Shown here: positions 1 to 32,505 of the stretch, in pieces
Position numbering within the stretch: the stretch's first letter is position 1
Layout of the letters: each line of letters begins with the position of its first letter
Source: a virus
Direction: 5' to 3' (one strand)
Length of the DNA: 32,505 bases
IMG/VR virus record: IMGVR_UViG_3300049855_000351
Span: 1-32,505 of that record
The notes under the pieces: model-generated
Databases searched by the model: none
What the model saw: the letters and a program-made list of their open reading frames with translations, nothing else
What the model was told of the DNA's origin: nothing
Translations under genes and position numbers: made by a program

Positions 1-110
1 GTAAGAAGACTTTGCTTTTGGCTATTCACCGAAAGATGGAAAAACTAAAAGAAATATCCATTGAAGAACATAAAAAAATGGATGAAAAAATAAAAGACTA
101 TATTTTATAA
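1..110 (+). CDS. 3' end of an unidentified gene (partial)
   Basis: The frame beginning at base 3 is open from the window edge to a TAA at 108-110 and gives 35 residues ending in DYIL. The visible part is lysine- and glutamate-rich and would form a charged helix. Its start lies outside the window, so nothing can be said about its domain or family. The hairpin terminator at 181-213 is the next element downstream and would suit the end of this transcript. It is also possible that this is only a chance open frame, because just 105 coding bases are visible. Confidence 0.5.
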   Translation, partial: KKTLLLAIHRKMEKLKEISIEEHKKMDEKIKDYIL

Positions 111-180
111 AAATAAAGCTGTATATTAGAGCTGCACAATAGTTTTTTGTTAAATTTTGGGTTAATTTTTAGGGTAACAT

Positions 181-213
181 GGCGGCTTTTCCTTGATTGG
201 CCGCCTGTTTTTA
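181..213 (+). terminator. Rho-independent terminator
   Basis: GGCGGC at 181-186 pairs perfectly with GCCGCC at 200-205 around a 13-base loop, and a T-rich run (TGTTTTTAT) follows. It sits between the partial gene ending at 110 and the ATG at 223. The T-run ends only about 10 bases before that ATG, so transcription of the next gene must either read through or use a start that I could not recognise. Confidence 0.7.
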
Positions 214-222
214 TAGAATCAA

Positions 223-786
223 ATGAAGCTAAAACAAAAACCGCTATTTACGGGCAACGACCGCGGGCATTGCGCTATTTACGCAATAGCAAACGCTTTG
301 CACGGATTTCCGAATGCTAAAAAGGCATTTGCTAAGTTCCCTCAAAGAGAATCGGGTTACATGGTAAGCGAACAGGCCGAAATGGTAGAGTACATTAGCT
401 CAAATACTTTGAAGCTTGCAATTCTTTACTATGCCCCTGCTCACTATGCTAAAGAGGAGCTATTTAGAAAGATTTGCCCCTACAAGGAATTAGCTGAAGA
501 TATATCGGGTGAAATACCAGACAAGATACTTTTTGCACCAATTATATTTTATGTTATTTCTATAAATGGCGAAATGCACGCTATTTCAGCATATTACTGT
601 TTTGATTCAGATACTTTTATTTGTATGGATAGCGCGGGTGAAGGATCAATTTCAATAAAAGAGGTAGCCGATTTTTTTAAAAGATACAAAGTTTATGGTA
701 TTTGCTCAATTGTTCAATATGACGAAGAAAGCCAAGGGCATTATCCAGCAGCTTTTGAAAAGTCAGAATTAAAAATATATGAGTAA
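223..786 (+). CDS. Putative papain-like-fold cysteine peptidase or related protein
   Basis: The protein is 187 aa long. Near the N-terminus it has GHCAIYAIANAL, with Cys17 at the start of a helix, as in the active site of papain-like (C39/C58-type) enzymes. MHAISAY follows with His119 on a strand, and then MDSAG with Asp136. The order Cys, His, Asp and the 'C...A..N.L' pattern are what the fold would give, but I cannot name a family. There is no signal peptide. The gene overlaps the amidase start by 8 bases, so the two are probably translated together and may act in lysis or host interference. It could instead be an inactive homologue. The start is chosen because it is the first ATG after the terminator and has an A-rich context. 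Confidence 0.65.
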   Translation: MKLKQKPLFTGNDRGHCAIYAIANALHGFPNAKKAFAKFPQRESGYMVSEQAEMVEYISSNTLKLAILYYAPAHYAKEELFRKICPYKELAEDISGEIPDKILFAPIIFYVISINGEMHAISAYYCFDSDTFICMDSAGEGSISIKEVADFFKRYKVYGICSIVQYDEESQGHYPAAFEKSELKIYE

Positions 787-1573
787 CATGGTTCACAGTT
801 ACCCCCTAAGCCCAACGGAATATGTAAACATTCCAAGTAAGAAATCAATCATCTGTCTGCATTTTACAGCAGGCTGGCCAAATCCATTCCAAACGATTGA
901 CATTTGGAATAGGGATAATATAAAGAAAGGCACAGCCTATGTCATAGGAGGCCAACAGGCCAACGGTGACAACCGATACAACGGCACTATACTTGAAGCT
1001 TTCGACAGCAGCCGCACGGCTTACAATTTGTTTCAATGGTTCGATGGCAGCGAGGCAATAGAACGGGCAACGATAGGAATTGAGATTTGCAATTGGGGGC
1101 CGCTTACTAAAAAGGCCGATGGGTTTTACACCTATGTAAATACATCTATCCCACAAAGTCAAGTGTTAGAACTTGAAAAGCCATTTGCAGGTTATAAATA
1201 CTGGCACGCTTTTACAGATGAGCAGATACATTCTTTGGAATGGCTTTTGCACTTTCTAATGGGTAAGCACCAAATACCAGCTAACGGATTGCCCGCGATG
1301 CTGAAAGGAACGGGAACAACGCAGCTTCAAAGAATCCTTAACTTTCAATTGCAGCGATTTGGAAAACCTTTGTTGGTTGTTGATGGCATAGTAGGTCCAA
1401 AGACAAACGCGGCTTTAGCCATGTTCCAACACGCAGCATTTGAGATAGACCCAACTTTTAAGAACATCCAAAATATTCAAAGCGGGGTTTACTCACACCG
1501 TACATTTGACGGGCTGCGAAAATTGGACGTTCACCCAGACCCGAAACTAATTGAAATGCTAAAACGCTTATAA
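779..1573 (+). CDS. N-acetylmuramoyl-L-alanine amidase (endolysin) with inserted peptidoglycan-binding domain
   Basis: This 264-aa protein is probably the endolysin, cleaving the amide bond between muramic acid and L-alanine. The N-terminal half matches the amidase_2 fold: LHFTAG with zinc-ligand candidate His28, then GTAYVIGG, and IGIEICNWG with Glu102. Residues about 180-222 (RILNFQLQRFG...VDGIVGPKTNAALAMFQ) look like a peptidoglycan-binding domain. After it come YSHRTF (His240) and KLDVHPDPKLIEML (Asp250/Asp254), which resemble the second and third metal ligands of amidase_2 enzymes, so the binding domain seems to be inserted inside the catalytic domain. No signal peptide is present, so export would need a holin or spanin-type system. 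The start overlaps the previous gene; Met4 at 788 is an alternative. Confidence 0.85.
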   Translation: MSNMVHSYPLSPTEYVNIPSKKSIICLHFTAGWPNPFQTIDIWNRDNIKKGTAYVIGGQQANGDNRYNGTILEAFDSSRTAYNLFQWFDGSEAIERATIGIEICNWGPLTKKADGFYTYVNTSIPQSQVLELEKPFAGYKYWHAFTDEQIHSLEWLLHFLMGKHQIPANGLPAMLKGTGTTQLQRILNFQLQRFGKPLLVVDGIVGPKTNAALAMFQHAAFEIDPTFKNIQNIQSGVYSHRTFDGLRKLDVHPDPKLIEMLKRL

Positions 1574-1577
1574 AATC

Positions 1578-1949
1578 ATGAACTCAAAAAGAATAATCGC
1601 AAACATCAAATTTATAATTTTTGACGTTGTGCAAAATGCATCAATGGCAGTCCATAACCCTGCTAAAACATCCGATAAAGAAAGAATAGACTTTGCCGTT
1701 GGTAGAGTCTTAGAGGACATTGAAAAGATAAATGTTTTAGAAAATGCTGATGCACCTAATGAGGCTTTAGCGCTTACTGAGGCCGCATTAGTGATGTTCT
1801 ACAATGTAAAATCTGAACTTATGCTTTATGCTGATGAAGCATTGCTTACTATTTTTAATAAGCTAATGGATTTGAGAGAATCGGCACTACTTGCAATTGA
1901 AGATGATTTTATCGAGAACTTAGATGAGGCTATAAATTCAGGTAAGTAA
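1578..1949 (+). CDS. Hypothetical helical protein
   Basis: A 123-aa acidic protein that I do not recognise. It is predicted by eye to be almost wholly alpha-helical, with Ala/Leu/Glu-rich stretches at residues 40-115 and no membrane segment or signal peptide. The start is 4 bases after the amidase stop. Its stop TAA overlaps the next ATG in a TAATG arrangement, so it belongs to the same rightward operon and is probably translationally coupled to the ParB-like gene. Phages often carry small helical proteins between lysis and terminase genes, but no function can be claimed. Confidence 0.7.
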   Translation: MNSKRIIANIKFIIFDVVQNASMAVHNPAKTSDKERIDFAVGRVLEDIEKINVLENADAPNEALALTEAALVMFYNVKSELMLYADEALLTIFNKLMDLRESALLAIEDDFIENLDEAINSGK

Positions 1950-2458
1950 TGGAAATTTTAGAATCACTTTTAATCCCTATTTCAAAGCTCGAAGCTAACA
2001 AAGGGCAAATTGAGGGAGTGCCAAAGAACCCGCGAATTATCAAGGCGGCAAAGTTTGAAAATCTAAAGGCTTCAATCGAAGAAGACCAAGCCCACCTTTA
2101 CACAAATGAATTGAAGGTTTATGAGTACAAAGGTAAGTTTGTTGTTTTGTCGGGTAATATGAAATTGAAAGTTTGCAAGCAATTAAAAATAAATCTTATA
2201 CCTTGCAAGATTATTCCTCAAACGTGGACAACTTGGCAGCTTTGTAAAGAGATTATCATTTCAAATGTTTCTTCGGGTGAATGGGATGATGATGAGTTAG
2301 CTAATGTTTGGGACTTTGCACCCCTCAATGTTTGGGGTGTCGAAATAGCCCCAAATATGATTCCATTAGAAGAAGAAAAAGAAGAAGACAACACAAAAAC
2401 AGCCTGTTCAACCTGTCCTACGTGTGGGCAAAAAGTAGCATCAGAAGCGCCATTTTAG
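1949..2458 (+). CDS. ParB/Srx-fold nuclease-like protein with C-terminal Cys cluster
   Basis: The 169-aa protein resembles the ParB N-terminal-like domain found next to phage terminases. It has a proline- and lysine-rich start (IPISKLEANKGQ), NPRIIKAAKFENLKASIEED at residues 27-46, KVYEYKGKFVVLSGNMKLKVCKQL at 56-79 and LIPCKII near 83-89. The SGN...LK part corresponds to the conserved 'GN.R..A' loop of the fold. The tail carries CSTCPTC (Cys153, 156, 159), which could be part of a zinc-binding site. Family members are thought to handle DNA or nucleotides, and a role in packaging or host modification is inferred from position just upstream of TerS. It overlaps the preceding gene by one base. 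Confidence 0.75.
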   Translation: MEILESLLIPISKLEANKGQIEGVPKNPRIIKAAKFENLKASIEEDQAHLYTNELKVYEYKGKFVVLSGNMKLKVCKQLKINLIPCKIIPQTWTTWQLCKEIIISNVSSGEWDDDELANVWDFAPLNVWGVEIAPNMIPLEEEKEEDNTKTACSTCPTCGQKVASEAPF

Positions 2459-2486
2459 CGCAAAAAAAGACTTACAACATCTTACT

Positions 2487-2858
2487 ATGGCGTTTAACCC
2501 TAAAGTTACCGATGAACAGATAATAAAAGCCTATCGCGATGCCTTTGGAATAGTTGCAAGGGCTGCAAGACTATTGGAAAAAGAACTGAATATAACTTTT
2601 ACAAGGCAATCAATGAAAGACCGAGTTGATAGGCTTATTCGGGATGGAATTTTGATAGACGACACAAACGAAAGCCTTATAGACTTAGCCGAAAGCGCAG
2701 CCCTCGACATCTTGGCAAAAGGCTCTGAAAAGGGCAAAATATCAATGATAAACCTGATACTAAAGACTAAAGGAAGCGAGCGCGGTTGGGGCGAAAAGCA
2801 AAGTAAAGAGGTTCAAAAAATTGAGATAGAGATTGTGACTGATGACAAAGAAGATTAG
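2487..2858 (+). CDS. Terminase small subunit (probable)
   Basis: At 123 aa this has the size and position of a small terminase subunit, the protein that recognises phage DNA for packaging. Residues about 8-50 (DEQIIKAYRDAFGIVARAARLLEKEL... RQSMKDRVDRL) form a helix-turn-helix-like pattern, followed by an acidic helical middle and the KTKGSERGWGEK motif, a form often seen near the end of small terminases. It overlaps the large subunit by 17 bases, a standard coupling. The assignment relies on the neighbour and on domain pattern rather than on a diagnostic residue. Confidence 0.75.
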   Translation: MAFNPKVTDEQIIKAYRDAFGIVARAARLLEKELNITFTRQSMKDRVDRLIRDGILIDDTNESLIDLAESAALDILAKGSEKGKISMINLILKTKGSERGWGEKQSKEVQKIEIEIVTDDKED

Positions 2859-4296
2859 AATACACCTCAAAAAGCCCCACAAAGGCCAAGAGCGAATCAT
2901 AAAAGAAGCACGGCGCTTCAATTGTATTCCATGCGCTCGAAGGTTCGGTAAAACGGAGCTAATGACTACGGTCAAAATGCCATTGATTGCCCCTGCTGTT
3001 TTTAGTGGGGGCTTTGTCGCTATATTTGCCCCTGTCTTCAAAGATATTTCCCAAACATGGTCTTTGATACTTGAAACCTATAAAGAGCTAATACATGGCA
3101 AAGACAATACTAAGCACATTATAGAGTTCCACGGCGGCGGAAAGCTGTTTTTTTGGTCACTCACTAATGAAGCTCACAAAAACGATGGCAGGGGCTACAA
3201 GTTCCACAGGGTTATTTATGAGGAAACACAAAAGATACCCGATGCCGTTTTTCAGCATCATTGGAAAGAGGTTTCAAGACCTGCGCTAACCGACTACAAA
3301 GGGGATGCTTATTTTATTGGAACTACAAACGGTAAAAACTCTTTTTGGTATCAGCTTTACCGACGCGGCGCAATGAATGGCAATTGCACAGTCAATGCCT
3401 TTGGAGAAGAAGATATTGAACCGCTTACCGAATTAGAAGCGGATAATAAAGATTGGATGACGTTTAGAATGATAACAACGGACAATCCCAACATTGACCC
3501 AAACGAGGTATTGAGCGCGGCTGGTGATTTGGATGAACAAAGTTATCATCAAGAGTATTTCTCTGTTGTGGTGAACTACGAGGGGCAGGCATGGGCATAC
3601 GTCCTAAAGGATAGAGCCTTACAAAACAAAGTCTTTCAAAAGGCCTCAAAAGTCAATTTTGCGGATGATATTTACATAGCTTTTGACTTTAACAAAGTGC
3701 CTATGACGGCCCTCGTGATGCAAAAGAAGTATCTATCCCCTGTCGAAGTTGAACAAACCAAATTCAAATATGCCCCACTAATAAAAAAAGAGTTCAAAGT
3801 CGGCACCGTTCACAAACCTGCTTCAATATTTGACACCTGCAAAGCCATTAGGGAATGGATATATCAAGAAACAGGGCGCAAAATTGGAAAGTGGGAAGAG
3901 GGTAATAATATTGTCAATCGATACCCTAATGTTTACCCTATCAAGGTCACGGGGGACGCTTCAGGGAATGTTACATCTGGAATGGTCAAAGACCCAACGA
4001 CCTTTTATAAAATCATTATGGATGAACTGCAATTATTAGCTCAAGACTTTACAATTCCAAAATCAAACCCTTTCCACGCGGACAGCCACTTGCAACTAAA
4101 CACAATATATAGCCGTTGCCCTCATGTAACTGTTGATAGTGAGAATTGCCCCGAGCTGAAAAAAGACCTTCTAAGGATAAAAGACGATGGGCGGCACGGC
4201 ATAGCTAAATCAGCGGGTGAAGCAACGCAGGCAGATTTATTAGACTGCAATCGCTATCTTTTTAATACTTTTTGCAAGGATATAAGGACTAAATAA
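2842..4296 (+). CDS. terL: Terminase large subunit
   Basis: This is the ATPase and nuclease that pumps DNA into the prohead. In the 484-aa protein the Walker A-like motif is CARRFGKTEL (residues 31-40), Walker B is VIYEE (124-128), and FIGTTNG (158-164) matches the coupling motif. The C-terminal RNase H-like nuclease has acidic residues in FDFNKVP (Asp282), GDASG (Asp372) and LLDCNRY (Asp468). All core motifs are present and the length is usual, so it should be functional. It overlaps the small subunit. A bidirectional hairpin terminator follows five bases after the stop and separates it from the convergent leftward operon. Confidence 0.95.
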   Translation: MTKKIRIHLKKPHKGQERIIKEARRFNCIPCARRFGKTELMTTVKMPLIAPAVFSGGFVAIFAPVFKDISQTWSLILETYKELIHGKDNTKHIIEFHGGGKLFFWSLTNEAHKNDGRGYKFHRVIYEETQKIPDAVFQHHWKEVSRPALTDYKGDAYFIGTTNGKNSFWYQLYRRGAMNGNCTVNAFGEEDIEPLTELEADNKDWMTFRMITTDNPNIDPNEVLSAAGDLDEQSYHQEYFSVVVNYEGQAWAYVLKDRALQNKVFQKASKVNFADDIYIAFDFNKVPMTALVMQKKYLSPVEVEQTKFKYAPLIKKEFKVGTVHKPASIFDTCKAIREWIYQETGRKIGKWEEGNNIVNRYPNVYPIKVTGDASGNVTSGMVKDPTTFYKIIMDELQLLAQDFTIPKSNPFHADSHLQLNTIYSRCPHVTVDSENCPELKKDLLRIKDDGRHGIAKSAGEATQADLLDCNRYLFNTFCKDIRTK

Positions 4297-4331
4297 AAAA
4301 GCCCCTCGATCATGAGGGGCTTTTGTTATTT
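4295..4331. terminator. Bidirectional terminator between terL and the leftward operon
   Basis: GCCCCTC (4301-4307) pairs with GAGGGGC (4314-4320) around a GATCAT loop. The stem is preceded by an A-run (4295-4300) and followed by TTTTGTTATTTTTT, so it can stop transcription in both directions. This fits its place between convergent genes. Confidence 0.85.
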
Positions 4332-4511
4332 TTTGATTAGTGCAAACCATATCCAACCTATCGGCCAAAAGAATGAAAATAATATTGTGACAACTGGGAA
4401 TAAAAAAGATGCTCTTTTGTGTGTTGGGTCAATCGTTGGGAGTACAGTATATCCAACATGGAACGCAGAAAAGCACATCATTGCAAAGTAAAAAATTGAT
4501 AGGTAAAGCAT
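4326..4511 (-). CDS. Small two-helix membrane protein
   Basis: The protein is 61 aa and mostly hydrophobic. A first segment covers about residues 3-26 (LSIFYFAMMCFSAFHVGYTVLP) and a second about 34-58 (ASFLFPVVTILFSFFWPIGWIWF), joined by a short polar loop (DPTHKRA) and ending in KK. It is the last gene of the leftward operon, 4 bases from the previous one, and ends at the bidirectional terminator. It is an inner-membrane protein; a holin-like or superinfection-exclusion role would fit the size, but neither is shown by sequence. Confidence 0.65.
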   Translation of the reverse strand: MLYLSIFYFAMMCFSAFHVGYTVLPTIDPTHKRASFLFPVVTILFSFFWPIGWIWFALIKK

Positions 4512-4515
4512 GGAA

Positions 4516-4998
4516 TTATAGTTTTAAAAATTTTGCAATTTGTTCAGGGGCAAAAGTGCCGTCGGGCTTATCATTCTTTAGCGCAATCGCATAAATTGCG
4601 CCGTTGTGGTGGTAGGCTTTGCATTTGGTTGCAAGTCCTTCGGTTGTTAGAACTGTGCAGATTTCATCATGCGCGGGTTGGTAGGGTTCAAATTGCATCG
4701 GAACGAGCTTTGCTGTATAAAGATAGCTACTAAGGTCATCGCGCCCTTCAAATGCTTTTTGTAAGTCGTTGTAAACATAATCGCTTACAAAAAAACCTTC
4801 ACCCATTGATTTATACACATTAACAAAAATAGGTTCACATTCAAACCCAATTTTATTTTTGAACTTTTCAATCAATCTATCCAATTCAGCTTGCCTATTT
4901 TCAAGGCTATCATGATATTTGTATAGCTCATTAGCATAAAGCTCAATATCTTTAAAGTCATTAGCTGACAAATCTCGTTTTTCTACTTTTTTAGTCAT
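4516..4998 (-). CDS. Accessory protein sharing a C-terminal module with the protein at 30433-30963
   Basis: The protein is 160 aa. Residues 1-50 are a charged, probably coiled-coil helix (KKVEKRDLSANDFKDIELYANEL... ENRQAELDRLIEKFKNKIG). From about residue 57 it resembles the leftward protein at 30433-30963: IFVNVYKS with LFVNVLKD, SDYVYNDLQKAFEG with NEIFQTSEAAYNFG, and YTAKLVP in both, and both end in an 'IAKFLKL/IKQFLPL' type tail. No known domain is recognised. The shared part is beta-rich. There is no signal or membrane segment. Function unknown; the presence of two related proteins in leftward blocks suggests a common accessory role. Confidence 0.75.
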   Translation of the reverse strand: MTKKVEKRDLSANDFKDIELYANELYKYHDSLENRQAELDRLIEKFKNKIGFECEPIFVNVYKSMGEGFFVSDYVYNDLQKAFEGRDDLSSYLYTAKLVPMQFEPYQPAHDEICTVLTTEGLATKCKAYHHNGAIYAIALKNDKPDGTFAPEQIAKFLKL

Positions 4999-5002
4999 AA
5001 CC

Positions 5003-5161
5003 TTATTTTTTAGAGTTTTTTAATGATATGTCAGCTTCTTTGCCCGTTCCAATATTCCAAGCTGTCGAACCGTTCCAATTCCAAGAGCGGCTATTTGCCC
5101 ACCATTCAGAGCCTGTTATGTGTGTTCGCCAGTTTTTAACGGCGGCTGTTGATTGTTGCAT
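5003..5161 (-). CDS. Tryptophan-rich small protein
   Basis: A 52-aa reading frame fills the gap between two leftward genes. It starts at the ATG complementary to 5159-5161, overlapping the end of the upstream gene (stop at 5136) by 26 bases in another frame, and stops at 5003, 4 bases before the next ATG. Six of its 52 residues are tryptophan, concentrated in ITGSEWWANSRSWNWNGS, and it ends in a basic tail (SLKNSKK). Tight packing within the operon supports it being real. No family is recognised; the Trp/Asn/Ser repeats could form a small beta structure or a membrane-interface peptide. Confidence 0.6.
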   Translation of the reverse strand: MQQSTAAVKNWRTHITGSEWWANSRSWNWNGSTAWNIGTGKEADISLKNSKK

Positions 5162-5354
5162 TGCGTGTGTTTTTGATAGAGTCTTCTAATCGCTTTGTTT
5201 CAAGCATTATTTCAGCGTTTTTATAGCCTTGTTGGTAGCCTTTTTCATAGGTTCGGCTCGTTGCTCCTATTCTGTACCCTTCATCAAAGGCGGTAACGCA
5301 GGCAACAATAAGGGCTATAATTATAACTATTGAGCCTAATATTTTGTCTAACAT
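5136..5354 (-). CDS. Small single-pass membrane protein
   Basis: With the start at 5354 the protein is 72 aa: MLDKILG, then a strong membrane segment (SIVIIIALIVACVTAF), then a soluble charged tail with Tyr/Gly repeats (YEKGYQQGYKN) and a helix ending in NSRR. The frame is open further upstream to 5444, but that extension would overlap the next gene and is low-complexity. The 5354 ATG is preceded by AACACATCAAACA, the same leader that precedes the ATG at 5703, which decides the start. Topology is probably N-in with a cytoplasmic or periplasmic tail. Function unknown. Confidence 0.7.
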   Translation of the reverse strand: MLDKILGSIVIIIALIVACVTAFDEGYRIGATSRTYEKGYQQGYKNAEIMLETKRLEDSIKNTRNATINSRR

Positions 5355-5409
5355 TGTTTGATGTGTTTTTGATGTGTTCGCAGTTGAACGGATGCTGCAC
5401 CCCGTTTTT

Positions 5410-5703
5410 TTAATCCTCGAATTGGCTTTCGTAATGTGCACCATAATCGGAAGCAGCTTGTTCCCTCAAAGCGTAAACCGCTAAAGCTTCAATCTGTATT
5501 GCACTTTTTTGGATGCAAAGTTTTGAAAGCGCAGCGGCTGTTGTTTCCTCTAATCCGTCAATATCTTGCGTTTCTTCATCATCTGTAAAATAGTAGCAGA
5601 TGTTTTCTATTGTTTCGCCTTGTTCGACTTCGGCTGTTACAGCTACATAAAATTCGCCTTCTTTGCCCTCTAATAAGATTGTTGTTGTTGTTTCGCTTGC
5701 CAT
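5410..5703 (-). CDS. Hypothetical acidic protein
   Basis: The protein is 97 aa and strongly acidic (FTDDEETQDIDGLEE, YESQFED). The N-terminal half looks like beta strands (TTTTILLEGKEGEFYVAVTAEV) and the C-terminal half is helical (TTAAALSKLCIQKSAIQIEALAVYALREQAASDYG). No family is recognised and there is no membrane segment. The ATG is preceded by the repeated leader AACACATCAAACA. It is the second gene of the leftward operon. Small acidic phage proteins can be inhibitors of host enzymes or DNA mimics, but nothing here shows that. Confidence 0.65.
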   Translation of the reverse strand: MASETTTTILLEGKEGEFYVAVTAEVEQGETIENICYYFTDDEETQDIDGLEETTAAALSKLCIQKSAIQIEALAVYALREQAASDYGAHYESQFED

Positions 5704-5718
5704 TGTTTGATGTGTTGC

Positions 5719-5736
5719 GCAGCCTTACGGGGCTGC
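5719..5736 (-). other. Intercistronic hairpin in the leftward operon
   Basis: GCAGCC (5719-5724) and GGCTGC (5731-5736) form a perfect 6-bp stem with a 6-base loop, in the gap between the genes starting at 5966 and 5703. No T-run follows in the leftward direction, so it is not a standard terminator. It may be an RNA-processing, stability or attenuation element. Confidence 0.5.
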
Positions 5737-5744
5737 TTGGTTTA

Positions 5745-5966
5745 TTATTTGTATTGTTTCAAAATATGTTTGTAGTAGTGTCTTTCAGTTAGCCATTCTC
5801 TCAAATATTCAACATTTCTAAGGTCTTTTGAGAATTTCAACTCTTTTTTGATAATCTCATTAACTTCTTTCAAACCTCTTTCAATTTGTAGTTTGAATTT
5901 GTAAATGTTGCCAAATTTTGCAAATGCTGCGTTAGCCTGTTCGATTTTTTCAGCTTGATTTGTCAT
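5745..5966 (-). CDS. Hypothetical helical protein, first gene of the leftward operon
   Basis: This 73-aa basic protein is predicted by eye to be fully helical: a first helix with AEKIEQANAAFAKFGNIYKF, then LQIERGLKEVNEIIKKELKF, and a C-terminal region rich in Arg/Tyr/Lys (REWLTERHYYKHILKQYK). No domain is recognised. It begins the six-gene leftward operon; its promoter at 6008-6038 and the 19-bp repeat at 5999-6017 lie just upstream. Its leader GCACATCAAA resembles those of the next two genes. A small basic helical protein in the first position could be a regulator, but that is only a guess. Confidence 0.6.
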   Translation of the reverse strand: MTNQAEKIEQANAAFAKFGNIYKFKLQIERGLKEVNEIIKKELKFSKDLRNVEYLREWLTERHYYKHILKQYK

Positions 5967-5998
5967 AAGATTGTCGTTTTTGATGTGCTTTAATTTTT

Positions 5999-6017
5999 AT
6001 TACATTACAAAGGTAAG
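5999..6017. repeat. 19-bp divergent-junction element, copy 1
   Basis: ATTACATTACAAAGGTAAG matches 16 of 19 positions of the element at 9871-9889 and 12852-12870. In this copy it overlaps the -7 box of the leftward promoter (6008-6015), so a protein bound here would be expected to block RNA polymerase. The differing bases are those that create the TACCTTTG box. Confidence 0.7.
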
Positions 6018-6038
6018 GCGAATATTTTAAACTTGCAA
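6008..6038 (-). promoter_or_regulatory. Leftward promoter (Bacteroidota type)
   Basis: On the minus strand TACCTTTG (6015-6008) matches the TAnnTTTG -7 consensus, and TTG (6038-6036) lies 20 bases upstream. It would drive the six genes from 5966 to 4326. The 19-bp element overlaps the -7 box. Confidence 0.7.
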
Positions 6039-6051
6039 GCTTTTTGTAATA

Positions 6052-6077
6052 TATTTTTAACAAAATGTAAAAAATAT
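6052..6077. repeat. AT-rich shared motif, copy 1
   Basis: TATTTTTAACAAAATGTAAA and the AT bases after it match, with few changes, motifs at 9901-9924 and 12882-12907. Here 34 bases separate it from the 19-bp element; in the other two copies the gap is 11 bases. Confidence 0.6.
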
Positions 6078-6081
6078 TTAA

Positions 6082-6114
6082 TTGCACCTTAAAATGTGAA
6101 AAGTGTTATATTTG
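6082..6114 (+). promoter_or_regulatory. Rightward promoter for the tail chaperone and tape measure genes
   Basis: TATATTTG at 6107-6114 is a full match to TAnnTTTG, with TTG at 6082-6084, 22 bases upstream. The ATG at 6131 follows 16 bases after the -7 box, so the leader would be short. It is divergent from the leftward promoter. Confidence 0.7.
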
Positions 6115-6130
6115 TATAAAATCAGGAAAT

Positions 6131-6730
6131 ATGTTAAAAAGAATTTTAAAATGGTTTGCATGGGATGCCAAAACGCGGCTATCAAACCGAAACCACACAA
6201 GATATATCAATTGGCTTTCAGCTTATGCCCCTGACTATGCGAGCGGGCATATCGAGTTAAAGCGCGTAAAAACAACAGTCGAAGGCATTAACTTTTATTT
6301 GCCTACTGACTTGCTAATGATAACAGGGCAAAGGAAAACGCGCATGGACGAGCTTTCTATTGGCTTAGGGTATGGAATGACAAGGGAGGAGCTTTTAAAC
6401 CTTTTGGAGGAAAGCTTAAAAACCATTGAAGATATGCCCTTTGATTTGAACCCTAAGAAAGTCCAAACCTTTTGCCAAAAGATGCAAGCTGACCTCAAAG
6501 ATTTTATTTGGCGGGTCAAAAACATAAATACAGAGCGCATAATTTTAGAAATAGCCCTTTGCCTTTTCTTTATCGAAGATGAAAACCCTTATCAGTTTAA
6601 TGAGCTTACGCAAAACAGAAAAAGAGATTTGGCGTTAAAAGATGACGATTTGCGGGCTTTTTTTTTGCAAACTACGCTCATCTTGTTGAGGCAATCGACA
6701 AACAACGAAAACGCCGTTACAAGCGCATAG
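6131..6730 (+). CDS. Tail assembly chaperone, short form (gpG-like, inferred)
   Basis: The 199-aa protein lies directly upstream of the tape measure gene, the fixed place of tail assembly chaperones in long-tailed phages. It is mostly helical, with a basic N-terminus (KRILKWFAWDAKTRLSNRNHTR) and two long helical regions. Near its end the mRNA has a run of nine T (6658-6666), and the -1 frame is open from there to 6966, so a longer fused product is expected, as for lambda gpG/gpGT. No sequence match to a known chaperone is claimed; the call rests on position and on the frameshift arrangement. Confidence 0.75.
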   Translation: MLKRILKWFAWDAKTRLSNRNHTRYINWLSAYAPDYASGHIELKRVKTTVEGINFYLPTDLLMITGQRKTRMDELSIGLGYGMTREELLNLLEESLKTIEDMPFDLNPKKVQTFCQKMQADLKDFIWRVKNINTERIILEIALCLFFIEDENPYQFNELTQNRKRDLALKDDDLRAFFLQTTLILLRQSTNNENAVTSA

Positions 6731-6966
6731 ATAACAATAAAGGGCGACCAGCTAAGAAGTACAAAAAAGAACGGTTTTATCAAAGGGCATTTGAAAAGGT
6801 GCGGTCTGTTGCAAATGATAATGAATACCTAATAGCCAAGGGCAACCCCGAAGTAGCAGCAAAGATAAAACATTGGCGTTTGATAGAATACTACGCAGCT
6901 TTAGAGCAATGCCTAAAAGAAGGCGATAGAATGGAAGCCCAACGGGAGGGCAAAAAAAGAAAATAA
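6131..6966 (+). CDS. Tail assembly chaperone, frameshifted long form (gpGT-like)
   Basis: This product is made by a -1 shift at the T-run 6658-6666. After the slip the reading continues as NYAHLVEAIDKQRKRRYKRI and on to EAQREGKKRK, stopping at 6964-6966, 9 bases before the tape measure ATG. Total length is about 278 aa, of which about 100 are added by the shifted frame. The extension is highly basic and helical, fills an otherwise gene-free stretch, and has no plausible start of its own. In known phages the T-domain of gpGT binds the tail tube protein while the G-domain coats the tape measure; the same division is inferred. Confidence 0.75.
6658..6667 (+). other. Programmed -1 ribosomal frameshift site (T9G)
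   Basis: In the zero frame the site reads GCT TTT TTT TTG. T TTT TTT is a perfect X XXY YYZ heptamer, so both tRNAs can re-pair after a one-base backward slip. The short form continues for 21 more codons before its stop (6728-6730). Transcriptional slippage on nine T is an alternative mechanism with the same outcome. Weak stem candidates downstream (for example CTCA/TGAG around 6677-6690) were seen but are not convincing. Confidence 0.7.
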
Positions 6967-6975
6967 CCTCCAGCA

Positions 6976-9555
6976 ATGGCCGAAATAATCAAAGATACAT
7001 ATAGTTTAGAGTTCGATTCCCAAAGTTTTGAATCCCAAATATCCGAAGCTATCGCAAAAGTTGAAGAGTTGCAAGGCGCAATGGAAGACACCGCAGGCAG
7101 CACCGAGGAGTTAGACGGGGCTTTAGCATCCTTAGAAGACATCCTGAAAAAAGATGCCAAGGGTGTTGATGAGCTGAACTCTAAACAAAAGGTTTTGGCC
7201 ACTACTCAAAAAAACGTAAATAAAGAGAGTGCTGCTTATGGTCCTATCGCCAAAGAAAACGCCAAAAACCAAAAGCAGCTTGCAACTGCCACAGCCGATG
7301 CAACTAAAAATCAAAAGTCTTTGGGCGGTTCTGTTTTGGACGGAGCGCGCAAACTCAATTCCCTAAAACGTGCCGCAGGGCTTGTTGGTGGGGCTTTCCG
7401 CTTATTGGGTTCATTTAATCCTGTTGGCTTAGTAATTACAGGCGTTACACTTTTACTGCCACTAATGGCAAGTCTTTTCACAGCATCCAATAAAGCCAAA
7501 ACAGGATTGGAAAAGTTGAACGACCCTAACTTGTCGCTCAATGAAAGACAGCAGATTTTACAAGATGAAATCAACAAGCTAAACGAATTGGAAAGCAAAC
7601 GCGGCTCACTCACCGAAGAGGAAAAGAAGCAGCGCGACGACCTAACGGCCAAATACAAAGAAACATCTGCCGAAATCCTAAGAATAGAATCTGAAAGGAC
7701 GCAAAGAATAACGGAGCTTCAAAGGGAAGCTGCGCGCATCCGAATAAAGCTTTTGGGGGATACCACAGCCGCCGTAATTGCTAATGCTCAATTGGAGTTT
7801 GATATTTTGAGAGATGAAAACGGAAAGTTTGCAACTGATATTATTGCAGAACAAAACAAGCTTGCAAAACAAAGGGCTGCTTTGCTATCTGAAGCCGCTG
7901 CCTTAGAAAGCCAAAACCTATTCCAAGAAGCCGAAGCAAAAAGAAAGCTTGCTGATGATATACAATCAGCCATAGACAATACTGAAAAAGAAATTACAGC
8001 CAATAGGGAATTAACTAACGAAAAGGAGCGACAAATTGAGGTTGAACGAAATAAAGAGCTTCAAAGAATAGCCAATGCCGATAAAGAAAAAAAGGATGCC
8101 GAAGCAAAAAGAAAGCTCGAAGAAAACGCAAGGGAATTAGTCGAAGCCGACATAAAGCAAGCCGAAGATGATGCAGCTTTCCGCGCAAGGCTTGCCGCTG
8201 ATTTGGCAGCCTATGAGGAGGAGCAAGCAAGGCAATTAGCTGAATACAAAAAAACCGTTTCTGTTGAGGGATTCCAAGAAGAGGTCAAAGCTATTATTGT
8301 AGCTCGCACCGAACTATCTGAACAAGAACAGAGATTTATTGAAGCCGAAAGCCAAAGGCGAATATTAGCACTTGAGCAGGAGCGCAATGGCGAACTATTA
8401 AAGGCAAGGCAAACGGCGCAAAGTCAGCAGGAACTAAATTCCGAACTTGAAAGAATTGATAAGGAATACAATAATAAACGCGCTGTACTCGATGCACAGG
8501 CAACTGTCGAAATTGCCAAAAATAGGATTAAGATTTTACAGGAAACAATTGATAGGTCAAGGGTTTTAGGTATTGATACTTCGGCAGCGGAAAAAGAAAT
8601 TGCAGATTTAGAGCTAAAAATTCAGGAACTCGAAAACGCGGCGCTTGTCAAAGTCGATGCCGACACCGAACCCGCAGAAAACAAGCTTAAAGAACTTGCA
8701 AAAGAGCTTTTGCCATTATTCCAAACGGTTTCAGATGAAATATTTGGATTATTAGCTCAACAGGCTTCATTCCTTACCGAAAGATTAGATAAAGCAGTCG
8801 AAAAAAGCAAATCGGCACTTGATGAAATCCGAAATAATAGCGAAGATTTTAATGCTCAACAATTAGCCGAAGAAAAACGACGCTTGCAAGATTTGGAGGC
8901 GGCACGAAGACAGGCGGCGCAAAGAGAAAGGATTATTGCACAGGTTCAAATCGCAGCTAATGCAGCAATTGCCATATCTAAAGCAGCAGCCGAGGGCGGA
9001 GTTGCTGCACCGTTTACAATCGCGGCAACCCTTATCAGTTTGATAGCAGGCTTTGCGGCGGCGCGTAATGCGGCATCGGGTGCATTCTTTCAGGGTACTG
9101 AATATCTTGAAAGGAACGGCGCACCAAAGGGCAAAGATACAATTCACATTCGAGCGCATGAAGGTGAGCGAATTGTTCCAACGGCTAATAATATGAAGTA
9201 TTGGGATGCCTATTCAGCTTTCCAAAATGAAAAGATACCCGCTGAAATTGCTAATCTATTTGCGAAGGGCTATTTGTCAGGCGGTTTGCCCGGTGCTGTT
9301 GGGGCTTTAGGTGCGCCAAAGCTCGAAGGGGTAAACCTACGTCAAAAATTAGGCTCAAATGTTGTTTACATTATGCGGGGCGCAACGATGGAAACGGCAA
9401 AGCTCGAAAAAGCTATCAATGAAGTATCGGAACAGCTTTCCGATTTGCCTAAGAAGATGCCTATATCAACTTTCAATGTAAATTCGCACGGGCTTTATAT
9501 TTCCACAAAGAAATACATCGGAAAACAGGAAATGAGAAAGGGAAGGGCGAAATAA
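6976..9555 (+). CDS. Tail tape measure protein
   Basis: The 859-aa protein sets tail length and is ejected ahead of the DNA. It has a coiled-coil start (about residues 15-115), a hydrophobic segment at 135-170 (GLVGGAFRLLG...LPLMASLFTA), a very long charged coiled coil rich in Glu/Ala/Lys/Arg from about 185 to 650, and a second hydrophobic Ala-rich region at 653-700 (ISLIAGFAAARNAASGAFFQ). A C-terminal domain follows, with the HEGERIVPTANN motif typical of tape measure proteins. At about 1.5 angstrom per residue it implies a tail near 130 nm. CCTCC shortly before the ATG (6967-6971) is not a classic ribosome-binding site. It follows the chaperone gene by 9 bases. Confidence 0.93.
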   Translation: MAEIIKDTYSLEFDSQSFESQISEAIAKVEELQGAMEDTAGSTEELDGALASLEDILKKDAKGVDELNSKQKVLATTQKNVNKESAAYGPIAKENAKNQKQLATATADATKNQKSLGGSVLDGARKLNSLKRAAGLVGGAFRLLGSFNPVGLVITGVTLLLPLMASLFTASNKAKTGLEKLNDPNLSLNERQQILQDEINKLNELESKRGSLTEEEKKQRDDLTAKYKETSAEILRIESERTQRITELQREAARIRIKLLGDTTAAVIANAQLEFDILRDENGKFATDIIAEQNKLAKQRAALLSEAAALESQNLFQEAEAKRKLADDIQSAIDNTEKEITANRELTNEKERQIEVERNKELQRIANADKEKKDAEAKRKLEENARELVEADIKQAEDDAAFRARLAADLAAYEEEQARQLAEYKKTVSVEGFQEEVKAIIVARTELSEQEQRFIEAESQRRILALEQERNGELLKARQTAQSQQELNSELERIDKEYNNKRAVLDAQATVEIAKNRIKILQETIDRSRVLGIDTSAAEKEIADLELKIQELENAALVKVDADTEPAENKLKELAKELLPLFQTVSDEIFGLLAQQASFLTERLDKAVEKSKSALDEIRNNSEDFNAQQLAEEKRRLQDLEAARRQAAQRERIIAQVQIAANAAIAISKAAAEGGVAAPFTIAATLISLIAGFAAARNAASGAFFQGTEYLERNGAPKGKDTIHIRAHEGERIVPTANNMKYWDAYSAFQNEKIPAEIANLFAKGYLSGGLPGAVGALGAPKLEGVNLRQKLGSNVVYIMRGATMETAKLEKAINEVSEQLSDLPKKMPISTFNVNSHGLYISTKKYIGKQEMRKGRAK

Positions 9556-9578
9556 AAAAGCCCCGCGAGTGGCAGGGC
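9556..9578 (-). terminator. Repeated terminator, copy 1
   Basis: A 23-base sequence, AAAAGCCCCGCGAGTGGCAG plus GGC, begins directly after the tape measure stop. It is identical to 12420-12442. GCCC and GGGC pair. In the leftward direction the stem is followed by TTTTTT, so it terminates the gene at 9588-9806 well; in the rightward direction no strong T-run follows. Confidence 0.75.
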
Positions 9579-9587
9579 GGTATGGGG

Positions 9588-9806
9588 TTATTTTGTTTCT
9601 ATTTTAATCTCTCTAAATTCCCCCGCGAAATGTTCTAAGCAGCTTATTTGAGTTTTTACAGGTATTTCACCGTGAGCGTAGCTGATAGAAAGAGAGCCGT
9701 TAGAATGCAGGTAATAATAGTAGTCTAAAGAATGGCGATTTGTAGCGTTTACGCTTTCCTCTGTGAATGGTTCGCCTTTTTTTACGTGTGCATATACAGT
9801 TGGCAT
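9588..9806 (-). CDS. Hypothetical small protein of leftward islet 2
   Basis: A 72-aa soluble protein that I do not recognise. It is beta-rich with a Tyr cluster (SLDYYYYLHSNGSLSISYAHGE) and ends in a strand pattern (GEFREIKIETK). It is a single leftward gene enclosed by the repeated terminator on its 3' side and the 19-bp element plus a -7 box on its 5' side. The isolated orientation within a rightward structural operon is typical of a moron, an accessory gene with its own signals. Function unknown. Confidence 0.65.
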   Translation of the reverse strand: MPTVYAHVKKGEPFTEESVNATNRHSLDYYYYLHSNGSLSISYAHGEIPVKTQISCLEHFAGEFREIKIETK

Positions 9807-9856
9807 GATAGTAAGTTTTAAGATTGTGATTTTATTATTTCCCTGATTTGTTGTTA

Positions 9857-9864
9857 CAAAGATA
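9857..9864 (-). promoter_or_regulatory. Leftward -7 promoter box of islet 2
   Basis: The minus strand reads TATCTTTG, a TAnnTTTG match, upstream of the gene starting at 9806. No TTG lies at the usual -33 distance; that space is occupied by the 19-bp element (9871-9889), 6 bases upstream of the box. Confidence 0.6.
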
Positions 9865-9870
9865 GGTAAT

Positions 9871-9889
9871 ATTACATTACGTAGGTAAT
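9871..9889. repeat. 19-bp divergent-junction element, copy 2
   Basis: ATTACATTACGTAGGTAAT is identical to 12852-12870. It is an imperfect palindrome: ATTAC and GTAAT at the ends, TACGTA near the centre. AGGTAAT also occurs just before it (9864-9870), giving a local direct repeat. It looks like a protein-binding site. Confidence 0.75.
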
Positions 9890-9900
9890 TAAAACCAATT

Positions 9901-9924
9901 TATTTTTAACAAAAAGTAAAATAT
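9901..9924. repeat. AT-rich shared motif, copy 2
   Basis: TATTTTTAACAAAAAGTAAA followed by ATAT, 11 bases from the 19-bp element and ending 7 bases before the ATG at 9932. The same motif at the same spacing occurs at 12882. Confidence 0.65.
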
Positions 9925-9931
9925 TTTTCAA

Positions 9932-10303
9932 ATGAAGTTCAACGTAAACTCTAAACATATCATTATCATAGTAGCGGCGGCACTTTTAGCCCTTGCTTTA
10001 ATCTTTCCAAATCGAAGCGCAAATACAAAAGACCTGCTAAAACTTCAAAGCGAATTGAAAGCCGATGCACTCGAAAGGGCAAAAGCCCAAGAGGAAAGCT
10101 TCAAAAAGTCGCTGCAAGAAATTAGGGGCGAACTTTTACGCCTGGAGGATTCTATTGCAGTAGTCGAAATAAAGTACCGAAAATCTGCCGAAAATATGAA
10201 CATTCAAATCAACAAACTAAACCTACTCAAAAATGAAAAACCTATTAACTACACTAATTATAGCGATACTGCTTTGCTCAATCGGTTACGGTCAAACAAT
10301 TGA
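9932..10303 (+). CDS. Membrane-anchored coiled-coil protein (i-spanin-like candidate)
   Basis: The 123-aa protein has a short basic start (MKFNVNSK), one membrane segment at residues 10-27 (IIIIVAAALLALALIFP) and then a long charged coiled coil (about 33-100). This is the architecture of inner-membrane spanins such as Rz. The gene overlaps the next by 71 bases in another frame, as Rz and Rz1 do. However, it lies among tail genes far from the amidase, so it may instead be a virion or tail-associated membrane protein. An A-rich leader precedes the start. Confidence 0.7.
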   Translation: MKFNVNSKHIIIIVAAALLALALIFPNRSANTKDLLKLQSELKADALERAKAQEESFKKSLQEIRGELLRLEDSIAVVEIKYRKSAENMNIQINKLNLLKNEKPINYTNYSDTALLNRLRSNN

Positions 10304-10691
10304 GCCAGCAGGTAATGGAATGTTTTTAATAGACCGCGCCTTTGCTGAACAATCGGCGGCACGTTTCGACAGCCTAACAAGCTGCAAGGCGCTTTGCTAT
10401 CAATACAATGAAGCTTTGGAAGCCTGCAAGGAAACGGAAGCCAACGCAGGGCAAACAATAGCCATGCAAGGGCAAAGCATCATGATTCTAAAGCAAGAAA
10501 AAGAATTGATGCAAGGAATTATAAATACTAAGGGTTCAATTATTGATATTCTCGAAAAAAACAACGAAATTACAAAGGAAATACTTTGGAGGGCTAACAA
10601 GAAACTGAAAAGACAAAAGTTTTGGGGTAGCTTTTCGGGTGTTTTGGGCGGGCTTGCGGCTGGGGTTTTGATTGGTGTTTTAATAAAATAA
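10233..10691 (+). CDS. Exported coiled-coil protein with C-terminal membrane segment (spanin-like candidate)
   Basis: At 152 aa it has an N-terminal signal (MKNLLTTLIIAILLCSIGYG), a periplasmic-type region with Cys residues (LTSCKALCYQYNEALEACKE), a coiled coil (about 75-120) and a C-terminal membrane segment (GSFSGVLGGLAAGVLIGVLIK). An exported N-terminus plus a C-terminal anchor resembles unimolecular spanins, but the Cys in the signal (LLCS) is a poor lipobox, so outer-membrane anchoring is uncertain. The start lies inside the previous gene. It is followed directly by the large tail gene. Confidence 0.7.
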   Translation: MKNLLTTLIIAILLCSIGYGQTIEPAGNGMFLIDRAFAEQSAARFDSLTSCKALCYQYNEALEACKETEANAGQTIAMQGQSIMILKQEKELMQGIINTKGSIIDILEKNNEITKEILWRANKKLKRQKFWGSFSGVLGGLAAGVLIGVLIK

Positions 10692-10695
10692 AGTG

Positions 10696-12411
10696 ATGCA
10701 AAACATAAGACTTTTATTTGACGGAATAGAGCAAGACTTGGACAATGTACAAGGGACAAACGGCGCATCTTTCACGTACAGAAGCAAAGATGAAAACGGT
10801 GAAAACGGATTTGCTTTTTCGCCTGACCTTATTTTGACTGGTGCCGCTTATGATTATGTAAAGGCTCAAATTATATCGCAGCCTTTGCCCGCTTTGGCGC
10901 AAATAAAAGTTTTGGTTTATAGTGATTGTTGTTCAGATGCTTTGGGTAATCCCTTACTACTTTTCACGGGCAAAATTGATGGGGCAGATGTTGAATGGTG
11001 CGAATACCCATGCAGCGAATGCACAGTATCAATAATTGATGATAGCCAAGATGCACAGGCGATACAATGCCTAAAGAATGCGATTATTTGGCAGCGCAAA
11101 AACCCAACGGGCGGCGGTGCAAATCAAGGCGACAATACCGAAAGACCTGCAATATATTTGAGCTACTGCAATGATGTTAGACCCGCATTTTTACAGGAAG
11201 TCTTTATGATTTTCGGGTTTATTATCCTTGTGGCAATTATGCCGTTCCTGTATCTTTGGGCAACAATTGCAAGCGCAATAGCTGGATTGATAGCGGCTGT
11301 TAGCAATGTTCCCGTTGGTGCAAATTTCTATGATGAGGCGGCTAATGTCGTTGAAATTCTTACCTCAATAATAACAGGCTGTGGCTATAAACATAGAACG
11401 CCTTTCGTTTCTTCAATATTGGCTAATGCCTGCGACATTTGCGGCCTATCGCTTCAAAGCTCTTTGTTCGGCATGGGTGGGCCATATAGAAACACCGTTC
11501 GACTTGACGCGGCTTTTGTTGCTGGCAAAAGAGATACAAACGCGGCTGATTTATCTTGGGGGCGCAATAGGCCAAACCTTAACTTTGTCCAATTCTTAGA
11601 CGATTTCAAACAGTTCAACATGGACTGGCGTGTTTCAAATGGCGTGTTGATTCTCGAAAGAAAAGACTACGATTTTGGCGGTCAATGGTTCGACCTTGCC
11701 GACATTCCCAACGATGACATTTTAAGCCTTTGTTTTTCCGTTACCGACATTAAACCTGCGGCATACGGTGAATATGAATACACAAAGGACGGAGTTGATA
11801 ATACAGGCGATGAAGCCCGCGACACTTGGACGGACTTAGTATTTGATTGGAACACGCCGCCAAACCCTGCACAGTCGGGATTGTTGCGCCGTTCATTCTT
11901 TTACGGTACGGCTTTGTTTAGAATGGATGCTGCAAGAAGTGAAACAAGCCCCTTGGATAAGCCTTTGTTTGCGGCTATCTTTTCAATCCTGAATGATACC
12001 GAAAATGTGATGCTCATGGAAAAGGGCATTTGTGGCTTTCCTAAGCTTTTGATTTGGGATGGAACAAGCGATGTTGAAAACGCGAAAGTTTTGCGCTATC
12101 CTTCAGCAGTTGAACCCGATACTTTTGACTACAATATTGATTGGTGGGTAAAAAAAGACTATGAGGATGGAACAGGAATACAAAGAGATACACTATATCA
12201 AAGACTTTTCTATATTGATGACCCAAGAGTTACAGGCGTAAAAATTAGGGGTTTTACATTAGAAATAAATGCTAACTGCGATATTTTAGCAACGCTTTCA
12301 CCTGACAAAAATATAGTGATTCCCGTTTCAGGTGTGAATAAAACCGCAAGTATTTCAGAGATTCAATACAATGTCAATACAAACAAGCTTACAATAACGG
12401 GGTTGGTTTAG
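10696..12411 (+). CDS. Large tail-tip/baseplate protein
   Basis: With ATG 10696 as start (a GTG at 10693 is in frame directly before) the protein is 571 aa. Following the tape measure gene, it is in the place of distal-tail or tail-hub proteins, and the mix of beta-rich regions (residues 1-125 and 380-571) with a central part fits. Unusually it has a hydrophobic stretch at about 171-205 (VFMIFGFIILVAIMPFLYLW...AIAGLIAAV), enough for one or two membrane helices. It is rich in Cys (DCCSD, WCEYPCSEC, NACDICG). No enzymatic motif is seen. The hub role is inferred from position. The repeated terminator follows 8 bases after the stop. Confidence 0.75.
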   Translation: MQNIRLLFDGIEQDLDNVQGTNGASFTYRSKDENGENGFAFSPDLILTGAAYDYVKAQIISQPLPALAQIKVLVYSDCCSDALGNPLLLFTGKIDGADVEWCEYPCSECTVSIIDDSQDAQAIQCLKNAIIWQRKNPTGGGANQGDNTERPAIYLSYCNDVRPAFLQEVFMIFGFIILVAIMPFLYLWATIASAIAGLIAAVSNVPVGANFYDEAANVVEILTSIITGCGYKHRTPFVSSILANACDICGLSLQSSLFGMGGPYRNTVRLDAAFVAGKRDTNAADLSWGRNRPNLNFVQFLDDFKQFNMDWRVSNGVLILERKDYDFGGQWFDLADIPNDDILSLCFSVTDIKPAAYGEYEYTKDGVDNTGDEARDTWTDLVFDWNTPPNPAQSGLLRRSFFYGTALFRMDAARSETSPLDKPLFAAIFSILNDTENVMLMEKGICGFPKLLIWDGTSDVENAKVLRYPSAVEPDTFDYNIDWWVKKDYEDGTGIQRDTLYQRLFYIDDPRVTGVKIRGFTLEINANCDILATLSPDKNIVIPVSGVNKTASISEIQYNVNTNKLTITGLV

Positions 12412-12419
12412 GGGCATAG

Positions 12420-12447
12420 AAAAGCCCCGCGAGTGGCAGGGCTTTTT
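12420..12447. terminator. Repeated terminator, copy 2 (bidirectional)
   Basis: This carries the same 23-base sequence as 9556-9578. GCCC and GGGC pair, extended by AAA/TTT. TTTTT follows rightward and TTTT leftward, so it can end both the tail gene (stop at 12411) and the leftward gene (stop at 12460). Confidence 0.8.
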
Positions 12448-12459
12448 CGGGTTATTAAA

Positions 12460-12798
12460 TTATGCGTTTTTCCTGTTTTCTAAAGCCTTACGTTCAATTT
12501 CTTGATAGGTTTTAGTGTCCAATATTTGTTTAGCGGCGGCTCTAAACCACTTATCAAGGTTGCCAATTTTGCCGATTCTTAACAATATTGTTTGTTTAAA
12601 GAATTTACATCTTTTAATAAATGACCTGCAAGCGGCTGCCTTTTCAGTATTTTTATTTAAGATGTGAGCGGCTAAATGCTGCTCGGCTCTGATAGTGGCA
12701 TTAGCAATAACTTGCATTGAATCTTCCAAAAACTTATTATCAGTTGATGATTCAATGTCTGCAAGCTCAAATTTTCTGTCTTCAAGTTGAAGGAACAT
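12460..12798 (-). CDS. Hypothetical helical protein of leftward islet 3
   Basis: The protein is 112 aa, basic and helical, with no recognised domain. The N-terminus is acidic (QLEDRKFELADIESSTDN). The rest alternates helices with conserved-looking polar faces (AEQHLAAHILNKNTEKAAACRSFIKRCKFFKQTI; DKWFRAAAKQILDTKTYQEIERKALENRK). It has no membrane segment. Like the gene at 9588 it is a single leftward gene between the repeated terminator and the 19-bp element, so it is a moron candidate under the same control. Function unknown. Confidence 0.65.
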   Translation of the reverse strand: MFLQLEDRKFELADIESSTDNKFLEDSMQVIANATIRAEQHLAAHILNKNTEKAAACRSFIKRCKFFKQTILLRIGKIGNLDKWFRAAAKQILDTKTYQEIERKALENRKNA

Positions 12799-12837
12799 AA
12801 TTTTTTGTTTTTTAATGTGATTAAATTAAGAGTATTG

Positions 12838-12845
12838 CAAAAGTA
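12838..12845 (-). promoter_or_regulatory. Leftward -7 promoter box of islet 3
   Basis: The minus strand reads TACTTTTG, a TAnnTTTG match. As in islet 2, the 19-bp element lies exactly 6 bases upstream (12852-12870) in place of a -33 TTG. Confidence 0.6.
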
Positions 12846-12851
12846 TAAAAC

Positions 12852-12870
12852 ATTACATTACGTAGGTAAT
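12852..12870. repeat. 19-bp divergent-junction element, copy 3
   Basis: ATTACATTACGTAGGTAAT is identical to copy 2 (9871-9889) and has the same distances to the leftward -7 box (6 bases) and to the AT-rich motif (11 bases). Confidence 0.75.
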
Positions 12871-12881
12871 AAAAAGATAAA

Positions 12882-12907
12882 TATTTTTCACAAAAAGTAA
12901 AAAATAA
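12882..12907. repeat. AT-rich shared motif, copy 3
   Basis: TATTTTTCACAAAAAGTAAA and following AT bases, 11 bases from the 19-bp element and just before the ATG at 12912. No complete rightward TAnnTTTG box is present here; TATTTTTC is the nearest. Confidence 0.6.
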
Positions 12908-12911
12908 TAAA

Positions 12912-15389
12912 ATGGGCTACACTTTCGGCAGCTTTCAAATGCGAAATATAAATAAAGCGGGTGCGGACTTGCTTTCAACAACGACTGTATTAGTGCCGCC
13001 TGCTGTGCCAACGGTGGTAGTTGAAACGGCGATAGGCAACAGAATAATAATATCATTTTCGATAACTGGAACTGGTGCCGAAACTTTCACAAATCAACAG
13101 GTAAGGGTTAATTTTTCGCCATTTAGAGCCACAGGCATAGCCCCCGCAGGTCTTGGCTTTGAAAGTGATGGCTATGTAGATGCAACTTTAAGAGAGGGTA
13201 TCTTTGTTGGTAACCCTTCACCTTTTGCATTCCCTTTGACAGCCAAAAACCTAAAGGTCAGGTTTCGGAAAACAGCCGCCCGCGTTTGTTATGTAGAAAT
13301 CGAATTTTATATGACGATGGACGTTGCAGCCTATATCAATGCTTCAAATTATTCAAACTTAGACCGCTTTTTAAAAGCTTCTGTTTCAGGTTCTACGCTT
13401 GTGAACGACGGCCCCGCCGTTTACAATGCCCAAAAAGAGTTTGGAATACAGGCAGATGTTTTCAATTCGTCAATTCCCACAAGCCTAAACGTTATCACAG
13501 CCACAGGCAGCACCGTGCAGCGCATTCCTTGGCAAAGCCGTTTTTACAACTCTTATTTGGGCGGCGTTACTGCTAATGCTCGATATATGTCGAACATTCA
13601 AATAACAAGCCCCTCGGCACTCGCTGCGGGCATCCCTTATGTAGCACAGGCAACAGCCACAGCACCACAACCAATAGGCCAAACAGTTGATAGTTCTTTT
13701 ACCGTTCTAACAAATCAACTTTCGACAATTGAAAAAAATACAGTTGCCATAAACTTAGAAGGTAGGGCAAACCCTTCAATTACACCAAATGCGGCAACTA
13801 CTGATATTCGCGTTTTGCTTATCCGCACAAACCCACTTACAAATACGGTGGACTTTGAAACCGACCTTTTGTTAAATGATGCTGTTATACCTGCATTGAA
13901 TGCAACTAACACTCAAATAGACGGTGCAATATGGAATCCTTCGGCGTGGTTGGACGTAGCAGCAGAAACCACAGATTTAACCTTTGTTATTGATGGGGCA
14001 TATCTTCAAGTAGGTAGCTCTTACCGTATAATAGTCAATGTGTACGATAATGTAAATGACCGTTTGACTACTCATATAAGCCCTGAATTGATAGCTAACT
14101 TTGTGCCGCCTGTTATCCCAACAATCACAGGGGAGTTGGGTACTTACAACAAAGTATATTTAGGCAACGACCTTTTAAGCGTAGCACCTCACAGCCGATT
14201 TAAAAGCCGCCTTACAATTGATAAGGTAGCCTTTAATGCTCAATTGGTCGCTTTGGGAATTGGTGGTAATTTTGACAATGCTTTTCAACAAGCTCGCGCA
14301 GCTTTGCCCCTTATTTCAGGGGTCACACCGCAAATTCGTTTCTATCAAAAAAATACGCTTGCTTTGCCTGCAAACAATGAGATTATAAGCGATGGAATGG
14401 TAATTGTGGCAGATACGGCAACGGAGCTTGTATTAGATGCTTACTTTAGAGTAGTTGAGGAACAAGCGGGAACAACTTTCACCGTAGATTGGGCTATTGC
14501 TTTTAGAACCCGCACATTTGTAGTTGGGCAAAACTTAGAATATGAGGTTTTATTTAGTCAAAATGTGACCCCGCGCCTTTTTGAAAATGATGAAGTAAGC
14601 CCCAAACTATTGAGCGCAAAGTTCTATGATTATGACGAATACCCGACCAATAAAGTAGAGGTTTTTGACTTGTGCGGGCGTGATTATATCATTTGTGAGA
14701 TTGAGAAAGACCCAACTTTAACAGGTTCGGTAAACTTTGCCGCTTGTATTTATCCCGCAACTTCTACAGGTGACACTTCCCTATTGAGCATCGAAGAAGA
14801 AGAAAGCTGGTTGCCATTGGTACAGATTTTGCCACAACTAAGCAGCCCTAAGCTCGACAATGTAGATACTTCATTTGGTGCTGATGATTTTGCAGCCTTT
14901 AGAATAAACTTGCAGCAGTTGCCACAAAACCAATTGTTTTGGATAACTGGAATTGCTTACGAGCAGGTGCCGAACTATTGCCCGCTTGGATTGGTTCAAA
15001 ATGTTATTATAAGCACAATTCGCCCCGCCGCCGTTCCATATTGGGCTTTGGCTGCGAGTGCTGCAAACTTTGTTAATGAGATTTTGGCGCATCCCGATTA
15101 CATTGGTGGCGCAATAGTTGTTTATCATAGGGTTGTTGATGCTTTTGGGGTTTCAGTTCCTTATTTTGGACTTTCAACAACGGTTATTGCAGATGATACA
15201 TTAACGACTGTTGCAATGCCACCACAACCCGAAGTTTATTATGAGCTTAGAATTGACGCTAACTTTGACAGCGGTTTTGGAGTGCATTTAATATCACACA
15301 CTTTGCGCGTTACAATACTTTTAATGAATGAAAATGACCCGCTTGTTTCTTATAATACAAATGCCTATATTTGCAACGATTTAGGGTAA
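12912..15389 (+). CDS. Large beta-rich tail/baseplate structural protein
   Basis: The protein is 825 aa and built largely of short beta strands, Thr/Val/Asn-rich, with repeated Ig- or fibronectin-like stretches (for example PAVPTVVVETAIGNRIIISF near 28-47 and PPVIPTITGELGTYNKVYLG near 399-418). No coiled coil, signal or catalytic motif is visible. Position between tail-tip genes suggests a baseplate or central tail-fibre protein. It starts 4 bases after the AT-rich motif, so it is the first rightward gene past islet 3. The identity as tail protein is inferred, not shown by a family match. Confidence 0.7.
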   Translation: MGYTFGSFQMRNINKAGADLLSTTTVLVPPAVPTVVVETAIGNRIIISFSITGTGAETFTNQQVRVNFSPFRATGIAPAGLGFESDGYVDATLREGIFVGNPSPFAFPLTAKNLKVRFRKTAARVCYVEIEFYMTMDVAAYINASNYSNLDRFLKASVSGSTLVNDGPAVYNAQKEFGIQADVFNSSIPTSLNVITATGSTVQRIPWQSRFYNSYLGGVTANARYMSNIQITSPSALAAGIPYVAQATATAPQPIGQTVDSSFTVLTNQLSTIEKNTVAINLEGRANPSITPNAATTDIRVLLIRTNPLTNTVDFETDLLLNDAVIPALNATNTQIDGAIWNPSAWLDVAAETTDLTFVIDGAYLQVGSSYRIIVNVYDNVNDRLTTHISPELIANFVPPVIPTITGELGTYNKVYLGNDLLSVAPHSRFKSRLTIDKVAFNAQLVALGIGGNFDNAFQQARAALPLISGVTPQIRFYQKNTLALPANNEIISDGMVIVADTATELVLDAYFRVVEEQAGTTFTVDWAIAFRTRTFVVGQNLEYEVLFSQNVTPRLFENDEVSPKLLSAKFYDYDEYPTNKVEVFDLCGRDYIICEIEKDPTLTGSVNFAACIYPATSTGDTSLLSIEEEESWLPLVQILPQLSSPKLDNVDTSFGADDFAAFRINLQQLPQNQLFWITGIAYEQVPNYCPLGLVQNVIISTIRPAAVPYWALAASAANFVNEILAHPDYIGGAIVVYHRVVDAFGVSVPYFGLSTTVIADDTLTTVAMPPQPEVYYELRIDANFDSGFGVHLISHTLRVTILLMNENDPLVSYNTNAYICNDLG

Positions 15390-15437
15390 AATATTGTAAG
15401 TACAAACAAAAACTTTTATCTTTATAAAAATTTTATT

Positions 15438-16394
15438 ATGCTGCAAATAGTTTATACAGTACCAATGACAGCAGAAGATGCAAAAACCTATTCTTATCGG
15501 GCGGCTGTTCCGATTAGAAGGGCTTGCCCTGTTGTTGCCCCTCCTTTTGCTCTTAGTGAGGCGGATACTTGGAACTGTAACCTTTGCGGCGCTGATATGC
15601 CTTTCTTTGCCCCGTTTTTGCGTGGCGACATCATACCTTTGCAAACGAATTTTGCAGATACTTTTAATACAGACCCGACAAACCCGACCTACGGATTTAA
15701 AACAACAATTGCAGTCGACTTTTATGTTATGGTTGAGCTGCAAGATGAAAACGGGGTTACTATTTCAAGTCTTATTGATACGTTTGCAGATACTTATTAT
15801 GTCGGCTACTCTGAAAAGTGGGGCAGCGTTCAAACGTTTTTCATAAATACAGGGTATTTCCCAGTTGGTCTAAAGTGTTTTAGGTTGAAAATTACCTACT
15901 ATAAATTTGACCAAATAAGTTCTACTAAAGTCATTGAGAGGGTGCTTTATTCGGAATATTACAGGGAATACACTAATTGCGGGCCTACTGTCTTGATTGA
16001 AAGTACATATCAGGGCATGGACTGCTACGGCAATATTTATGATTTGTTTGCCGTTTCTGTTGGTGCTGGTACGACTAATCCTTACTACAATTCAATTCGC
16101 ATAGAGGGTGAGATTGAGTTTACAGGTAATGATGAAAGTGCCGATATTACAACGGACTTAGGAAAGGTAGTAAGGCGGACAATCATTTCAAACTATCACA
16201 TAAATTCAGGTATTGCAGCCCCTTATTTTGCTCGAATGCTCGACCGCGTTGTTAGGGGTTCGACTGTTACGATTCAGGGCGAACAATACAAAAATTTCGT
16301 GTTTGAAAAGAACAACGACCAATCGAGAATGTGGGTCATTGACCTAACATTTGAAAAAGAATGCAGGCTGGATAATCGCGGCTGCAACTTATAG
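15438..16394 (+). CDS. Putative tail/baseplate structural protein
   Basis: The protein is 318 aa and beta-rich, with a Cys cluster near residues 46-54 (WNCNLCGADMPFF) that could bind metal, and Cys in the C-terminal tail (KECRLDNRGCNL). The middle part has alternating aromatic strands (FYVMVELQDENG; YYVGYSEKWGSVQTFFI; FRLKITYYKF) like virion beta-sandwich proteins. The 48-base gap upstream is AT-rich and has no good promoter. It is flanked by tail genes on both sides; a distal tail or baseplate role is inferred. I do not recognise the family. Confidence 0.65.
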   Translation: MLQIVYTVPMTAEDAKTYSYRAAVPIRRACPVVAPPFALSEADTWNCNLCGADMPFFAPFLRGDIIPLQTNFADTFNTDPTNPTYGFKTTIAVDFYVMVELQDENGVTISSLIDTFADTYYVGYSEKWGSVQTFFINTGYFPVGLKCFRLKITYYKFDQISSTKVIERVLYSEYYREYTNCGPTVLIESTYQGMDCYGNIYDLFAVSVGAGTTNPYYNSIRIEGEIEFTGNDESADITTDLGKVVRRTIISNYHINSGIAAPYFARMLDRVVRGSTVTIQGEQYKNFVFEKNNDQSRMWVIDLTFEKECRLDNRGCNL

Positions 16395-16432
16395 GAAAGG
16401 CAACGGGAGCCGTAAAAAACAACTTTAAAAAA

Positions 16433-17047
16433 ATGAAAAGCTTAAAATTAAATATCTTTTCCCTTCTACTTATCATGTGTGAAATGGCTTGTCAACCCTG
16501 CGCAGATGAAGAGGATGTGCCGACCTATCTTGATGGGTGTGTTGATTCACTTGATGAGGGCGGTATTGCTGGTTGGTTCGCTGTTGCCTGTGATGACCCT
16601 TTTGTAGATATTACAGATGAGGCCGAATGGGATGCTAAAATTTTAGCGGGTACTTTGTTTGGTCGCTTCGATGGAACGTTTATTCGTGGCTCTTTGCCGA
16701 TTCCTGAAAGAAACGAGGTCACAGTTGGCGCATGTGGCCAACCAATTACTATTTCAAAGAACTTTACAGCTACTTTGTTTGATAGTGCCTATGAAGCCAC
16801 AAACACAAAGTACGACCTTTACGATTATGTAGATAGAAAGGTTGGACGATTCAGCTACGGCCTTATTCAGTGCGACGGCAACACTTATGGCCCATTCGAC
16901 AACGTTACAGCCAAAGCAGATGAAAACATCCCTGAAACAACCGATGAAAACAAATCATTTCAAATTGATTTCACTTTCCGTCGCGGCTTAGGAATTGTTA
17001 AGCCTGTCCTTTTGGCTTTCCTCGTAGGTAAGCAGTTGCACCCATAA
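16433..17047 (+). CDS. Putative virion protein, tail-tube candidate
   Basis: With the ATG at 16433 the product is 204 aa and begins with a hydrophobic leader (MKSLKLNIFSLLLIMCEMAC). An in-frame ATG at 16484 would remove it and give an N-terminus MACQPCADEE, similar to MACNCC at 29530. The 16433 ATG has the better A-rich leader, so both starts remain open. The body is beta-rich, with YDLYDYVDRKVGRFSYGLIQ and FQIDFTFRRGLGIVKPVLLA, and has the size of a tail-tube subunit, which is otherwise missing from the window. The assignment is a weak inference from size and exclusion. The portal gene follows 12 bases later. Confidence 0.6.
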   Translation: MKSLKLNIFSLLLIMCEMACQPCADEEDVPTYLDGCVDSLDEGGIAGWFAVACDDPFVDITDEAEWDAKILAGTLFGRFDGTFIRGSLPIPERNEVTVGACGQPITISKNFTATLFDSAYEATNTKYDLYDYVDRKVGRFSYGLIQCDGNTYGPFDNVTAKADENIPETTDENKSFQIDFTFRRGLGIVKPVLLAFLVGKQLHP

Positions 17048-17059
17048 AAATAAAGAACA

Positions 17060-18781
17060 ATGAACGGAGAAGACTTCAAAACCTTTTTAGCCCAATTCGG
17101 GAAAGGTATCGTTTCACTACCTACTAATCCCTTCAAAAATGAATGGGAAGAGGTGTATAATGCCGTTGCGCCGCACTATTACGGCGAGCTTCCCCCTATT
17201 CTTAGAAAGACTTTCCCTAATGAGGATAAGGTTATTTTTGATTATAGGGTTGAAACCTACCAAGCCAAAACGGAAGCCTGCGTTACGGATGCCGTCGATA
17301 CTTTAGCCCGTCACCTGTCAATGGCAAAGCATTCTATTAAGTACGCTTTTCCCCAAATGAAAGAATGGGTAGAAGGCAAAAAGGTGGAAAACCAACCTTT
17401 TGTCGCTTGGTTTTTAAAGCAATTTGTTTCAAACAGAATAATTGACCCTAACGGCCTTTTAGTCGTAAATGTGGGCGGTGAAGCGTGGGAACAAAGACGG
17501 GCTGATATGCGCTTAGAAGTCTTCTTCGATTTTGTTCCGAGCAACGAAATAGTTTTTATTGATTTGGACTTAGGGCTATTGGTTTACAAAGCCCCAAGCG
17601 TAAGCAAATGGGGAACGGCAAACGCTAATGAGTTTATTGTTATCACAGACGAGTTTTACGGCATAGCCTCAACAGGTTCAAATGGTGAACTTGTACTTGA
17701 TGAACAATATTATCATAATTTGGGCGAAGTTCCCGCCGTTGTTTTGGGTGGTCGTGCTGTTTCAAAAAGAAAGAACGGGCATAATTTTTCATACTACAAA
17801 AGCGACATTTCTTCAGCTGTTCCATATTTGAATGATGCTGCCACATCTGACAATCAATACAAATCGGTTGTTAATGCTAATGCTTTCCCGATTAAGATTG
17901 TTAGGGGCGTAAATTGTAGCAGTTGCCATGGTCATGGTTGGATAGCTGAAGTAGATGAGGAACACCCCGACGGAATCCGCAAAGATTGCGGAACTTGTAA
18001 GGGAACAGGTAAAATTCACATAAGCCCATTGGCAGGCATTTATTTTAAATCGTCCGACGGCTTAGATGAAAACCAAAAACCCGAAACACCTATTGAATTT
18101 GTAAGCCCTTCAGTCGATGTTATCCAACACCTTTCAGAGTATCGCAAATCTGCATTAGAGGAAAGCAAAGAGGTTTTGAATGTTGATAAGGCGGTCAAAT
18201 ATGCTCAAAGTGGTATTGCCAAGCAAATAGACAAGCAGCCGCTTTATATCAAGGTTAAAGAGGTTTCAGATGATGTTTACATGAAGCTTCAAACGGTTTT
18301 GAGATTTGCGCAGGGTTTATTATTTATGAGCGATGCCGACCTTACAGTCATCCCACCTTCGAGCTTTGACCTAAAAACCGAAGCCGACCTTTATGAAGAG
18401 TTCCAAGCTGCAATAACAGGCGGCGCACCTGACTTTGTGAGAAAAGAAACTTTTATTCAATGGATTAAAAGCCGTTTTTCTACCGACTTGACAGGGCAAC
18501 AAATAGGGGAAATTATTGTAATGTATGCCCCTTTGACCCTTTCAACAGTTGCAGAGCAAAAGGAACGCTACCTAATGCAAACGGTCACACAAATAGACCT
18601 TATCAAAGCTACATTTGCGTTCAATGAACTGATTAAAATTTACGACAAAGACCCGTCTATTATTCTGCTTACTTATGATGAAATAGCAGCTTTGTTAGAT
18701 GCAGCTTTAGCCCCTCGCTTTGAAGATGCAAATGTACAAGTTCCTCAATTGGACCCGTCCGACCCAACAAACCAACTTTAG
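17060..18781 (+). CDS. Portal protein with DnaJ-type zinc-finger insertion
   Basis: This is the ring protein at the packaging vertex, 573 aa, of usual length. The N-terminal half has the mixed fold expected (DYRVETYQAKTEACVTDAVDTLARHLS; NRIIDPNGLLVVNVGG; FFDFVPSNEIVFIDL). The C-terminal part is helical with an acidic tail. Residues 286-293 (CSSCHGHG) and 310-317 (CGTCKGTG) are two CxxCxGxG repeats as in DnaJ zinc fingers, forming a probable zinc-binding insertion. The portal call is supported by the Mu gpF-like gene 3 bases downstream, then scaffold and capsid genes. Confidence 0.85.
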   Translation: MNGEDFKTFLAQFGKGIVSLPTNPFKNEWEEVYNAVAPHYYGELPPILRKTFPNEDKVIFDYRVETYQAKTEACVTDAVDTLARHLSMAKHSIKYAFPQMKEWVEGKKVENQPFVAWFLKQFVSNRIIDPNGLLVVNVGGEAWEQRRADMRLEVFFDFVPSNEIVFIDLDLGLLVYKAPSVSKWGTANANEFIVITDEFYGIASTGSNGELVLDEQYYHNLGEVPAVVLGGRAVSKRKNGHNFSYYKSDISSAVPYLNDAATSDNQYKSVVNANAFPIKIVRGVNCSSCHGHGWIAEVDEEHPDGIRKDCGTCKGTGKIHISPLAGIYFKSSDGLDENQKPETPIEFVSPSVDVIQHLSEYRKSALEESKEVLNVDKAVKYAQSGIAKQIDKQPLYIKVKEVSDDVYMKLQTVLRFAQGLLFMSDADLTVIPPSSFDLKTEADLYEEFQAAITGGAPDFVRKETFIQWIKSRFSTDLTGQQIGEIIVMYAPLTLSTVAEQKERYLMQTVTQIDLIKATFAFNELIKIYDKDPSIILLTYDEIAALLDAALAPRFEDANVQVPQLDPSDPTNQL

Positions 18782-18784
18782 AGC

Positions 18785-19657
18785 ATGGCAGCAGATTTAA
18801 ACAAAGCCTATCGAATAATCAATGCCGCCCTTGATGAATTTAGGGAACGGCTAAAGATTGTCGAGCCTAAGTTTAATCAGCAGGTTTTGGATTGGATAAA
18901 AAAGTTTGAAAGCTACAACGGAACTGTCATAAGTTCGGAGCGGAATAATGAACGGCTTTTGAAGTTCAAAAGAGCAACGGAGCGTTTTTTATTGCAGTCG
19001 GGGTATAATGATATGGTTACTAACTTTCTTGTAAACTTTGATGAGTTGCAAGATAATCAAAAGGTTTTTCAAGCCGCCTTCAATGGCATAACATTAACCG
19101 ATAATGATAAAATGCGTACAATCCTTAGCGATTATAGGCAATTTTCCGTTAAACAGGTTATCCAAGGGCTACAAAAGCAAGGACTAAATCAAAAGGTAAT
19201 GCAACCGATTGAAGCAACGATGTACACCACCGTTCAACAGGGCGGAAGCCTTAGAGATTTAATACAATCCGTTGAAGGGATAATTGAAACAACCCAAAAG
19301 CGGGCGGGGCTACTTACAAGTAATGCAATTCAGGTTTCCCGCGATGCTTTGGGTCAATACAACGGCAAAGTAAATGAAGCGGTGCGAAAGGTTTACAGGA
19401 TGGACGGTATTTTGTATGTCGGTTCTTTAGTCAAAGACAGCCGCCCGCAATGCGTTAGATGGGTTAGAGATACTGAAACTTTTGGGCAGGTTGGGCTTAT
19501 TCCCTTTGCAGATTTACCCAAAGAAATACGCTGGGCAAACAACAACGGAACGGGCATGATACCAGGAACAACCCCTGAAACATTTGCAGAGCTTAGGGGC
19601 GGTTATAATTGTAGGCACGAAGCCTACCCAACCCGATTAGATAACTTTAGAAATTAA
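18785..19657 (+). CDS. Minor head protein (Mu gpF/SPP1 gp7-like)
   Basis: The protein is 290 aa. The first 200 residues are helical. The C-terminal part has the family signature: KDSRPQCVRW (Asp218, Cys223) and then GGYNCRHEA (272-280), the conserved 'D.R...C ... NCRH' pattern of phage head morphogenesis proteins. These are incorporated in the prohead near the portal, and in some phages enter the host with DNA. It begins 3 bases after the portal stop, consistent with co-translation. No fused toxin or effector domain is present. Confidence 0.85.
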   Translation: MAADLNKAYRIINAALDEFRERLKIVEPKFNQQVLDWIKKFESYNGTVISSERNNERLLKFKRATERFLLQSGYNDMVTNFLVNFDELQDNQKVFQAAFNGITLTDNDKMRTILSDYRQFSVKQVIQGLQKQGLNQKVMQPIEATMYTTVQQGGSLRDLIQSVEGIIETTQKRAGLLTSNAIQVSRDALGQYNGKVNEAVRKVYRMDGILYVGSLVKDSRPQCVRWVRDTETFGQVGLIPFADLPKEIRWANNNGTGMIPGTTPETFAELRGGYNCRHEAYPTRLDNFRN

Positions 19658-19661
19658 AGCG

Positions 19662-19886
19662 ATGTTAGTAGAAGCAAAACACAAAACAGCCTTAGACAAA
19701 CAAGGGAATCCCCTTGTTGCGACTTTTGAAAAAACCGTTTGGCAAACAAAGATAATGCAGGGCGGCGAATGGAAGTTTGTTAAGTATGTGGCCGAACCCG
19801 ATAAGTTTAAGTCGGTTGTTCCCGAACTAAAAACGGCGCCAATAAAAACCACCGTAACAACCAAGAGCTGTTGCGGTCGTAAGTAG
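19662..19886 (+). CDS. Hypothetical small protein between minor head and scaffold genes
   Basis: A 74-aa basic protein. The start is 4 bases after the minor head stop. It has beta-strand-like segments (NPLVATFEKTVWQTKIMQGGEWKFVKYV) and ends in TTKSCCGRK. No recognised domain or membrane segment. The position in the head operon suggests a head-related or capsid-accessory protein; function unknown. Confidence 0.7.
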   Translation: MLVEAKHKTALDKQGNPLVATFEKTVWQTKIMQGGEWKFVKYVAEPDKFKSVVPELKTAPIKTTVTTKSCCGRK

Positions 19887-19907
19887 TAACTAAATCTTTT
19901 ATATATC

Positions 19908-20918
19908 ATGACAGGAAAAGGAATCAATCTATTAAAGTATTTGGCTATTAAAGCTGAAAAGGACGGAGAAACGGAAATCGAAAAAAATGCCCTGAAGCTT
20001 TTGCAGCGTTTGGGCATTAGCTCTACTCAAATTGCAGCCCTAAAAAAAGGGGAATTGGATTTGGAAGAGGCTACAACCGAAATTGAAAAGAAGTTTGAAA
20101 GCAGCATTGAAAAGCGCATATCTGATGACATTGAAAAGCGCAAAACAAAAGAAATTCATGCTGGCGTTTATGACAAAACCGAAAAGCTTATCTGTAAGGC
20201 TTTCGGGTTGAATCATGACCAATACAAAGACATTGACGAAAAGGAGCGCACAAAAACCATTTTGGCCGATGGTAAAAAGCTCTATGATGATAAACTGGAG
20301 CAGTTCAAAGGTACCGATACTGAAAAGCTAAAAGAAGTAGAAAAGAAGTATCAAGACCAATTAGACGCGGCAAACAAAGAAAAGGCGGATGCTCTTTCAC
20401 GTGCTGAACTTGCAGAAAAAGAAGCGGACAAAAAGCTACGAACTTTTAAAGTTGAGCAGGCGCAAGCTGGCAAAATTCAAAGCTTTGTAAAGGGATTGAA
20501 AGCCCCTGCATTTGATGAAAAGATTATCAATTCCCTTATTGAGCATTCCCTATTAAAAAGTGGTTACGGCCTTGATTTAGAGGAAGGGGAAAGCGGCCGC
20601 ATCTTCTTAGTTGATAAGGATGGGAAGCGCGTTAAATCTGCAAAAGTTGCATCTGAAAACCTTACACTTGATGAATTTTTAACATCGGTTGCTGAAGAAA
20701 AAGGATTTGAGGCAAAGAATAACTTTGGCGGCTTCAATGGCAGCAAAACAGGCGGCGCAGGTTCGGGTGCAGGTGCAGGCGGTCAAGGTGGCGCGGGTAA
20801 AGGTGCAGGTCTTAGTGCCGATGAAATGATGGCAAAGGTCATTCAAAAGACAGGCTTCAAAAAAGAAGTCCTTTTGGAACAACAGGCCAAAGGTATTGAC
20901 ATAGCCAAATATTTATAA
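19908..20918 (+). CDS. Capsid scaffold-like protein
   Basis: The protein is 336 aa and lies directly before the capsid gene, where scaffolds are found. It is highly charged and helical (residues 55-185, Lys/Glu-rich, with a coiled coil around 120-180). A short folded part follows (KSGYGLDLEEGESGRIFLVDKDGK), then a Gly-rich flexible linker at about 274-301 (GGAGSGAGAGGQGGAGKGAG), then a helical C-terminal end (LSADEMMAKVIQKTGFKKEV). A C-terminal capsid-binding helix tethered by a linker is typical of scaffolds. No protease catalytic motif is seen, so cleavage of capsid or scaffold cannot be assigned. Confidence 0.75.
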   Translation: MTGKGINLLKYLAIKAEKDGETEIEKNALKLLQRLGISSTQIAALKKGELDLEEATTEIEKKFESSIEKRISDDIEKRKTKEIHAGVYDKTEKLICKAFGLNHDQYKDIDEKERTKTILADGKKLYDDKLEQFKGTDTEKLKEVEKKYQDQLDAANKEKADALSRAELAEKEADKKLRTFKVEQAQAGKIQSFVKGLKAPAFDEKIINSLIEHSLLKSGYGLDLEEGESGRIFLVDKDGKRVKSAKVASENLTLDEFLTSVAEEKGFEAKNNFGGFNGSKTGGAGSGAGAGGQGGAGKGAGLSADEMMAKVIQKTGFKKEVLLEQQAKGIDIAKYL

Positions 20919-20939
20919 TTTTTTTTGGTTTTTGTATAA

Positions 20940-20966
20940 TTGGCTCATTTTTTTCTATTATATTTG
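20940..20966 (+). promoter_or_regulatory. Promoter of the major capsid gene
   Basis: TATATTTG at 20959-20966 is a full -7 match, with TTG at 20940-20942 (16 bases) or TTTG at 20931-20934 (24 bases) as the upstream element. It lies 120 bases before the capsid ATG and would allow extra capsid transcription independent of the operon. Confidence 0.7.
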
Positions 20967-20970
20967 TGGT

Positions 20971-21057
20971 GTGCGGTGTTTGATAGTCACCGCACATTTT
21001 CACCCTCTCTCATGGTGCTACAATGGCACGGTTTCATTGCTTGTCCGACGGGCGGAC
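20971..21057 (+). promoter_or_regulatory. Structured 5' leader of the capsid mRNA (three hairpins)
   Basis: GTGCGGTG (20971-20978) pairs with CACCGCAC (20988-20995), an 8-bp perfect stem that would lie at the very 5' end of the transcript. GTGC (21015-21018) pairs with GCAC (21026-21029), a weaker stem. GTCCG (21043-21047) pairs with CGGAC (21053-21057). Only the first is strong. Such a leader could protect the mRNA or control translation. The first hairpin has only ATTTT after it, so it is a poor terminator. Confidence 0.6.
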
Positions 21058-21085
21058 TAATTACACTAAATAATCATTCAAAGCG

Positions 21086-23224
21086 ATGAAAATTAAAAAG
21101 CTTAGAAAGCTATATAAGGCCTATCAAATTAAGGCCGAAAAAGATGGCGCTTGCAATCTTTCTGGATGTTGGAACGTCATGGTAGAACACATGATGATGT
21201 CCGCAGCATCAAACCGACCTTCACCAAATAACGGTATTCTCAAATTTCTTATTGATAGTGCCAATGTAAACAATGGCCGCTTCAATATTCAGCAAGTTGT
21301 TACCAACTTGAACATGGAGGATGGTAAAAAGCACAAGGTAATTTCTTCATTTATGCCCCGCAAAGCACCCCAAACGGCTGATGGACCTGGTACTGGTGAA
21401 ATTTGCAGCACAGACGGCGTAATGTTGAAATACAAAACTGATGAAAAATACATCCGTTTCCGTCACCGTTCCGAAAAATTGGTTATTGATAATGCCTATT
21501 TGCGTTGCATCAAAGAAGGCCGCGAAGTTTACAGAAGTGAGGCCGTTGCCCAACTTTTGCGTACCTACTTGGATGCTTTCGGTAAGGCTGTTGCAAACCA
21601 ATTCATCAAAGGCGGCTATATTGGTAAGTTTGCCCGCTCTGGTGCAACTTGCAAGCCATTGTATTTATACAATGGTGCTGGTAACTCAATCAATCCACTT
21701 GGCGACATTCAGTTGAATGAGGATATGATGAATGCCGACATGAGCTTAATGCCTACTCTTTTAGGTGGCACTAAACTTTCAGCTTATGCCGAAACTCGCC
21801 AATTCACACTTGCAAACCTTGCAGGCTTTGAAGTTACTCGCATTGGTCAAGAGTTTGTACCATATCGCGATACTAACATTTCAAGTGTTGGGGTGAATGG
21901 TGGTGCCGTTGTTGCTGACCGTTTGATTGCTGTTATTCCTGGCGCTGTCAAGTTGGTAACTGCAACGCGCGAAACTGGTGATTTCTCTTATGAGCGTGAT
22001 ACTCAATTGCGTGGTACAATTCAAGACCCATTCTTAGGACTTACCCATGACTACTATATCAATGAAACAAATTGCGGTGAAGAGGTAATTACCACTATCC
22101 AATTTGCAATTGATTGGGATATTATCGGTTATCCTTCTTGCTGGGCAGATGAAGACCCTGAATTTGCAGGCGTTACAGATGTTTTCTGTTATGAAATTCA
22201 ATGTAGCGATTTGGGCGTTTGTAGCATGGAAACTACCACAACCGACCCATTTGCACCAACAAAAGGTGATGCGCCATGCAACGCTTACGAAGCCTGCGAA
22301 CAGGTTTGTAATGCTCAATTCCAAAATGAATGTGCCGAATTTGCGCTCTTTAGAACGCAAGGCCAAAGCATTACTTCGGGCTTGATTTCGGGTGTTAGTG
22401 TGAATGGCATGGACTTCTCTTTGGGTGGTCAATTCAACCTCGCAAGCAACCCCGACGGAACCGTTACGGCAATACAAGCGGCTTTGGCTTCAATCGCTTC
22501 AATTAAAGTTGTTGGCGGTGGTGATAATGGTGTTGATTTCCAACTCGACATCGTTACATCTTTGAGCATTTTGAGCATCAAACTTTTGAATGATGCTGGT
22601 GCCGACATTGACTTGACACGTACCGTTCAATATTTGCAGCACGTTTGGGATGTTTCAACCCCTTCAACTGGTGCAACAATTTCGGCTTTGAACTGGACAG
22701 CCCCCGACACTACAACCTTCGGCGGCGCTCCTACCGACAGTTTGATTTCTGTTGCAGGCCATTACGGAACTATGCAAAACTTCTTTGCAAATGTGAACGA
22801 AAGCGGCGCTTATGTTGAAGAGCTTACCGATTCAAATAACTGCGAAAGCACTTATTCAGCAAGCCTTGAGCCTTGTGCAGGTCTTGAATTTTCTTTGAAA
22901 ATAAATGTTTTTGGTGATACCAATGACAATGACTTGAAAGACCTTGGGGAAACTGGCTTGGCAAATGTGAAAATACTTTGCTACAAAGGCGCTTCATCAA
23001 CCGAGCTTGTAGATGAGCTTGTTTCTGACGGCGGCGGTGACTGTAACTTCATGCTCGAAGCTGGTACTTATAATTTCACTATTGACCCGCTCTTTGGTGC
23101 GGCTGTTGGTAGAGATATTACAACAGCATTGCCTAAATACGTCACTATTGCCGTATCGGGTGCTATTTCTTACGGCCCTCAATGGTCTGAAAATGGCAAA
23201 ATGCCTGTTGGCCCTGTCCTTTAA
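21086..23224 (+). CDS. Major capsid protein with C-terminal SdrD-B-like domain
   Basis: This 712-aa protein is larger than a usual major capsid protein. The first part (about 1-310) looks like the capsid fold, with ALVADRL-type region VVADRLIAVIPGAVKLVTA and the surrounding strands. A Cys-rich middle follows (INETNCGEEVITT; CYEIQCSDLGVCS; CNAYEACEQVCNAQFQNECAEF). The last 113 residues from about 600 (INVFGDTNDNDLKDLGETGLANVKIL) match the start of SdrD-B/Cna-B-type Ig domains. The extra parts are probably displayed on the capsid surface. Position after a scaffold-like gene, its own promoter and a strong terminator support high expression. Confidence 0.85.
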   Translation: MKIKKLRKLYKAYQIKAEKDGACNLSGCWNVMVEHMMMSAASNRPSPNNGILKFLIDSANVNNGRFNIQQVVTNLNMEDGKKHKVISSFMPRKAPQTADGPGTGEICSTDGVMLKYKTDEKYIRFRHRSEKLVIDNAYLRCIKEGREVYRSEAVAQLLRTYLDAFGKAVANQFIKGGYIGKFARSGATCKPLYLYNGAGNSINPLGDIQLNEDMMNADMSLMPTLLGGTKLSAYAETRQFTLANLAGFEVTRIGQEFVPYRDTNISSVGVNGGAVVADRLIAVIPGAVKLVTATRETGDFSYERDTQLRGTIQDPFLGLTHDYYINETNCGEEVITTIQFAIDWDIIGYPSCWADEDPEFAGVTDVFCYEIQCSDLGVCSMETTTTDPFAPTKGDAPCNAYEACEQVCNAQFQNECAEFALFRTQGQSITSGLISGVSVNGMDFSLGGQFNLASNPDGTVTAIQAALASIASIKVVGGGDNGVDFQLDIVTSLSILSIKLLNDAGADIDLTRTVQYLQHVWDVSTPSTGATISALNWTAPDTTTFGGAPTDSLISVAGHYGTMQNFFANVNESGAYVEELTDSNNCESTYSASLEPCAGLEFSLKINVFGDTNDNDLKDLGETGLANVKILCYKGASSTELVDELVSDGGGDCNFMLEAGTYNFTIDPLFGAAVGRDITTALPKYVTIAVSGAISYGPQWSENGKMPVGPVL

Positions 23225-23256
23225 TTTGTGACCTGACTATACTGTTTTACTTGTCT

Positions 23257-23285
23257 AAGGGAGGGGTTTTCTCCTCCCTTTTTTC
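23257..23285 (+). terminator. Terminator after the capsid gene
   Basis: AAGGGAGG (23257-23264) pairs with CCTCCCTT (23273-23280) around an 8-base loop and is followed by TTTT. It lies 33 bases after the capsid stop and probably keeps capsid mRNA apart from downstream genes. Confidence 0.85.
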
Positions 23286-23297
23286 TTACCTATCTTT

Positions 23298-23633
23298 ATG
23301 AATCCAAAAATATTAAAAAAAGTACAACCAAAAATCAAAGCTGCATTGCAGATTATTGACCGTTATACGGACTTTGATATTGCATTGAGGTTTGGAAGGT
23401 CGGAAGCGATGGAAAAGGCAAAGGATGGAACAGTAACGACGGTATCTATCGGAGTTGGTAATGCCCTATCACATGGCAAAGCTGACTTTGAATCGAAGCG
23501 CATTTTGGCGGCTTGTAACCTTTGTAAAAATGTTGCAGGCTTTCCGCAAGATGTTGAGCTAAAGAAAACGGCAAAAGGCTATCAACTCACAATCAAAAAG
23601 CAAAAAGAAAATGGCAATCACAACGAACATTAG
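23298..23633 (+). CDS. Hypothetical small protein after capsid
   Basis: A 111-aa basic protein. The start follows the capsid terminator by 13 bases. It has a helical N-terminus (ILKKVQPKIKAALQIIDRY), a central strand part (TVTTVSIGVGN) and two Cys in ACNLCKNV. No known domain. It overlaps the next gene by 23 bases. Position suggests head-tail joining or head-associated role; unproven. Confidence 0.65.
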   Translation: MNPKILKKVQPKIKAALQIIDRYTDFDIALRFGRSEAMEKAKDGTVTTVSIGVGNALSHGKADFESKRILAACNLCKNVAGFPQDVELKKTAKGYQLTIKKQKENGNHNEH

Positions 23634-23964
23634 AATCAATAAGAATGCTAATGCTGGCATTCCTTCAACTTATACCCCTGCAACTCTGCCAACAATTACA
23701 AGCAAGGTTCAAGATAAAAGCACAACCGATATTTTGGCCTCTTTGATTGAAAATGCAACAGTTGCAACGGCACTTACAAATGTAGGAACGGAGCTTCAAA
23801 CATTTTTAACGGGCTATTATAATACAGACCTACACTTAGACGCTGCTGATACTTTTACGGTCAATGTTACCGTAACAAAAATTGAGCGCATACGATTAGA
23901 AAGCAATGACCTGAAACCTGGCGCTGACTACTACAAAATTTATTTTAGCTACGAATATAACTAA
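23611..23964 (+). CDS. Hypothetical structural protein
   Basis: A 117-aa protein with a Thr/Ala-rich start, a helix (DILASLIENATVATALTNVGTELQTFL) and a C-terminal strand segment (TFTVNVTVTKIERIRLES ... YYKIYFSYEYN). No catalytic or membrane features. It is coupled by overlap with the previous gene and 5 bases from the next. It may be a connector or decoration protein; this is inference from position. Confidence 0.65.
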   Translation: MAITTNIRINKNANAGIPSTYTPATLPTITSKVQDKSTTDILASLIENATVATALTNVGTELQTFLTGYYNTDLHLDAADTFTVNVTVTKIERIRLESNDLKPGADYYKIYFSYEYN

Positions 23965-23969
23965 TTGCC

Positions 23970-24977
23970 ATGCTATTCATTTCAAACCCTCCTGAATGCC
24001 TAAAGGACTTCATTGTTTTGCGCGGGGGCTGTTATTGTGACGATAACGGCAATAAGATTGCAACGCCCGTACCTACGAGCGGCTTTTATATCGAATCCCT
24101 CAAAGGCATTACAGCGGAAAACATTTCAGATATAGTCAATGAAGCCAATGTCACCGCAACAAGCTTAGTAAACCAAATGGTTTATTTTGCCGCGTTCATG
24201 GTAGAAAAAAGGCTCACCGCCCTATTATCTGAATCGGGTTTGGACTTGAATAAACAAGGGCAATTATCTGAAATATGTAATTTGTCATCAACTGCTACCC
24301 CAGCCGTTGCACTTGAAAAAGGCATAAGAATATCAAGAAAAAACATCAATAGCCAAGCTGCGCGCATCTTTGTACAGGCTATCAAGGTAAAGTCAAAAAC
24401 AGCAGGCGCAACAACCATTGAGATAACCGACATAAACGGGAATGTAATTTGGTCACAAATTGCAACTTTGCAAGCCGATGTCCTACATACTTTTTATGTA
24501 GATACTGAATTTGCACCCGATATTATTTATATCACAGCCGATGCAACCAATGTTCAATTGTACCAATGGTCTTGCAACGGCGGCGGCTGTTGTGGTAATT
24601 CTATTGGAAGTCATAAAGATTTTGCGGTCGTTGGTTGGGATGGTGTTCAAAACAGCCTTACAGGGTATGTTGGGGCTTGCGTTCGCCTTGTTTGTACCGA
24701 CAAAGAATTGATTTGTCAATTTGCTGACCGTTTGGCAATGGCTATCCTCTATCAAACGGGTGTAGAAATTCTAAAAGAATGGGTAAGTCCTTCAAGTAGA
24801 ATCAATTTCATAAAAACTAACGGGGCAGAATGGGCAGCTAATACCATTGATGAATGGGAAAAGATGAGCATTGACCTACTGCAAGCCGAAATCAAAAACA
24901 TTCGTAACATCATGAAGCGCGACGGCTTTTGTTACAAATGTGAGAATAAGTTTCAAACCGTTCCAATGATACCGTAA
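23970..24977 (+). CDS. Cys-rich putative head-tail joining protein
   Basis: The 335-aa protein has Cys near the N-terminus (PPECLKDF; GGCYCDDNG), in the middle (WSCNGGGCCGN), and a C-terminal CYKCENKF motif that could be half of a zinc site. The first 100 residues are helical (AENISDIVNEANVTATSLVNQMVYF); the middle is a beta sandwich (GATTIEITDINGNVIWSQIATL). The last third is helical again. Located where the adaptor or connector gene is usual. The stop TAA overlaps the next ATG. The family is not recognised. Confidence 0.65.
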   Translation: MLFISNPPECLKDFIVLRGGCYCDDNGNKIATPVPTSGFYIESLKGITAENISDIVNEANVTATSLVNQMVYFAAFMVEKRLTALLSESGLDLNKQGQLSEICNLSSTATPAVALEKGIRISRKNINSQAARIFVQAIKVKSKTAGATTIEITDINGNVIWSQIATLQADVLHTFYVDTEFAPDIIYITADATNVQLYQWSCNGGGCCGNSIGSHKDFAVVGWDGVQNSLTGYVGACVRLVCTDKELICQFADRLAMAILYQTGVEILKEWVSPSSRINFIKTNGAEWAANTIDEWEKMSIDLLQAEIKNIRNIMKRDGFCYKCENKFQTVPMIP

Positions 24978-25537
24978 TGAATAATATTTTGCACCGACTA
25001 AACGCCCTGCGCACGATTGTAGGCTTAGATGAAACCGCAAGGCGTGTAAGTACGGCGGCGGCTTTAACTATGCTCGCAAAACTAAAGCAGCGCGTTTTTA
25101 GGTTGGGGTTAGATAGTTCAGATAATCCGATTGGGTCTTATTCAGTTGACCAGTTTTACCAAAACCCTACAAAGTTAGTAGGTGTTCCAACTGGAGGCGT
25201 GAAGCCTCAAGGTAAAAACGGCTTAGGCATCTTCAAAAATGGCAAGCCTAAAAAAACGCGGTACCTAAACCAAGGTTACAAAGAGCTAAGGGAATTGGTC
25301 GGAAGGCAAAGCGACTATGTAGATTTAAACTTTTCGGGTTCGCTTCAACTTTCTATGCAGGTGGGCTTTCGTGGTAATGTTGCTGTCTTTGGCTTTACCA
25401 ACGAGGAAGGAATTAGCAAGATGGAACAAAACGAAATAAGATTCAGTACAACTATTTCAGAGCCTACCGAAGAAGAATTGGAACTAAGCCGCCGAGCAGC
25501 CGCAAATGAACTAATAGCAATCATTCAAGAACTTTAG
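24977..25537 (+). CDS. Putative tail-completion/neck protein (HK97 gp10-like, inferred)
   Basis: The 186-aa protein begins with helices (RTIVGLDETARRVSTAAALTMLAKLKQRVF), has a basic loop, and then strands (DLNFSGSLQLSMQVGFRGNVAVFGFTNEE) before an acidic helical tail. The order 'helices, basic loop, sandwich with SGSL' is like HK97 gp10-type neck proteins, and the place after the capsid and a connector-like gene is the usual one. The match is by pattern only. It overlaps the previous gene by one base and the next starts 2 bases after its stop. Confidence 0.65.
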   Translation: MNNILHRLNALRTIVGLDETARRVSTAAALTMLAKLKQRVFRLGLDSSDNPIGSYSVDQFYQNPTKLVGVPTGGVKPQGKNGLGIFKNGKPKKTRYLNQGYKELRELVGRQSDYVDLNFSGSLQLSMQVGFRGNVAVFGFTNEEGISKMEQNEIRFSTTISEPTEEELELSRRAAANELIAIIQEL

Positions 25538-25539
25538 CC

Positions 25540-26109
25540 ATGCAAATACAAGAAATTACAGACTTAATAATTGCCCAAATTGAGGACGTTTTGAGCGTTG
25601 CTTTTGGCAAAAGAGTTAAAGGATTTGGGCTTTGCATTAAGAATGTAGAGGGCGCGGTTGTTTTGGCAACGGGTCAATGTAATGGTGAACAAACTTACAT
25701 CGGAATAGAAGACAACAAAGGGACTTACTTTTATGTTAGAATGACGGCAGCGGCACTTTCCCGCCGTTTGGCAGCAAATGAAAATATAGGTTCTTGCTGG
25801 GGTAATCTTGTAACCGTTCCTCTTAAAATTGTTTTAGTTTCGCCTTTTTGCCAAGATTTACAGGGCATGATGATGATATTGCAAAAAGCTTTGTTTTCTG
25901 CCAAATTATCCGCCCCCTTATCTTACGGTCAAAATCAAGTGAAATTATCCGAAAAAACTTTTACCTTTATACCTTGGGATATTTTCGAGGCGGAAACTGG
26001 AAAAGAGAAAACAGAATTTAGGGCATCAAATTTGAGCTTAGCATCAATAGAATTTGACCTAAAGTACAAAACCAACTACGCCAATTGTAAGGACATAAAA
26101 CTATGCTAA
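25540..26109 (+). CDS. Hypothetical protein, tail-terminator position
   Basis: A 189-aa protein with an N-terminal helix (QIQEITDLIIAQIEDVLSVAFG), mixed alpha/beta centre (VVLATGQCNGEQTYIGIEDN; ALSRRLAANENIG; VPLKIVLVSP) and a C-terminal strand part (SLASIEFDLKYKT). It directly follows the neck-like gene, the place of tail terminators in siphophages, and the mixed fold and length are consistent. No sequence signature confirms this. Confidence 0.6.
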   Translation: MQIQEITDLIIAQIEDVLSVAFGKRVKGFGLCIKNVEGAVVLATGQCNGEQTYIGIEDNKGTYFYVRMTAAALSRRLAANENIGSCWGNLVTVPLKIVLVSPFCQDLQGMMMILQKALFSAKLSAPLSYGQNQVKLSEKTFTFIPWDIFEAETGKEKTEFRASNLSLASIEFDLKYKTNYANCKDIKLC

Positions 26110-26328
26110 ATGAGCTTAGAAACATATACTTTGATTGTCGCTATTCTTTCGGCAATCTCTTTTATTTGGTGGGTTTTATCGAATGTTTTTCATATCTTTG
26201 AGAAAAGGTACAACGATAGTTTAAGGCAAATTATTCAAGAACAGGATAAAGAAATAAAAAGATTGAAAGATGAAAACTCGGAATATTACGCGCGCTTTGG
26301 CATCATCAAGAAAGATGGCCAGAAATAG
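26110..26328 (+). CDS. Small membrane protein with coiled coil (spanin/holin candidate)
   Basis: A 72-aa protein with one N-terminal membrane segment (TLIVAILSAISFIWWVLSNVF, residues 7-27) and a charged coiled coil (YNDSLRQIIQEQDKEIKRLKDEN). The start is adjacent to the previous stop. It overlaps the next frame by 14 bases (start at 26315). The arrangement of membrane coiled coil plus overlapping small exported protein resembles Rz/Rz1, but the pair lies after head-tail joining genes, and the call is weak. Confidence 0.65.
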   Translation: MSLETYTLIVAILSAISFIWWVLSNVFHIFEKRYNDSLRQIIQEQDKEIKRLKDENSEYYARFGIIKKDGQK

Positions 26329-26494
26329 CACATTTACGATGCTAACAATTGCCGTTTGCTCGGCTGTTTGGCTTACATCCTTATCGGAAAGTGAGCCTGT
26401 TATTACAGAGCCAACAGAGCGGCAAAGCGTACCTATTCATGCAATCAAACCTGATGACCAATTAGCCACGCTCAAGACCAAAAAAAGACCATGA
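26315..26494 (+). CDS. Small exported or membrane protein overlapping the previous gene
   Basis: With the ATG at 26315 the product is 59 aa: MARNSTFTMLTIAVCSAVWLTS as signal or membrane anchor, then a short polar, Pro-containing tail (SEPVITEPTERQSVPIH). An upstream ATG at 26270 is in frame but lies deep in the previous gene. The Cys in the signal (TIAVCSAV) is not a good lipobox. The stop TGA overlaps the fibre gene ATG (26491) as ATGA. Position and size resemble an Rz1-like partner. Confidence 0.55.
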   Translation: MARNSTFTMLTIAVCSAVWLTSLSESEPVITEPTERQSVPIHAIKPDDQLATLKTKKRP

Positions 26495-28251
26495 AATTTT
26501 TAAAAGATACCCTTGGGAATATCGTTTTGATGGACGGCACCGATTCAGTTATGAAGTGGCCTGACATTGCAACGCAGTTAATTTTATCGGGTGTGGGTGA
26601 TGCTGTTACGATTATGCAAGCTGCAACGGATGATTATACGGTTTTTGCTGCTGATATTGATTCCTATCAAGTTTTACCAGCGGCATCGGTTGCGTTTTCA
26701 GGAACGGCACCTGACTTAATAGATATTCTAAAGGATTATTTTTTTTTAAGTAGTTCGGTCATTGTTGGGGTTCAAGATGTGAACATTGTTAGTTCTATAC
26801 CTTTGGATGTAAACGTATTAACTTCGCCTACATTAGAATTAGATATAGATAAATCTGCATTTGGCGAAAGCATCACAGCGCACCTTACAGCGTTTGTTCA
26901 AAATACGGCTGTTTATGAGTTTATGCCTTCTAATTTTAGACAATACAATTCAGGTACAGGCTCAGGAACTGGCATTGTGAACCGTATGTTTTCCGCAAAT
27001 AATGGAACGTCGGTTGGTGGTTACGGTGCAATTCAATCTTTGCGCTCTTTGAATTATAATGCAGGGCAAGGCGGTCGCGCTCGATTTACGGCAGTATTCC
27101 CAACAAATACGGCTAACCATTGGCAGGGCGTTGGACTTATGAATCTTACAGACGAACTTTCATTCGGCTACAATGGAACTGTTTTTGGAATTTGGCACAG
27201 ATACGGCGGAGTTGCAGAGGTTCGGACTATAACCGTAACAGGCGCGGCTTCAGGCGCTACTAACTTAACACTAACGCTAAACGGCACAGCCTACGTAATA
27301 CCACTAACAGCAGGCACAACGGCTTTCAATGCCTTTCAAATAGCTACTTGGCTAAATGCTAATCAAGCGGCATGGGCAGCTGACCAAATAGGAAGTACAG
27401 TAATAGTGTCGGCCGAAACAGATGGCGCAAAATCGGGCGTTTATTCTTATTCCCACGCTACAAGTACAGGAACTATCGTACAAAACAAAGCAGGCGTAAC
27501 AAAAACAAGTACACATATTCCAAAAACAACTTGGAGTGTAGATACTTGTGCTTGGTTAGACCCTTTAAAGGGCAACGTTTATCAAATATCTTATCCTTAT
27601 TTGGGATTTGGCGCAATTAGGTTTTTTGTTAAACCTGTTGGGCAGCCTTTCAAATTGGTACACGTTATTGAGTATGAGAACGCAAATACTTTGCCTTCGC
27701 TTAGACAGCCTTCTTTAAGATTCGGAATATATTCGGCATCTATCGGAACAACTACAAACGTGGAATGCTACTGCGCTTCTGTTGCTCTTTTTGTTGAAGG
27801 CGAACCGCAGAAAACACGCAATCCGAGATACACAAGCAACACCCAAACAGTCAGCACTACACTAACAAATGTTTTGACTATCCGAAATCGTAGGACGTAC
27901 AATAGCATTTATAATCAAGTAGAAATTACACCTATCTTTATATCAGTTGCATCGGAATCGAATCAAAATGTAATTGTAGAAATTAGAATAAATCCTACAT
28001 TTTCAGGTTCTACAAACTTTGCAAACGTGGGAACAAACCTTGTTTCGGATGTGGACATAACAGCAAATACGGTAACAGGCGGAACTCCTATTGTGGCCTT
28101 TACTTTAGGGGCAAAGGGAACGCTAAATGAAGATATGAAAGAACTCGAAATTAGAATACCGCCTTCATTGACATATACTATTGCAGCGCGTGTTACTTCA
28201 GGGGCATCGTCGGCTGTTAGTGTTACACAAACTTATTATGAGGATTTATAA
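26491..28251 (+). CDS. Tail fibre / receptor-binding protein 1
   Basis: The protein is 586 aa. Residues 1-90 (MKFLKDTLGNIVLMDG... DDYTVFAADIDSYQVLP... FSG) are homologous to the start of the gene at 28261 and are probably the virion-attachment domain. Residues about 150-245 (RARFTAVFPTN... FGYNGTVFGIWHRYGG) and 336-420 look like one jelly-roll or lectin domain, interrupted by an Ig-like insertion at about 245-336 (TITVTGAASGATNLTLTLNG). The C-terminal part from 430 is another beta domain. Surface display and host binding are inferred. Confidence 0.75.
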   Translation: MKFLKDTLGNIVLMDGTDSVMKWPDIATQLILSGVGDAVTIMQAATDDYTVFAADIDSYQVLPAASVAFSGTAPDLIDILKDYFFLSSSVIVGVQDVNIVSSIPLDVNVLTSPTLELDIDKSAFGESITAHLTAFVQNTAVYEFMPSNFRQYNSGTGSGTGIVNRMFSANNGTSVGGYGAIQSLRSLNYNAGQGGRARFTAVFPTNTANHWQGVGLMNLTDELSFGYNGTVFGIWHRYGGVAEVRTITVTGAASGATNLTLTLNGTAYVIPLTAGTTAFNAFQIATWLNANQAAWAADQIGSTVIVSAETDGAKSGVYSYSHATSTGTIVQNKAGVTKTSTHIPKTTWSVDTCAWLDPLKGNVYQISYPYLGFGAIRFFVKPVGQPFKLVHVIEYENANTLPSLRQPSLRFGIYSASIGTTTNVECYCASVALFVEGEPQKTRNPRYTSNTQTVSTTLTNVLTIRNRRTYNSIYNQVEITPIFISVASESNQNVIVEIRINPTFSGSTNFANVGTNLVSDVDITANTVTGGTPIVAFTLGAKGTLNEDMKELEIRIPPSLTYTIAARVTSGASSAVSVTQTYYEDL

Positions 28252-28260
28252 ATCACAACC

Positions 28261-29085
28261 ATGAACATAATAAAAGACATTTTAGGCAATATCTTACTAA
28301 TGAATGGCCATTATGTAGTAAGAAAATGGGCAGATATTGCAACAGACCTTATTCTAAATGGTGATTCAGTTGTCATAAAACAAAGCGGAGTTGATGACTA
28401 TGCAATGTATGCAAGTGACATCAATTATTATCAAGTTTTGCCTGAAAAATCGGTTTATTTTTCAGGTAGTGCATCTCAATTATTGGATGTACTTGTTAAT
28501 AATATTTTTTCAACTACAACTGTTTGTGTTTTTGGGTGCGAAAATACAGGGATTGACTTCCCCTATGCAACTGCTCAATGGCATAGCTTTACAGAAAACT
28601 ATGATGCTACAACGACCCGAAGCCTTGATGCTAATTTCTTTATAGGCTATCAAGTTTTGATTAAAAAAGAGGTGACACTTAGTAATATTGCAGGCCGATA
28701 TACGGCTGGCATTGCTGGCGCTTGCGTTGTTGGTGTTTACACAACGGGGTCAAATGGGCATCCTGATACTAAGCTTTTCCAATCGGCTGCGGCTTTCAAC
28801 AATGCGAGTGCAGGCGTTCAACAGGTTAGTATTTCAGGAGGCAACGTGGTAGTTCCTGCTGGCTTATATTGGGTTTTGTATCTTTCAAGTTCTACCCCAA
28901 CGGCGGCTGCTTTGAACCAAAATATTTTCATAAATGCTTCAGGTTATAATTCAGCAATGAATGCGCCAAATAGCGTTTGGTTTAGGTCACTTGCCTATAC
29001 TGCTACTTTGCCAGATACAGCAGGCGTGGGGGCACTCGGTAATAATGGCGGCGCAATACCATTTTTCACATTTTTAACTGTTTAG
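28261..29085 (+). CDS. Tail fibre / receptor-binding protein 2 (paralogue of protein 1)
   Basis: The protein is 274 aa. Residues 1-90 match the neighbouring fibre protein closely (KDILGNILLMNG, WADIATDLILNG, DDYAMYASDINYYQVLP, VYFSGSASQLLDVL). The remainder is unrelated: a compact beta sandwich (SLDANFFIGYQVLIKKEV... VVPAGLYWVLYLSSSTP ... GGAIPFFTFLTV) such as is found in carbohydrate-binding or fibre-tip domains. The gene starts 9 bases after its paralogue, indicating tandem duplication of the attachment domain with exchange of the tip. Confidence 0.75.
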   Translation: MNIIKDILGNILLMNGHYVVRKWADIATDLILNGDSVVIKQSGVDDYAMYASDINYYQVLPEKSVYFSGSASQLLDVLVNNIFSTTTVCVFGCENTGIDFPYATAQWHSFTENYDATTTRSLDANFFIGYQVLIKKEVTLSNIAGRYTAGIAGACVVGVYTTGSNGHPDTKLFQSAAAFNNASAGVQQVSISGGNVVVPAGLYWVLYLSSSTPTAAALNQNIFINASGYNSAMNAPNSVWFRSLAYTATLPDTAGVGALGNNGGAIPFFTFLTV

Positions 29086-29087
29086 TC

Positions 29088-29519
29088 ATGGCAACATATA
29101 AAGCAACAAAAGGCGAATTAAAAGTATTGAAAAACTTTGCAGATTTGGCAACGGCCGAAGCTTATTTTTTGGCTACTTTGGGAGCTGATTATATTGTAAG
29201 TCTTGCTGACCCAACCGAGCAAATAGCGGAAAGAACCGACGCCGAAAAGCTTGCTGACCGTAAAGAGTTTGGGCAATACTTAGTTGATAGGTACTTATTG
29301 CAAAATGATGCAATAGCAGCGGCAAGGGGCTATCCTTTGACAGTTGCGGAAAGTGACCAACAGACTGCTAAATTTGCTACTATTTTAATGATTTTACCTA
29401 TCGGCAGCCTTCGACAGGCTTTGTCTAAAATACAAAGCACGGCGGTTGATTCAATCTACGCTCAAGAGCGAAAAGATGCCGATATTTTGGCACTAACTGA
29501 ATTTATAGCAGCTCAATAA
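29088..29519 (+). CDS. Hypothetical helical protein downstream of the fibres
   Basis: A 143-aa soluble, Ala-rich helical protein. It starts 2 bases after the second fibre stop. It has no membrane segment or known motif. A position just after fibres suggests a fibre-assembly chaperone or minor structural component, but it does not carry any recognisable Tfa-type motif. Uncertain. Confidence 0.65.
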   Translation: MATYKATKGELKVLKNFADLATAEAYFLATLGADYIVSLADPTEQIAERTDAEKLADRKEFGQYLVDRYLLQNDAIAAARGYPLTVAESDQQTAKFATILMILPIGSLRQALSKIQSTAVDSIYAQERKDADILALTEFIAAQ

Positions 29520-29529
29520 AACTAAAAAC

Positions 29530-29880
29530 ATGGCTTGCAATTGCTGTAATAATACCTATCAATTAGGATGCTTTGACCCCTGCGGCATTCAATTCGTTTC
29601 GGGTGCCGTTGCCCCTGTTGGCACGGCTGGTGTGTGGACTTTATACATAGAGTTTCGCCGCCGCCGTTATGCCTTTACTAATACCCTTATTGAGGGGCAG
29701 CTTATAAACTTTGCGGTCGGTTGCCTAAATGCTGAATATACCTACAAAGCTTATATTGTCAATCCTTCGGGTGAGCAAATGGTATTGGATATTGACGGCA
29801 CGGGCTATGATTGTTTAGAATTTTCAACAAAATATGAAGCTCAAATCGGTATTAATGTCGGGGCTTCTTCAATCTCTTAA
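29530..29880 (+). CDS. Cys-rich small structural-type protein
   Basis: A 116-aa protein with five Cys among the first 18 residues (MACNCCNNTYQLGCFDPC), then a beta-sandwich-like body (VWTLYIEFRRRRYAFTNTL; YTYKAYIVNPSGEQMVLDI). The Cys cluster could bind metal or form disulphides. The A-rich leader and 10-base gap to the previous stop are typical. Function unknown, probably virion-associated by position. Confidence 0.65.
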   Translation: MACNCCNNTYQLGCFDPCGIQFVSGAVAPVGTAGVWTLYIEFRRRRYAFTNTLIEGQLINFAVGCLNAEYTYKAYIVNPSGEQMVLDIDGTGYDCLEFSTKYEAQIGINVGASSIS

Positions 29881-29882
29881 TT

Positions 29883-30338
29883 ATGTTTGAACTTGCATCA
29901 ACATCGGTTTTTTTACTGATACTTTGTTTCTTTGCGGGATGCTTTGCAACTTTCTTGCATTATTGCATCGGTGAACCGCGCTTTGGTCAAGATGGCAGCG
30001 ACTTTAAAGCAGGTCGCATATTTTCGTTTTACGGGCGTTTTGTGGCTATCCGCTATCAAAGGGCTTACATCAAAGAAAATGAGCGCATAGAGGGCATATT
30101 TCAGCAAGAGGGGCATAATACCTGCGGTAATATTTCAGACGAAAAAGAATTTGAAATACTTTCGAGCTTTAGACCGATTGTTTGGCAGGCTTTAGGGGCT
30201 TGTCCTATTTGCTTTGCGACTTGGATAAACTTGATTGTTTTTGCAATCTCGTTGCCCATTTTTGGAATGTCTTTATTTTGGGGGCTTTTACTTGTTCCAA
30301 CTTCAACTATAATATCAGGCCGAATCCGTTTGTCCTAA
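29883..30338 (+). CDS. Integral membrane protein with CPIC motif
   Basis: The 151-aa protein has an N-terminal membrane segment (VFLLILCFFAGCFATFLHYCIG), a polar middle of about 75 residues, and a C-terminal hydrophobic region (WINLIVFAISLPIFGMSLFWGLLLVP) preceded by GACPICFATW. The 'C..C...W' sequence just before a membrane segment resembles small membrane proteins of the DUF1360 type. Phage location suggests holin or membrane modification, but there is no proof. It is the last gene of the rightward transcript and is followed by two terminators. Confidence 0.65.
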   Translation: MFELASTSVFLLILCFFAGCFATFLHYCIGEPRFGQDGSDFKAGRIFSFYGRFVAIRYQRAYIKENERIEGIFQQEGHNTCGNISDEKEFEILSSFRPIVWQALGACPICFATWINLIVFAISLPIFGMSLFWGLLLVPTSTIISGRIRLS

Positions 30339-30360
30339 CTGTTTCGATTCTTCCTGATTG

Positions 30361-30392
30361 GCCCTGCTTGCTTTAGTGAGCGGGGCTTTTTA
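30361..30392 (+). terminator. Rightward terminator at the end of the structural operon
   Basis: GCCCTGCT (30361-30368) pairs with AGCGGGGC (30379-30386), with one T-G pair, followed by TTTTT. It lies 22 bases after the stop of the last rightward gene. Confidence 0.75.
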
Positions 30393-30398
30393 CATTAA

Positions 30399-30430
30399 AA
30401 AAACCTGCTATGTTGGTAGCAGGTTTTTTG
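30399..30430. terminator. Bidirectional terminator between convergent transcripts
   Basis: AAACCTGCTA (30401-30410) pairs with TAGCAGGTTT (30417-30426) around a six-base loop. It has an A-run on one side and a T-run on the other, so it works in both directions and ends the leftward nuclease block. Confidence 0.85.
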
Positions 30431-30432
30431 TT

Positions 30433-30963
30433 TTATAGGGGTAGGAATTGTTTAATATCTTTGGGTTCGTAATACCCATATCCAGGCGCTAAGGCATAGG
30501 TTTCATTTTCAATTATAGATACTATGCAATTGCGGATTTCGCCAAGCTTAGTTTCAACCCTGCACTTTTCCCCATGCTTAGGAACAAAAGGCTCTTTGAT
30601 TTCTACGGGTACAAGTTTAGCGGTGTATTTATAGCCTTCAACTGTTTTTCCGAAATTATAAGCGGCTTCGGATGTTTGGAAAATTTCATTGCCTACAAAA
30701 ACGACGTCTTCATCTTTGAGCACATTAACAAAAAGCCCATGCGCCTCTTTTGGTAGGTTGTCAGGGTAGCGGCCTATCTCAAAGTCATAGTTTGTGCAGC
30801 CTTCAAAGGTCCAAAAAACTGGGAATTGCCTATTTTTTTGCAAATCAAAAAGCATTACCATGTGGCAGTATTCTTCAGTATTATGTATTTGGTATTCTTG
30901 GTTAAATTTCTTTGAGTGAAACCAACTGCCAACGGGCAAAGCTTCAAATTCTTGTCTTGTCAT
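30433..30963 (-). CDS. Accessory protein sharing a C-terminal module with the protein at 4516-4998
   Basis: A 176-aa soluble protein. The N-terminus is different from its relative (RQEFEALPVGSWFHSKKFNQEYQIHNTEEY), with aromatic beta strands. From about residue 77 it aligns with the protein at 4516-4998: LFVNVLKD, NEIFQTSEAAYNFG, YKYTAKLVPVEI, and an 'IKQFLPL' end. The gene is third in the leftward block, 4 bases after the nuclease stop, and ends at the bidirectional terminator. Function unknown; the location next to recombination genes suggests an early accessory protein. Confidence 0.75.
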   Translation of the reverse strand: MTRQEFEALPVGSWFHSKKFNQEYQIHNTEEYCHMVMLFDLQKNRQFPVFWTFEGCTNYDFEIGRYPDNLPKEAHGLFVNVLKDEDVVFVGNEIFQTSEAAYNFGKTVEGYKYTAKLVPVEIKEPFVPKHGEKCRVETKLGEIRNCIVSIIENETYALAPGYGYYEPKDIKQFLPL

Positions 30964-30967
30964 TGTC

Positions 30968-31846
30968 CTATGATTTTAATTTTAACAAATTTATTTTCCA
31001 ATCATTGCCCATTTCAGCAACCTTTTCAAGACTTTCGTAGTATTGTTGGGCCATGCCCAAATAAGTTCTTATAAGCTCAAAATAGCCCTCCGAACAATCA
31101 ACTATGTGTATTCTACAACGGTCTTTTACATCGGGAAACTTACCCTCAAAATCGAACATCCTTTGCACGTCTTGTACAAACTTTGCAGGAATATCGCTAT
31201 CCCAACCGTTCCCCAAATCTGCCCACATTTTGCGAGCTTCTTTGAAGACAAGCTCTTCGGGTGGATTCATCAAAACGCGAACAATGGCACCGCCTTTTAT
31301 TTTATGCCCTGCTTCATTTAAAAGCATTGCGTATGCCCTTATTTGCCATTCATAGATACTTATGTCCTTTTCATCAAAAAGTTTCAAACCTGAAGGATTC
31401 CAAACATTTTTTTGGTCAAATACAAAGTCTTTCGTTTTCCAGTCATAGCCATTAGTAACAAGCCATTGATTACGCATTTCTTTTTTTACGGCCTTGGTTG
31501 CAAATTCATAGCCCAGCATCTTCCCTACTTGCTCAATACTTCTTTGTTCGCATTCATTGCCCTTTTGAATGTACTTGTTTGTAAAGGTAGTACGAAAGCC
31601 AAATCTATCATTCATGAACTCTTCTTCAATGAAGCTTTTTGCACCAGCGGACAAAGTAGGCTGTTTTGCGGTAGTTGCTTTTTCTTGAAGCTCTTTGAGC
31701 CTTTCGGCCTGCTTTGGCGTGTGTTTATCCTGCGCTTTTAGTTTCTCCAATTCTTTAGCCTGTGCATCGGTAATGGTTGGGGCGGTGGATAAGGCCGCCC
31801 CTGTCATTATTCTGCCAAAATTGGAACATCGAAATAACTTACTCAT
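30968..31846 (-). CDS. Lambda-exo/YqaJ-type recombination exonuclease
   Basis: This 292-aa protein is likely the 5'-3' exonuclease partner of RecT. It starts with RCSNFGRIMTG, like the YqaJ/RecE-type N-terminus. A Lys/Glu-rich helical insertion follows (about 28-62). Then come GNECEQRSIEQV (Glu100/Glu105), FVFDQKNVW (Asp144-x-Lys146, the D/ExK core of the PD-(D/E)XK fold) and YEWQIRAYAMLLN (165-177), the conserved 'Y..Q...Y' helix. All core parts are visible and the length is usual. Its ATG overlaps the stop of the RecT-type gene, so they are coupled. Confidence 0.85.
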   Translation of the reverse strand: MSKLFRCSNFGRIMTGAALSTAPTITDAQAKELEKLKAQDKHTPKQAERLKELQEKATTAKQPTLSAGAKSFIEEEFMNDRFGFRTTFTNKYIQKGNECEQRSIEQVGKMLGYEFATKAVKKEMRNQWLVTNGYDWKTKDFVFDQKNVWNPSGLKLFDEKDISIYEWQIRAYAMLLNEAGHKIKGGAIVRVLMNPPEELVFKEARKMWADLGNGWDSDIPAKFVQDVQRMFDFEGKFPDVKDRCRIHIVDCSEGYFELIRTYLGMAQQYYESLEKVAEMGNDWKINLLKLKS

Positions 31847-32505
31847 TATGGTTTTTGAAGTTCAGCTAATTGCGATTCTGTAAAGTGGTATCTTTCCTGT
31901 ACATCAGTTAAATCATATTGACCGTCCAATATGCCCTGTTTGATTTTTACAAGGTCATCGGCGGAAACTTTGAGCTTTGTTTCGACTAATTCAAAATCAT
32001 TATCTGGATATTGTAATTGCTCATCTTCGGAAATTGTTGATTGGTCAGCTTCGATAGCCTTTTGCATATCAATAGAAAGCGGCCCCCATTTTGACAAACC
32101 ATTTTTAATAATTGTTTTCAATCCCATTGCATCAAAATCAGTTTTCCAAGCCGAATTTGAGCTATTATGCGATTTTGAAAAGCGGGCCATGTGCTTTTGA
32201 ACTTTCTTTTTAGTCCAAAATATTGTTTTTTCAAAGCCGTTATTTAATTCAAATCGGAAAGCATAGCCGACAACCTCCTCTCCATCTTCAGGTTCAATTG
32301 AGAAATCGGCATCCAGCTCTTCAGTCAAATAATTAAAAGAATTAAACTGTGAAGCGTAAACCTCGGTAGCATTCATATTTTTATATTGATTGCTTCTTTG
32401 GGCTAATTGCACAAAGCCTTTCCAACCGATTTGGAATTGCGCCTCACCTTTATATGGAACAATCCAAGCATACCCCAATGATTTATTGATAGGTAGTTGC
32501 AAGGT
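31846..32505 (-). CDS. recT: RecT-family single-strand annealing protein (5' end outside the window)
   Basis: The visible part, 219 aa, begins LPINKSLGYAWIVPYKGEAQ and continues FQIGWKGFVQLAQRSNQYKN, a clear RecT signature; then NATEVYASQF and the central 'EVVGYAFRFELNNGF...IFWTKKKV' region, and WKTDFDAMGLKTIIKNGLSKWGP. The frame is open to the window edge, so about 60-70 N-terminal residues are missing. It anneals complementary DNA strands after exonuclease digestion. Its stop overlaps the nuclease ATG (TAATG). Confidence 0.9.
   Translation of the reverse strand, partial: TLQLPINKSLGYAWIVPYKGEAQFQIGWKGFVQLAQRSNQYKNMNATEVYASQFNSFNYLTEELDADFSIEPEDGEEVVGYAFRFELNNGFEKTIFWTKKKVQKHMARFSKSHNSSNSAWKTDFDAMGLKTIIKNGLSKWGPLSIDMQKAIEADQSTISEDEQLQYPDNDFELVETKLKVSADDLVKIKQGILDGQYDLTDVQERYHFTESQLAELQKP

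Follow-up and report, generated by a model that had tools for sequence, protein, structure and literature searches.

Morons are extra genes, with a promoter and a terminator of their own, that lie between the late genes of tailed phages. The rightward late operon of the virus analyzed here is interrupted three times by leftward genes, and a preliminary description of its sequence pointed to a 19-bp element and an AT-rich motif at the divergent junctions. This raises the question of what the shared elements are, and whether the three islets are unrelated morons, an accessory regulon of their own, or part of a wider regulatory class of the phage. The window analyzed is the whole IMG/VR record of the virus (32,505 bases), the host group is the Bacteroidota bacteria, and the sequence ends inside recT. 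No close relative was found among cultured phages in the collections searched, where terminase matches stayed below 30% identity, and no RNA family or tRNA was found in the window. The relatives used below include L001, whose late genes align with those of the window at 85 to 90%; L022 (IMGVR_UViG_3300017777_006280), which matches the right end of the window at 82 to 84.5% identity and extends past it; and G001.

Layout of the leftward islets

The list of open reading frames confirms the positions first given for the leftward genes (Table 1). Islet 1 sits between the terminase large subunit gene (terL) and the next late gene. Its 160-aa protein, for which the structure model is of low confidence, is a paralogue of a protein encoded on the early strand (30433-30963, E value of 9e-13). 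The 97-aa protein of the same islet is 46% identical to the product of a gene beside recT in G001, and the 73-aa protein has a weak, sub-threshold p55_CTD/HEPN match. Searches of the islet proteins returned only weak sub-threshold matches in Pfam and PHROGs and no match in PADLOC. The 112-aa protein of islet 3 is predicted to be mostly helical (pLDDT 90) and has no fold match and no family match.

Islet 1 combines a bidirectional hairpin with a rightward promoter that could restart late transcription past the islet, while the hairpin of islet 2 scores well leftward only. The islet-3 hairpin is T-rich on both sides by eye and is absent from the terminator-scan list; the terminators of islets 2 and 3 are alike over 41 bp (88%).

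Table 1. Coordinates of the islets, their junction elements, their terminators, and the early-strand genes in the window
Feature	Position	Strand	Description
Islet 1	4326..5966	-	six leftward ORFs: 61, 160, 52, 102, 97, 73 aa
Islet 2	9588..9806	-	single 72-aa ORF
Islet 3	12460..12798	-	single 112-aa ORF
Terminator closing islet 1	4297..4324		good in both directions (terminator scan)
Terminator closing islet 2	9560..9578	-	good leftward only (terminator scan)
Hairpin closing islet 3	12424..12442		GCCCCGCGAGTGGCAGGGC, identical to islet-2 hairpin
Islet-1 leftward -7 box	6008..6015	-	TACCTTTG; TTG at 6036-6038, spacer 20
Islet-2 leftward -7 box	9857..9864	-	TATCTTTG; without -33 TTG
Islet-3 leftward -7 box	12838..12845	-	TACTTTTG; without -33 TTG
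19-bp element, islet 1	5999..6017	+	16/19; overlaps -7 box (about -14 to +5)
19-bp element, islet 2	9871..9889	+	exact; in -33 region (about -37 to -19)
19-bp element, islet 3	12852..12870	+	exact; in -33 region (about -37 to -19)
AT-rich motif, islet 1	6052..6071	-	36 bp upstream of leftward -7 box (about -68 to -49)
AT-rich motif, islet 2	9901..9920	-	36 bp upstream of leftward -7 box
AT-rich motif, islet 3	12882..12901	-	36 bp upstream of leftward -7 box
Rightward -7 box	6107..6114	+	TATATTTG; TTG 22 bp upstream
Early-strand genes	30433..32505	-	176-aa paralogue of islet-1 protein, exonuclease, recT (cut by window end)

Elements of the divergent junctions

The 19-bp element is present at each divergent junction as described, in two identical copies and one with 16 of 19 matches. 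With up to three mismatches allowed, its copies in the window are confined to the three junctions, none is scattered in genes, and no copy arises in any of 100 dinucleotide shuffles. The AT-rich motif reported as common to the junctions was likewise found at all three: TATTTTTnACAAAAnGTAAA occurs at 6052, 9901, and 12882 (18/18 each) and nowhere else in the window, and 18 of 20 columns are identical among the three junctions, while the best of 60 shuffled triplets reaches 15. Because weak matches are inflated by AT-rich composition, shuffled controls were used. Promoters commonly have AT-rich sequence upstream, a point that counts against the explanation favored below. A reading of the motif as a palindrome was rejected for the window, where its dyad symmetry is not above shuffled expectation; it is above only in G001.

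Remeasurement also upheld the finer details of the preliminary description. In islets 2 and 3, the 19-bp element lies 6 bases from the leftward -7 box and 11 bases from the AT-rich motif, and it occupies the place of a missing -33 TTG; the islet-1 copy overlaps the -7 box, and a TTG is present at 20 bp. A constant that had gone unnoticed is the distance from the AT-rich motif to the leftward -7 box, which is exactly 36 bp at all three junctions of the window and at all three orthologous junctions of L001. The 19-bp element is the part that shifts, its copy in islets 2 and 3 lying 23 bp further upstream than that in islet 1. The constant spacing in both phages therefore indicates that the junctions are one promoter type. 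Start-site positions are predicted from the placement of TAnnTTTG in Flavobacterium psychrophilum, where it lies at -12 to -5 (PMC9723704). Since the 19-bp element contains the -7 box in islet 1, the 16/19 match there is helped by the promoter consensus. The promoters of islets 2 and 3 have 57 bp in common at 84% and are thus paralogous rather than independent observations.

The three islets have a single promoter type in common and are probably expressed together, which preserves the original proposal of a coordinated regulon as opposed to unrelated morons. If the islets were instead unrelated morons with ordinary host promoters, their likeness would come from consensus and AT-rich composition, as the host-consensus -7 boxes and the AT-rich junctions might suggest. 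We regard this as very improbable: the similarity is far above that of shuffled sequences, the spacing is fixed in two phages, and the promoter context in IMG/VR is limited to L001 and L022. The AT-rich motif could also serve the rightward late genes, as a late promoter or at translation start, and not the islets at all. At junctions 2 and 3 it lies 10 to 11 bp ahead of the rightward start codons, and the window and L001 hardly differ over the whole stretch to the ATG. However, its distance to the rightward start codon varies (59, 11, and 10 bp at junctions 1, 2, and 3) while that to the leftward -7 box does not, which argues that it belongs with the leftward promoter; in L022, moreover, the motif stands between two early promoters without a late gene. 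A role confined to the late genes is accordingly quite improbable.

Early operons and exchange of cargo

The promoter of the early genes sits outside the window and was read in L022, not in this genome. There, a recT-exonuclease operon and a helicase-methylase operon diverge from two promoters, each with a TAATGTAAT-type start region, a CACATCAAAAA leader, and a TTG at 19 to 20 bp, and the AT-rich motif lies between them, 34 bp from the -7 box on both sides. The islet-1 junction matches the two L022 promoters at 77% over 110 bp and 73% over 105 bp, with a best score of 77 bits; 500 shuffles reach at most 37.4. The 19-bp element of the L022 early operons is identical to the islet-1 copy (19/19) and spans the same positions, about -14 to +5, so that at both kinds of site most of the element consists of the -7 box and the start region. 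A Bacteroidota-type -7 box with a TTG about 20 bp upstream is found at islet 1 and the L022 operons; islets 2 and 3 have only the -7 box. A search of IMG/VR with the composite promoter pattern found it in promoter context only in L001 and L022. ATTACATTACnnAGGTAA is present in 32 viral contigs; the AT-rich context accompanies it in L022 alone, and the others look like chance occurrences.

The same promoter at the L022 early operons, together with the paralogues and homologues of early genes in islet 1, suggests that the islets are early-class genes on the early strand, embedded in a late operon, and they would be expected to be expressed early. An accessory regulon restricted to the islets is not supported, since the same promoter with its 19-bp element and AT-rich motif drives the recT and helicase operons of L022; judged by promoter sequence, the regulon is the early regulon of the phage.

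The promoters outlast the genes that they would drive. The alignment with L001 breaks at the terminators (4329, 9578, and 12454) and near the promoters (5960, 9834, and 12835), so that promoters and terminators are kept and the cargo between them is replaced or rearranged. Three genes of islet 1 are common to the window and L001, but islets 2 and 3 are replaced fully, by an unrelated 113-aa ORF and an unrelated 152-aa ORF, respectively. Because both their promoters and their terminators are near-identical, islets 2 and 3 read as a duplicated cassette with different cargo. In the relatives checked, they were found in the window and L001 only.

All three islets separate genes that are neighbors in relatives. 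G001 lacks islets 2 and 3, and its late genes abut at both sites. Relatives found through their terminase comprise 36 loci with an antisense islet 1 beside terL and 11 without it, where the gap is 15 to 19 bp; many of these loci are near-duplicates. At 27 of the 36 islet-1 loci, the islet encodes a protein related to one that has sigma-70 regions 2 and 4; this sigma-factor gene is absent from islet 1 of the window, L001, and G001. Among the 36, a host-type rightward promoter (TTG plus TAnnTTTG) precedes the next late gene in these three alone.

Repeated islet promoters are found in other relatives as well. G001 has three near-identical promoters of its own family, with the palindrome AAAGTATT-N5-AATACTTT, one at islet 1 and the others at two accessory operons near recT on the opposite strand. 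In G007, G008, and G011, the islet promoter matches a further promoter-like sequence, which lies elsewhere in the same genome and on the same strand. In the L152, L161, and L162 lineage, an antisense islet among late genes has the same -7 box, start region, and leader, and the upstream sequence differs.

We consider it likely, with good confidence, that the islets are exchangeable accessory cassettes (morons) under promoters of the early class of the phage, which the host polymerase reads, and that their cargo is recombined. The Bacteroidota housekeeping sigma factor would direct host RNA polymerase to read leftward from the TAnnTTTG box, and the AT-rich element at about -49 to -68 may strengthen the promoter, as an UP-like element or as an activator site. 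The hairpin at the distal end of the islet would terminate the transcript. Since the recT-exonuclease and helicase-methylase operons are under this promoter type as well, the islet genes are expected to be made early, ahead of the surrounding late operon, with rightward late transcription following. Recombination between the conserved terminator and the conserved promoter may swap the cargo, probably with help from the phage RecT and exonuclease. Because islets 2 and 3 lack the -33 TTG, their promoters may function somewhat differently from the early ones, and because the AT-rich motif adjoins the rightward start codon at junctions 2 and 3, its conservation could partly serve the late gene.

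A candidate regulator and related systems

A dedicated regulator acting on the 19-bp element is a possible candidate. A repressor site would fit all eight copies and an activator site would fit islets 2 and 3, while promoter conservation may explain most of islet 1. Either kind of site would add to the early-promoter reading, and the probabilities given here for them therefore overlap with that of the cassette explanation. Tentatively, the element could be the operator of a phage repressor that shuts the promoters off later in infection, with half-sites ATTAC-N4-GTAAT plus a further GTAAT. Such an operator would sit on the -7 box and start region of islet 1 and of the early operons; in islets 2 and 3 it would sit on the -33 region. 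The element overlaps the core promoter in 8 of 8 copies (three in the window, three in L001, and two in L022). In islets 2 and 3, TTAC and GTAAT are largely preserved, but the TTTG of the -7-like core is not: it reads TACG in the window and TTCG in L001. The archaeal virus SIRV2, in which Aca8 likely represses shared early promoters, offers a precedent (PMC11065993). Against a repressor, the -7 box and leader can account for the conservation at islet 1, and the lineage of L152 and L161 has the same -7 box and leader without the full TTAC half-site. Searches for a regulator (Sigma70_r4 and HTH_3) found none in the window, G001, L001, or L022, the window record ending in recT.

Phage T4 middle promoters offer a model for activation: there, a MotA box bound by a phage activator replaces the upstream promoter element. 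The 19-bp element could similarly be an activator box that replaces the -33 region at islets 2 and 3, making these middle genes and leaving islet 1 early. The replacement is exact and leaves the 36-bp spacing unchanged, and in each of islets 2 and 3 the element differs between the window and L001 by only two substitutions. We nevertheless find an activator unlikely: none was identified, the -33 element may be dispensable at some Bacteroidota promoters, and islets 2 and 3, being paralogous, amount to essentially one case. It is also unlikely that one phage regulator uses both positions of the element, shutting off islet 1, recT, and helicase and turning on islets 2 and 3. If this were true, the position of the element would decide whether an accessory islet is of the early or the middle class.

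In the cassette explanation, the islets are best described as morons under a shared early promoter. Like morons, they lie on the opposite strand, appear to have their own promoter and terminator, are absent in relatives, and vary in cargo; unlike morons, they carry copies of one phage promoter type that also drives the replication genes of a relative. PeSLs, promoter-terminator motifs of T4-type phages (Arbiol 2010 and Comeau 2014, as cited in PMC4503421 and PMC3950731), are similar, as far as those citing papers describe them, in that repeated early promoters and stem-loops flank genes shuffled or exchanged between relatives. On the same accounts, they differ in forming a composite motif in one intergenic space, whereas the islet promoter and hairpin stand at opposite ends of the cargo; the phage in the window is also not T4-like, and its promoter is of the host type TAnnTTTG. 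In cluster K mycobacteriophages, the SAS and ESAS are repeated upstream of scattered genes (PMC3203893), and they resemble the islet elements as an asymmetric repeat with a second element. SAS lies at the start codon, however, while the islet elements are at the promoter and their cargo is inside the late operon.

SIRV2 and other archaeal viruses share an early regulatory sequence that has been used to find anti-defence genes (PMC11065993). As at the islets, very similar promoters precede small unrelated early genes and are more conserved than the genes. The differences are that the phage in the window is a bacterial tailed phage, that its promoter type is also found at recT and helicase, and that anti-defence genes and a likely repressor are described for the archaeal viruses.

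Genes of the early promoter class can thus occupy the opposite strand inside a late operon, at a long-lived site beside terL that holds a sigma factor gene in most relatives. The combination of an AT-rich element, a spacing of 34 to 36 bp, and TAnnTTTG provides a sequence rule for finding swappable early genes in this group of Bacteroidota phages; a comparable rule in archaeal viruses yielded new anti-defence genes.

Leaders and accessory promoters

Several leftward start codons are shortly preceded by a CACATCAAAA-like leader, which is rare on the rightward strand. In G001, a relative without islets 2 and 3, three near-identical promoters bearing a palindrome precede LRR, pentapeptide-repeat, and other accessory genes.

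Features in the window and its relatives (L, loci; G, genomes)
Feature	Location	Strand	Context
CACATCAAAA-like leader	window 5986, 5713, 5364, 12819		before leftward start codons
CACATCAAAA-like leader	L022 2783, 2931		
Near-identical promoters with palindrome	G001:C1 1347-1469, 4313-4407, 28704-28826		read as L117, L118
Host-type rightward promoter	window 6107-6114	+	after islet 1
Host-type rightward promoter	L001 4730		after islet 1
Host-type rightward promoter	L004		islet-1 junction
Sigma-70-like gene	L080:8315-9082	-	terL-adjacent antisense islet
Sigma-70-like gene	L161:2463-3230	-	terL-adjacent antisense islet
Sigma-70-like gene	G008, G010, G011, G013		terL-adjacent antisense islet

Record end

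A protein with a ParB-like nuclease domain is encoded upstream of terL (1949-2458). The record stops within recT, which is cut at position 32505, and therefore lacks the early region, where a regulator gene, if any, might be located.

Sigma-like genes and the rightward promoter

Of the 36 relatives bearing islet 1, 27 carry a gene for a sigma-70-like factor in this antisense islet, which adjoins terL. A host-type rightward promoter after islet 1 was found at 3/36 loci, only in the sigma-less group of the window, L001, and G001. The islet-encoded factor of the relatives is a candidate switch of late or middle transcription.
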